NCBI GenBank assembly: GCA_905250025.1
Contig: CAJNOJ010000022.1
Coordinates: 496,087 to 560,086, forward strand
DNA length: 64,000 bases
DNA from: Adineta ricciae
Taxonomy: Eukaryota; Rotifera; Eurotatoria; Adinetida; Adinetidae
Direction of reading: 5' to 3'
Positions 1-64,000 of this stretch are shown piece by piece. Below the pieces are notes generated by a model that worked only from the letters and a program-made list of their open reading frames with translations, was not told the DNA's origin and ran no database searches. The translations under genes and the position numbers were made by a program. The stretch's first letter is position 1. Each line of letters starts with the position of its first letter.

Positions 1-632
1 AACTTACGATCTATTGAAATATTTGTTCGCCTTTTTCGTTGATTTTCATCAATGAATATCACATCATTATCATTTAGAGTGGTAGTTGCTGCTACTGCTG
101 CTGCTGCTGCTGTTGTTGTTGTTGGTATATCAACAATCGGTTCAGCTGGTTGTTCGTCCTTCGCCAAACATGTTTGAATCAATGCTTTACCTGCTTCACT
201 CGTAATCATCGGCTGTAATTTCGCAGTTGCATATGTATACACATGACCTGAATATGAATCATAATTCGTTTTTGATCATAGTTATTACTATGCGATCTTA
301 CCGGTTTCCGAAGCAACTAACAACATGACTTCAGTTCCGGTTAATGTGGCCAGTTCATAGGCTTTTTTCATAATGCCTGTTTTTCGTTTGGAAAATGTTG
401 TATATCGCCGAATTTTATTATCGATATAAGCCATTTTGATCTTAACGCGGCCTAGAGTTTTCTTGTTTTTTTTCCGTGCAGCCGGCGTCTTCTCCGTGGA
501 TTCAAGGCAAGGATCGTTGGAATCATCATCGTTAATGAATTCGTCTTCTTCATCGTCAGATTCATTCGAACTCATAGATTGACGACGAACTTCACTGTTG
601 GATTCTTGGAAATGCGAACAAGATGAAGACAT
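1..632 (-). CDS. SRF: Serum response factor, MADS-box transcription factor (partial, runs off left edge)
   Basis: SRF binds CArG boxes as a dimer in the nucleus and controls cytoskeletal and immediate-early genes. Exon 1 (632-302) holds an acidic Ser-rich leader and then the MADS core, beginning GRVKIKMAYIDNKIRRYT and running through MKKAYELATLTGTEVMLLV, nearly identical to animal SRF. A 54-bp GT-AG intron (301-248) splits the Gly after SET; exon 2 (247 to 1) continues GHVYTYATAKLQPMI, the MADS end and start of the SAM extension, then a Thr/Ala-rich stretch encoded by (GTT/GCT)n at about 95-125. The start is the ATG at 632. The frame upstream is open for about 20 codons back to a TAA, so an extra 5' coding exon cannot be excluded. 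The C-terminal activation region lies outside the window. Confidence 0.95.
95..125. repeat. Trinucleotide run inside the SRF coding sequence
   Basis: A pure (GCT)n followed by (GTT)n run, read on the minus strand as consecutive Thr and Ala codons in SRF exon 2. It is a homopolymer-coding microsatellite likely to vary in length between alleles. Confidence 0.8.
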
Positions 633-1433
633 CACTGTTTGTTTCTTCCAAGGAATTTCCTCTTGTTCTAAACAAGCAAATTCAAAATCAATTTCGTTGC
701 AGGGTTAATCTGTTGTTTTGGCATAATGAATCATGAATGTACATGAGAACACAAAGAAAAGGGGCGGACATTCCCTGATTGGTCAGACGGTATTTCTCAA
801 TAGATGATTCTCATTAGTATGATAACGACATCTTTGGATTACAATATGTTTCTTTTGTCATGGAAATTCATTCTACGAGTCAGTTTGCGACACTTGTTTT
901 TCTCTTTACACGAAATCACATGGCGTTCATAACGTTCGTGTTTCAGTTAATCAAGTAAGAAAATCAATGGTATAATTGGCAATCAGCAATGTGAATGAGA
1001 TAGAAAAAAGTAATTGGACTAGTCTAAAAGGTTAACAACGAAAAATTGCTTTTTGATCAATAAATGAAATTAATCAATCGGACGTAAGAGAACAACAATC
1101 ACGCATATTTACTTTCGACACTCAGTTCTCTCGAGGTCTAGACGATGATTTTGCCCTCTCTTTCACACGTGATTCCTGTCCAAAATTGATTTGAAAAGAA
1201 TTGCAAATACCGAAAAGACAGTTCAACGGAACGAATACTATTTCCAATAAAAAGTTCTAATCATTCATGAAAATGATTTCGATAAAATACAGAGGGCAGA
1301 AGATTGTTGTTAACTTTTAATGCATAAGAATTTGATTGATATTCGCATGGACCAATAGCTTTATTTTCCTTTTTAAAATATATTGCAATTCGGTGTAGTA
1401 TGTTTTTCTTTTTCGAAAATCAAACTACGGGAT
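633..1433. other. Intergenic interval between divergent SRF and PUS1
   Basis: About 800 bp separate the SRF start (minus) from the PUS1 start (plus). It holds no convincing exon. An inverted CCAAT-type motif (GATTGGTCAG near 779-788) lies about 150 bp upstream of the SRF start. I saw no clean CArG box (CC(A/T)6GG) near SRF, so autoregulation is not supported here. Confidence 0.5.
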
Positions 1434-4400
1434 ATGTTGAGTCCAAGTCGTTCATCTGCACAAGCAATTCTGAAAACAGTGGTCACTACTGCATCAACAG
1501 TAATTCAAGAAAATGCGAGTACGAGTGTCGAGCATAAAGAAGAATTGAATGATGCTGATGACAGTGAACCATTGAAGAAAAAATTCAAAGATGATTCAGA
1601 AACTGAAGTAAGAGGTCATTTTGAAGCAATACGATCTTTCATATTGACTTTAAATCTAAGGTGGAGAGTTCATTAGCAACGACAACTACCACTCACGTTC
1701 GACAACGGCTACCGAAGAAACGGAAAGCGTGTGTTTCATTTGGATACTGTGGTATGCTTCACATTTGATGGATAACTATTCAGATTTGGTTTACACTTTT
1801 GATTAGGTGCTGGTTATTTCGGGCTTCAACGGTAAATCAGCATGGAATTTGATTAAACTTATCGTGTTCAGAACTTTTGCTTTCGTAGAAATGCAAAAGA
1901 TAAAGTCCATCGAACTATTGAAGATGAATTGGTCGAAGCTTTCGTCAAAGTTGGTGCCATTCCACAAGCTCATGCTGATGATATGTCCAAGGTATTTTTC
2001 TCCTTATGAAGTGTCCAAATTTGATTGAATTCGCGATTGAATTTAGATGGCATTTCAACGAGCAGCTCGAACCGATAAAGGTGTATCTGCTGTTGCTAAT
2101 CTCGTCTCATTGAAACTAGTTCCTATGGACAATCTCACCAAATTAGTCAATGAACAATTACCCAAACAAATCCGAATGTTCGGTACGGTGAAAACGATGA
2201 TTTTCTTTGAAATAATGTTTAGTTTAGGTGTGAAACGTGTTGCTGCTAGTTTCAATAGCAAAAATAGTTGTGATGCACGGACATATATCTATATTCTACC
2301 AACATATGCGTTTTGTCCAGTTGAAGAGGTTCGAAGTCGTCTTGGAAAGAACTATATTTTCATTTTTGCTATTCTATTTTTTAGATTACAAAAGAATCGT
2401 ACCGAGTGACACGTATGTAAAGGGAATCGTGTGAAGATATCTTTGGTCTTTCGGTTGAATGCTTTCAGAGAAATTTCTTGTGCTAAATATTAAAATGAAA
2501 CAAGCAAGAGGGAACTGATGAATAAGGATGAGAACTTGAGCGATCGAAAAGACAACAGCTATATAATCATAATAAGAACCAAAGTTTGATTGATGAGAAA
2601 CATGTTGAATCCGACGAAGAGTAAAGAAAGTTCTCACCAGGAAAAAAGAAAAGTAGATGAATAATTGACATATTTTTCATAATTTCCATGACGTAAATAT
2701 CAAAGAAGCAAAACAATTAACAAGATAAAATAACTGTATCCTAAAAGTAGATATGGAAGAGCAGATTTATTCGAACATTTATTCAAGCATAGTATAGAGA
2801 AAATGCATGTTAATAAGGCAATAATTATCAGAATCGACCACCAAAGACAATGACTGACATGTTTTTTGTTGTTGACTATGTTTGGCGCTATGAAATGATT
2901 TTCTTTCTATCTTCTAGCTGAAGTACTACAGTTGGCTAAAGATGTAGCAAGTGAATATCTTGGCTCTCATAATTTTCATAATTTCACATCGGGCAAAAAG
3001 TTCACCGATCCATCAGCTCGAAGACATATCTTGACCATCAATGTAAATCTATTTGAATGATGTTCGAAGAAGAAAGGAATCGCTTGTTTTCTTGTATTCA
3101 GATAGCTGATCCCTACATAAGAGAAGATGTGGAGTTTACAACGATTACTATCAAAGGACAAAGCTTCATGTTGCATCAAATTCGAAAAATGATCAGTAAG
3201 TGAATATGAAAGACGAATGTAATCAGACCAATTCATTTCTTTGTAGGTCTTATTATCGCTATTGTTCGTGGCATCGCCAGTCGAGATACAATTCAACGAG
3301 CGTATAACGCTGATAAAGTATGACAGTGAGGATTGCTGGAGATGATGAATAAAAAAATAAAACATCGTTTGTAGATCGATATTCCTAAAGCACCACCACT
3401 TGGACTTGTGCTTCAAAAAGTGAGTGTAGTTTTATTCGTGTCGTGTTCATATGTACAATGGTCGTTATTGCCTTCTAGCTTCATTACGATCGATATGATA
3501 AGAAATTTGGAAGTGATGGTCAACATGATGCACTAACTTGGAATGAAGTTGAAGTAAATCGATTTGACTCGAATATGTGATCAGTAGTTGCTTGTTTTTA
3601 GAATGAAGTTAACAATTTCAAAGAAGAAACCATCATTCCACACATTGTGAAAAGAGAAATCGCCGACAAATCGTATCCTTTTTTTCATATATGAAAAGTT
3701 TGGTGCAAAAGAGAGGGAGAAGGGTTTCATATTTCTGCTTATAGCTCAGTTTTTATATTTCCTTGACTTTGACTTCACTTCCTGTTGACCAGTATGTTGG
3801 CATATTTGGAGCGATTGATTGTTCATTCATTCTCTCCGATGGATAGCGAGACCGACTGGCGTTTTTCACTTCCCTATCAGATCATTTTTCAAAAAGTGAG
3901 AACAAAACTAAATTCTATGGTAAGATTCATTTATTAATATTTGAAACTTCTACACTCGACACACAGCTTTTCCCCACCGTTTACATATCCATATTTCTTG
4001 TTCGTCTTTGTTTCTCCTTAACTTTCATGTTTTCATCAGTATGTTTTCATGGCTTTTTTTCGGGCCGATGCTTTCACGTTACGAACATAGCAGTCCATAT
4101 TTCTCCATCGTGACTTATATTATTCCCACATTACTCGGACGTCTGCGTCACTTGCCTTTCGTTGAAAAGATGCTTGAAAACGCTTTGATATATGAGGTAT
4201 GTATATTCTTTTTCGCCCATCTTCCTATTGTATGTGTGTGAGAGAATCAGTTCTATTCGTGAATATGTTTTTCCTTGACTCTCGAAAATCTCAGTATGTT
4301 CAAATGGCTTGCATTTTTACCATGCCATCATTTCGATCAACTTTTACCGTTTTATCCTCCCGGAGCATACACTGGTGTCGGTCGAGGATTGTATCTCTTA

Positions 4401-4560
4401 CAGCAGCAACAGGGAAAGTCCGCGAAGGTATATGTTTGTCACGATACGTTTTGAAATCAATCAATCAATCGAATCATTGACACTAACACATATCTATAAA
4501 TTTGCTTTTTTCCTTTAGTTGGACGAAGAAGAAGACGAGGACAATGGTGTTGAAGAATAG
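1434..4560 (+). CDS. PUS1: tRNA pseudouridine synthase 1 (TruA family) with alternative 3' exons
   Basis: PUS1 isomerises uridines in tRNA and some mRNAs in nucleus and mitochondria. The product reads from an acidic leader into [15 protein letters not shown], the catalytic motif [11 protein letters not shown] (Asp nucleophile), [33 protein letters not shown] and [15 protein letters not shown], all TruA/PUS1 signatures. Exons: 1434-1607, 1661-1751, 1807-1831, 1889-1991, 2047-2182, 2228-2328, 2385-2412, 2918-3042, 3102-3195, 3247-3317, 3375-3419, 3479-3553, 3602-3672, then one of three alternative exons (3793-3895, 4040-4196, 4295-4427), then 4519-4560. With the third alternative exon the lengths sum to 438 codons, i.e. 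437 aa. The last exon encodes an acidic tail ending DNGVEE. The start is the ATG at 1434 within an open frame; the 506-bp intron 7 is the only long intron. Confidence 0.95.
3793..4427 (+). other. PUS1: Cluster of three mutually exclusive PUS1 C-terminal exons
   Basis: Three consecutive exons follow the same upstream exon, which ends with two bases of a Ser codon at 3672. A is 3793-3895, B is 4040-4196, C is 4295-4427. Each starts with T-ATG after an AG acceptor and encodes S-M-x-x-(Y/W)-L..., the B and C starts being [10 protein letters not shown] and [10 protein letters not shown]. Lengths are 103, 157 and 133 nt, all 1 mod 3, and each ends in phase 0 at a GT donor, so each alone joins the last exon (4519) in frame while any two together shift the frame. 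Each acceptor has a similar upstream CTTGACT/CTTAACT branch-like motif. C matches the conserved PUS1 tail best. Confidence 0.75.
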
Positions 4561-4759
4561 ACTTAACGTTATGTTTTTGTTATATTGTTTCTCTGTTTTT
4601 TTTGATAATGATTATGTTGGATGATAAAAGAAGAATATGAAGTGATGTGACTAATATTTGATCTTCAAACTTGAGAAGAGAAGAATATTTGACAAACGTT
4701 GTTTTTTTTTCGTTAGATAAACAATCGTTTATATTCTTCGGTAGCAGTATAAGTACAAC

Positions 4760-5688
4760 ATGGATCTGGTCTTGAATATCTATGATCAGTGGCTATTAAC
4801 TCCATATGTATATCCGAAAGAAGGTTGGCCGGAAGACAGTCTTCTTCGACAAATCGTTTCGTTGGCCATTTTGATCAATATTCATGGAATTCTGCTCTAT
4901 TTCTTTTTGGGAACGTTTAGTTATTTGTTTTTATTTGACAAAAAACAAATGGAACATCCTCTGTTTCTCAAAGTACGTCTCATTGATAAAGAATGCAGTT
5001 TATGTCGTTATGCAACAAAAAATTGTATGCTTCTCTAGAATCAAATTCGGCAAGAAATCAAAGTTTCATTACAAAACATTCCATTTATGAGTATTCCAAC
5101 GATCATTGTTTTCCTATTTGAAATACGTGGATATTCCCGATTGTACGACAGTTCACAGCGTTCATACGGTATGTAGATAATGATTCATTCTCTTGTTACC
5201 ATTAAGTCTCTTCTTTACACATAGGTTTGATTCCATTTCTGAAAGAATTCGGCAGTTTTCTATTCTTCACCGATATGTTGATCTATTTCATTCATCGCGG
5301 TTTACATCATCCTCTTGTTTATAAACATTGTCATAAACTTCATCACAAATGGATCGTTCCAACACCTTTCGCCAGTCATGCATTTCAATGGCTCGATGGT
5401 TTTCTTCAAAGTTTACCATACCATCTTTATGTTTTCTTATTTCCGCTACATAAAATATCGTATTTATTCTTTTTCATTTTCGTTAATTTTTGGACAGTTA
5501 GCATTCATGATGGAAACTATGCAGTACCAAAACTATTTCAACCGTTCGTTAATGGCGCAGCTCACCATTCCGATCACCATCAATATTATAATTATAATTA
5601 TGGCCAGTTTTTCACGTTTTGGGATCGACTCATGTGCTCGTTTCGCCAACCGTCCGTGTACGATGATGAGAAGAAAAACATTGACTAA
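4760..5688 (+). CDS. SC5D: Delta7-sterol C5(6)-desaturase (lathosterol oxidase), fatty acid hydroxylase superfamily
   Basis: An ER membrane di-iron oxidase that introduces the C5-C6 double bond in sterols. Exons 4760-4972, 5039-5168 and 5225-5688 give 268 aa, close to the family's usual 270-300. All three histidine clusters are visible in exon 3: HRGLHH, HKLHH and HSDHH followed by [15 protein letters not shown], the typical C-terminal signature. Hydrophobic segments occur in exon 1 ([17 protein letters not shown]), exon 2 ([12 protein letters not shown]) and exon 3 ([17 protein letters not shown]). It starts 200 bp after the PUS1 stop on the same strand. A polyadenylation signal AATAAA lies at 5780-5785. 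It could in principle act on another sterol or lipid; animals differ in whether they make or only modify dietary sterols. Confidence 0.92.
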
Positions 5689-6036
5689 ATCCTGTGAAAT
5701 CAAAATTATCTATTTACCAAAAATTTTGAACCATTTCCCAATCTTATAAATCCTATGTATTTCAAATTATTTTTACACAAATAAAAGATGGAAATGAAAC
5801 CGTACGCTGATGATTTGACCCTCCCAAAGGACATAGACGTGGAGATGTTTTTTCCTTCCCAAAGCAAAATGACATTCAAACTGATGTGATCTCACACATT
5901 ACCTATCTGTTTCTATGCATACGTTCTTTGCCTTAATTGACTTTTTAATATTGAAGGTTCTTGTCTGTTGAATATGCGAGGTAGAAAAAACGAATGGCAT
6001 TGACATTGTCATGGGTATGCATCAGTGAAATGATGC
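5689..6036. other. Intergenic; SC5D 3' UTR and upstream region of the next gene
   Basis: Contains the SC5D polyadenylation signal near 5780 and no recognisable exon. Confidence 0.5.
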
Positions 6037-7671
6037 ATGTCGTTCAGCGATGTAGACAAGAAAAAATATTTCTTTGATCGATTTGACGACCAACAGAACG
6101 ACATACTTTTCAAAAGAAATCGAATTATGCTATCGTCGAGAATTAAACCGGATGATGATGACGATGACAGAGAATCATCGATGCCCGGAGATTATGAACC
6201 GATGGGCAGAAGTGCAGAACGCATTGCACCACCACGGAAGCCTTTACCAGTTCGTCCAACCGCCGCTCCAACGTCTCGATCGCGACCGAGACCTCCATCT
6301 CTTTCACCGACGAGACCTGCAGCAAGACGACAACCTACGGAACGAGCGCGTTCGCCAATAAGAGCTCGTCGAGCAAGACGACGTTCGTTAACTCCACAAA
6401 TTGTCATTGATCGACGAAATCGTCGTCACGGGTCGTCGCGACGAGGTCGAGTCATACGGATTCCGTTAGACGATCGGCCAACACTTGGTTTACGTGGACC
6501 ACCGACGCAAATATTAGAGCTCGAACGTGTTCGATGCCGGCGACGTCGTCGCCGTCGTCGAAAGAAACATCGTTCGCATTGCCACGAACCTAAACACAAT
6601 GATCTTCTTCTTCAACAGCCACCATCAAACATTATAATGCCTAATCCAATGCTGAATCCATCTCTGCCATTAAATAACAATCAAAATTCATTCATAAGCT
6701 TCTTGTCAAATTTAACACCGCAAGCAATAGAACGTTTACCAAAACAAACCGTTCACTTACCACCTATACATTTACCAGGCAGCCAAGCGAATACTGACAC
6801 TGAACTCAATACAGTCATATTTCCTGCTGAACTAATCAATCCTATCGATGGAACTTTGTCTGTTATTCAAGCAAATCCAACAGCAAACGCAATCAATCCA
6901 GTATTAATAAATAGTTCAGTGCCAATTGCAGCTCCGACACAACAACAAATAATTAATGTTCCAGCGCCTGCTACAACACTACAAAACTATGTCGCGACAG
7001 CATCAGACCCATTTCTAAGACAACTTGAAGATCTCGTACAACGAGTAACTCTTTCTCAAGCCCAATCAACATTGCCATCTTCTGTACCACAATCAAGTTC
7101 ACCACCGACTTTCCGTATGGATCCAGCTGCTATTCGCCCAGCTACTATACCAAATCATCCGCCCACATATCCATCCGTGTACACACCAGCCAGTCGAGGT
7201 AATACTGTACCATATCGTTTACCAACTAACACATCGTTTCAATCATCTTCAAATATGCTAAACAGACGTGCAGGCATGACACCTAGTCGTCCAAACAATC
7301 CTCCAATCTTTCAACCGAGACATGAAGCTCCTTCGCCTACATCAGACATTGGTCCATATCGTCCAGCAAATATTACACCGTATAATGCTGCACCTAATCG
7401 TTCTGTTACAAACTCATCGTTATTTTCCTCGGCTCCTCCGGGCATGGCTCCTCGTCATCCGCCTTCTTCTGAAGGTTCCTATTCACATAGTCCAGGAACT
7501 AATACAGTCAACACGCCAACTCCTTATCGACTACCGGACAATTTCATGCCGAGATCAATTCTTCGCAACGGAACATCCAATACTCAAGTGAACACGACTT
7601 ATACCCGTTTAAATCCAGCGAGTGTTTCATCTACTCAAAACAATGCTCGTAAAAAAACAACATTCGCCTAA
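6037..7671 (+). CDS. Intronless low-complexity protein, basic N-terminal half and N/P/T-rich C-terminal half (orphan)
   Basis: A single 544-codon frame from the ATG at 6037 to TAA at 7671 with no recognised domain. Residues about 40-55 are Asp-rich; 60-185 are extremely Arg/Pro-rich, including an eight-Arg run near residue 170 followed by KKHRSHCH, which would act as a nuclear-localisation or nucleic-acid-binding patch. From about 195 the protein switches to Asn/Pro/Gln/Ser/Thr-rich sequence without charged clusters, predicted disordered. It has no signal peptide or TM segment. Length and strong compositional bias support real coding, because alternative frames are shorter, but function is unknown. 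Lack of introns contrasts with almost every neighbour and is shared with the next gene. Confidence 0.65.
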   Translation: MSFSDVDKKKYFFDRFDDQQNDILFKRNRIMLSSRIKPDDDDDDRESSMPGDYEPMGRSAERIAPPRKPLPVRPTAAPTSRSRPRPPSLSPTRPAARRQPTERARSPIRARRARRRSLTPQIVIDRRNRRHGSSRRGRVIRIPLDDRPTLGLRGPPTQILELERVRCRRRRRRRRKKHRSHCHEPKHNDLLLQQPPSNIIMPNPMLNPSLPLNNNQNSFISFLSNLTPQAIERLPKQTVHLPPIHLPGSQANTDTELNTVIFPAELINPIDGTLSVIQANPTANAINPVLINSSVPIAAPTQQQIINVPAPATTLQNYVATASDPFLRQLEDLVQRVTLSQAQSTLPSSVPQSSSPPTFRMDPAAIRPATIPNHPPTYPSVYTPASRGNTVPYRLPTNTSFQSSSNMLNRRAGMTPSRPNNPPIFQPRHEAPSPTSDIGPYRPANITPYNAAPNRSVTNSSLFSSAPPGMAPRHPPSSEGSYSHSPGTNTVNTPTPYRLPDNFMPRSILRNGTSNTQVNTTYTRLNPASVSSTQNNARKKTTFA

Positions 7672-8099
7672 AGTTCTCTTCTTCTACTTGCAAATTTGAT
7701 CAGCATTGACGTCAGCACGCAATGTTTTGACAGAAATCAGAAGCCGTTACCGATTGCACGTTTTTTTACTTGTTCTCATTCATATCACGCTTCTACTTTA
7801 CCTTTGTATTATAAAACGTGTAGCCCTTACATTCCTCCACTCATATATATATATATGCAGTTAAGCTAGTGGAAGAGAACGTTTTCATGAATGACTTTAT
7901 TTGCCCTGTTGTTGCGACGTTTTCTCTGCTCGGGGTACGAGCGTGGGAATAATAAAAAAACAGAAGAAGAAAAGTATAAAAGATTGGAGGAGAAGTATGA
8001 AACACATTTCGATCACAATCAACAATTCTGAAGGTCTTCTGTTATGAGATTTGAAATAATTTTTTCAAACAGTTCTACTTATCAAAGACGCTAATCTAT
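7672..8099. promoter_or_regulatory. Intergenic region with TATA-like element for the 8100 gene
   Basis: TATAAAAG at 7975-7982 lies about 120 bp upstream of the ATG at 8100 and would place a transcription start near 8005-8010. A short (TA)n run sits at about 7847-7856. Assigned on motif and position only. Confidence 0.35.
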
Positions 8100-8618
8100 A
8101 TGACAGACACTTCGGAACTTCCATCGACTCCAACGAGTCGAACACGACCTCTAGGTACAACATCTATGACAAGTACTACCAAACACAAATTTCACATACA
8201 AAGCGCACCTCCACTTTCATTGCAACAGTACATACGTTCTACGGTTCACCCTCCTAACACAAAAAGATGGCAAACATCTGGTAAATATCGTCCGCCCATA
8301 TTCACTGCATATTTATCACCTGCAGTTCGTCCTAAACCAAAACCGGAAATTCCTGTTTGGCGTCCGCCAAGTCCATATCGAGAACCACGACCAACAGCAT
8401 TTAGTCCAGAAAATAAACCTCAACCATCGATTCATGAACCCCCTTGGAAACCGGCAGGCAAAACAATATACGAACCCATACCTTATTTCGATCAACCTAA
8501 TCTAAGATGGTCAGTTCAAGAACTTCGTCGATCCTTATCTGAAATGACACCACGAACAGTTCGTTCTTCCAGCAGCCTGTCAAGATCAAGAAAAACTGAC
8601 GTAACTGAAGAGACATAA
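8100..8618 (+). CDS. Intronless proline-rich 172-aa protein (orphan)
   Basis: A single open frame from the ATG at 8100 to TAA at 8618. The middle (residues about 60-145) contains repeated Pro-aromatic motifs such as KYRPPIFTAYLSP, PVWRPPSPYREPRP, EPPWKPAGKTIYEPIPYF, and the end is Ser/Arg-rich. No signal peptide, TM segment or catalytic motif. Repeated short P-x-(W/Y) motifs recall filament-binding or ciliary inner proteins, but that is only a resemblance. The ATG is supported by a TATA-like element upstream and absence of an open frame before it. Same strand as the 544-aa orphan and also intronless. Confidence 0.6.
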   Translation: MTDTSELPSTPTSRTRPLGTTSMTSTTKHKFHIQSAPPLSLQQYIRSTVHPPNTKRWQTSGKYRPPIFTAYLSPAVRPKPKPEIPVWRPPSPYREPRPTAFSPENKPQPSIHEPPWKPAGKTIYEPIPYFDQPNLRWSVQELRRSLSEMTPRTVRSSSSLSRSRKTDVTEET

Positions 8619-10555
8619 AGGGTGAAATTCAACCTCATCATAGTTTATTTTCGCATTCTGACTTTTCTAACACGGTGCTGATGATATTAGTGATTTATCT
8701 TCAATAATACTGATTCTTGTCCAACGATATTAGTATATTTTTCATAAAATCATTCCATTTTCTGTGTTTTATATTTTAATATGAATAAATCTCATGGCAT
8801 GTAGTTAATCAATGCTCAATATCAATTTATCTTCTTCTCGATAATCTCCATTGCGAGTAGATAACGACGAAGTCCTTCTATACTCATATGAAATTCTCTG
8901 TTACACTGAGCAACAATCATTCGAACTAATTTGACTATATTAAACGGATGTTTATCTCAAGGTGATGTAGTCCGCCGAGATGAATACCATGAACAATGTA
9001 ACAAATATACAACTGTATATTGCATTCAGCGGAAATTATCAATGCTCTCTCATGGGAAATATTCATTGTTACGGAAAGGTACGTTTAACAAAAGGCGTGT
9101 TGCTATTCAACGTATGACAATAGACAGAAAAGAAAGATCGTACTAATAAGTTTTTTTTTCTCATCAATGCATTTCATTTGCTTCTTCGTCACAAATCTTC
9201 AAAAGAGAATGAAATCCCGTCTTTTATCTGTCCGAAGAAAGAAAATAAGCCCTATAGTATTCGTGTAAAACGAACATTCTCAAGTAGAAAATTAATCATA
9301 AAAAAACAACATCAATATTCTCTTTCCACTTGTATTTCATCTTCAAATCAGATTAATGCATCTCTTTTATATAAAAACACTTGATGAATATCTGTCAAGA
9401 TATTTCCATTTTGAACAGGACACTCGATTTTACACGTTCAGACATTGAAATCAAATTGAAGGGCTCGAGCAGGTGTTAATTGTACACCACTACCTGTTTG
9501 CGAACGAACAAGAAGATCAATGCAACACCTTCTGTTTTACACATTGCATTCGAATCATCGATTGCCGTAACTGGCATATGACATAGTGCAGATAGATTCA
9601 AACATTTCGCAGACTTTACCTTTCTTGCTTAGATAACTTTGCCATTTTATCTATTCACTTGACTTACAATCGTCCTGCGGCAGCGACGATTTGTGCCAAT
9701 ATTTTTCTTCTTCAATGTCTAGAAGCGTGTGTATGTTATTGTAGAGAATTAATTTAATCTTTAAATCGATTCGATTTTCCATAATTTCGCTTTGTCAATA
9801 ATCATTTGTTCACTTTCTCAATTCTTTTCATGTTTTATACACAGTAGAAAAACAAACTTGTGACGATGCCGAAAGACTTTAACTGTCGTAATTATTTTCA
9901 CACAGTAAATTAGCGCTATAATCATAATATTGTTCGTTTCATTTCCTTTTTTTCGCCCGCCTTCCGACTCGTTCCCTTCAGATACATAAAAGACATTTGT
10001 CTGTTGATATCACCGCAGGACAAGCCGAGTGAAAGAGCAAATGATATCTCTGTTCAATTGATATTGATTGTTATTTTGTATTCTCACATAAACAATTTGC
10101 GCTTGAATTCTCCTCGCTATCGATAGACTATCGATGTCATCTGGTGTCNCGTGTATGAACATTCATTGTCGTTGAATTGTCTATCCATATAATTAACTTT
10201 GACTACTGTCCCTTATTTCTTTCTTTTTTCTCATTTTACAGCAGAATGGAAACGGTCGACATTCATTCACCTGTCGCACACCTTTTCATCCGCCCTCATT
10301 CAGTGATATACATGCATACACATGGTCTAACGAGCTTGTCAACTCATACATACACCATCTGTGAGAAACAGACAGAAGAAAAAGTATCCATTTTGACCGT
10401 AATCATTGCAACATTAGACATGTAGGAGAACAGAGAGGGAAAAGAAGAATAGACGTCTATTTATGAGTATACAGCCACTTCAACGAAAGAAATCAAAAGA
10501 AACAACAGATGGTATCCATCTATCTAAAAACAAATTCTCACTTTGTTTTTTTAAG
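8619..10555. other. Unresolved interval upstream of the Eph-like gene
   Basis: About 1.9 kb without a gene I can support. Short open stretches occur on both strands (plus 8931-9077 ending at a good GTACGT donor; plus 9190-9384; minus about 8940-8815 and 9555-9447), but none matches a known family and no complete model can be assembled. An ambiguous base N sits at 10149. Missing 5' exons of the Eph-like receptor could lie here or in unassembled sequence. Confidence 0.4.
10149..10149. other. Ambiguous base (N)
   Basis: A single N in the given sequence. It may mark a base-calling ambiguity or a joined assembly gap, which matters because the 5' part of the Eph-like gene is missing nearby. Confidence 0.95.
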
Positions 10556-13500
10556 CTTGTTCAATTGGAACGTATAAATCGACCATTAGCAATAATCAAC
10601 GATGTGAGCCATGTCCATTAAATAGTTATACAAAAGATAAAGGTGCATCATCTTGCCTATGCAATGATGGATTTTTCCGTCTCAATACTTCTTTGTCGAA
10701 GTCTGCTTGTATTGGTAAAAAATTGTTGTCTTTTTCTGAGTATTCTTGTTCGACTGACAATTCGTTTCGTAGGAAGTCCAATTGAACCACAGAATGTCAC
10801 TGTCGATGACATCGATCAAGCATCAGTCAAGATCTCTTGGAAACAACCGATCGAAACTTCGAATGATATTGTTTATCGGATTGAATGCAATCATTTAATT
10901 GAAGGACGCTCTGTTCCATGTGAATCTTACATTTCATACTATCCAAATCGAACATTTATCAACAGTACAAGGTACTTGAATGCAATCGGACAATTTCGTG
11001 ATTGACACTTATTTGATCGTTTTAGTGTGCAAATCTTGGGACTTGATGCCGATACGAACTACAATGTTGAAGTGTATGCCGAACAACTATCTACACATTT
11101 GCTAAGTAAATCTGTCGATCTCTCGTTTACAACCAAACGGCCAAGTATGAAGAAAACTCTAAGGTTTCAGTCCGTTCATTTGACTTCGTTTAGTACCGAA
11201 ACTAATTCGTGATATCAACGTTCGACGTATTTCATTGAATACCATTTTAATCACTTGGTCATCGAATGATTTTGATCTGTATCAAATTCGTTATTGGCCG
11301 TTCATTGACGAACATCATAAATCTCTTGTAACGTTATTGCACAATAATTTCACTCTGATAACTACGTCAGATAATTATAAATTTCAACTACGCGGCCGGA
11401 CACGTTTCGGTTGGAGTTTATACACCCATGAGAAAGTTCTTTCGCTCAGTTCGATTTTATCTGATGAGCATTTTTTGACAAGTGCAAAATTAACGAATAT
11501 GTCAGCAAAGATTACAGAAAATAAGAATATTCTGCTCGTTGGCCCATTGATTATTTTGATATTATTAGTCACTGTTATTATCTTAGCAATTGTGTATTCG
11601 AAAAAGTAAGATATCTATTCTTTGAGTAAAATTTGACATGTTTACACTCTTGCAGGAAACGTTCATGCCGTCTGAAAACTGCCAGTGATTGCGAATCATT
11701 AGATTATCAAAAACGACAAGGTTAGTGTTGAGTTTTCTTGTATTTTCCCTTTCGTGTGTGTAATTATTGGGTAAGCGGGCTCATAGTAATTACAGGTGGC
11801 TATCGGCCAATGCTGTTACGCTATTCAAGTAATCCAGCAAACAAATCTATAACTCAATGTAAAATCTCATCGACCTCTGTAGTTTGCATCTCTCATTTTT
11901 CTGCTTATCTAAACATAACGACATATGTATCTTGCTTTGTAGACATTGCATTTCCTTCTAAACACACTGCTGATCATCATCTTCTTCTTTCTAGTGAGTG
12001 GTCATTATGGGCCTGATGCATTCTTCAATTCTGGCTGTAAGTGTATGCTTGTATTCTTAAACTATTCGATTAATCACCGGAAATCTATCTTGCTTATTAC
12101 CCTTGACATTTTAACTAGAAGGCAAAGAAAAAAAAATGTGAATGATTTTTTTTTCATTTCCTCTATTACGAAGATAATCAAGATAAATATTTTAGCTTTC
12201 TATAATGAATGCGCGTCTTTTCAGGGTCAGCACCATTATGGCCTCCAATTCCGACAACAGCAAAGACATATATTGATCCTCATACGGTTTGTTTGACTTT
12301 GTGATGATCAAAGAAAACTCATCTCGGAGTTGCATGTTTATTTAGTATGAAGATCCCACGAAAGCGGTGAAAGATTTTTCACGAGAACTAGATCCAAATT
12401 TGATTGTTATTGAATCAGTTATTGGTGGAGGTAAGTCTATCTCGAATTGCAATTCTTGTATATATGCGTGTTAGTTAGTAATCATCAAATTCAGATTGCG
12501 TCATCATCAAATGTGTGCGTGTCTGTCTTTTCTTCTATGATTTAATTTTCATTATTCGCATGTGAGAGAAGAAGGGATGACCCGGAACTGAGAAAAGGGA
12601 AAAGAAAGGAAGCCTCTTTCTTATTGATGTGCATTCGATCAATCAAGAAGAAATGCTTCTATGTCTATTACTAGATAGATGTACATATGCCTTACGTAAA
12701 TTCATTTAACTGATGAGAAAAAACGTCTGTCGAGAGACTATCATCACATCATAGATCATTGGGAATTCAACGAGAGAGAGAGAGAAGATTATTGTTGAAC
12801 ATAATTTTCCCTCGAAGATAATATGTATCACTTGCATTATAAATTTTTGTTCTTGTTTTTATCACAGGCGAATTCGGCGATGTCTGTCGCGGTCGACTAC
12901 GTAAACCTAACTTACTAAAAGATGTACCCGTTGCTATCAAAACACTGAAACAAGGTGCAACAGAGAAGACACGCTTAGATTTTCTATCTGAAGCGAGCAT
13001 CATGGGGCAATTCGATGACGAAAACGTTATCTATCTGGAAGGTGTTGTTACCAAACATCATCCGATCATGATTGTTACAGAATACATGGAAAATGGTTCG
13101 TTAGATGCATACCTTCGAGTAAGTAATAAATATTCGAATGCTAATCAATGATTTGATTGCTGTTCTTAGACGAATGAAGGAAATAAGCTACTTGATGCCT
13201 TACAATTAACTCGGATGTTACGTGGTATCGCATCGGGAATGAGATATTTATCAGATATGAAATATGTACATCGAGTAAGTCGAAGAAAATGATGATATAA
13301 GTTTGAACATTGGAATTCTTTGCAGGATTTGGCTGCACGAAATATTCTTGTAAATAAAGACCTTGTATGTAAAGTGGCTGATTTTGGTTTAAGTCGCGAA
13401 ATTGACGAAGGTGATAGTTATACTACTAAAGGTGGAAAAATTCCAATCAGATGGACAGCTATAGAAGCCATTGATTATCGAAAGTTTACATCGGCATCAG

Positions 13501-13955
13501 ATGTATGGAGTTTCGGTGTACTGTCGTGGGAAGTGCTTTCATTTGGTGAAAGACCATTTTGGAATTGGTCGAATCAAGATGTAATCAAAGCAATTAAGAA
13601 TTACTATCGACTTCCACCTCCTATGGTTTGTATTGTAGAACCAAAAATAGGATTACTAATCAGTAAGAATGTTTCAGGGTTGTCCCGACGTACTATATCG
13701 TCTGATGCTCGCGTGTTGGAATGAAGATTATCTACAGAGACCAAAATTCGCAGAAATCGTTCAACAGTTAACGCAATTTATTCAAATACCTAGTCGTCTT
13801 GTTCCATTAGCAAAGCAAAGGTAATTATTAATGATATAGTCTAGTTTGTATCTACGAAAGTCTTTATTTCCTTCAATAGATTCCTTATCGATCATCCTGA
13901 TCATCCCGATTTTACTCAGATGGCATCTATCAATAACAGTGTGACCATTGTCTAA
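10556..13955 (+). CDS. Eph-type receptor tyrosine kinase, 5' end not found, no SAM domain
   Basis: Exons encode in order: a Cys-rich Eph/TNFR-like module (10556-10714; CSIGTYKS...[10 protein letters not shown]...CLCNDGFF), two fibronectin III domains (from 10773 and from about 11205; WKQP, ITWSSND), a TM helix near 11530-11600, a juxtamembrane motif [15 protein letters not shown] with the regulatory Tyr pair typical of Eph, and a complete kinase: GGGEFGDV loop, VAIK, HRDLAARN (from 13270 across an intron), DFGLS and WTAIEAI. All catalytic residues are present, so it should be active. After the kinase only about 26 residues remain, ending SVTIV, a class I PDZ ligand; there is no SAM domain. 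The ephrin-binding domain and signal peptide were not found upstream. Stop TAA at 13953; AATAAA at 14053. Confidence 0.9.
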
Positions 13956-15391
13956 CTAAACCTGAACGTGTCAATTAGCGGCAGAGATCAGAACACATCT
14001 TGTTGTATTAAACTAACTTATTTTTTGAGAATATGTCAAAAGGTGATAAAAAAATAAATCAAACTAGATTTGTTTTAACAAATTCACGCATATGTCGCAT
14101 ACACTAAATGGTACCTAACGTTGAAAAGTTCTATTGTCCTTCCTCGTCCTCTTACAGAGCATAGTCTTCTAACAGTGATTCGTGGTGACTGTTGGTTAAT
14201 GTACTTTTCTATCGACTCGATCGATACGGGTTATTAATGGTATTTGTTCATGTGTATTCTAGTGATAACGTCTGTAAAAAAAATTGTTTTTATCCATGTC
14301 CACATTTTTTCTACACTTTTCTGCTCGACATCGCTCGAAGGGAAAAAAGTCATTTCTGTGTTAAATAAATTGCACTAAATTAACCAACGAGAAAGTTTTT
14401 GAACAGAGTTGGAATGACTTAAATTTGGTAATGATGCAATACAGGACGCGAGTGCACTCCTCGAAGCAATGCCAGGGTGTGTAGTTCATTGCGTCATTAT
14501 GAAGAAAAATCGACTGGGAATTCAGCTTCACACTTTCAAACAACGCATGCAATATGGCTAATGTTTATCATTGCTAGATGTTCCACTCCAGTCAAATTGA
14601 TTCAAACTTCATCTTCGAATTCTTCTAGGAATGTGTAAAAGATTTTGATTAGTTAGGATGTACAGTCGTGTTACATGGAATAATGTGAATGAGAAGAAAA
14701 TTGTATAGTTTCCAGTTCGAAGTTATGTGTATATTTGAAGGATCAGACAATAAGTACGGGCTTAGTCTTGATTTTCGAAGGATTAAATTCACTAATGATT
14801 ATTTTAATCTTTATTCATATGTCTGGAGTTGAAGAAAAGTGACATTCTTTCATAATAAACATGTCTAATGTACTCTCAGTTGATTCGCTATCATTGTTTC
14901 TATTCTTACGACTTAAGAGGAATTAGGATTAAAAATAATCACGACTGGAAGATATGAGCAGTGGCAGAAAAGGATTGACACGTATTATCTTCAAGTACGT
15001 GAGAATATGTACAATGTAGTTCATAAAAAAAATAATAATTACATGAAAGAGTCATACAGTGAATGGTTTCATAAAAAACTTCGTTCTTTTATCATCATTC
15101 TCTACCAGTGTTGATTACAGAATGTGAACATTTCATAGGAAAATACGTCTTTTATCAATTATTCCACTCTGATCTAGTCATCGACTCGAGAGCAGGTATA
15201 CATTAGATGAACTTTCCTCATTCCCGATGGTATATATTCATCATTGCCATCTATCATTTTGACAGAAGACCTTGATTATAAAAGACTAATCACATGCGCA
15301 ATCTTGATCTTTTTAAAGAATACAGAAAAATGGATTTGAATATAAAGCCGTGGAAATTTCTAATATGGGCAAAGTAATATACAGCTCTTCT
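13956..15391. other. Intergenic, about 1.4 kb
   Basis: Holds the Eph-like 3' UTR (AATAAA at 14053-14058) and AT-rich sequence. A 40-codon stretch near 14430-14560 (plus) weakly resembles degenerate transposase sequence but is too short to support. No gene is called. Confidence 0.4.
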
Positions 15392-16024
15392 TCAACAACT
15401 TTTCTTCATACTTGGATCATTTCTTTCCGTGAAATCTGAGCCAGCTTGTAAAACAGTTACACTTGGAATATCATCCGTATAAGAAGCATGTTGTGTTAAA
15501 TTACAATACCATGAATAAGGTCCATGTTCTCTAACCAAACAACCTTTTAACCAATGCGAATCGCACGAGACTCGTGTTATTTGTTCTAATTGCGCACATG
15601 TTGTCCACATTAGACGATTTTCTCTTGTGTATATGAGTATATTTCCATCGTTCAAGTCCGGTGGTATAGTCAGTTGTTTAACTCTACTATCCCGTACACC
15701 GATTTCCATTAAACGTTGACGGTGACCGTAGAATACCATTTCCGTCCTCGAAGTGCTTGTCGTTGGCGGAAAAATGAAACAACAATGATTGATAAAGCGA
15801 ATCTTTTTGAATGTTGGCAACGGTGTTGCTGATTGTATGTAGGTACGAAAGTCAACGCGCAGATCGCTTTTGATTGGATCGAGATTAACCAGGAGAAGTT
15901 TATTGGTCGCTTCATGACCGAAATATTCTCGACATGTGCTAGCTCGCCGTCTACCACTTGTAAACCAGCTACTGGATAAAGTTGCAAAGATCAACAGATT
16001 CACAATAAAGAGAAATAATCTCAT
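15392..16024 (-). CDS. Secreted cysteine-containing protein of unknown function
   Basis: A single-exon frame of 210 aa from the ATG at 16024. Residues 1-19 (MRLFLFIVNLLIFATLSSS) are a clear signal peptide. The mature part has about nine cysteines spread unevenly, including a CC pair near residue 81, consistent with an extracellular disulfide-bonded fold. There is no membrane anchor and no motif I recognise. The C-terminus is short and basic (MKKSC). The next gene on the same strand starts 780 bp upstream and is a membrane protein. The hydrophobic leader and balanced composition make real coding likely; function is unknown. Confidence 0.65.
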   Translation of the reverse strand: MRLFLFIVNLLIFATLSSSWFTSGRRRASTCREYFGHEATNKLLLVNLDPIKSDLRVDFRTYIQSATPLPTFKKIRFINHCCFIFPPTTSTSRTEMVFYGHRQRLMEIGVRDSRVKQLTIPPDLNDGNILIYTRENRLMWTTCAQLEQITRVSCDSHWLKGCLVREHGPYSWYCNLTQHASYTDDIPSVTVLQAGSDFTERNDPSMKKSC

Positions 16025-16253
16025 TGTTATGTTTTCTTTTTCTTGGTAAAATGAATTTATGCGGATACAAACACAAAATAGGCGATATGATAAAGAAAAA
16101 AAACGTTAAAAAAGAGAACGCGAGAGAAAGTGAAAAATGATCCGAACAGTTGCTGCTAATTAAAGCAGCAACCGAACAGAGAAAAAGTTTTATGCAAGTA
16201 AACATCAGCAGTATATATGAGTTGTCCTTCTTCTCAGTTACACAATTTCGAGT

Positions 16254-16803
16254 TTAGATGATAGCACCCTTTCGATTACGAGCGATTGCTTCGCCGAGAT
16301 AAATTACAGCGCCAATGAATGCAATCACTGCAGCAACGACTGCGTCTAAAAGATGAGTAGTGTTTATTTGTATTGGAAAATAGTTCAAAAATGAGCATCC
16401 TTACTATGATAGTGAGACTGGTAGCGATAATCATTACTCAAACGATTAGCAGTAATTGCAGCTCCAATACCGAAAACGATCAATGCAATAGCAGCTGCAA
16501 ATGCATAGATGATACGAAGACGATTGAGAGGTACTATAGTTCCGTCGGTAATCAACAATTGTTCAATGAGAAGAAAGCCAGTAACACTTAATACTAAACG
16601 TATTTCGAAAAAATAGGTTTCGTTCTAAATAACAGTTGAATTCAATTGAACTCACATATTGGGAAAATGATCGTATAGCTTGTATGATATCCATACCAAC
16701 TTACAAACGACCAACCGTTAACATGGCAGTGAATAACACCTATAACGGTCGTTACACAAGCTAATGCCATTAAAATAATAATAATGCGTCTAAGATCAGC
16801 CAT
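16254..16803 (-). CDS. Small four-transmembrane protein (MARVEL/claudin-like topology)
   Basis: Three exons join in phase: 16803-16656, 16593-16405 and 16345-16254, giving 142 aa; each exon alone is too short to stand out. Four hydrophobic segments follow: residues 6-26 (RRIIIILMALACVTTVIGVI), about 46-62 (ILLSVTGFLLIEQLLI), about 73-95 (IIYAFAAAIALIVFGIGAAI) and about 112-130 (AVVAAVIAFIGAVIYLG). A short loop after TM1 carries HCHVNGWSF and aromatic residues, and the tail is basic (ARNRKGAII). Four-TM topology with small loops resembles MARVEL, tetraspan or claudin-like proteins, but I see no family-defining motif such as the claudin W-GLW-C-C. Likely membrane-located; role unknown. Confidence 0.7.
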
Positions 16804-18065
16804 ACTAGATAAGTCATTCACATATAATTCTATCAGTTCATTTCGATTGTACTCACTTGAACTGTTTCGAATCTCAACTAAGAAAAACTTGTATCTGCAA
16901 CTGTATGGTTATAAATATCTGTTAAGAAAATGTTTCCTTTTTTGTTCGAGGCTGATACGTATATGTATATATATATAGCGGCCTATTCTCTTATGCCAAC
17001 TTATTTATTATTCACCGTACAACTCGGCACTGAGAGAGCAATATTAATGGAAGAAAGATAGAACCAACTATTTTTCCTCTCAAGAGATATAAACATATAC
17101 GAAGAGAAAAATGTTCGATGCCTGACGTAACTCTTTCCTTGTGTCTCTCTCTTTCTCGGCTTTTTGGCTTCCGTCGTCAAGAATAGATTTACATTTGACC
17201 ATGGATTAACTAAACATACTAAAAGATAGTGGTACACTCCTTCGCAAAAATACAAAGATAGGGTGGGCGAACATTCTAGCATTGGCACACGAGCTATATG
17301 GACTAAAATAGCACGACAAATATCAGCGTAATATTTGTTTACGGTTATCCTCCTTTCAGCTCATTAGAAAACTTTCATAGACGTCGTTGTTAATCAAATA
17401 AATAACCACTAATACAATTTCCTGAACGAGGAGCAAGGAAATGTTGATATACGCTAATCGACAAATTCGAGTTAATTAGATGATAGTTCATTGACTGTAT
17501 TTATTGCTTTTAAATGAACAGACATAAACGTTCATTGATGATGTAAACAAAATGAAGACAAAAAAATGCGAGATTTTCAAAGTGTACCAGTTCAAATATC
17601 TTAGAAACACAATTCTCTTGTTATTAGCAATTATCCGACTTAGAATATCCACATACTGCTTTAACTGATTAGATTCATAATCGCATGGACAAATATTAAG
17701 ACATTATTGGCTATATATCTTGTCAATAGATTACCCGCATGGCTTCTGCTTCAAGGTTTGTCAAGAATCATTAATGCTATTTGGAAGAAATTAGTGGAAT
17801 GGCCTATTGAAAGACTTTCGGCCTTGCCTGATTCAAGGTATTTGTCGCTACCTAAGATGTTTTCCATCAATAAAACTAAATCGAAAATAACATCTGAAGG
17901 AAAAGGTCTGGCTCTAGTATCTAATGTTGACATATTATCTTTATATATGTATATACATATGCCCTTGAAAGATGTTAACGAGCGTCTGTTGCATTTTGTT
18001 GTAACTGATACAAAACAAATGTTTTTGTGGTGTAAAATTCTTTTAGATTTGTTTCGAAAACAACC
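16804..18065. other. Intergenic, about 1.26 kb
   Basis: AT-rich, with a (TA)n run near 16965-16977. A 120-codon open frame at 17707-18069 begins with TTG, has no homology and overlaps the start of the RNase T2 gene, so it is not called. Confidence 0.45.
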
Positions 18066-18935
18066 ATGAAAACGTGCCTTTTCTTAGTTGTGCTTGTTTT
18101 TCTTGTTTCAATTGAAGCAAAGAATCTATGTCGGTTCCCGAAAACTTGGAAAGCGTATGTTTGTTATCGGATCGTTCCTTTTCTTTACGGATTTATTATA
18201 TTTTAGCAAATACGATTTCGATTATAAGAAACGTCCAAGTGAATGGGCAACTACGAATGCTAAAACAGATTATTATAAATTGGTGCTGTCATGGACACCT
18301 TCGTTTTGTAAAGATTTACCAGCAGCACAACGAAACCGTACGTTTCAATGTCAGTACGATGATTTCGGTTTGATTGTGTAAGGAAAAGGAATTAACTGAC
18401 AATCTTTGGTTGAAAGAATGGATTTTTCAGTCATGGTTTCTGGGCTCAATCAAAAACTGCGAGAACAATGAAAAATCATCCACGGAATTGTCGCGATGAT
18501 AAACAATTACCTCTATTGACAGTAAATCTCGCTTGATTTCAACTCTTTATCTTATTCAATATTTCTTCTAGATCAAACGGCACTTTTGTATGATGCCGGG
18601 TGAATCGTTAATTCAAGCTGAATGGGAAAAACATGGTAAACATTATTGTCATAAATTCATTTTCTCAAAATATTCTTTCAGGTACATGTTCATTTCGTAC
18701 TGGTGAAGAATATTTAAATACAATCGAGCGACTATACTCTCAATTAATAATTCCGGATATCAAACAACTCTTACGTGATCCACGTGTTGATCAATACAAG
18801 ATTAAGAAAGCTTTCTTAGACAAAAATCCCAAATTAGGTGTTAAACAAATGATTGTTTATATGAAAGGCAAGGAACTAATAGATATTAAAATATGCTATG
18901 ATCTAAAATTAAATTTTACAAATTGTTACCGATAA
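18066..18935 (+). CDS. RNASET2: Secreted T2-family ribonuclease
   Basis: RNase T2 enzymes cut single-stranded RNA through 2',3'-cyclic phosphates in lysosomes or outside the cell. Exons 18066-18154, 18207-18377, 18431-18521, 18572-18635 and 18682-18935 give 222 aa. Residues 1-18 form a signal peptide. The fold signature LVLSWTPSFC is followed by CAS I, here HGFWAQ (His88, usual form HGLWPQ), and CAS II, EWEKHGTC (Glu134, His138), so the catalytic residues are intact. The Pro of CAS I is replaced by Ala. Cysteines at both motifs are conserved, as is a late C..NFTNC pair. AATAAA at 19037-19042. It meets the convergent C3orf38 homologue 144 bp downstream. Confidence 0.93.
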
Positions 18936-19079
18936 ATAGGAAAGACGTTTATTTCATTATTCAACCGTGCTTAGGGCTCCTTTTTCAGTCTAATTAGTTT
19001 AGAAAAGATTTCGGCTTTATGCCATCTAGTTTAGAAAATAAACAATGGTAAAAACAAACAAAACATGTCTGGTTATCTC

Positions 19080-20073
19080 TCAGTTACTATCATCACCGTC
19101 GTCGTTATCATCGCCCTCATCGATGATATAATCAGTCGAGTCGATCTGTTGTTGGATAGTTGTGTCATAATTCTGCAAAATGTCGACCAAATAGGAAGGT
19201 GTGGGATGATTTGCTGATAATAATTGCGATTGTTGCTGAGCAGTTTGGGTTTGCATGTTGAGGAAGGTAAATTTTATTAAATAATTATTACTATGATTGG
19301 GATCACGAACTAAACCGAATGCTTGATCAAATATTCCAACACATGTTCCATGCTGATGTATGGTCCCGTGAATTTGAACGAGTACAAGACCATGTTTAGA
19401 CTCTTCTGCTTTATTCGATGGAATATTTGGACAAAACCGTAGATTTTGGGTAGCAACATACGAACGAAGGATATCACAGACATAATACGAACCTAAAACT
19501 CGATGTTGATTTTCATGTACAAGTGTTAATTCACAATCGGGAAAGAAATGTTCAGGTGAGAAAGTGGTCAGTGTGTTCCAAGAAGTATAGAACCATTCAG
19601 TGAATTGATGAGATAACTGATAAATCGTGGGTAATATCGTAGGTACAGCTTGATTCGCTGTTATCGCTGGTGACGATCCACTATTCCAAAATTCGATAAT
19701 CTGTTTGATCAATCGAACCTAAACAAGAACGAAAACAATCGATTTGTTGATAGTTCGATCGTTGTATATTTACCTTGTCGGTACCAGCAACCACCGGTAT
19801 GGATTTTCTCGCGAGATACTGCATGAGAATGTCTCTTCGAATTTTCTTCCGTCGTAACAGTTGCATAGCTGATTGAGAACATTTCAGACAAGCATCGATT
19901 GTTTCTGCTTTCTAGAAGAATAAATTTCGTTCGCAAATCCAAAAACCAATCACGAATTCTACCGTATTCGTTTTAATTATCGATTTCGTCACTGTTTCTT
20001 TAACTGACATCAATTCATCATCACCTAACAGTGAGAGAAGTTCTTGCGCTCCTAATTGTTCGAACTCATTCAT
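19080..20073 (-). CDS. C3orf38: C3orf38 homologue (DUF4518 family)
   Basis: Three exons (20073-19963, 19911-19774, 19718-19080) join in phase for 295 aa; the human protein has 329. The family is poorly characterised and has been linked to apoptosis; its fold was compared with NTF2. Recognition rests on the helical N-terminus (FEQLGAQELLSLLGDDEL), the basic helix LLRRKKIRRDILMQYLARK, and especially the core HGLVLVQIHGTIHQHGTCVG followed by IFDQAFGLVRDP, which matches the human signature [20 protein letters not shown]. The C-terminus is Gln-rich then acidic. The start is the ATG at 20073, the first in the open frame. No signal peptide or TM. Assignment by recalled similarity. Confidence 0.85.
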
Positions 20074-20445
20074 ATCTAAAAGAAAGTATTACCTAATTAA
20101 AAGCTAAAATCATACACACACGCGTATATTATTGCTGTTCTCTTCGAAAGAAAGACAAATAAACGTCAGTACTAAGTTCGTATGTTCGTGTTTTAGTTTT
20201 CTTTGCACCAAAAAAACAAATAAATTAAGGAGATAAAACCGTCATCCAACGAAAAAAACTGTTCCGAGTTTCTTTTCATACTGTAAAATAACAAAAAATC
20301 CTATGAATGCAAGTTTGAAAAAGAGAATTTTTTAAGAAATCGAATATAGAATCACAATTAAAGACGAACGTTAAACATTAAATGAACAGAAATCAAAGCA
20401 AAACTGAACGAAGAAAAACGGATTCGTTTAAAATTTAGTTGCTTT

Positions 20446-23400
20446 TTATCTTGAATAATAAACACGGTAATAGAGAGTTTTCGAACGCCATAAAGAATAG
20501 CTATTATCAAATTTAAGCAAATAAACGCCATGACCAGGGTATTGATGACTACCAGCGTAGATTTCTTCATGAGATTCACGACGAAAGATTGGAACGATTT
20601 CATCTTGATACGGTTTCGGAGGTTTATTACTACTCGAAGAACCTTTTTCGATATCTTTCTTTTCAGCTAAATACGAAAAATCATGTCTTTTGGAAAATGA
20701 GTTTCGTCAGATGAATACATACGATTAGTTCCATCTTCACCTTCTTCGTCTTCTTCTTCACTTGAATCACTGACATGAACAGTGACAGTATTCGACTGAA
20801 CTTTACTCCATTCAAAATAAACGCCAAAACCTATATCGTAATAATCAGTAGCGAATTCCCAAAATATACAACGGCCATCCTCATGGGTTGGTACACGAAC
20901 CTAAAAAATGAGATCGTTACCATTGAGATTTAAGAACGCAGTGTTCTCCTACAGTAACTGTTTCTCCACTGCCAATTTTGATGACAGCATCTTTTTCTTT
21001 ACGAACAGCATCTTTGAATTCTTTCATGTCCTTACGTGTCCACATATTCGCAGGTACAATTGCCGGATATTCTATACAAAATCACATTTGAAATGAAAGT
21101 CACAACTGTTTTGTTTTAAGCAAACTTGAACGTACCACGTGTACCATCATCATTAATCATTGCTAATTCAGCTGCTGCGTTTATATCCGTATCATTATCA
21201 TCAGTGGATTCTTGAGTTCCATTTAAATCATTATTAGAGGGTTGTTGTAATGGTGTGTTGAGAGAAAGAGATTCGAATTGAGTTTGTAATGGTGCGGACG
21301 AGTCATGTTTAGTTTCATCGATTTTATTGTTACCATTCGTTGCTGATGCAGAAGTTGATTGTTGTTCCATCGTTGGCTTCTAAATGCAAATTAGAATTGC
21401 TCCTGTGTTGTTGAACAATCTTACAGTTTGTTGTTGTTGAATTAATTGTTGGTGATAAACTTGTTGCATGTACTGCTGAAAGTGTTGCTCTTGTAGTTGA
21501 CGAATTAATTCGTCTTGCTGTAGAGATTGAAAGAAAAACAATACGAATTTGAATTATCTGAAACTAAAATATATAGAAAGTCTTTTGTATACCGCTTGTC
21601 GATTATCTCTATATTGTTGCTCAGCGTAAGCTTTAAATTGTGGATAAGTTTGCTGGTTGAGAGCGTCTTGAATTTGTTTTCTAAATCAGCAATAAAGAAG
21701 GAACTTTTTTCTTCGATGTGACGTTGTTATTCTTCTTGCGCTTACCGTTGAAATTCTTCTCGTTTCTTTCTTTGTTCTTCTAAACGTGAAACTTGTTCAA
21801 GTTCGTGTTGTCGGGCTTGTTGAGCTTCTTGTTCTAATGAACGACGAATTTCATCTTCCTTTCTACAAGAAAATAAACACACATTCATTTCTATACAAAC
21901 ATCCCGACATTCATAAGTAGCAGACGATAATTCTCCACAGCATAGTTCGATTGTCAATTTACTCATTCTCAAAAGAGGAAAAAACATGTTAGCCTACGGT
22001 ACATTACATGCATTCTTTTGTTTCTTTCGTCATTAATATTGTTAGCGTAAATGTAGAAGAAAACTACACGAAATGAAGTTGATCAACGTTCATTTGTTTC
22101 TTTCTTTCAAAGAAAACCTTGATGAAGATGAACCGGACTGTCATCTTGGAAGAAAGTCAAGTACAAATGCTAAATCTATGTTTGACGAATAGGAAAGATT
22201 TTGCTAGACTTAGGGTTATTTTATAGGGAAAAAGCAATTGACATTAGGATGGAGATAGGAAAAAAGAGGCAGAAGAAAAGAGAAAAAAATGCAAGGGACC
22301 TTCATTCTCCATCGTGTCTCGTGCCTATTTCTTCCACAGATCAAATCTGAGTATGCATATACAACATTGGGTTCTTTCTTCATCGTTCTATATAGTTTTT
22401 TTTCTTCTTTTTCTCCAGTTCTTTTTTCTTCTTCTCCTTCCCCGTTTGTGTTCACTGCTAGGGAGAAAAAAGTAACCGAACAGCAAATAATGGGAGAAAC
22501 AACAATCATCAATAGGGATATAACGTCATTTATTAGTTGATAGGGGAGAGAAAAAAAGAGAATGGAGTAGAACACAGTTAAGTAGAAACTCAGAGACTAG
22601 TGTTGTACGATCACGCAGAAGAAGAAATGGAAGGAGGAGAAGAAGAAGAGAAAATGATCGCGCTATAACGACTGATAGGTGTCGGAATAAGATAAAATAG
22701 CCAAAGGAATCATTTCGAAGTTGATTTCGGAGTGTAAATAGTCTTTCTCGCTTCCTTTTCTTGCAGATATCTCTAGTACAGCTTTGCCTGGAGTGAAAGC
22801 GAATATTTGCATGTTGGAAACATACACAAATTGTCCTTCTTTTCTTTCGGTAAGAATTCTACCAGATTGATAGTGTCAAACTACATGTCGAAATCACGCA
22901 ATAGTATAACTCGTCTCTTCTTTTTTCTTGAGTTTCTTGTTTCATCGGATTATTTTACATCGGCGACATGCGAGTTTTCATAATAATGTCGAAATGTTTA
23001 CCTTAATCGATCTTTTTCTTCGTTTTCAACATGATGTGCTTCTAAATGAAGTCGAAACGTCGGACATCGTTCGAATAAAAATTTAATAAATTCTTCTTTT
23101 GCTCGATCTTGCGACATATCTCCTAATGCAATCCATGCTTGTCTACAACAGAAAGTTTTCCCATTGAAATTTTCCACTTGCTCGCGATTTACTTTCGATC
23201 ATTTCCAACAACATCAAGCAGGCCAACATTTTGCGTATATGATGCGTCCCATTTACCGATCGTTGCTTGTTTGGTTAAAGCAGCAAATCGAATGTTATCA
23301 GCATATTTCAATTGAATTGCTTTACTACCTTGCTTCTCTAGAAACAACGAATGAGAAGCCTTATGACATGATTTTAGCTGATCAATTTACCTTTGAGAAA

Positions 23401-23595
23401 ATGTCGTGCCATGTTGAATAAGTCATCCATGGGAAATCCGAACTCTTCAACGAGAGTCGGCGAATGATTTTCATCTGTGATTGTATCACTATTCTTGGTC
23501 GGAGTAGAAGACATAATTTGATTTGAATTGGGTGCTGCAACGATTACTTGTCCAAAGAAATTATCGGTAAAGATTTCATCATTAGCCTTGTTCAT
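20446..23595 (-). CDS. ACBD3: Golgi resident protein GCP60 (acyl-CoA-binding domain containing 3)
   Basis: ACBD3 is a Golgi scaffold that binds giantin and recruits PI4KB. Exons: 23595-23391, 23337-23193, 23142-23002, 21862-21746, 21680-21593, 21517-21425, 21379-21136, 21071-20953, 20900-20723 and 20666-20446. The N-terminal ACB domain reads [33 protein letters not shown] and [18 protein letters not shown]. Then comes a charged coiled coil ([14 protein letters not shown]), a Gln-rich helix ([18 protein letters not shown]), an Asn/Thr-rich linker, the [14 protein letters not shown] segment, and the GOLD domain ([30 protein letters not shown], acidic loop, [20 protein letters not shown]). The 1.1-kb intron 3 is the longest. 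It starts 320 bp from TVP23 on the opposite strand. Confidence 0.95.
21863..23001 (-). other. Long intron of ACBD3
   Basis: A 1.1-kb intron, far longer than the usual 50-60 bp. It contains a purine-rich block (about 22615-22670, many GAA/GAG) and no exon I can recognise. Confidence 0.6.
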
Positions 23596-23915
23596 GAACA
23601 GATGTATCTTTGGTGTTTTCTCACTTCGCTTCCAATTTGTCAGAAATCGATTGTTCGGTTTTTATGTATTCAAGGTACTTGATACAAAAATTTGATTACG
23701 ACAGCATTTGAGAGATACACAAATGGACAACGTAATGAACCAATGGGAGCCTCGAACGACAGAGGTGAAATGTGGATTGTCATGTCAATACGTAGATTCT
23801 GATTGGAGGTTTTTCAGTTTCAACAATGAGTTCGATAAAACGAAATCTTGACTGACACTTGCGTTGCGTTTTTTTTCTCTTTTCGATTTTTATCCATTTG
23901 AAGGACGTGAAAACA
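23596..23915. promoter_or_regulatory. Short divergent promoter interval between ACBD3 and TVP23
   Basis: Only 320 bp separate the two start codons on opposite strands, so both promoters and 5' UTRs must fit here. I see no clear TATA box on either side. Location supports a bidirectional promoter; motif evidence is absent. Confidence 0.5.
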
Positions 23916-24763
23916 ATGGCGCAACTACTATCAAATGAAGATGAAGTTTTAGAAGCCTTCGATCCATCGATCGCGGCTTCGCGACGATTTAAGTACGTAT
24001 TTATTCTGATAATTTCATCACCGCTAATGTGATAAGCCATAATAGTGATATATCTGACGAATTTCTTATCTAGACATCCAATAGCTGTCTTTTTCCATAT
24101 GGCTTTTCGTTCATTGGCAATTGTTGCTTATTTCGTTTGTTCATGGGCGAAAGCAAGTTTTGTTACATCGTTTGTGATTATCATCATTTTACTTTCAATG
24201 GACTTTTGGACAGTGAAAAATATAACCGGTCGTTTACTAGCTGGTCTTCGTTACTGGAATTATGTAGACGATGCGGGAAATAATCATTGGATTTTCGAAT
24301 CGAAAAAAGTGAGATGCACCTATGAAAATGTATATAGCATTGAAATTGATATCTTCTAGGGAAATGACAAAAATACTGTTTCACAGATTGAATCGAATAT
24401 CTTTTGGCTTTCATTAATATTTACAATACTTCTCTGGGTGATTCTGACTATTACAACTCTATTTTCTCCATCATATATTGTGAGTAATCTACTGGATTTG
24501 CAATGAAATCATGCTATTAGTTGCTTTGAACTGTTTAGATTATTACAGGTGTTGCACTAGCATTGAATATTACAAATTTATACGGTTTTGTTCGCTGCAA
24601 ATTTGGTTCAAATGAAAAAATCTCTGATGAAATGAAGAAAAGCGTCTTTAAGTCATTCTTATCACGTGTAACGACTGGTGGTGGTCTTTTTCCGACTTCC
24701 TCTACTACCCCAACTGCCGATGCTCAACCGTCTACAACTGGTCGAACAATGTTCGGTCCGTAA
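23916..24763 (+). CDS. TVP23: Golgi membrane protein TVP23 (FAM18) homologue
   Basis: TVP23 proteins are four-TM Golgi/trans-Golgi proteins tied to vesicle traffic. Exons 23916-23992, 24074-24308, 24360-24479 and 24539-24763 give 218 aa (usual about 205). Recognised by [20 protein letters not shown], the block [20 protein letters not shown] with the family's conserved NxTGRxLVGLRWWN pattern, GNNHWIFES, and the C-terminal GFVRCKF. Hydrophobic segments occur at residues about 28-45, 52-70, 115-135 and 147-163. The start is the ATG at 23916; the C-terminus is a Ser/Thr-rich tail. It faces ACBD3, another Golgi protein, across a 320-bp interval. Confidence 0.93.
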
Positions 24764-25281
24764 CACAGTTACATTACGAAGGAAGAACATCTATTTTATG
24801 TATGCGTTGTTTTCTTTTATTTATATGTAATATATACTGTTTTCAACAATAACTATGTACCGATAGAAAAATAACAAAGACGTTCAAGGTTTATTGTTTA
24901 GCAAAATATTATTGATAATGCTTATAACCTTGATTTCGTCAAAGAAACTGAATAGAAAAACGATACGCACTCTCACGTTAAAAATTGTCTTCGAGAGTTG
25001 TATTTTATTAAATTTTGCATTCAAACTCTTTCTCTCTCGAGTTATCCATAAGAATAAAATTTATGACAAAGAGCAACATATTTTTCTCGAATAGCAAACT
25101 TAGTGCGATAAATTTATGTTTTGCATACACATGAGTCGATGGCTATGATCGAGTGCTACACAACCTTGGAAATCTACGTTAAACATGTGATGTTTTTGTG
25201 TGTACAGAAATCTAACAGAGTATAAACTCCGATCGATCGTAAATTTAACAGTGCATTTGGACAGGAGTAGCGTAAGGAACG
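24764..25281. other. Intergenic, TVP23 3' UTR and LPMO promoter region
   Basis: About 520 bp, AT-rich, no exon recognised. Confidence 0.45.
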
Positions 25282-26256
25282 ATGTTGTGCCACATCTTCA
25301 TCTTAGTTTTAATACAGTATTTATGTATTTTTGAACGTTGTGATGGTCATGGTTATTTAGCTGATCCACCAGCTAGAAGTTCAGCCTGGCTGTTCGACAG
25401 TGATTTTGCATCTTGTTGCTCGTATTATGATCATGCCCAAATGTTTTGCGGTGGAGTTTATAATCAATGGATGCGACAAAGTAAAGCTATGTTTATTGAA
25501 TCAATAGGAATTTTCTTAGATCAATCGATGATTTCTAGACGGAAAATGTTCGATATGTGGTGAAGCTTATGATACTAAGACAACGTTATTTGGTAAAGGT
25601 GGTGCGATGTATCTGGGAAAAATTGTTCGTCAATACGTGAAGGACTCATTTATTCCCGTTACTGTTGTTGTAAGTTTGCCATCGCTTGATTTGTATCCTT
25701 CGATTTTTCGTTTCGCTGCTAGCTAACTGCAAATCATCGCGGTACATTTGAGTTTCGTGTTTGCAATATTGATGATAATGATGGCAAAGATGCCACACAA
25801 AGTTGTCTGGATCTAACTCCATTATCCGTTGTCAATGGTTCAACGAAATACTATGTGGAGTCAACAACTACGACAATACATTTAAATCTTTCGTTACCTG
25901 CGAATCTAACATGCAAACATTGTGTCTTCCAATGGAAATATATCACTGGGAATAGTTGGGGAAAATCACAAGGGAAAGCTTGTGTTGGGTGTGGGGATAA
26001 GAATGAAGAGTTTTATGGTTGTTCAGATATTGCCATTGTGGAAGAACCGACTATCAATGTTACAAAAGCTATAAGTGGTCCTCGAAAATGTTACACAGCT
26101 GTAGCGTTCAGTCGATCGTTCGACTTGACTGGTCTTATGAGTCAATATTGTCAACGAATTTGTTCAACTGATTGTTCGTTAGAAAAAGAAAAGAACAGTA
26201 CCAATCTTTACAAAGCTTGTGTACGATCTTGCAATGTGCTCTGCGTTTGTGAATAG
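25282..26256 (+). CDS. AA15-family lytic polysaccharide monooxygenase (secreted copper enzyme)
   Basis: AA15 LPMOs of animals oxidatively cut chitin or cellulose. Exons 25282-25480, 25539-25669 and 25723-26256 give 287 aa. A signal peptide (residues 1-22) ends just before HGYLADPPARSSAW, so His23 becomes the N-terminal copper ligand of the histidine brace. The second His is His115 in TANHRGTFEFRVC. An axial aromatic is available in FQWKY (Tyr183). AA15-typical cysteines and CGG (MFCGGVYNQW) are present, plus the ITGNSWGK segment and N-glycosylation sites. A Cys-rich C-terminal extension of about 45 residues follows the catalytic domain. AATAAA at 26301-26306. It converges with SELENON, whose stop is 365 bp away. 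Confidence 0.9.
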
Positions 26257-26370
26257 GAAATACTTTTATTGTTGCTTTTCATTCGAATTAATCTTGCAAA
26301 AATAAAAATTCATTTCAGAATCGATAGATTTATCTTCGAATAGACTTTCGATTGCTTTTACAGCAAATAC

Positions 26371-26420
26371 ATTCATGCTACACTTTTGACTAAATAGTCA
26401 TTTCAAGTTTAGCAATCAAT
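26371..26420 (-). promoter_or_regulatory. Candidate SECIS element in the SELENON 3' UTR
   Basis: About 200 nt past the SELENON stop, the minus strand reads TTGAT, then 12 nt, then AA, an A/T-rich loop, and after a complementary arm ATGAA. GCTA/TAGC and ACTT/AAGT can pair, bringing UGA and UGA opposite each other as a tandem G.A quartet, with AA in the apical position. The 5' quartet lacks the usual leading A and the lower stem is weak, so this is only a candidate. Confidence 0.3.
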
Positions 26421-26621
26421 TAAGGAACTTTGCTATAAAATCAATACGAACAAGCGATGATCGAAAATAAATCAAATCGATTTTGTTGGATTAGTTTTGT
26501 CGATTTACAGCCTGTTCAAGAAAGTGTATGTAACGTTTCGTTGGAAGATCTGTTCCATCAGAAATTCTAGAAAGATATGAACGAAATCCAATTCCATGAA
26601 GCAATTGAAACTTTTCAAGAT

Positions 26622-28585
26622 TTACATGTTAAGAAACTGTTCTGATGTGGATTCGAAATTTAATAAATCATTAGCATTGATTTTGGCAATGACTGTACCG
26701 TCCGGTTGTTGAATTATTGATTCGACCGGAAAAGCATAATTATCAAGGGCTTGTTTGGCACGTTGGGAATCTTGGATGGTTTCATTGGTTTGATTGGAGA
26801 TAATAGCCTATACAGACGATAAAAGAAATGTATGAGAGAAAATGGATTAGATAGAAAATGTTCAAGTGACTTTTAAATCGACTACTAATGCCCATGTTGA
26901 TACGAAATGTTCACGCAACAAATGTAGAACGGCCGAACTTTCGAGAACTAAATAAAGCAAAAATCAGTTGATACCGTTGGATTTTTTCATGGAAAATTGC
27001 GAAATAACCTGTTTCTCGTAAAGTCCGGCCAGAACCTCAGCATGATTGATCATCCAATGCACCCCAAAGAATGATCGCATGAATTAATTTATTTGTTTCT
27101 TCAGCTTTTTTGAATGCTTGACAGTATTCATAATAAGGAATCTGGAAGAGATCAAGATAATCGTAAAAACTTTCCGAAATGACATACGTCCCTACCTCTT
27201 TGAATGGATAAAAAAATCGTTCGAGTAAATCGTATGTACTTTTTTCATCGAGGAACTCGTCAGTCATCCAATTGAAGGATTTCAACAGTTTTTCATACAT
27301 TTCATCAGTTACAGCAGAAACAAAATGTTCAGACGATGTTTTAGTTTCATTCATATCGATCGATGGTGCAGCTGAACGCAATTCCATTTGAGGCATATAT
27401 CCGATATCTACTTCCATCGAAGGTGCTGAACCACCGACATTTGTCAACCATTCCATATCTGATTTGAAATCGAACTAGAAAGAATATGATGACTAAATCT
27501 GGTATTTACCGATGTTTAATCGTTTTTCAGTCGGCAGGTACATGTGAAAGTAGGTCAATTCCGAAGCATCTTCACGAATAATCAGACGACCTTGAAGCTG
27601 ACCCGGAGTGAACCAAAATGGATGATAAGGCGGAGTATTCAGTTGATATTCCGCATGAATTCTACATAAGAATATATATTCAACATGTTTCTGATTAAAA
27701 TAATAAGAAACAAACCGAAAATAGATGTCAAGGAAAGGTCCATATCGAGCACGAACTACTGCAGCTGTGCCTTGTGGTGGAAATCGTGAGAGAATAAATG
27801 GACGTACATGAAACATGCTTAATAGACGATGGAAAATCACCTGATCATCTTCAACATCTGGTGGGTAATATCTGTAACAAGAACCATTGATGATGCATGA
27901 TTCTTTTATTCGAATATTTCTTACCGATTCGCTGAAATATGTTCTTCTCGTTGTTGTTTAGTTGCTTCTATAATCCAGTAGGGTTTACCGATTTCAATCC
28001 GTTTCGGTATAAACGATTTGAAATGTCGGGCAGCAAAATTTAATCGCGGTATGAATGGTTGTGTCCATAATTTCAATGAATATAGTTCATCTAGATTACC
28101 CTGAAGATTTGCTTTTCAAAATTACAAATCAAACGTGTATATAAACATACGAGATATGCATGGCGTACATTTTGCGACATTGTCGAGAAATTTAATGGTT
28201 GAAAAAACGCATTGATAGTAACTAATTGATCCGAGCCCAATATGGGTTGAATGTAATCTGTGGATTGCTTTTTATTGTTGAACTGAGAAGCAAGAGCTTC
28301 GAATTCATCTAAGGACAAGTGACCATCATAATTTCGATCGTATTTTCGGAATAAATGGATGGTTTCCGATGGGTAATATTGCTCATCAAATGAATTCTCA
28401 TTATTAAAATAAAATTTGAATTTATTTAGAACTGTAAATAGCGCCACCGATGAAATTAGAACGAGACTAAATATGAGAACATATCGTGCAGATATGTAAA
28501 AAGTTGATGTTTTGGAAGCTCTTGCTTGTTGTTCAGTTGATTTAAATGATTGATCTTCTTTTCGCCGTTGTCGAAGATCGTTCAT
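26622..28585 (-). CDS. SELENON: Selenoprotein N, UGA-encoded selenocysteine
   Basis: SELENON is an ER membrane protein that senses luminal calcium and activates SERCA; in vertebrates its loss causes muscle disease. Exons: 28585-28151, 28100-27925, 27871-27716, 27661-27510, 27458-27196, 27141-27009, 26947-26871 and 26807-26622 give 525 residues including Sec. Residues 34-53 form a signal-anchor helix; an EF-hand loop with all ligands spans Asp83-Glu94. Conserved blocks include FHRLLSMFHVRPFI, MEVDIGYMPQMEL, LWGALDDQSC, then TGA (27039-27037, Sec429), then GSGRTLRETG, i.e. the invariant SCUG redox motif. The family ending PDGTVIAKINANDLL is present. The start is the ATG at 28585. Confidence 0.96.
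27037..27039 (-). other. SELENON: In-frame UGA selenocysteine codon of SELENON
   Basis: TGA lies between TGC and GGT in the frame DQSC-TGA-GSGRTLRET. The downstream frame stays open, splices correctly and encodes the conserved C-terminus, so TGA is read as Sec, not as a stop. Confidence 0.95.
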
Positions 28586-29963
28586 TGTTACTCTAGTTGT
28601 TGGGTACTTTCTACATGTTTTTACACATGTAAAGTCTAAAGTTAATGATTCGAAAGATATGCTGGGTAAAATATCAAGACGATCAAGATTAATCGATGCG
28701 AAGATTCACATCTGTTCGATTTTGTAAGTCATTTCGAATCAGATTGCTGTTTTAACGACAGCAATTCATTCCGAAAACTTCAGCTTATAGAAAAATCGGT
28801 ATTAGGACTTGAAATTAATTTGATTAAAGTTGATAATTGAATTTTCATCATGTAGAACATATTTAGGTTGATTGTTTCTTTATGTGATAGATTTGTATGT
28901 TAATGGGATCATTCATCACTGCCATCTGTCGGTACCTCTCGAGTTACTTTGATGATCGTCGCTAATCACAGCTGTTTCGAATGCAAACAAATAAATAAAC
29001 AACTAGTAGTGTCCACAAAAAAGACGCGTACATGTTTATTACTTTACTTATCGGACGTAGATAGAGGTTATTTATCGGTAATTTTCTTTTACGTTATGGC
29101 TTCGCACGAGGTACAGTTGTTCTACTGCGAACTGATTCGATAATACTAAAATATTCGATTAATATCAATTGATCAGTAGTCCGAACGTATAGGATCATAT
29201 GAAAAGGTGAATTTACCGTATTAAAGTAACGGTTTGATGATCTACTACTTATATTTTTTCTTGATAAATATTTTTTCTTTGTAGAAGTATAGAAATTACG
29301 TCGACGTATCCGTTTGTTATTGGCAAATACATAAACTAGGTCAACAATTGTAGGCATATGTTTTCTTAGAAAATCAACAATGGGTGAGCCAGCTGAGAAT
29401 GGTTAGCAAGGAATTTTTTCATGCAACATAGAATTGGTTATTTGAATGCTCAGATACCCTTCGTGAGAAACGCTTTTTCACCTCGAGTAACGCTTTCTTC
29501 TAATGTTTAAGTGTACATCAACACACTTTGTTTTTCTTCCGAGTCAGTACCAGAAGCAACGGTTGAATAACTAAAGTTTCGATGTGTAAGGTTAAAAATA
29601 CGGACGATTTTCTCAAGCACGCATTTTCCGTGTGCAATGGTTGAGGTACAAGCTTTGATTTTGGATGAGTCACCAGTTCTTATCAAAACATAAAGCAATA
29701 TCACCTCAAGCCAGAAATGTTCTTCATTGTTCTATTTATCTTTCAGATGAAATATTTTAATATGTATTCTCTAGTTTATGATGAGAAAACCTACAAGCGA
29801 TAATGGCAATGAATCTATTCATTCTCTCTTTTAGATCGCCTCTTTAGTAGGAAGTGTGGAGGAGTTAGTTATATATTTTAGTTAGAGCATACAAGTAAGT
29901 GAACTGTGCTTGGAATAATGATTGATATTTGGTTATTTTCGAAGAGATTTTTAGAATATAGGA
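28586..29963. other. Intergenic, divergent SELENON and hnRNP-like gene, with a 5' UTR intron
   Basis: About 1.4 kb. A probable 5' UTR intron of the hnRNP-like gene runs 29895-29954 (ACAA/GTAAGT donor, ATTTTTAG acceptor), ten bases before the ATG. Short open frames elsewhere, such as minus 29357-29094, have no homology and are not called. Confidence 0.4.
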
Positions 29964-32528
29964 ATGGCTTCATCATCCGTTGATAACGTAGAGTCTCCCT
30001 CATCAATAGAACGTCCTTCTGGTGAAGATGAAAAATCTCCAACAACAAATAATAATCATGATGAACAACATCGAAAATTATTTATTGGTGGATTGAGTTA
30101 TACCACTGCTGATGATAAATTAAAGTAGTTTGATTTAATACGGAAATATCTTTTTGAATTCAAAGTCGATATTTTTAGAGAATATTGTTTAAAATACGGT
30201 GAAATAACTGAATGTACTATTATGCGGGATCGCGAAGGTCGATCGCGTGGCTTTGCATTTGTTAGTTTTAAAGGTTTGTTGCTTTTTCCGAAGTCCGGCA
30301 CGGTTAACGGTTTACATATGAATAGATCGTGCAATGGTTGATAATTTTATGACGCAACGACCTCATACCATCGATGGTAGACAAACCGAACCGAAACGTG
30401 CCATGCCCCGAGATGAAGCATCAAGACCAGAAGGACAATTAACAGTTAAGAAACTTTTTATTGGAGGTGTCAAAGAAGAAGTAATCGAAGATGATCTGAA
30501 GTAAGATGAGAAACGAAAACTTTGCGAGAAAAAAACAAATTTCATGTTTGCCCTTGCTTTTAGAACTTATTTTCAAAAGTTTGGCCCCATAGTTGAGTGT
30601 AAGATTATGAAGGATAAAGAAGGTTTGTAACAAAAGAAGTCCGGAGAAGACAATGGAAGTATTATATTCACTCGTTTCTAGATAAACCTCGCGGTTTTGC
30701 ATTTATAACATACGACGATTATGACTCGGTCGATTGTTGTATACTGGAGAAACCTCATGTAATCAATGGTAAAGAACTAGATGTGCGTAAAGCAATTCCA
30801 CGCGACCAAACTTCACGTCCAAATGCTTTTCTATTCAATACAAATATTGATTTTTATCAACCACCAAATCGTTATCAACCTCAATTAATGGTCAATCATC
30901 CTGCACTGCCTCCTCCTCCATTTTCGCCCTATGCATTTTTTCCTCCATCACATTATCTCTCCAAACCCATGCCGCTAATGAGTACAACGAATTCATGTTC
31001 CCAACCAGGTTCAATGCCACCGCCGCCAACATTTCTCCTACCACCGGAAATGGCAACGAATACCCTTTTTCGTAACCAAACATTTCCTTCGCCACCACCG
31101 TCAACTTCATCCACAGCACGAACAAATAATACCACGAATAACAATAATAATACCAATCCTAATGCACAAAATCAAAATGGCAACAAAACGAGACTGAATA
31201 ATGATGTGCAGTCACCACCAAACGATGTATCAAAGAACCCTCAAGTTACTACAAACAATCCTGATCTGGTCAATTATTCAACACCGATGAAATCAAAACC
31301 ACGGTAAATATCTTCATTTCCTAATCTGAATAATACATTACAGCGCGCCATAGATTACAACGTTACCTTGGTTCGACATATGATGTTAAATCTGAGCAAC
31401 ACCGCAAATTGTTTATTGGGGGATTATCGTTCAAGTAAGAGATTTCACTTAACGAGCCACATAGAATTGATCGGATGATTTCTAGAACTACCGATGAAAC
31501 ATTGAAAGAATATGTGACGAAATATGGCGAAGTCAGTGATTCACTAGTAATGAAAGATCAAAATGGTCAATCACGTTGTTTTGGTTTTGTCACTTTTACT
31601 GACCCACAAGTCATTGATGAATTTATGAAACAACGACCACATATTCTCGACGGCCGTCAGATTGATCCAAAACGAGCAAGTAGGAGAATTTTTAACTATT
31701 GACATGAGAAATCTATTTCATTCTCGACTTATGTCAAGTGCCACGTGAAGAAGCAAATAACGATGAAGTTCATTTAACAGTTAAAAAGATCTTTATCGGT
31801 GGTATACGCGATGGATTGGATGAAGATGCGTTAAGAAAATATTTCGAAAAGTATGGCCGTGTGAACGACTGCTTTCTAATGCATGATAAAGATGGTAAAA
31901 CACGTGGCTTTGCATTTTTGGAATTCGATGGTAAGTTCGACAAGAACATTCACGATTCGGGAGATCTAATAAGCATAGAAAATATCTTGTTCTATCGTTC
32001 ATATTAATATGAATTCAGAGCATATCTTTCCTTTCCTTTCAATTTATCGAGATGGATGATAAAGAGTAATTTACAGTCAAGTATTGATAGGAGGTGAAAC
32101 GAGTTATTTGATTAATTGTAGACTTTGATTCTGTTGACAAAGTTATCTTAAATCGCCCACATATCATTGGTGAATATCGCGTGGACGTTAAAAAAGCCGT
32201 GCCCAAAGATCAACGCCAATTACAAACTCAACAGCAACAACTTCAATTACAACAACAGCAACAACAATACGCTCTCCAAATGCAAGCGGCAGCTGCCTAT
32301 CAATATTATTATAATCATTCACCGTACAATCTGTTGACTAATACTGCTTGTACGCTTCCAATATCATCTGCTCCGTCGTTGATGACGCATAATGGTAATA
32401 CTGGTGCTGGTCTAGATGATATTTTTTCTCATCTGCGAACATCGAACAATACAACTAATATCTCGAATTCTCTTCGTTATATTCCTACACGCAATAATCG
32501 TCGACAATCATCACGTGGTAGTCAATAA
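29964..32528 (+). CDS. hnRNP A/B-like RNA-binding protein with four RRMs in one frame
   Basis: Nine exons (29964-30124, 30179-30273, 30326-30500, 30564-30622, 30682-31303, 31354-31434, 31486-31679, 31739-31930, 32122-32528) join in phase for 661 aa. RRM1 (RNP2 KLFIGGLSY, RNP1 RGFAFVSF) and RRM2 (KKLFIGGV, RGFAFITY) form a typical hnRNP A/B pair with the KRAMPRDEA linker. A 160-residue Pro/Asn/Ser-rich stretch follows, then RRM3 (KLFIGGLSF, CFGFVTF, KRAMPREEA) and RRM4 (KKIFIGGI, RGFAFLEF), ending in a Gln-rich and Asn-rich tail. The second cassette has no ATG of its own in frame. Reading through the intron at 31304 gives an immediate TAA (31305-31307) and a two-RRM protein. Expected in nuclear RNA processing. 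Confidence 0.88.
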
Positions 32529-33307
32529 TACAATTGATTATTATTTTTTTACTTTGTTTATGCTTTTTTTCTTACAATTTACTCATCTATATACATGTTA
32601 TACATATATATATATATTTCTACACATATCAGCGTGTGTGTATGTGTGTTTAAAAGCAAAACTCAATCTCCCACTCAATGTCTGAAGTGAAAATGGTGAA
32701 ATAAGAAAAAAAGACAAACAAATAAAGAAAAAAAGCCGCAGTGCGTTGGTTTTGTTTGATGTTACTTTTCTTTTTCTAGTATTAGTGCTATTTATATTCT
32801 TCTTGTTATTCTTCATTTCTGTTTTCTTTTTTATTTTAATCATTCACAAAGCGTGCTTTCCCATACTTATGCATCTACATTTCGATATACATACATTTAT
32901 ATCTAAACTGTGTTCTTCAGTTTAAAAAAAAACATAGTTATGGATAGTTGGGGAAGTAAAGATCCGATTGTTATTTTCACTTGTTTTTTTAAAGAAAACA
33001 AAATACTCATTTTTTAAAATAAAAACCATTGATAATAGGTTTTTCTTTCAGATTTTGTTTTTGACATGTACAATTCGTTCTATTGACGATAACCGGTAAG
33101 CAAAAGCTAGGCAGATAATTATCGAGTTTCTCATGTGTTTGATAAATGAGATGTTTCTTTACGTTAATGATTATACGACGAGTGTATGTGCTAAAGGAGT
33201 TGTTATTATAAATGAGCATCACTGTGATGTAGACTGGGTGATCATTACCGTTGTTTGTCATGGATTGAATTTGAAATGATGCTGTTTGTTTTAATCACTA
33301 GAACAAG
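32529..33307. other. Intergenic, hnRNP-like 3' UTR and NNT promoter region
   Basis: About 780 bp, very T-rich, with (TA)n near 32605-32618 and (GT)n near 32633-32648. No exon recognised. Confidence 0.45.
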
Positions 33308-36300
33308 ATGGTATCTGTGGTCCGTGCCCAACAAGTCTTGTTCAAAACTCAACGTTTTAATAATATTTCATGGTTGATTCGTCGTACGACTTCTTCTGCT
33401 CCTACTCCAACAACAACTGAACTAGCTCAAAAGGTTGGTCATCAAGTTGCAGCTGAGATTGTCGATCCAGCGAAGAAGGTCATCGCAGGTGCACCATACA
33501 AATCACTCTCAATCGGTGTACCCAAAGAAACGTTTACGAATGAAAAACGTGTCGCACTAACACCGACTGTCGTTTCGGCACTTGTCAAAAAAGGTTTGAG
33601 GGCATTCTATTCTTTGCAATGGTGCTAAACCTTCTGTAAATAGGTTTTACTCTAAATGTCGAAGAAAATGCTGGTATAGGTGCATCATTTCATAACGAAG
33701 ACTACCAAAACGCAGGCGCAAAGATTGTTTCAAGAAATGCGGCATATTCATCAAACATTATTCTTAAAGTTCGACAACCAAGTTTTGAAGTATGTTTACT
33801 TTTAAAATGAATTGCTTTGTCTTTCTGCGTTTTCGTCTTTAGGATGTCAGTGTTTTTCAAGAGAAATCAACACTGATTTCATTCATATATCCAGTGCAAA
33901 GCAAAGCGATCGTTGATGAACTTGCAAAGAAACAAGCAAATGTTTTTGCTATGGGTAGATTTTTTCGGAAAATTATAATTCATTTCATTGGTTTTCTTTT
34001 CTTTCGAATAGATTGTATTCCTCGTATATCTCGAGCTCAAGTATTTGTCCTCTTTGGATATTAAACTGATCCTAATTTTATTTCTGATAAAAGGTGTTCG
34101 ATGCTCTCAGTTCAATGGCAAACATCGCTGGATATAAAGCTGTTATCGAAGCAGCAAATAACTTCGGTCGATTTTTTACTGGTACATTTTTTTTCGAATT
34201 CTTTCGATTTCATATTTATCTGTTCGATTAGGTCAAATTACTGCGGCTGGAAAATCGCCACCAGCAAAAATTTTGGTTATCGGTGGTGGAGTTGCAGGTC
34301 TAAGTGCCATTGGTACAGCTCGTAACATGGTATGAGTAACTGTCTTTCCTCGTCATTTCCACATTATCACGAAACAGCCATCATAGTCATAAAAAGAAAT
34401 CGTTCTACTGTAGTGTAAGATTTATTTGCTTGCCATTTTGCCATTTTAAACATTTCTTTGCGGTTAACCATGTGTATATGTTCACAGTAGAAAATAATGT
34501 TTGACAACGAAATAGATCTCTTATTGATTACTTCTTTTTTTTGGTTTGATTTCAGGGTGCAGTAGTTCGAGCGTTTGATACACGTCCAACAGTCAAGGAA
34601 CAAGTACAGTCAATGGGTGCAGAATTTCTTGAACTTCATTTTAAAGTATGACTAATAGTGAGAGGATCAATATCAGTGAATGATGATTTTCTTCTAGGGA
34701 AGCGAAAGTGGAGAAGGTTCTGGTGGTTACGCAAAAGTACATCACCTTGTTGTTGTTTGATAAGAAGAATTTTCATTGGGATTTTCAGGAAATGTCGCCA
34801 GAATTTATCGAAGCTGAAATGGCGTTGTTTGCGAAACAAGCGAAAGAAGTTGACATTATTATTACAACAGCTTTGATTCCAGGTACGCAAATACAATGAA
34901 CTTTTGATTGTAGTCATCCCATTGATCTATTTGATAGGCAAACCGGCTCCAAAATTGATTACAAAAGTTCGTTTTTAATCAAACGAAAAGCAACAAATAT
35001 GAAGTCGATAATTTTAGGAAATGATTGAGAGTATGAAGCCTGGTTCAGTTGTCGTAGACTTAGCTGCCGAAGCTGGTGGAAACATCGAAACGACACGTCC
35101 AGGAGAAAAATATATTTATAAGGATGTAGTTCATATTGGTTATTCCGATCTTCCATCACGTTTACCTGGACAATCATCGAATTTATATGCAAATAACATT
35201 TCGAAATTTCTTTTATCGATTGGTAGTCAAGATCATTTTTACATTGATTTAAATGACGAAGTTGTACGCGGTTCGTTGATTTTACGCGAAGGTGAATTGA
35301 TGTGGCCACCACCAAAACCAGCCGCTATTGAAAATCCTCTTTCGAAAGCTGCGAAGAAAGAAGTTAAACAAGAAGCCAAAGTTGCCGCAGAAGTTTTACC
35401 ACCAAACTACTTTGCTCAATACTTGAAAGATTCATTATTATATACATCAGGTCTCGGTGTACTTCTTGGCTTGGGTATTGCTTCACCAAATCCCCAATTT
35501 GCCAATATGATTACAACGTTTGCTCTGTCGGGTATTGTTGGTTACCATACAGTTTGGGGTGTTCAGCCAGCTTTACATAGTCCTCTGATGAGTGTAACCA
35601 ATGCTATCAGTGGTATTACTGCTGTCGGTGGTCTTCTATTGATGGGTGGTGGATACTATCCACAGACTATTCCTCAAGGTTTGCCAAATAAGTTCGCTGT
35701 GTAATTCATTGATCTGTTTATGTTATTAGGATTGGCCACTGCTGCTGCATTTATATCTAGTATTAACATCGGTGGTGGATTTATTATTACACAACGAATG
35801 TTGAATATGTTCAAACGGCCAAGTATGTCTTGCACAGAATTTTATTCACTTACACATTCAATTCTGTCGGTCTATGTTTATAGCTGATCCGCCTGAATAC
35901 AATTATTTGTATTTAATTCCGGGTGCATCGTCAATTGGTCTATATGCATGGGCTAGTCAACAAGGATACCATGATATCAATCATTTAGCATATTTAGCAG
36001 CATCACTCTGTTGTGTCGGTGCTCTTGGTGGCTTAAGCAATCAAACAACAGCTCGTCTTGGTAATTCACTTGGCATGATTGGTGTTTCATTAGGTAAGCC
36101 GACTTTTAGAATTTTCATATAATTTTACCAATCAACTTATCAATCAAAACTAGGTTTGGCTGCAACACTCGGTTCAATTCATCTCGACATGCCATTGATC
36201 ACACAGATTGGTACAACTATGGGTACGGGTGGTTTGATTGGTGCACTCGTTGCTCGTCGTATCGCAATTACAGATTTACCACAATTAGTTGCCGCTTTTC

Positions 36301-37782
36301 ACTCACTTGTCGGTATGGCTGCTGTACTTACATGTATTTCGCATTATATTGCTGAATGCGAGCATTTTGTCCATGATCCAGCCGCATCAGTCATCAAAAC
36401 GGCTCTATTCTTGGGTACATACATTGGTGGTATTACATTTTCTGGCTCATTGATTGCCTATGCCAAATTACAAGGTCTCATGAGCGGTGCACCCATCATG
36501 TTACCAGGTCGTCATGTATTGAACACAGGTTTAGCAGCAGCCAACGTTGCTGCACTAGCTTACTATATGATGAGCGCTGATCCACTCGTTGGTATTTCAA
36601 TGTTAGGCTTAACATCAGCTTTATCAATGACCATGGGTTTAACATTGACTGTTGCCATTGGTGGTGCTGACATGCCTGTAGTTATTACAGTACTTAACTC
36701 ATATTCGGGTTGGGCATTATGTGCAGAGTAAGAAACGAATGAGTGATTCTATGGACAATGTGATCATTATCTTATTATTCATTATAGAGGTTTTATGCTC
36801 AACAATTCATTAATGACAATCGTTGGTGCTCTTATTGGAAGCAGTGGTGCTATTTTATCGTACATTATGTGCAAAGCCATGAATCGTTCATTACCTAATG
36901 TCATCCTTGGTGGTTACGGGTATGTTGTGTGTATGACACGAAAGAATAATTGCTTATCTTTCTGAAATTTAGTACGGATTCAACAGGTACTGGCAAAGCC
37001 ATGCAAATCACCGGCACACACACTGAAGTTAATGTTGACCAAACAATCGATCTTATCAAAGAATCATCATCAATTATCATCACACCAGGCTATGGTCTAT
37101 GCGTTGCTAAAGTAAGATTTCCATCTACAGAATAATTAAACTTGGAAAAACAACGCATTATTTGTTCTTGTAGGCACAATATCCAATTGCTGAAATGGTT
37201 GATATCTTACGTAAACATGGTAAAACAGTACGTTTTGCTATTCATCCAGTAGCTGGTCGTATGCCTGGTCAATTGAACGTTCTATTGGCTGAAGCAGGTG
37301 TTAGTTATGATATTGTTCACGAAATGGAAGAAGTCAATCATGAATTTCCCAATACTGATCTTGTTCTCGTCATTGGTGCTAATGATACCGTTAACTCAGC
37401 TGCTGAAGAAGATCCAAATAGTATTATTGCTGGTATGCCTGTTCTTAAAGTCTGGCTTGCTAAACAAGTAAACTCGCTGCTTCATTGTTATGATGATCGA
37501 ATCTCTTTTTCGTGAATTCATAGGTTGTCGTCATGAAACGATCACTTGGTGTTGGTTATGCCGGTAAATACGAAATCAGTTGCGTTTTTTCTCTCATCAA
37601 ATCGATTCTTTCCTTTAGCTGTCGACAATCCAGTCTTCTTCAAACCTAATACTTCAATGTTATTAGGCGATGCCAAGAAAACGTGTGACAAATTATTAGC
37701 GAAGCTCAAGGCTGACTATGACGAAGGAGGAGCCAGCGGTTCCGCCTCTGAACCCTCATCACCGTCCGGCAAAGCGCATTAA
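33308..37782 (+). CDS. NNT: Mitochondrial NAD(P) transhydrogenase
   Basis: NNT couples proton entry across the inner mitochondrial membrane to NADPH formation from NADH. A mitochondrial presequence (basic, Ser/Thr-rich, residues 1-45) precedes domain I with [18 protein letters not shown], the Rossmann motif [16 protein letters not shown] and [19 protein letters not shown]. Domain II is a long multi-TM region (exons about 35450-36900) with the central [19 protein letters not shown] segment. Domain III has [42 protein letters not shown] and [17 protein letters not shown]. The order is that of the single-chain animal enzyme, and all domains are intact in roughly 20 small exons. The ATG at 33308 starts the presequence. 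AATAAA at 37934-37939. Last exon ends in a Ser/Gly-rich tail. Confidence 0.97.
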
Positions 37783-37964
37783 AATAGATAAAAGAAGCCA
37801 CACAATTCTCTCTCTGTCTAGTTTATGTAGTGTCTCACACATCGGAACCTTTTCTTTTCTACTTTTTCTTGCTGTCCCTACATTCCAAAGTAGTTTACTG
37901 ATGTCGAGAAATATCGTAGTCTTTATTTTAAGAAATAAAATCTCCTCCTGATTATAAAACAATG

Positions 37965-38347
37965 TCAATATTTAAAACCAGTCTTCCAACGTGTTTGGGA
38001 ACTGACTACATAATCCATACGAGCAACTGAATGTATCAATTCACATGTAGAATTATAGAAATCGTAATTGTAAGCGAAGCATTCTTCGAATACATATTGA
38101 TTGTAGTTTCTTGTAAAATCAACACATTGGCGAACGCAATCGTCAAGAACTAAGGCAGCAGCGACATGAATACGATCATTTGCCATATTTGAAATACGAC
38201 CATATTCCACAGTGACAGTTCCGTCGGGTATCGATGACATTCCACAAAGCGAATTTTCAAAAAGAATAAACAGAAAGATCAAATGTCTACAAAACACGAG
38301 CAAATGTTTATCCTGAACAATTATTCCTTTTACCTGATTGATAGCAT
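37965..38347 (-). CDS. Small secreted protein with PAN/Apple-like cysteines
   Basis: Exon 1 (38347-38334) encodes only MLSI plus two bases of an Arg codon; after a 47-bp intron, exon 2 (38286-37965) completes 111 aa. The N-terminus (RHLIFLFILFENSLC) is a signal peptide. The mature part has DDCVRQCVDF, then EECFAYNYDFYNSTCELI, matching the PAN/Apple pattern in which a C..C turn precedes a C.AF.Y....TC.L hairpin. PAN modules bind proteins or sugars outside cells. A single PAN without other domains is short but known. The upstream start is chosen because the longer frame has a stop just before the hydrophobic segment and the splice is in phase. Its stop lies near the NNT 3' end, so the genes converge. 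Confidence 0.65.
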
Positions 38348-38703
38348 TTTGTTTTGTTTGAAAAATTCACTGGTTTTGTTGAAATATTATTTTAGCAAAA
38401 TATTGTCGCACTTTTTCTCCCAAGTGGAACATTAGAAAAATGTCGAAAGAAAGCTTTTCCGCTTTCAAATCTAACTCTTAAGTACACTTATACAATAAAT
38501 AGAAGAAAATCTTTTATGTAGTTGAGAAAAACAAGGCATCGTCGTCACTGAAAATACATAAAAGACTTGCCAATGAACGCGCTTAGAATAAATCTATTTC
38601 TATACCTAAGAAAACAACTCCATGAATTAATTTTTCAGTTTTTGCTTCTGTAATTTTCGTTTTCTTTCTAAATGTTAACTCATGTGACTCAAGAATATTT
38701 AAT

Positions 38704-39714
38704 ATGTTCAACAATTTTCTTCACTATTGTTTCCCATCAGCAATTGATTCACTGAATGAACCGCTCGTAACGACCGATGCGCAGATAGAAGTCGAATGTA
38801 AAGAATTTCTACCTGAAGTCTATGACACATGGATATATTTGCAGAAACTCTCCACTGATTCCACACATTTCCGAGAAATTCACGATCTTTATAAATACGA
38901 ACGTTCGGAAAATGAGCGACGATCTTATTTCGAGCAATTGAAAGTGCTCGATGATAATATTTATAAACTATCACTCACTATTCATCAACGCATTCAAACA
39001 TTAGAGAAGATTGCTCAACCAACATTAGATGAATTTCGTCGGAGTTCATCAATGGATCAACCCACTAATGAATACATTCCAGCGTATATTCGTATCGCTC
39101 GGAATCAACTAAATAGTGTCAAATCATCGTTTCAACGTTTGATATCTCAATATAACATCGATGCAATCGAATTTCAAAACGAATTGAAAGAATCGCTGCG
39201 TCATTCCAAAACCATGATCGATTCCTATCAACAAATCTCACGAGCAACGGTTGATAAAATTAAATCTCTATTCAACTCCGATGATGAACACATCCAATTA
39301 GTTCAAGAACATATCCCATCGGAACAGCCAAGTCTATCCGCACAAGAAGAACAAATCACTGACTTAGAAGCCCGACTAGAGAGCATACGAATATTAAAAG
39401 AACGCATTCGTCAAATGAAGTAACTCCTATCGAAATTCAATATTGGTTGACGATGTTTTCTTTCTTTTTTCAGTGAAATGACAATGGCATTGTATTTCTC
39501 TGTTCAAGAACAAAATGAACTGGCGGATAATATTTGGCTAAACACCAGTGCCGGATCAGATTACATCGCTCAAAGTTTTGATGAAATTCAGTTAGTAAAA
39601 AGAATCAAACAGTCAAAGAGAAACCTGTGGATCAAACTGTTTTCTATAATGTTTTGTTTTTTCCTAATTCTTGTTCTCATTCTTATTCTCGCACTGATTT
39701 TCAATCAGAAATAG
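38704..39714 (+). CDS. Syntaxin-like Qa-SNARE
   Basis: Qa-SNAREs sit on target membranes and drive vesicle fusion. Exons 38704-39419 and 39474-39714 give 318 aa. A helical N-terminal region (residues about 25-185, FLPEVYDTWIYLQKL, VLDDNIYKLSLTIHQRI) resembles the syntaxin Habc bundle. The SNARE motif starts at ITDLEARLESIRILKERI and crosses the intron into EMTMALYFSVQEQNELADNI, with the zero-layer Gln in VQEQ. A basic juxtamembrane stretch (KRIKQSKRNLW) leads to a C-terminal TM anchor (IMFCFFLILVLILILALIF). The first coding exon may be incomplete: an acceptor-like TTTCCCATCAG lies inside the first codons, so the true start could be upstream. The subtype is not assignable by eye. Confidence 0.85.
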
Positions 39715-40152
39715 AAATTCCAATTGTTCATTACTTATATGTATTCAAAAAGCTGCCCCGATAAAAGATGTGAAGCATAACCCAATGAAATTTCAAAGTT
39801 TACAAAGAACAAAAAACAGAAAAAAATCTTGTGCGGCTTCTATACAGATGAGTATGAATTATAAATCGATGGGATTTGAATCAAATTAGCTATTAATCGA
39901 TCAATACATGAGTCCGATTCATAATCTATCATTGATATCGATGGATAATAGAATGACAGTTGAGGAAGTAACATTCGTAGTAATGTCCACACGTTCGTGC
40001 GTAATGAAATGAGATGCGTTTGATGTATACACGGACTACAATTGGATTCCTCGGTTGAATAACTACTTGTGGACTGTAACGAACGTAGATTATGTATTTC
40101 ACTAGAAAAAGTAATTTTTTAAAAGAATTTTAAGGTAAATATGCATGTTAAT
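39715..40152. other. Intergenic between convergent syntaxin and C2H2 genes
   Basis: About 440 bp of AT-rich sequence; no feature recognised. Confidence 0.4.
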
Positions 40153-40957
40153 TTACTCGGATTTGTCCATTTTCTTATTATCAGGCATTAATAATTTATC
40201 CGTAAGAAAACATGAGGAAAATTCAGATGGTTGTTCACGTATTGTTTTCATGGATTCATCTTTGATTTCTGTATTGACGTACAATGCCGTTGACCAGTTC
40301 GTATGTGGTGATGGATTGAGACTTTCATATCGTGCACGTTTTGCTTCACGATTCGGATGATCATTGGATGATGATGTCGTTATTGTAGAATTTGATACGC
40401 TATGTTGTCGTTCGTGTTTCGACATATGTCTAAAAATACCAAATGGCATGAAAGGATTTTTATGCTAGACAAAGTTTTGATGCGATAGGTTATAAATAGA
40501 TGTTTTAATGAAGTTTTCTTTAGGAAGATTTCATTAAAACTAAGCTTTTTTCATTCGAACCTGATATTAATCGTTGAATAACTGCATTTTTGGCATCGAA
40601 GAACACGATTATTTAAATGACATCTCTATAAAAAAGAAAAGAACCATTATAAAGAAATCTTGTCAGAGGGTTGGTGAGCGTTTACGATGTGGCAATCATA
40701 TTTTGACTTTAAGAGAGTTGCATAGGAACACAAATGACATTGTCGAACATTTACACCTAGTTCTCCATGTTCTTGAAAGAGATGTTCACGGAAATTGTTG
40801 ATATCTTTGAATGTTCGTGTACATTGACTACATATGTGTAGTACTTTGTTCGATTCAATGGAATTTGTTCTAAATTAGATAAAGAATAATGAAGTTTTAG
40901 TCAGATCAATCGCATTTGAACATACGGAAGTTGTTTATCGATGATAAAGGAATTCAT
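40153..40957 (-). CDS. C2H2 zinc-finger protein, three fingers split by introns
   Basis: Exons 40957-40926, 40869-40686, 40625-40561 and 40429-40153 join in phase for 185 aa. Finger 1 is CSQC-x12-H-x4-H, finger 2 CHLC-x12-H-x3-H (split by the intron at 40685 between its two His), finger 3 CQKC-x12-H-x3-H (split by the intron at 40560). The fingers appear only after splicing, which strongly supports the model. The remainder is Ser/Asn-rich with a basic KRAR patch (REAKRARYE), a likely nuclear signal. The start used is the first in-frame ATG of the most upstream exon found; further 5' exons are possible because the frame continues upstream to an acceptor-like TCCTTCAG. DNA- or RNA-binding role inferred from the fingers. 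Confidence 0.75.
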
Positions 40958-42816
40958 GAATGAAATCAATACGTCGACTGAAGGATGAAAAGACCGCTTA
41001 GAACTTGCTACATTCTTCGATCAGCTTGCATGTACTAGAAAAAGGAAAAGGAAGGAGTGTATATACAATACATCCCAACGAACCTGGTTTCTGGCATTTT
41101 GTGCACAAACATCCGCCTCTTTCTTTCGTTGTCTTCTTCTTCTTCTTCTTTTTCGTTAGTTTGATTAGCTTCGGCGAGTGTGGCCAGACTAACCAATGTA
41201 TTTATGCGTCCGAAGACGACGACGACGACATCGGCGACCATTTTTACATAATTTCTTGCGTATTGTTTTATGTCAATAGACATGAGGACGACAGGTAGTG
41301 CAAGTGTATGTATATGTGTGTGTGTGTAAGCATTTACGTAACCTATTAAGGAAGAACGATGGATTGTGGCAATATTGAGAGTAGATAGATATGTGTATAC
41401 ATATGTATGTGTGTGTCATCGTTGTCTTTCGATTCTTCTTTACTTTCGCCTATAATTGTGTATAATTTGACCAATAGATATGACAATGATCAATAAGAAC
41501 AATGTATGAAATGCATAGACAGAGATATATGCAAAAAAAGTAATTTGAGTTCATCTTTGATGACGTGAGTTTTCTAATTAGAAGCAAAAAAGAAAACTGC
41601 TGCATATCATGAAAAGCTGATTAGATTTTTCAATGTCGTTTACAATTAAATTATCAGTAATTTCTGTTGAAGTGCTCAACACCTGCTCACTATGAATATT
41701 TGTTCGTCAATTTGACACAAAAGTAGACAGGCTACATTTGAGCTAACAAAGAGAAAACGAACACTTGAATGAAATGAATTTTCTTTCGATATTCTGATGG
41801 TGACATATGTTACACAAGATTTCAAAGAATTCTTTTTCTTCATTAAGAAAATAATGAGATGAGGAAATAGATCTTTCTTTCCACACTTGTTATTCTTTGT
41901 CACTGATGTATTTTGTAACATAAGGAGAAGAGAAAAAGAAATCTCTCGATCCATAGTCGAATCTTCTAGGACTGTGTTCATTCGATCTTTTCTGTCATAC
42001 AATAGAACTTCCGTTTAGAGTCAGAAGAAGCGATCCTGATGTGTAAATGATCTAATAAAAATGATGTTGATATTGAAGGTAAATATTTACATTCCAATCT
42101 GATTGAAATTGATGACGAATTTCATTACGTCGTTTACTTTTTTTCCCGCTTGTCACTGTTGGCACAGTGATGAGTGTGAGAAACGTCTTCATCTTCTTTT
42201 TTTTTGCCTACAATTCATTTAGTTTTCTGTTATTTATGCCGAACTAAACATCAAACACAATATTAAAAAAAAACGAGTAAAGAGATATCTTTTTTCCAAG
42301 CAATATATTAATTTTTTAGCATAGAAAAACTTTGCGTAGGTATTTGTTGTTTTCTCGTTTGTGGATTGGAAGATTCAATTTATTAGTGTCTCTTTTCTGA
42401 ATCATCTATCCAATTTTTTTCATTTCCTTCTTTCCTTCGGTACAACCAGTAAACAAACAGAAAAGTCAATAATAAATTGTAGAATTTCTATTTATAATTG
42501 ATTAGATCTACAATCGCTTACCGCCCACGTCGAAACCAAAAGAAGAGAGAGAGAGAGAGACATAAAAAAGATTGAACATTTCCTCATTATCGTCTGCTAG
42601 GCGGATGTTAGCATCTGAAACAGAAAAGAAAGACTACATCTACATTTCCCGTTATCTCGTGCAATTCTTATTTAGATCTTCTCTTCTGTCTATTCTGTTC
42701 AATTACCATCATTAAATTTTTTTTCTCTTCATTCATTCCTACTAATCTCTATGACTAGCATTACTTACTATTGAACTTTCGAATCACTCCTTTACTTCAA
42801 CTTTTCTTAGTCTATC
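40958..42816. other. Intergenic, about 1.86 kb
   Basis: Contains low-complexity runs: TTC repeats near 41138-41152, (GAC)n near 41213-41227, (GT)n near 41310-41327, and (GA)n near 42546-42560. No exon or RNA gene recognised. Confidence 0.45.
42546..42560. repeat. (GA)n microsatellite
   Basis: A short pure AG/GA run about 260 bp upstream of the cystine-rich gene. Such GAGA runs are common in invertebrate promoters; no function shown here. Confidence 0.7.
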
Positions 42817-43526
42817 ATGTGGCTCCTGATCATCTCTTGTACAATAATTCTCGTTTCGAAATTCTCCTTGGCAACAATTGATATTCAAGCATACAATAGT
42901 TTTCATTTGGAAGATCAATGTCAAACTTTGGGTGATACATGTCAACAAACGACTGACTGTTGTTCAGATTTAACTTGTTATCCTGTTGAAAGTAGGAGAC
43001 GGTTTGTCTTTTGAAAGAAAATCTTTCAATTGATGATTTAGATCAAAAGCTTTGTTTGCCATTTAACAAACGAATGAAACGTTATGCAGAGGATTTCATT
43101 ATTCCACCGTATTACAATCCGAGAAATCATCTCTATCCGTATGGAATCAACATGCCACCATTTCCGTTTTACAATGCCTACGGAACAAAACCATCGAAAA
43201 CCTATCACAGAAGTAAATTAGGTACGGATTGCGTGCGTTCACATCGCGAAGCTGACGTCATCGTTGTTCTTTTAGAATGGGATCATTGTCAATTTCATGA
43301 AGATTGTGGCGAAAGCAATTGTTGTTATGTTCATTTCCGATTTCGTAGTTTACCAAAATCATTCTGTCGGCCGAATCGAAATCCGAAGAGTCAACTTTGC
43401 GAGCCGCTTACGAAATATCGTTCATTGAAAGATATTCCAGCTTGGAAACAAGAGCAACAGCAGATTCAAAACGCTCAGCAACAACAGCCAACATTTCCAT
43501 TACGTACTTCGTATTTAGGGCGATAG
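42817..43526 (+). CDS. Secre­ted protein with two six-cysteine (cystine-knot/colipase-like) modules
   Basis: Exons 42817-42991, 43042-43221 and 43276-43526 join in phase for 201 aa. Residues 1-19 form a signal peptide. Module 1 has C-x6-C-x5-CC-x4-C-x8-C, the classic inhibitor cystine-knot spacing, and forms only after the first intron is removed. A dibasic stretch (NKRMKR) and a Pro/Tyr/Asn-rich spacer follow. Module 2 has C-x5-C-x4-CC-x13-C-x10-C (DHCQFHEDCGESNCC...FCRP), close to the C-terminal colipase fold of Dickkopf or prokineticin-like proteins. The C-terminus is Gln-rich. Roles could include signalling antagonist, protease inhibitor or defence peptide; the sequence does not decide. 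AATAAA at 43588-43593. Confidence 0.8.
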
Positions 43527-44279
43527 ATGTTATTGAATATCTGATGAGATGATTACATTGGACAAAGGGAGGAGGAAAATGTCATCGAATAAAGAAAAAA
43601 AAGGAGGCATCGATCAATATCAAACAATCAATTGTATCTTTATCAATGTTTTCTTCTCACATATATAGAATATTCATTTATACGTGTAGATTCGTTTCAT
43701 CATATTCTTATTTATGTAAAGCTCGTATTTTCCGCTAAAAGCCAAATTAATCTAGATTGCGCTGGATTTCGATTGAGATGAAATATATATATATATTTAA
43801 AAAAAGAAGAAAAAATGAGGAGATACTTCCTATCTATCATCTTTTATTTATGTCATCATCGTCAATGATCGAATAAGTTATGTGCGCACGGGCGATTAGC
43901 GCCCAAAAAGTGATTGATCGAGGGATGGTAAACTAAGCGTATTCACGGAGAAATTCATGTGCACACGTTCACTCGCTTACTTCATTGTAAAAATAGGTCA
44001 AGCACGACGAAAGTGAACAAGATAGTCGAAGAATAAAAGAAAATACCTACGTAGTAATCGTGACCGATGACACTCGAGTTGCGCATCAGTAATCACGCAA
44101 AATGTATTGAATAGAGAAGTATTCTCTCGTCTCTCTTTCCTTCCTTTTTATGACGGCCATTCTTTTATCTTTCGTTTTATTAAACGAGTAATACAAAACA
44201 GGTCTGAACGTACAAATATACGTATTAAATTGATCACTAAATCGGTGAGAAGAAGAAACTACCTAAATTTAAACTAAAC
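43527..44279. other. Intergenic, about 750 bp
   Basis: 3' UTR of the cystine-rich gene and upstream region of the proline-rich gene; (TA)n near 43784-43796. No exon recognised. Confidence 0.45.
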
Positions 44280-45802
44280 ATGGCCGATACCGTACCTCAA
44301 TCTTATCCAACATCAACATCACCAGGAAATATCGATCAGCAGTATAGTCAGCATCAATATGCTTACCAGGCACGCGTCAGCAGTCCAGCCGGACAGTACT
44401 ATAATGGTGCTAACGGTGGCGAACAACAAGTTCAAGAAAATATTGAACAACAGCCATCAGTAAATCAGGGTCAAGATGGTAACTATGGACAACCAGGATT
44501 CAATGAACAGAACAATGCTGGTCTTATTCAACAGTATAATGGCGCTGCTGGTCAACTTGCGCAACAACAAGGACCCAATGGTTACAAGATTAACTTTGAT
44601 CCGAATCCTCAAATTATTCGCAAGCATGCCAATGATGCCGTTACATATAAACAAGAAGTTGCTGTACGATATTTACGTCCGCCAACACCTCCCCCACCAG
44701 GCCCTTTGATTATTAAAGAGGTAAAATGAAGTAAAAAATTTCGTGATACAGAGAAAATAAAAACTATTTGAATTCTTAAGGTGCGAAATCCAGCTTTACC
44801 TGCAGCTCCGCCTATTGTTATTCGACAACGTCCACCTCGACCTGCAACACCTCCTCCTCTTATCATTCGAGAAAAACCACCCCAGCCACCCGTTCAACTT
44901 GCTCCAAAATTAATTACGAAACCATTACCACCACCCCCGCCGCCACCACGACGTGTTATCATCGAACGAATGCCACCATTGCCGCCTAAACCTCAAAGGT
45001 TTGTGGCTCTTCTTGAAAAGTGCTCTATTCCTATATAATCAATTTTTCTTTTTTTAGTATTATTGTCGAACGTTGGCTACCATACAAACAACAAAAACGA
45101 CGCGTTATTTATCAAAAGGCACCACCAGTGCAACCGCCAGCACCTCAAAAAAATCTCATTATTCAATGGGAAGGCACTCAGGCTCGTGTCGTCAAAGAAT
45201 TCCGCAACTTGGGCATCATCAAAGCAGACCCAAGTACTTACATACAACAGTACGGCGCACAACTACGACCTACGCAAGGCTTACCAGATTTCATTAAAGG
45301 ATTACCTACACCAAATCTTGGTCCAGAATACGTATGAAATAGGAATTCATTTCATGCATTTTATATTTTCCCATGCTCTTTTCTAGACCGCTAATCCTGA
45401 TCAAATCGATCCTGCATTATTAGCTGGTACTAATGCCCAAGTCAATGGTTTCGAAGTTGCCGGCGGCCAAGGCCTTCTTGCCAGTGCTTCGGACGGTTCA
45501 TTGCCCGCTGGTGGACACCCAGGCTTCGCCCAAGAAAATGTTCAGTATGCAAACTATCCCAATGCAGGTGGTCAAGTACTTAATGATCAACAGTATGCAT
45601 ATCAACAACAAGCCTATTCTCATGAAAGTACGGTTGAAGGCCAACAATTTGCCGGTAAGTAATGATTATTTAATCAATGACATAAAAAGTATATGTATCT
45701 ATTGCACAAATAGATCAGCAAGGTTTTGAACAACAAGGTCAACAAGGTAATGGTTTTGTTCAAAATGTACAATACCAAACAATACCGCAATACACTAATT
45801 AA
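44280..45802 (+). CDS. Proline-rich repeat protein, 'PPPxxIxR' family (unknown function)
   Basis: Exons 44280-44720, 44781-44998, 45058-45331, 45387-45654 and 45714-45802 give 429 aa. The N-terminal 110 residues are Gln/Asn/Tyr/Gly-rich. The centre holds tandem motifs of the form P-x-P-P-P-x-x-(I/V)-I-(R/K)-E: PPTPPPPGPLIIKE, APPIVIRQRPPRPATPPPLI, REKPPQPP, PPPPPPPRRVIIERMP, then SIIVERWLPYKQQKRRVIYQ. The region around VVKEFRNLGIIKADPSTYIQ looks folded. The C-terminal third is again Gln/Gly/Tyr-rich. No signal peptide or TM. The repeat recalls cortical cytoskeletal proteins with valine/proline repeats (alveolin-like), an inference only. Start at the first ATG, which follows AAACATG. Confidence 0.8.
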
Positions 45803-46194
45803 TCGAGCAAACAAAATACTAGAATCATATTACAGATATTGAACACGTATTACGTTTAATGATGAAGAAAATAATATTCTACTTTTCTTTTCTTTTTTTT
45901 TCGAAACTCTTACTCAACAGTTTTGCTTTCTTTGTTTTTCGTTATATCCAGTTTTTTTTTGCTTTTTACAACACTAGTATGTCTTTCATTCTATTAATAT
46001 AATTAAAATAAAGATTGAATATATACTTGTGACACTGCACTATAAACAAACTTCTCCATGATACATCTCGCTTCGTTCTTATTCTTCTTTATATATATAT
46101 ATCAAAACACACATTCGATTAAAACAAAAATCTTTGCAAACAGCTAGAAATCATAGAAACAATACAAGTTCCATCACCGTCAAATGAACAATTT
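45803..46194. other. Intergenic between convergent genes
   Basis: About 390 bp containing AATAAA-like signals near 46008 and a (TA)n run near 46091-46100. No gene. Confidence 0.45.
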
Positions 46195-48595
46195 CTATTT
46201 CATTCTCTCGAATTCTTCCATATGCCATAGAACATTATAATACGTATGCAAATATTGCATATAGATCGTCCAGATGTAATGAAAAACTAATGATGTCTGC
46301 GTTTTACGTATTTGATTCAAGTAATTATGAACTAATTCAGCATTCGTATCGAATTCTTGTGTTAAATGCATCCGAATAGTTTCGATTTTTAGTTGTTTGT
46401 TGCTTATCGATAGTTCATTGCATAATTGCTGATGGAGATTCAACAGGCTCGTTTCATTGAGATGAAATTCGGATTGCTTTTGATGAAATGTTCGATATAG
46501 TCGGTCGACAAAATGGAAGAAAAATTCGATGACTATCGGACGATTTGATGGAGAAACGATGGACGAAGTTGTAAGATAAATCCGATTAACTAAACATTGA
46601 TCGATATGATCAAACCATTGAGCATAATCCTCCGTTGGATCAAACATATTTATCTCATGATTAAAATAATTCGAAAGAAATTTTTGCTTGATTTGTTCGG
46701 ATAATTCTTTTAGAAAACTTGTTATGATATTTGAAAGATTATTTTCATTACTAAAAAACGATGAATAGAGATGATTCGATGAGACAGAAGACGCTTTACT
46801 TTGAAAATGGCAGGCCGTATTTTTCACAATAATTGAAAAATGTATGTTTGATCAAACACCGTTTGTTATACGTCAGAGCAAACAATTGTTGACAAAGAAT
46901 GTAAACATATAACGCGAATTCATTCATAAACTTCCAAAGATGTTCTTCGATTAAATCAAAATTTATTTTCCATGCATGATCAGAACCAGTTGGTGTCAAT
47001 AACAATGGTTTATTGATTAAGATCTCCATTTGTGCTTGCGATGGCCATTGCCGTTGAGCGTTTCGTATTGGATGGGTATAGTAGATGTCGACGAGATGTT
47101 TTGGCCAACGCGAAAGACGGAAAGCACATGAATATTGTTCGTAATCGACATGAATAGTATTCTTAGAAGTTTTCGTGCTGTTCGAAAGAAATGTGGGAGA
47201 GAATGCATCGGTCAGATGATCTGATTTGTCATCGTTACCATTGAAAAGCAGTGATTGAGTTAAACTAGCACGTGACGAAAGACGAAACGAAGCAAATATT
47301 AAATTATTTTGAGAAGAGAACGTCCTAAAACGAAAAAAAGATCAATATTCATACTGTCAGTCATATCTGAAGAGCCTTGATCTATAACTTCTACTGTTGA
47401 TTATCATGCGCATAACATTTCCGACTTACTTGTCAGTCTGCTGCATAGATTCTTTAAACAGGCATGTTACATGATTTGTATTTCCTAGTTGAAATCGTTT
47501 AACAATCGCACACGTTTGGTTGACGAGTATCAATGTATTAAACCATTGTTGAATGAAGCTTGATGATAAGTATGAAACATTGTCGTCTTTACAAACGTAA
47601 ATAAATGCTGAAAGTTCTTTGGTGATTGTTTGCGGATTAATACGAATCAGTCCTGTTTGAAAGTAATCATCGGAAGTGAAAATGAGTAACGAATCGATTT
47701 CGGACGATGTTGTTTTAGGCGTCCTGGTGGTTTGATTGTTTTCTAATGTGATTACAACGTGAGTTCGATCTAATGGAAATGATTTTTGTTTGTATTCGTC
47801 ATCGTTTGGCTCAATTTGATGAGTGACTAATGGAAGAAAATAGCATTTTGAACGTAGTTGCTCGTGAATCTGATGACAATTGGTTGCATTGGATGATAAA
47901 TTAGGTAAAATTGATTCGGATGGCGAAGTGAAAATAAGATCGAAATCGTTAATAGTATTTTGATAAGTATCGTTGGAAGGAAAGATAATTTTTGTGGAAG
48001 AAAAATGACCTTGGAACGTTCTTTTTACGGACGATGATTTCAATCGAGTTTGAAAGTCTTTCAAATAAAATTTCAAATGAAAATTTTTTGTTAAATGCAC
48101 AAATTCACGATTCGAGCTTATCTTGAAGAGGTATTCCAATTGTTCAATGTTATTCTCGTCATCAAACTGACATTTAACTTGTTTGTCAGTCAGTTGACAG
48201 ATCGTTCTCGTATCGAGAATCGGTAATGAATCGATCCATTGATTAATACTGATGGTATTTTGTACTTTTCGCTGTAAATCATTGACTGACTGACCGGAAT
48301 AAGTTTTCTGTTGACTGTTTGTTCGAATTCGATCAAATGTTGGATAATAATATTTCTCATCGGTGGAACATGACGAAACTGAAGCAGATGAATTGATACC
48401 GCCGCAGCAAGACAGATGACGCGAATGTTTGGTCGGGTGAGTTAATTTATTCTTGGAAGATTTTATCGACTTGTTTCCCATTTGATGTGCATCTAGAAAA
48501 GAAGAAAGACATGTCATTGCTCGGCCAGATTTTTTTTCATTTGAGATCAAATTTCTTCGCGCGTGATGATGATGATGATGACGGAAAAGGGTCAT
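46195..48595 (-). CDS. Mab-21 / cGAS-like nucleotidyltransferase-fold protein
   Basis: Three exons (48595-47430, 47324-46800, 46750-46195) join in phase for 748 aa. The most telling part is exon 2: WPSQAQMEILINKPLLLTPT, then DHAWKINFDLIEEHLWKFMN and a helix ending FFNYCEKYGL, matching the Mab-21 C-terminal pattern W.+.F...E...... Y........K....C EK. In exon 1, NDFDLIF (Asp217, Asp219) could be the paired acidic residues of the nucleotidyltransferase fold, but the preceding Gly-Ser loop is not clear, so catalysis is doubtful. Residues 6-11 are six consecutive His. No TM segment or signal peptide. The C-terminal 185 residues are helical and specific to this protein. Family assignment by pattern, not by search. 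Confidence 0.6.
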
Positions 48596-50281
48596 TCAGC
48601 TGTCGAAGATGGACAGCGACGGAAATAAACGTTTCAATATTCTCATTGAATGGGTAGAAAAAGGAGGAGGAGAAAAAGACATTCAGAATCAGCTTTTATC
48701 GTGGAATCTAATTCACTCTGACATTGACAAGTTACGATTGAACGAAAGTCATGCCAAAGATAAACATACAAAACAGAATAATAAAGACAAAAGAATCGAC
48801 GCTCAGATGTTATACCTCCCTATTCCGTCTGCGCACTTCAAATATGGTGCTCGACTGTTTAGTTCTAACAAATGAACTTTAGACATGAGAGAAGAATCAG
48901 CTGAATGTCGATTCATTTAAATCTATCCGATCGACCAACCAGACATCGTTCGTTCTCTTCTTCTCTCGCAAAGAAAAAGATCGAATTGCAATGAATTAAA
49001 TCGGATACAATAAAGATCTTTCTAAATGACGATGTGAGTCGAACGAAGAAGTAATAAGAGATAGTTAGATCATCACTCATTCCCCAGTGTTGAAAAAGTA
49101 TTATTATCGATGAGACGAGTATTGCAGCAGATGATTACCTCATGATGAAGATAATAAAAAAAAGAAGAAGAAGAAGAAGAGGAGAAGATGTACGAGAGAG
49201 TGAGAGTGATCGATCGTCGACAAGATGTCTAGAATACTAATCAGTGGGTGAAAGATTTGATTCTATTTCATAGAGTGAAAAGAAAAGACAAGTGTCACTC
49301 GCACTAATCTATCAAACAAATAAACAAACAATGATGGTGATGAGATGTTAAGAGGAAGAGTAAAGGCTTCCCTCATTTCGAATCATCGATTAGACATAGA
49401 CGTACGAAGTAATTGAACAAAATGATTACACATTAACTGACTGCGTGTGTCTATGGTAGAATGGATGTTTACATAGAGTAGAATTAAGAATCCAAACAAA
49501 CAGAAATTGAATAGCCAGTGCAATTGCTCGATAAATCAAAAGCATCTTAATACGATCTATTTAAAGTGTGTCTAGTCTGAACATTTCGAAAGGTTTCTTC
49601 TTTATGTGTCTAGGAAACATAACTAGTTAACATTTGTTTTGTTCTTTATCACTTCTGTTCATATAGAAATAATTGACTACAGCTGTTTGGCTTGCCGAGA
49701 ATGATTTTCTCGCAAATACATGTCTTGTGTTCAATCTTCAATGAAAGATGACACTAGAGATTGGTGAGAGTTGCAAATAACGGAAGAAAACACACGTCTT
49801 CCTTCTTGTCGGAAACGATGCCATGTTTGATGTTCTCGTGTAGACATCAAGAATATCTGAACATATGCTAAACGTATTTGTGATCGTTTATTCTATTCAC
49901 GAGTATGTGCCAATATGTTGGCGGTTAAGTGATCATCAGCTATATATGGATGGAAATGTAAAGAAAGAGAATGTACTCTGCCACTAGTCTTCCTCGTGTT
50001 GAACGGCTACTAATACACACACTAATTGAATCGGCAATAATATTGCTGACCGACTTCTATGAATGGATAGAAGAGATAGAGGAAAAAGAGAGCGAGAGAA
50101 AAGAGAATGATAAGGCACGTTCCAACAACTAACTGGACAGAAGAGTGTCTCGACATCGACCAACAGACAAATATATTCTGAGCTTGCGTGAGAAGGCCAA
50201 CTTGACCTTCATTTATCTCTTTCGTCTACTGTATAAAGCTGCTCATTCGACATATTATTCGCAATTTGCAGGTTAGACGCA
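48596..50281. other. Intergenic, about 1.7 kb
   Basis: AT-rich, with an AGA/GAA run near 49161-49183. An 88-codon frame at 48609-48875 (ATG, plus) starts 13 bp from the start of the opposite-strand gene and has no homology; not called. Confidence 0.45.
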
Positions 50282-53200
50282 ATGATGACAATCGATCTAA
50301 CCAAGCGACATTCTCATTCTTATTATTACTATCTCATTACTTTCTGCTATCTATTTTCCTTAATTATTGTTGCTGCTGGTACCAGCTATATGGAGGATCA
50401 TTCCAATGAGACAGTCATTGAAATTAATACAACTGTTTTTAGTGTAACAACACTACCTGCAAATGTTTCGATCGAAGAAACCTTTCCGAGTAATAGTACA
50501 AACGTTTCAACACCTGTACTATTGATCGATTCGACTATGGCACCAACAATAACGTCAACGGTAGTGCCGAAGAAGACAACTGAAAGTAGTACAGAAAACA
50601 TGCAGACAACTTTTGAAGAACATTCGAATTCAACTACAGTACCAGTAGAAGTATCATCGGAAAAATCTGAAGAACCAACAACGGTAGCAGCAACAGCACC
50701 AACATCAACATCAACAACGGCAACATCACCAGTAGTAACATCGACGGTAACGATGATGACGACGGCGACGACAGTTGTTTCATTATCATCGTGTGAATCA
50801 TCGAAATATGGTTGTTGTTCAGACAACGTTACAGAAAGAACGGGTAAATGTTCAGAAATACAAAAGTATTCTCTCTATAATTAGTTCTGTGCTCGTTTAG
50901 GTCCAAATAATGAAGGATGTGAGGATGATAATGTCAATATTACAGTTTTGAACAGTACCGTTGGATACGTTAATGAAACTGATTTTGTTACTACAGTTGA
51001 ATCCGAAAATGTGACTGTAATTACCGATAAAAATGATGTGTCTATCTACACATCGACGGAAAACTTTAGCACTGACATGACAGTTGAAGCCGATTCTACT
51101 CAGTTTGAACTAGAAAACACAACAAGTGCACATTCTGAAAGTACTACAATGGAGGTAGTTGACGAAAGTACTACGGTGGAGATAGTTGACGAAAGTACGA
51201 CAGAACCTACTGTGGGCACCACAGAATTCACTGAAACAACAACTGTCACTGAAGCCGAAACAGAAGAAACCACTACAAAATCGACTCTTTGTGTTGACAG
51301 CGAATTTGAATGTTGTCCCGATGGGGAAACACCAGCACAAGTAAGCTAAAGTGCAGTTCTTATCAGTTCATTTGCATGTGTGTCGAATTTTCTAGGGACC
51401 TGAATTCAAAGGATGTAATACAACAGAGAAGCCACGAATACCATCAACAACAGTTTCTTTCACGAGTAAATCAAACTGTTTTAGTCAGACCAACGTGAGA
51501 GAAAGTTGTTCTTCTTTCTGACTTTTAGATGTTTGTGAATTGGAAAAAGATGCGGGTAGTTGCAGTAAATATGTTAATATGTGGGCGTATGATCGCCAAC
51601 AAGGTAAATGTGTTCGATTTTGGTATGGAAGTTGTGAAGGAAATGGTAATCGATTTGAAACTGAACAACAATGTCAAGAAACATGTATTAGTCCAAAAGG
51701 AATTGGTAAAATCTTTCTTAATACTCAAACGTTCACTCATTGTATCGTTTTCTCTCGAATGAATAGAAGTCTGTTTGTTGTCGAAAGTAGCCGGACCATG
51801 TCACTCATCTAGCACTCGTTATTATTATGATCGAGATAAGAAGAAATGTGAACAATTTCGCTATGGTGGATGCAACGGTAATTCAAATAATTATGTAACA
51901 ATGGATCAATGTCAATCAACGTGTGTAAAAGAAACGATTGGTAAGGTGTTCACTCACGGAACAAACAAAACAACTACATTGTCTTCTAGATCAATGTACG
52001 CAACCCGTTGAAGTTGGACCGTGTAAAGGAGAGTTCCCTCGGTTTTATTACGATACAGTAACAGGACAATGTCGATCATTCATGTATGGCGGTTGTCAAA
52101 AGAATCAAAACAATTTTGCCACGTTAAAAGATTGCTCGAAATCATGTGTAGAAGTACGGCAAAAAGGTAGAAAAAAAACTCGAATGAATCTGCTCTTAAA
52201 ACAAATCTCGTACTTTTACAGATATCTGTTTACAACCAAAAGTCATTGGTACATGCCAAGAACGACATCCATCTTGGTATTTCGATATCAAGGAACATGA
52301 ATGTAAACCGTTTCAATATTCAGGTGAGAGAATTACATTTGATGTCAGAAATGATTGTGTAAAACATCTTTCTTCGCTTTCCATTAGGCTGTAAAGGAAA
52401 TCACAATCGATTTTCGACGAAAGAAGAATGTGATCACTCGTGCTCATCTTTGAAAGCATCGAAAACGTGTATGTAAACATATTTAAATGACTTTTTCGTC
52501 TTTAAATTTGTATTCTTATAAAAAAAACTAGTTGTTAACGACACGAAAGCTATTTGCAACCTGCCAATGATACGTGGTAATTGTGATCAACAAATATCTC
52601 GTTGGTATTTCAATCCATCAGATCGGTACTGTTACCCATTTCAATATACCGGCTGTCGTAAGTCGAGATTTTGACTATTGGTTTCAATCGATTGTCGCTA
52701 TTTATTCTATCAGACGGCAATGCAAATGCATTTGAAAACGAACAAGATTGCCGGGATATATGTCATGCAAAGGAAAAAGGTTTCGTATGACTAAAAACGA
52801 GATAAGAACTTCATTAAATTTTGATTTGCTGTTTTATAGACATTTGTACATTGGACAAAGATTCAGGTTCGTGTGATCAATATAAAATTATGTGGTACTA
52901 TGATTCTGTGAGTCAACAATGTAAGAATTTCTACTATGGTTCATGTGGTGGAAATGCCAGTCGTTTCGGAACGGAACAAGAATGTCAATTGCGTTGTTTG
53001 ATCAAAGCTGGTTCGTTGAAAAGCGCGGTTTAAGAGAATTTTTCGTATAGAGATTACCTTTCTCAATAGGTAATTCGACTTGTTCTCAACAAGTTGATCA
53101 GGGCTATGTTTGTAATAATACAAAATCAAATCAAAATGAAACAACGAGCTCCGTTATGAAATTCTTCTATGATCAACAATTGAAACAATGTTCATCATTT

Positions 53201-54786
53201 CTGTATCGAGGCTGTGGTGGCAATGACAATCGTTTCGACGAAGAAAGTCAATGTATCGATAAATGTCTCATGGAGAAACCAGTTGTTGATCAAGGTAAAC
53301 AGTTGTTTTTGTATCTAACATATCCGAAATGAAAATCTTAAGGTTGTGGATCAAATATGATTCGTTGTAATATTCAATGTCGATTTGGTTTCGAAAGAGA
53401 TGGAAATGGCTGTGAAATATGCCGTTGTTTTGAGCCTTGCCAAGTAACGTCAGAATTTATAAAAATCGAGCGGAAAGTATGAAATTTTGTTGTTTCTGTT
53501 CCTCATTCTAGCGTCAACAGTGTCCATCGGGTTATGAATGTGTTATCATCCCAGAACAAACTCCATGTGTTCAAGCGCCATGTCCAGTGCCCAGAGTTGA
53601 ATGTCAACCAAGTAAGAACAACAAAAATCAGTGACTATCAGCAATGTTAAAATGATTCTTGTTTTAGTCGGTCCTGATCAATTACCAGATGCGAATGGAA
53701 GTTAGTAAAGATCTTGCAAATAAACCGTTTTCTATATGTAAATTTGATTAGGTATTAAACCATTAATTGAAAATTCGATCACAAATATCTTTTCACAATT
53801 CGATGCTAATGTTACAATTCCATGTGTTCTACGACAAGGTCATCCAACACCGGTCATTTACTGGTATATCAATTCCTTGTTGTGGCTTCCTAATTCTAAA
53901 TATGCTTTTGTAGGTATAAAGAACGGCAGCAATTACAAGTACACGATGCAATGAATAATGGTGGAATTGTTCGAAAAATTGAACGATTACCAGATCAATC
54001 GTTATTAATCAGAAGAGTGAAACTTGAAGATCAAGGTCTCTATACATGTCGAGCGATAAATGATGTTGGACAAGATATCAAAGATGTACAATTGGAATTG
54101 TTCGGTAGATATCCTATGATTTGAAAAAGACTTCTTTCTCTAGAATTATTCTTGTTGCCGCTTTAGATTCAATTAAAGTAGATATCTATCCAATTAATCG
54201 AATCTATCAACTTGGTTTCACAGCTAAACTTCAATGTCGTGCTACAGGTAATTGAAAACTTCCATTGGTATTACGAAACATCTTCTGCTAATCCATGTAG
54301 GTTATCCATTACCACGTATTACATGGATGCGTGACAATGTGCCGTTAGCCAACACCACTCGAATCAGACTTCAAAACGATGGATCTTTGATTATTCATCC
54401 GTATAAACGAGAAGATGCCGGTAAAGAAAATCGAGACAAAATAGAATTTTCAATACATCTTTATTATCCTTTCAGGTCCTTATGTATGCAATGCTACAAA
54501 TAAGAAAGAAAGTGTAACACAAGTGGCATATCTAGAAGTAAAAGGTAAGTCCATTCGAAAGCGAATTAATCTGCTTGTTTGATGAATGCATTTCGATTCA
54601 GACACTCGTATCGAACCAACATGCGAAGATCAGCCAACATTTGCAAATTGTGAACTTGTTCTTCGACACAATTTTTGTGATGTTTACCTTGATTATTGCT
54701 GTCGAACATGTTCTCAACATGCTCAACAATCTCCACCAACCGACAAACCTCCTAATCCTCGTACGCGTCGACATCAATTATTTTAA
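50282..54786 (+). CDS. Papilin-like extracellular matrix protein with seven Kunitz domains
   Basis: About 21 exons join in phase for 1120 aa. Order: signal peptide/hydrophobic N-terminus (residues 15-33), a Ser/Thr-rich mucin-like region (exons 50282-50843 and 50901-51340) carrying two papilin-type cassettes (CESSKYGCC...GPNNEGC and CVDSEFECC...GPEFKGC), seven Kunitz domains (51529-51705, 51767-51940, 51990-52166, 52222-52468, 52532-52779, 52840-53010, 53070-53294), a Cys-rich antistasin-like segment (53343-53611), two Ig domains (53752-54104, 54167-54544), and a C-terminal PLAC domain (54602-54786: CEDQPTFANCELVLRHNFC). This is the papilin layout without visible thrombospondin repeats. Papilins sit in basement membranes and modulate ADAMTS proteases. 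AATAAA at 54973-54978. Confidence 0.92.
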
Positions 54787-55005
54787 ACAAGTGTACATTT
54801 CAACAATGCATGTTTGCTTTTCTCTCTGAATATTGTTTAGTGTTTTTCTTAATCATTACCTTTTAGAAATTAATCTCGTCCTCATTTTTTTTCTATTTCA
54901 TGTCATTAGTTTTCTCGCTTTCTTCCTCTCGTTTTAAAACAAGTCAGACATATAAAAAAACAAAAACAAACAAATAAAAGAAAGTGTTGGTGGTTTAGAC
55001 ATTAA

Positions 55006-56926
55006 TTAATTATTTTCTTCGTCAATCTTTTCGAGATAACATGTTTCCGTAGAACCTGTCATCACATCGCTGATGCATTGATCACTCATTTGTTCATATT
55101 GATACCGCTTTCTTGGATAGCCCCATAGTAATTCAAACTGATCGGGAACGTTCGAATCGGTCCAGGCGAATTCGAATAAAAGTCTAGCAGGATCGGAACG
55201 ACGAAAACGACGACGTATTGGTTCGGTATCCGGTAAACGGATTGATACTTGAACTGTATCAGTTTCTGTTGCTGACGGTTCTTCAGGAAATGACTGTTTG
55301 ATACGATCACGAAATTCCATAAATTTCTAAAGAGAAGAGGCACTTTGGTGGAATTTGTTGGCTTTGGGTTAACCGTACTCGAAGTTTTTTCTCCTGTTCT
55401 TCTTGCATTCGTCGTTGAGCTTCCTCCAATTTACGTCGTTCATTTTCTTCTTGCAAGCGTTGTTCAGCCTAACAAGACGTACGAAATGATAAGATCCTTT
55501 TTTTCGGGCTATGTAAACTAACCTTTTCTTGATCTGCACGCATAGAATCCATGTAAGCAGCGTTTTGCTCTTCTAAAAGACGATCTCTTGATGTTCGTGT
55601 ATCTCGTCGATCACTAAACTCATCCCATTAAAAGAAATCATTCGAAATTACTGTTTCGCTCACCGATTGTATTGTAAAGTTTGATCGGCGTTCTGAACAC
55701 CATTGATTAATTCTGCTAGAAACTCACTCGCATCTAAAATACGTGAAGTTCATGTTTTCACATCGATTTCTCATAATGAATTTCAATTTACCAGTATATC
55801 GATCAAGTTTAAGTTGTACAGTTTGTTGTGAGCCATGATGGGCAACAATACAAACGCATGGAAATGAATTTGTATGTAGTAAACGACTAGCTAGAAGAAA
55901 GCAGAAGATGAAATGAACAGAAAAACTTACAAAAAAAAGAATAGATTACCTTGTGCTCCTTCTTGAGTATCTCGACTAGCACTCCATAGTATATTATCAC
56001 CGATAATGGTACGCAAAGCGTCCTCGCAAAGAACTTCCCTGAAAGAGAAAAAAAACACTGGTAATTCTTTGAGCATTTGTGCAGTTGTTAGTTTACCGGC
56101 AAAATCGATCACATAATGGCGAATTTTTCTCATGAAGATAAATAAACAATAGACGAACTTCACGTTGTGCATCACGCAGTGCCTAAAAGCTTGTGCTGGT
56201 GCAAGTATTCAAATGATGAATGAAAATTTACCTGAGAAAGTTTGCCTCGATAAAAAGCCGGATGTTCTGTACCATATTGATTATCAAAATACGTACAGTA
56301 ATCATCAATTTCTACGAGAGGATCTGTAGGTGCAGGACTCCATAATAATGATTGAACTAAATTTAAGAACAAGTCAAAGTATAGTTTGATGTCTCTGTAA
56401 ATGTTTTACCGAAGGATCCGAGAATACGAAGAATACTCCAAGGTATATACGGTTCAATTTGTAAATAAAATGCATACAAAAATGCTAATGGTAAACGTAA
56501 TAATCGTCTAAAAACAATACTTGAATAAGACAAACCAGATTGAATATTTTTCTCTTAATCATACAAAATTGGATTTTCTGTGTTTTGATTGGTAGGTACT
56601 GTATCAGATACAGGCCTTCGAGGAGTTGACTGATGTAAGAAAGGACTCGGCATAGGTGGTGCTGACGGTATTGGATCGGTCGTTATTCTCTCATTATCAT
56701 CATGTGTAGTTAATGGTAGATCAGAATTCGATATTAATGCAGTTTCAATGGCACGTTCAACATCCCATTCATGCGCAGCTAAGTATTGACGACATGTTTC
56801 AACAGAGTCAATATGAGTGAATTCCTACGGACAGAAAGACAATTGAAATATCTACTCATTTATTTGTTTTACTCGAAAACGAGATAAAGCATTGCTTTGC
56901 TCTTCTGTGAGATCACCAACTTCCAT
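55006..56926 (-). CDS. FAF2: FAF2/UBXD8, ER and lipid-droplet UBX-domain adaptor of p97
   Basis: FAF2 recruits p97/VCP to ubiquitinated ER clients and lipid droplets. Eleven exons (56926-56873, 56824-56565, 56507-56410, 56356-56232, 56182-56097, 56038-55950, 55890-55792, 55733-55664, 55613-55523, 55468-55379, 55326-55006) give 460 aa (human 445). Features in order: UBA (DLTEEQSNALSRFREFTHID), a Pro/Ser linker, the hydrophobic hairpin (LLRLPLAFLYAFYLQIEPYI), UAS thioredoxin-like domain (AFYRGKLSQALRDAQREVRL, CREVLCEDALRTII), a long charged coiled coil (RRDTRTSRDRLLEEQNAAYM onward), and a UBX domain (SIRLPDTEPIRRRF...LLFEFAW). The start is the ATG at 56926. Converges with papilin, stops 220 bp apart. 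Confidence 0.95.
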
Positions 56927-58585
56927 GATAGAGTAACGCAAATTATTAAGGTAACAATAAAGTTCTACGTAGTGCTGCTGATGATGATCTAAACAAATGT
57001 CCTAATCATAATCATCATCATTATTCAATACCAACGAGATGATAGTCCAATCATAAGGTGCATCAATCAGGTAAACTTTTGTTTAAAACAGTTAAAAAGC
57101 AGTAATAGAATCGAAGTTTCCTGAATTAATTTTTTTTTCTTTTTTCGTTGGGAATTATACTGATGAATAGATGTCGCTAGGTGCGAGACCAAGCTGCTCA
57201 GATACTTCACTGTGTTTTACCTGAGTAAATTTGATACACGACGAAAAAAGGTCATGTAAACACCCTTCTATTCGAAAAGAATCCCGGATCGTCTATTACA
57301 TTCACTACATTAAGTTCGAATTTTGCCAAAAATTCTCGCCAAAACATACATCATTTGTATACAAAATCTCTTTAAAAAGACCTTCTATGATAGAGGTGGG
57401 TGTATTTTATTTCATATAGTCAATGTTGAAGAAAATGAAAACATTTATCTTCTTCACTTCGTAAAAATTAATGATGACAAACAAGTCCGAGAATGGTAAG
57501 TAAAGAAATGAAAATTGATCGAGTGCTTTCGATCGCTAATCGTGAAAAAAGAGAATTTTATACTTTTTCGATCGTGTATACATACCATCGATTATTACTA
57601 ATCGAACGAACGAAAGAACGGGGAAAAACTATGATTCATTAGGCACTTTCTTCCCTTTCTTTCATTCATTCGTTCTTCTACATCTATGAAATGTAACACG
57701 TTCGTTGCATACGTCGTTAATAAACGGTATAAGAAGTTTGCCGTTCAAATGACAATGCACATATGGTTAATGGGCTGCTTTGCCTTTCAGACATTCTTTC
57801 CTTAATTTTATTCAACTTGAGACATATAGTTCTCTCATCTTTCTGTCTTTGTTTTTTCACCATCCCAATTCACTGGAGTATTCATTCATTCAATAGATAG
57901 ATAGTTCTAGTCTTATTCTTCTCGTCTTCTTTTCTTTCGCATAAACACCCACACACTCTCATCCGATGTCGATGAACTATGCGTGCCGACCAAGGCAATC
58001 GAACGTGTTATTCATTCATCTTATTCTTATTTTTTCTCTCTCTCTCTCTTTATTTTATACACACATTCACTTGCTCTGAAGTCATGTCATCAGTTTTTGT
58101 GTCAATATTGGCGCAGTTTGATTCTAAGTTAGCAGCTTATCATTAGCCGCAAATGTTCATTGACAGAAGATAAGGTCGTTTTACAAAAAAAAGAGTAGCA
58201 AGCACGATAAGCAGGGAATATAGACATTAAAAACATTGAAGAATAGGCATAGTTATTCTGTATACACACACAACGAAACCCATATAACCGATCGATTCTT
58301 CACAATAAAAAGAAAGCACTCGATATGAATTTTGATCCCTCTTTCCCCTTTCTTTTTTCCTATTCATTGATATTCGTGTCATCGTATAAAAAAAGGGATT
58401 AAGTTTGACACATTTCATTCCTCAACGATACTCAGAGAGCGAGTAGATGTGATCAAAAAGAAAAACGCAAGTCGTATCGAATACGAAATGACTGTAAAAG
58501 TAACATCCCTAGTTTGAAGACAAATTGTCTAGTACACTTAGATTACTTTTCATATGTATATTTGTCCTCTTTTAATTTCATTCAA
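56927..58585. other. Intergenic, about 1.66 kb
   Basis: Divergent region between FAF2 and the RILP-like gene. Contains (TC)n near 58036-58050. An acceptor-like TTATTTAG at 58597-58604 suggests the RILP-like gene could have a 5' exon here, but none is recognisable. Confidence 0.4.
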
Positions 58586-60720
58586 ATGTTCACTTATTTA
58601 GATCTATCATCATCAATCGAACATTTACCTGATCTTATTACTACAACTGCTGGTCAACATGAATCGTCGAGATCAATAGATAACATAAGAAGAATGGCGT
58701 GTTCATCACCATTACAACAGCAATATTCGAGTTTAACCGTACTCGATGTTTACGATGAAGCCGCTTTGATTGGCAAAGATTTTGAACGTATTATTGAAGG
58801 TTAGTCCATTGTTGCTGTTCTTCTTCTTCTTTTTCGTATCGAAAGGTTTTGTTTGTTTAGCCTATGGCACAGAAACTATTCGTGATCTTGTGCCAAAAGT
58901 GATTCGTATACTTGAGTTACTCGAGTTACAGGCGGCGAAGAATGAAAAAGACGAAGATGAATTTGTGAAGATGAAAACTCGCATTGAACGTTTGGAGACT
59001 GAAAAATGTGAAACAAGAGAATTACGTGAAAAATTCGATCGTGAACTTGATCTTGTCGAAGAACAGTGGAGAAAAGAAGCCGATAATCTGATGACATTAG
59101 TTTCTAAATTACAAGATGAAAATCGACGATTACGTGATGAACTCGAACGAAATAATGATTTCCATAATAAATCCGATTTAGCCAGTCCATCCGAATCGAT
59201 CAGTATGATTATTCTACATGCGATATACTTATCGGGAACATTTCATTTCATTAGGTATTACTCGTGAAGAACTTGAATGTATAAAAAACTTAACCGAAGA
59301 AAACATTCGATTGAAACGAGTTTTGAAATCGAAAGATAAAGACTTAATACAGAAGACGTTGAATATCGAAGCGGTAAGTTGCCGAACAAAGTTTTTCTTA
59401 ATAGCACGTTCGGACGAACGATTCATTTAGGTTCAAGCCCAGCTCGAACGCGTCTGTAAAGCAAACTGTACATTACGTCAAAAGAATACGTTTTCCGCGA
59501 ATCAAACTCAACGGTTATTGGTGGAAAAGTTTGATTTAGAAGTACAACTGAAAGAAAAGGAAAATTATATCAATCAAATGAAAGATCGAATTGGTGATGA
59601 TTTAGCAAGTCCAAGTTCACCGACGGTAAGTTAGACAAAAGACAAGCAAGATAAATATTTAAATTGATTTATTTGTTTTTCAAAGAAACCAATTAATGAT
59701 TTCACAACACTCGAAGTCAATCAGCCAAGATTTACACTTGAAGAACTGCGTCAAGTGTTATGGGAGCGAAATGATTTGAAAACAAAATTAATGGAAGTCG
59801 AAGAAGAATTACGATTATTCAAAGAACAGTAAATTCAATTAACTTAATCAGCTATTTTATCTCATTACGATAATTTGTGCATAGAGAAGAAGATGAAGAC
59901 GGAAATGCAGCAGTTGAAGGTCCAATTCCATTAGAACCCGACGAAAAGTTATATGGTTATAAACGTGATGAATCCAAAGTCCGACAATTGTAAGTTACTG
60001 TCACGTATAAAGATGTGTAGTCTCTAGTCCTAGTGTCATATTTACATCTATATATATATATATATAAATAATCAATAGCATTTACCCCATTGAGTTTGTA
60101 TGGTGTATGTGTGGGAGTGTGTGTGTGCTTTTCTTTCAGTATGAAGATTTGTTTGTTCTTCCCTACTATTGCTTGCTTCGCAGTTGCCTCATTTTGGTAA
60201 GCGGTTGGCATGACTGAAAATCGAGTGATATGTGCATGTTCATATATTTTTCATTTCGTTCGTTATGCATGACTTTCGCATGTTTTCATTTCGTTACAGA
60301 CTATCCTCAGTTAGCCTGCAGCCAGCAATCGATATGTAAGGAGTCGATTTGACATACTAACAATTTCCGTTTTCTTGATCTCTAACTTTGTTGAATAACC
60401 CTTTGGGCATCGCTATGCTTTTGTATTCGTTTGTTCAGTTGTTGTGATATTTGTTTGTTTTCAGCTTACGATCTTTATTTTCATCATCGAAAACTTCATC
60501 TTCACCAGAAGAAAGATCAACCGTTGATTCTTTAACCAATCCGTCCACCCCTGTATCGACAAATCATAGCGTTACCCAATCTCAACCGACATTTTCCACT
60601 CCATCCACGCAAACGAATGGTTCAGGATCGAAACGACTTTCCATGGAAAGTCTATTTGGTAGCCAACGAAAGACAGCGAAACCTCCGATTTCATTACTAT
60701 CTCCGCCACCCTCCGAATAA
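58586..60720 (+). CDS. RILPL: RILP-like protein with RH1 and RH2 domains
   Basis: RILP-like proteins bind phosphorylated Rab GTPases and motor adaptors and act in lysosome or ciliary transport. Exons 58586-58799, 58861-59202, 59255-59373, 59431-59625, 59686-59828, 59885-59989 and 60465-60720 give 457 aa without the cassette exon. RH1: LTVLDVYDEAALIGKDFERI, then YGTETIRDLVPKVIRILELL. A long coiled coil (RIERLETEKCETRELREKFD, REELECIKNLTEENIRLKRV) follows. RH2: RFTLEELRQVLWERNDLKTK, then LMEVEEELRLFKEQ. The C-terminus is Ser/Thr/Pro-rich. The start chosen is an in-frame ATG at 58586; alternatively 58605 is a splice acceptor and the first exon is upstream. RILPL1 versus RILPL2 not decided; length favours RILPL1. 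Confidence 0.88.
60300..60335 (+). other. Candidate 36-nt cassette exon in the RILP-like gene
   Basis: Between the exons ending 59989 and starting 60465 lies a 36-nt segment with a good acceptor (TTTCGTTACAG) and a good donor (GATAT/GTAAGG). Its length is a multiple of three and its phase fits both neighbours: inclusion changes the join from VRQFLRSLF to a version with 12 extra residues (LLSSVSLQPAID). No stop is introduced. Confidence 0.55.
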
Positions 60721-61929
60721 AAAAGTTCATGTTCATACAAATCATGTTTTTTTTTCTACTATTTTTCTAAAATTAATTTATTATTTTGTTGTAATTCATG
60801 TGCTTATACCTCTGTTGTAATGTTGCCGTTGTAAATTCGTTTCATTTCAGTGGCACATTTGTAAAAAATTTTCTTCATGTCAATATTCCTCCTTGTTCAT
60901 TTAGCTTTCGATTTGTCTTTGGTGAGTACCCAACAAAAACAACAACGTCGTCACCTGAAATACTTTCAACCGCACCCGGCAGTCCCCATCAATTTCCCTT
61001 CAATATTGACATTCTCAGATAAAAGATACTCAGCGAAATATCCATGTTTTTCCTTGTTCGTATTATTTCATCGTATACATATATAGTTATATTTATACTA
61101 ACGTACAATCAATATCCACCCCTTGTATTCTGCTGTTGAACAGTGTACAAATCCCCATTGAATCAATGATAAGAACGAGTGTTTCTTTTGCATGTGTGTC
61201 TTTCCGTTAGAAGAAAAACAGGTCCTATGAGTGTGAATGTTGAAAATTCAAGTTTAGAACGAATAAATAAGATCGTTTTTCTCCGTGTATGTGTTGATGC
61301 ATGTCTCTTTCTCTGTCTATCGCTACTAGTCATACGTTTCTGGTTTATTATTCTTATTATTTTTCGGTTCCTAGCTTTGCGTTATTTTTGTTCCCGTTTA
61401 CTGCAACTTTACGAATAAATACATACAATATATTGTTGTCGAGCTGAAGAAATGGTACAATTGATTGGTGAGAATGCCGAAGATATATGAGGTAAGTTGT
61501 ATGCGACATTGTGTTATGGGTGATCAGAAAACAAACGTGTGAATTGTATTTTTCGCGTCAAGATAAAGAAAACTATGAAAATGAGATAAATTCACTCTTC
61601 TTACAAAATGAAAGGGAATAATAAATCGAAATGTTCTCCACTGTTTCGTTGAATGAGATAATCACTGTAAACAAACGTTTCTCGTATAAATAATAATCAC
61701 TCGGAATAATAAGAAAAAGCAAAGAAACAGACAGAAAAATTAACATGAATGGATAAAATCGGACTGAACCTGCAGTCAAATGAGACCAAGATAGAGAAAG
61801 AAAACAAACATATTTCATATGTGAAAAGATAGTACTGTGAGCAAATCATTGAAGTGAACTTATCACGAGTTACGCAAAAACTAAAATTAAAAAAGCACAA
61901 GTTTGTATAAAATTTTCTCTTTCTTAATT
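60721..61929. other. Intergenic between convergent genes, about 1.2 kb
   Basis: RILP-like 3' UTR and AT-rich sequence. Short open frames at 60798-61022 and 61179-61418 start at non-consensus positions and lack homology. No gene called. Confidence 0.4.
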
Positions 61930-63976
61930 TTAACATACGGGAGGCTTCGAAGAAGTAACTGTTTCTGTTTGTGTCCTTGGTATACTTAAATATGGATTAT
62001 ATGCTTCAATGAATTCATCTGGAAGATCATCATCTTTTGTCATATCTTCTAGCATATCGGTGATGAATTCTGTTTCATCCAAATCATTCGAATCCAAAAA
62101 TGCACCAACTGGTGTTTCAATTCGATCACGTGGAAAACTGTTCAATGTTCCTGTCATTCCCATCATCTGTCTTGGTGGTATTGTTGTTCGCGCTTCTAGA
62201 TTATCAAATAGAGTAAAATCAGCGTTCTCTAGACCTTCGTCGATGCGATATGTTGGATTGTAAGTTGTTGAAGAACTCGATGGATACGTATCGGATGTTT
62301 CATTATGTCGAGCATTGTTTGTATCAAGAGTAAAACCATCCCAGTTCATGATATCTTGACCATGAGTACCCATCGTTGGGACATGCGCTCGAGGTATATA
62401 GTACGTTGTGTTACCTATTGACTGTCTTGTTGTTCTAGATAAAATAATTTATAAAAAAAACTGTTTTTCTTTTTTTTTTCGGAGAGGAATGATCAGTTAC
62501 TTTGGTGATATAGTTCGAAAATTGGATACAATACGAATTATGCACATAAAACATGCCAGAATTAAAAGAAGACCGGCTATCGCACTGATCAAGCCGACAA
62601 TAATAATCCATTTTCGAGCTTCCGATACTCGTAGAAGGGGTTCTGTCGTCGAGGATTCAGTTCGACAAAGATATCCTTCGTAGCCTGAATAACATTTGCA
62701 CTGATCCTCGAAATCTGATAAGCAGTCGCCACGGCCCAAAAGGTCACATTCTCGGCAACGTCTCACTGCACTGGAGAAACTTTCTATAAATAGAACAAGA
62801 ACAGATTATACAATGAGATTGGTTAAAATAAATATTTACCAAGTTTCTTTGTCTGATCATTAATAATTATACGTATTGTGACGCCACTCTTCACATTATT
62901 ACTATTACTAAACAATTGATTGATGAGTTGTAAACGTTCCGGTGCATTCAATAAAACATCTAAGGCAATAAAGTGTCCACCAATTGTGTTGTATCTATGA
63001 AGAAATATCCAAATGAAAACGAAATAGATTTTATAACTAGACAAATAATTACCCGATCTCTTTAATTTGTATACACAATTCATTACATGTCTGGTTCATT
63101 CCAGCTATTATATCTGATATCTATTGAATGACAATGAATGATTTACTTCTAGGATTTTTCATCGAACGCATTACTTCAGTGCTCAAATTTGATGTGGAAG
63201 ATGATTTACTTGCTGCAATTCTCGTAGAGGGTATCTGAGACTCCAATACAAGCCATGTTTGGGCAGTAGCTGATTGGCAAAACAGAGTATATTAAGATTT
63301 CAAATTCCATTCAACTTACCGATCGGTGAATCGCAAATATTTTTTGTATAGTTTACAAATGGACTGCCAGGACATTCGCATGTTTGTTTAGTAGTATTTG
63401 TACTCGAGATAATGTTCAAGATAGAGTTTGGACATGTACAGCCACCAGTTGATGCACTACAAATACCAGGAGGACTGCATGTGTTCACACAAGTTATCGA
63501 CTTGTTTGTTGGTAAACATCGATTGTTTGTATTTAGAATATTTAAATATTCATGTCCAACATCGCCTAGAAGAAATTCATTGCATTGACGTCTTGTTTGT
63601 TCGACATATGAAAAAAAACAAGCATACCTTCGATGGAAAATCCCTGACTACATCGACATTCATAAGATCCTTGAATATTGGCACAGTACGTATTTGCATA
63701 ATTCTCACAGCTTTGTGCTGATACTTCGCATTCATTGATATCAAAGCACGATCCATTCAGTGTCTAATAAATAAATTGTCAGTTCAATGCCCTCCACTTA
63801 GACCAACCATTATCTTTCAGTTCTTCTTCTCCTACCTGATATCCTTCTTTGCAATCACATCGATAACCTCCGACTTCATTCACACATATAGAACTTCTCC
63901 TTTCACACAAAGATGCATTTTGTGCACACTCATCAACATCTACAAATATACACATCATACATCTATTCATAGACAC
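61930..63976 (-). CDS. EGF-repeat type I transmembrane protein (partial, N-terminus beyond right edge)
   Basis: Minus-strand exons read, from the right edge: a calcium-binding EGF (about 63940-63830, [32 protein letters not shown]), a second one (about 63775-63630, [30 protein letters not shown]), a Cys-rich segment (63488-63300, [18 protein letters not shown]), a Ser-rich region, a segment with SEA-like features (about 63000-62840, [20 protein letters not shown]), another EGF-like unit ([20 protein letters not shown]), a TM helix ([20 protein letters not shown]) and a 165-residue acidic cytoplasmic tail (last exon 62434-61930). The domain order recalls mucin-like or fibulin-like membrane receptors. 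Two splices (G/AA at 62860, AA/A at 62434) were checked in phase; exon edges between 63000 and 63300 are not resolved. Confidence 0.8.
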
Positions 63977-64000
63977 ACCACACCTTCACTTCGCATCACT

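What the first reader, a model, noticed from the sequence alone, without database searches (positions are those of the whole stretch)
3793..4427. Triplicated, mutually exclusive C-terminal exons in PUS1
Three successive exons of 103, 157 and 133 nt each start T-ATG after an AG acceptor, encode related starts ([22 protein letters not shown]), and each joins the same upstream (ends mid-Ser at 3672) and downstream (4519) exons in frame. Using any two together breaks the frame, so phase alone enforces exclusivity. Alternative C-termini of a tRNA pseudouridine synthase could change substrate choice or localisation. I know of no such cluster in PUS1. A and B are more diverged than C and could be decaying copies.
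Basis: partly seen in the sequence, partly recalled or inferred. Interest (0 to 1): 0.72.

Follow-up and report, generated by a model that had tools for sequence, protein, structure and literature searches.

The report
PUS1 triple-exon switch at minor intron
In one animal-like genome the RNA-modifying enzyme PUS1 has three alternative versions of its last helix, and the splice signals suggest that two incompatible splicing machines force the cell to pick exactly one.

Summary
The three exons are real features at the stated coordinates. Each is open and in phase, and each lies inside a PUS1 gene (human PUS1 match E = 3.1e-107), the only copy found in the assembly.

The shared upstream donor (3673) is a perfect minor-spliceosome (U12-type) site, GTATCCTTT, the only RTATCCTTT in the window. 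All three acceptors are preceded by the U12 branch-point core TCCTTRAC, whose only three + strand occurrences in 64 kb are these. The donors of A, B and C and the final acceptor look major (U2) type. The upstream exon can therefore join A, B or C, but these cannot join one another. The genome encodes U11, U12, U4atac and U6atac.

Frame does not enforce exclusivity: A+C and B+C shift frame, but stop in the last exon. Exon A resembles the human PUS1 C-terminal helix and exon B resembles exon C.

Nearest known cases are JNK/MAPK8-9 and TMEM87A/B. A 2018 paper calls this mechanism limited to exactly two exons (passage); here there are three. Splicing and function are untested: no RNA reads or relatives were available.

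The parts
1434..4560 (+). PUS1 gene. Exons 1434-1607, 1661-1751, 1807-1831, 1889-1991, 2047-2177 (or 2182), 2223 (or 2228)-2328, 2385-2412, 2918-3042, 3102-3195, 3247-3317, 3375-3419, 3479-3553, 3602-3672, then A or B or C, then 4519-4560
   Evidence: Chosen from 64 stop-free combinations of nearby GT/AG sites by agreement with human PUS1 (9h51 E=3.1e-107; PF01416). 2177/2223 against 2182/2228 is unresolved; the former gives IRILG as in human. An earlier hand model had sites off by a base or so and was dropped.
3602..3672 (+). Constitutive exon before the cluster, ends mid-Ser (phase 2)
3673..3681 (+). U12-type 5' splice site GTATCCTTT
   Evidence: Only RTATCCTTT in the window, either strand; the 15 other donors of the gene model have 1-6 mismatches to RTATCCTT
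3759..3767 (+). U12 branch-point sequence of exon A, TTCCTTGAC (branch A 26 nt before the intron end)
3793..3895 (+). Exon [37 protein letters not shown]2-like donor gtgaga
4015..4022 (+). U12 branch-point sequence of exon B, TCCTTAAC (branch A 18 nt before the intron end)
4040..4196 (+). Exon [55 protein letters not shown]2-like donor gtatgt
4271..4279 (+). U12 branch-point sequence of exon C, TTCCTTGAC (branch A 16 nt before the intron end)
4295..4427 (+). Exon [47 protein letters not shown]2-like donor gtatat; probable default exon
   Evidence: Best match to human PUS1 and the only one of the three whose codon usage stands out from open noncoding windows
4519..4560 (+). Shared last exon [17 protein letters not shown], behind a U2-like acceptor (gcttttttcctttag, 3 mismatches to TCCTTRAC)

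Best explanation
A U12-type (minor) intron near the 3' end of PUS1 has one U12 donor and three alternative U12 acceptors, each opening a duplicated, diverged version of the C-terminal exon. Each of these exons closes with a U2-type donor that can only be joined to the single U2-type acceptor of the last exon. Since a U2 donor is not paired with a U12 acceptor, A cannot be joined to B or C, nor B to C. Since the U12 donor is not paired with the U2 acceptor, the set cannot be skipped. The result is exactly one of three exons. This gives three PUS1 proteins that share the catalytic core and acidic tail but differ in the end of the C-terminal helix and the segment after it. Shown here: sequence, frames, splice-site motifs, presence of minor snRNAs, and similarity of A (to the human helix) and B (to C). 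Inferred: that all three are spliced, that class incompatibility is the enforcer, that C is the default, and that the isoforms differ in RNA choice or partners.
For: GTATCCTTT donor at 3673, the only RTATCCTTT in the window. TCCTTRAC occurs at 3760, 4015 and 4272 and nowhere else on the + strand of 64 kb (2 copies on the minus strand). Background: 5 TCCTTRAC and 2 GTATCCTTT in 400 kb (both strands of 200 kb); 0 of 61 background AG|TATG sites have the branch motif, against 3 of 24 on the window's + strand, which are exactly A, B and C. The 13 other acceptors of the gene model have 2-4 mismatches. U12 (2 loci), U6atac (2), U11 (2) and U4atac (1) are above the Rfam cut-offs. All three exons are class 2-0 and open. 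A versus the human helix: 0 of 3992 background frames score as high; B versus C: 1 of 3992; A versus C: 6 of 3992. The starts of B and C, and of A and B, also show as direct repeats (85% over 20 nt, 79% over 19 nt). Introns A-B (144 nt) and B-C (98 nt) are longer than 11 of the 12 introns upstream (45-59 nt; the other is 505 nt), so steric exclusion is unlikely.
Against: No RNA evidence and no relatives. Codon usage does not separate A or B from open noncoding windows. Exon A's branch point lies 26 nt from the intron end, farther than those of B (18) and C (16) and, as I recall, beyond the usual U12 range. I saw no similarity of A or B to known PUS1 after about 16 residues. A-C DNA alignment finds nothing beyond the 11-nt branch motif (137 of 300 shuffles score as high); A-B residues are not significantly alike (permutation p 0.38); B against human is weak (57 of 3992 as high). 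Only A and C have the nine-letter TTCCTTRAC. In 200 kb of the same genome I found no convincing second U12 intron as a positive control. [quoted passage not shown]
Confidence: 0.78

Rival explanations
1. Only exon C is used; A and B are decaying duplicates of the intron end plus exon, with leftover U12 branch sites.
For: Codon usage of A and B is indistinguishable from open noncoding sequence. A's branch-to-AG distance is long (26 nt). Similarity ends after about 16 residues.
Against: The copies are much diverged, yet in both the 8-nt branch core, AG, T-ATG, an open frame of 34 or 52 codons, phase and a GT donor persist. Open windows of that size are 12% and 3.7% of noncoding windows (2411 and 743 of 20000 draws, with replacement, from the gene's introns and nearby spacers), before phase and splice sites are asked for. 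A keeps H, F and S of the human helix; C has lost the S and B all three.
Confidence: 0.15
2. The exons are mutually exclusive, but exclusion is by reading frame and nonsense-mediated decay, not by splice-site class.
For: All three lengths are 1 mod 3; A+B and A+B+C put a stop upstream of the last junction.
Against: A+C and B+C stop inside the last exon and would escape junction-dependent decay. Frame cannot explain three U12 branch sites behind one U12 donor.
Confidence: 0.04
3. Competing RNA secondary structures (docking site and selectors), or steric closeness, enforce the choice.
For: Seven inverted-repeat pairs were listed in 3673-4518, for example 10 nt perfect 3812-3821 with 4462-4471.
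Against: No shared docking site with a selector before each exon is among those pairs. Introns of 98 and 144 nt are ample where 45-59 nt introns are normal.
Confidence: 0.03

Closest known systems
JNK / MAPK8-MAPK9 exons 6a/6b (7a/7b)
   Same: Alternative exons kept mutually exclusive by mixing U2 and U12 splice sites (passages in PMC3584512 and PMC8329584)
   Different: There the U2 intron comes first: two U2 3' sites and two U12 5' sites, two exons. Here the U12 intron comes first: one U12 5' site, three U12 3' sites, three U2 5' sites, and three exons. Different gene, and at the C-terminus.
TMEM87A/TMEM87B exons 11/11a
   Same: Mutually exclusive exons around a minor intron, tissue-dependent (passages in PMC6717393 and PMC8329584)
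   Different: Two exons, one lying inside the minor intron, in a JNK-like order.
Human MXE clusters with U2/U12 incompatibility (PMC5740500, 2017)
   Same: Same mechanism class; 5 of 629 clusters (section 7 read)
   Different: Gene names and cluster sizes are in an appendix that I did not see. A 2018 paper (PMC6071210, passage) calls the mechanism limited to clusters of exactly two exons; this one has three.
Drosophila prospero and dUrp overlapping U12/U2 introns (twintrons)
   Same: Competing U12 and U2 splice sites in one place (passage in PMC3584512)
   Different: Overlapping introns, not tandem duplicated exons.
PUS1 of other eukaryotes
   Same: Same enzyme and C-terminal helical extension, proposed to block TruA-like dimerisation (PMC3983220, abstract and passages)
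   Different: No C-terminal mutually exclusive exons were found in print by the searches (listings and abstract openings only).

Membership tests
U12-type intron | 5' splice site RTATCCTT (consensus recalled) | tested here: met
   GTATCCTTT at 3673, exact, the only RTATCCTTT in the window
U12-type intron | Branch point TTCCTTRAC a short way before the acceptor (consensus recalled) | tested here: met
   Core TCCTTRAC before each of A, B, C; the 9-letter form in A and C only. Branch A to intron end 26, 18 and 16 nt; A is longer than usual
U12-type intron | Host has a minor spliceosome | tested here: met
   U11, U12, U4atac, U6atac above gathering scores; minor-spliceosome proteins not searched
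U12-type intron | Excised by the minor spliceosome | not testable with these tools
   Needs RNA from U12- or U6atac-depleted cells or a reporter
Mutually exclusive exon cluster | Tandem homologous exons with the same phases | tested here: met
   All class 2-0; A like the human helix, B like C; A-B residues not significant (p 0.38)
Mutually exclusive exon cluster | Junction reads show one and only one exon per transcript | not testable with these tools
   No RNA reads available
Spliceosome-incompatibility MXE | Exons flanked by one U12 and one U2 site so that they cannot join each other | tested here: met
   U12-like acceptors; donors with 3-6 mismatches to RTATCCTT; final acceptor 3 mismatches to the branch core. 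By motif only.
Spliceosome-incompatibility MXE | Cluster of exactly two exons, as stated in PMC6071210 | tested here: not met
   Three exons
PUS1 (eukaryotic TruA-family pseudouridine synthase) | TruA-family catalytic domain and C-terminal helical extension | tested here: met
   Match to human PUS1 through [15 protein letters not shown] of exon C, E=3.1e-107, including ARTDKG; PF01416 71.5 bits. Activity not tested.

The most novel reading that the evidence does not exclude
A single minor intron acts as a three-way selector that can in principle be extended to any number of exons. Because only the minor spliceosome can make the first join, isoform choice of PUS1, an enzyme that in other eukaryotes also modifies spliceosomal RNAs (recalled), could respond to minor-spliceosome activity and form a feedback loop. 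The minor intron would be kept because it makes the three-way choice error-proof.
Probability: 0.12. Interest if true: 0.85.

Novelty: new variant of a known kind. Interest (0 to 1): 0.64.

Why it matters
Spliceosome incompatibility was described as a solution limited to clusters of exactly two exons (PMC6071210, passage). One U12 donor, three U12 acceptors, three U2 donors and one U2 acceptor form an arrangement with no such limit. It would show that a minor intron can serve as a multi-way exon selector, which bears directly on why these rare introns persist. It would also be a case of an RNA-modifying enzyme with three alternative ends to the C-terminal helical extension that sets it apart from bacterial TruA.

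Tried and rejected
Chance frames: rejected by residue matches and U12 signals. Exon B as part of another gene or a transposon: its three weak genome hits (E 0.03-0.2, L023-L025) look like chance, and two of the three hold a stop; exon A has no other hit. A second PUS1 copy or allele for comparison: none found by DNA or protein; the two other protein hits (C56, C74, 28% identity, E 0.024) are distant family members. Structured RNA in the window: no Rfam match at gathering score, no tRNA. Competing RNA pairing: nothing convincing. Relatives in viral contigs: none. Codon usage: not decisive for A and B. A scan of 200 kb for other U12 introns gave one weak candidate (C1 +; none on -) against 0 and 2 in the reversed controls, so no positive control. 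phmmer E-values of A- and B-containing C-termini against human PUS1 (3.9e-11, 1.5e-9) rest mostly on the shared upstream 49 residues, and I ran no control without the exon, so I do not count them. Two more papers on exon duplication and MXE prediction (PMC9013439, PMC3228551) gave no occurrence of the terms sought. Identifying the organism: the TGTGGG repeat was uninformative because its control is a rotation of itself; no arthropod cuticle domain was found, but that search had no positive control.

Full report
What is there. The window's first 4.6 kb hold a PUS1 gene, the only copy that DNA and protein searches of the assembly found (these searches score only their best candidates). The spliced protein, with exon C, matches human PUS1 from the catalytic domain into the C-terminal helix (9h51, E = 3.1e-107) and Pfam PF01416. 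After the exon ending at 3672 come three candidate exons, A 3793-3895, B 4040-4196 and C 4295-4427, followed by a last exon at 4519. Each candidate begins T-ATG after AG, completes the split serine codon, is open in that frame, ends on a whole codon before GT, and joins the last exon in frame.

The donor at 3673 reads GTATCCTTT, which fits the U12-type 5' splice site consensus exactly, and is the only RTATCCTTT in the window. The core of the U12 branch-point consensus, TCCTTRAC, occurs on the + strand of 64 kb exactly three times, at 3760, 4015 and 4272, each just upstream of the acceptor of A, B or C (two further copies lie on the minus strand). The nine-letter form TTCCTTRAC fits A and C; B has CTCCTTAAC. 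In 400 kb of background (both strands of 200 kb of contig C1) the core occurs 5 times and GTATCCTTT twice. Of 24 AG|TATG sites on the window's + strand, 3 have the branch motif within the preceding 40 nt, namely A, B and C; of 61 background sites, none. Of the gene model's 16 acceptors the other 13 have 2-4 mismatches, and of its 16 donors the other 15 have 1-6 mismatches to RTATCCTT (all). The single donor with one mismatch (1751, gtatgctt) leads to an acceptor with three mismatches. The consensus letters are recalled, and I noticed the motifs by eye before counting; the counted 8-letter core is the part shared by all three. That the 5' site and branch point define U12 introns is stated in PMC3584512 (passages).

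The machine exists. The genome encodes U12 (2 loci), U6atac (2), U11 (2) and U4atac (1), over the Rfam cut-offs; the same four searches ring in 0 of the 14 control genomes. In the alignments U12 keeps GUAAGGAA, complementary to UUCCUU-AC, and U6atac keeps AAAGGAGAGA. A scan of 200 kb for further U12 introns gave one weak candidate on one strand and none on the other, against 0 and 2 in the reversed controls, so I have no second intron as a positive control and no count for the genome.

How it most likely works. U12 and U2 splice sites are generally incompatible (PMC3584512, passage). The upstream exon can therefore reach A, B or C but not the last exon, and A, B and C can reach the last exon but not each other. 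Exactly one is used, whatever their number. Steric exclusion is unlikely, because the introns between the exons are 144 and 98 nt while 11 of the gene's 12 upstream introns are 45-59 nt. No convincing docking-selector pairing was found.

Are A and B real? For: ungapped over 14 residues after SM, A scores 25 against the human helix (5 identities), a level reached by 0 of 3992 open ATG-led 15-mers of background; A against C, 6 of 3992; B against C, 1 of 3992; B against human, 57 of 3992. B and C align as DNA over about 95 nt including the branch site (score 23; maximum of 300 mononucleotide shuffles 20), and exon starts show as short direct repeats. Against: A-C DNA gives only the 11-nt branch motif (137 of 300 shuffles as high), A-B DNA is weak (10 of 300) and A-B residues are not significant (p 0.38). 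Codon-usage scores of A and B, though the best of six frames, are matched by 810 of 2411 and 86 of 743 open noncoding windows, whereas C is matched by 0 of 1192 (windows drawn with replacement from the gene's introns and nearby spacers). A's branch adenosine is 26 nt from the intron end against 18 and 16. The survival of splicing signals, frame and phase despite such divergence argues for selection, but only RNA or relatives can settle it. My reading is that C is the default and A and B are regulated alternatives.

What the switch would change. The alternative exons begin at the human SMAQWLST...IHNFS segment, near the end of the C-terminal extension. In human PUS1 that extension, about 35 residues folding into helices on the face opposite the active site, covers the surface by which bacterial TruA dimerises, and its authors propose that it is responsible for atypical RNA substrate binding (PMC3983220, abstract and passages). 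[quoted passage not shown] A cited paper's title (Czudnochowski et al. 2013, seen only in reference lists; the paper was not held) links the helical insert to target selectivity. In yeast Pus1 the C-terminal helical region shows no significant clash with a docked tRNA (PMC10631681, passages). A change of substrate, partner or localisation is therefore plausible and untested.

Comparison with the known. JNK (MAPK8/9) and TMEM87A/B use mixed U2/U12 sites for two mutually exclusive exons, with the U2 intron first (passages). A survey of human clusters found 5 of 629 with U2/U12 incompatibility (section 7 of PMC5740500); I did not see its appendix. PMC6071210 (passage) calls the mechanism limited to clusters of exactly two exons. 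The PUS1 cluster has three, in the mirror order. Searches of the held library for PUS1 with mutually exclusive exons (8 of 8 papers listed), with U12-type (3 of 3) and with alternatively spliced C-terminal isoforms (5 of 5), and for U12-linked mutually exclusive or duplicated exons (11 of 11, 5 of 5, 20 of 27, 15 of 85 and 12 of 13 listed), showed no such case; I judged most of these from titles and abstract openings. Verdict: a new variant of a known kind.

Limits. The assembly keeps some loci twice at 93-96% identity, but PUS1 was found once. [quoted passage not shown] I could not tell whether this genome belongs to any of them.

Noticed in passing
window 2178-2227: Intron 5 of PUS1 can be drawn in two in-frame ways (2177/2223 giving IRILG as in human, or 2182/2228 giving IRMFG).
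   Followed up: partly
window 2413-2917: One PUS1 intron is 505 nt while the 11 others upstream of the cluster are 45-59 nt; its content was not studied beyond the Rfam scan of the window, which found nothing.
   Followed up: no
window 3985-3994: ATATCCATAT in the A-B intron resembles a U12 donor 55 nt before exon B's first base; perhaps a remnant of a duplicated U12 intron start.
   Followed up: no
L027/L028, L029/L030, L001/L002, L003/L004: Four loci occur twice at 93-96% identity over stretches of up to about 3 kb, as if diverged haplotypes were kept apart in the assembly.
   Followed up: partly
G000 C60:297331 and C60:343494: Two U11 snRNA loci on one contig and strand, 46 kb apart.
   Followed up: no
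window 4760-5688: A gene resembling a sterol desaturase/fatty acid hydroxylase (name recalled from its histidine motifs, not searched in Pfam) starts about 200 nt after PUS1 on the same strand; other genome matches are about 30-34% identical.
   Followed up: partly
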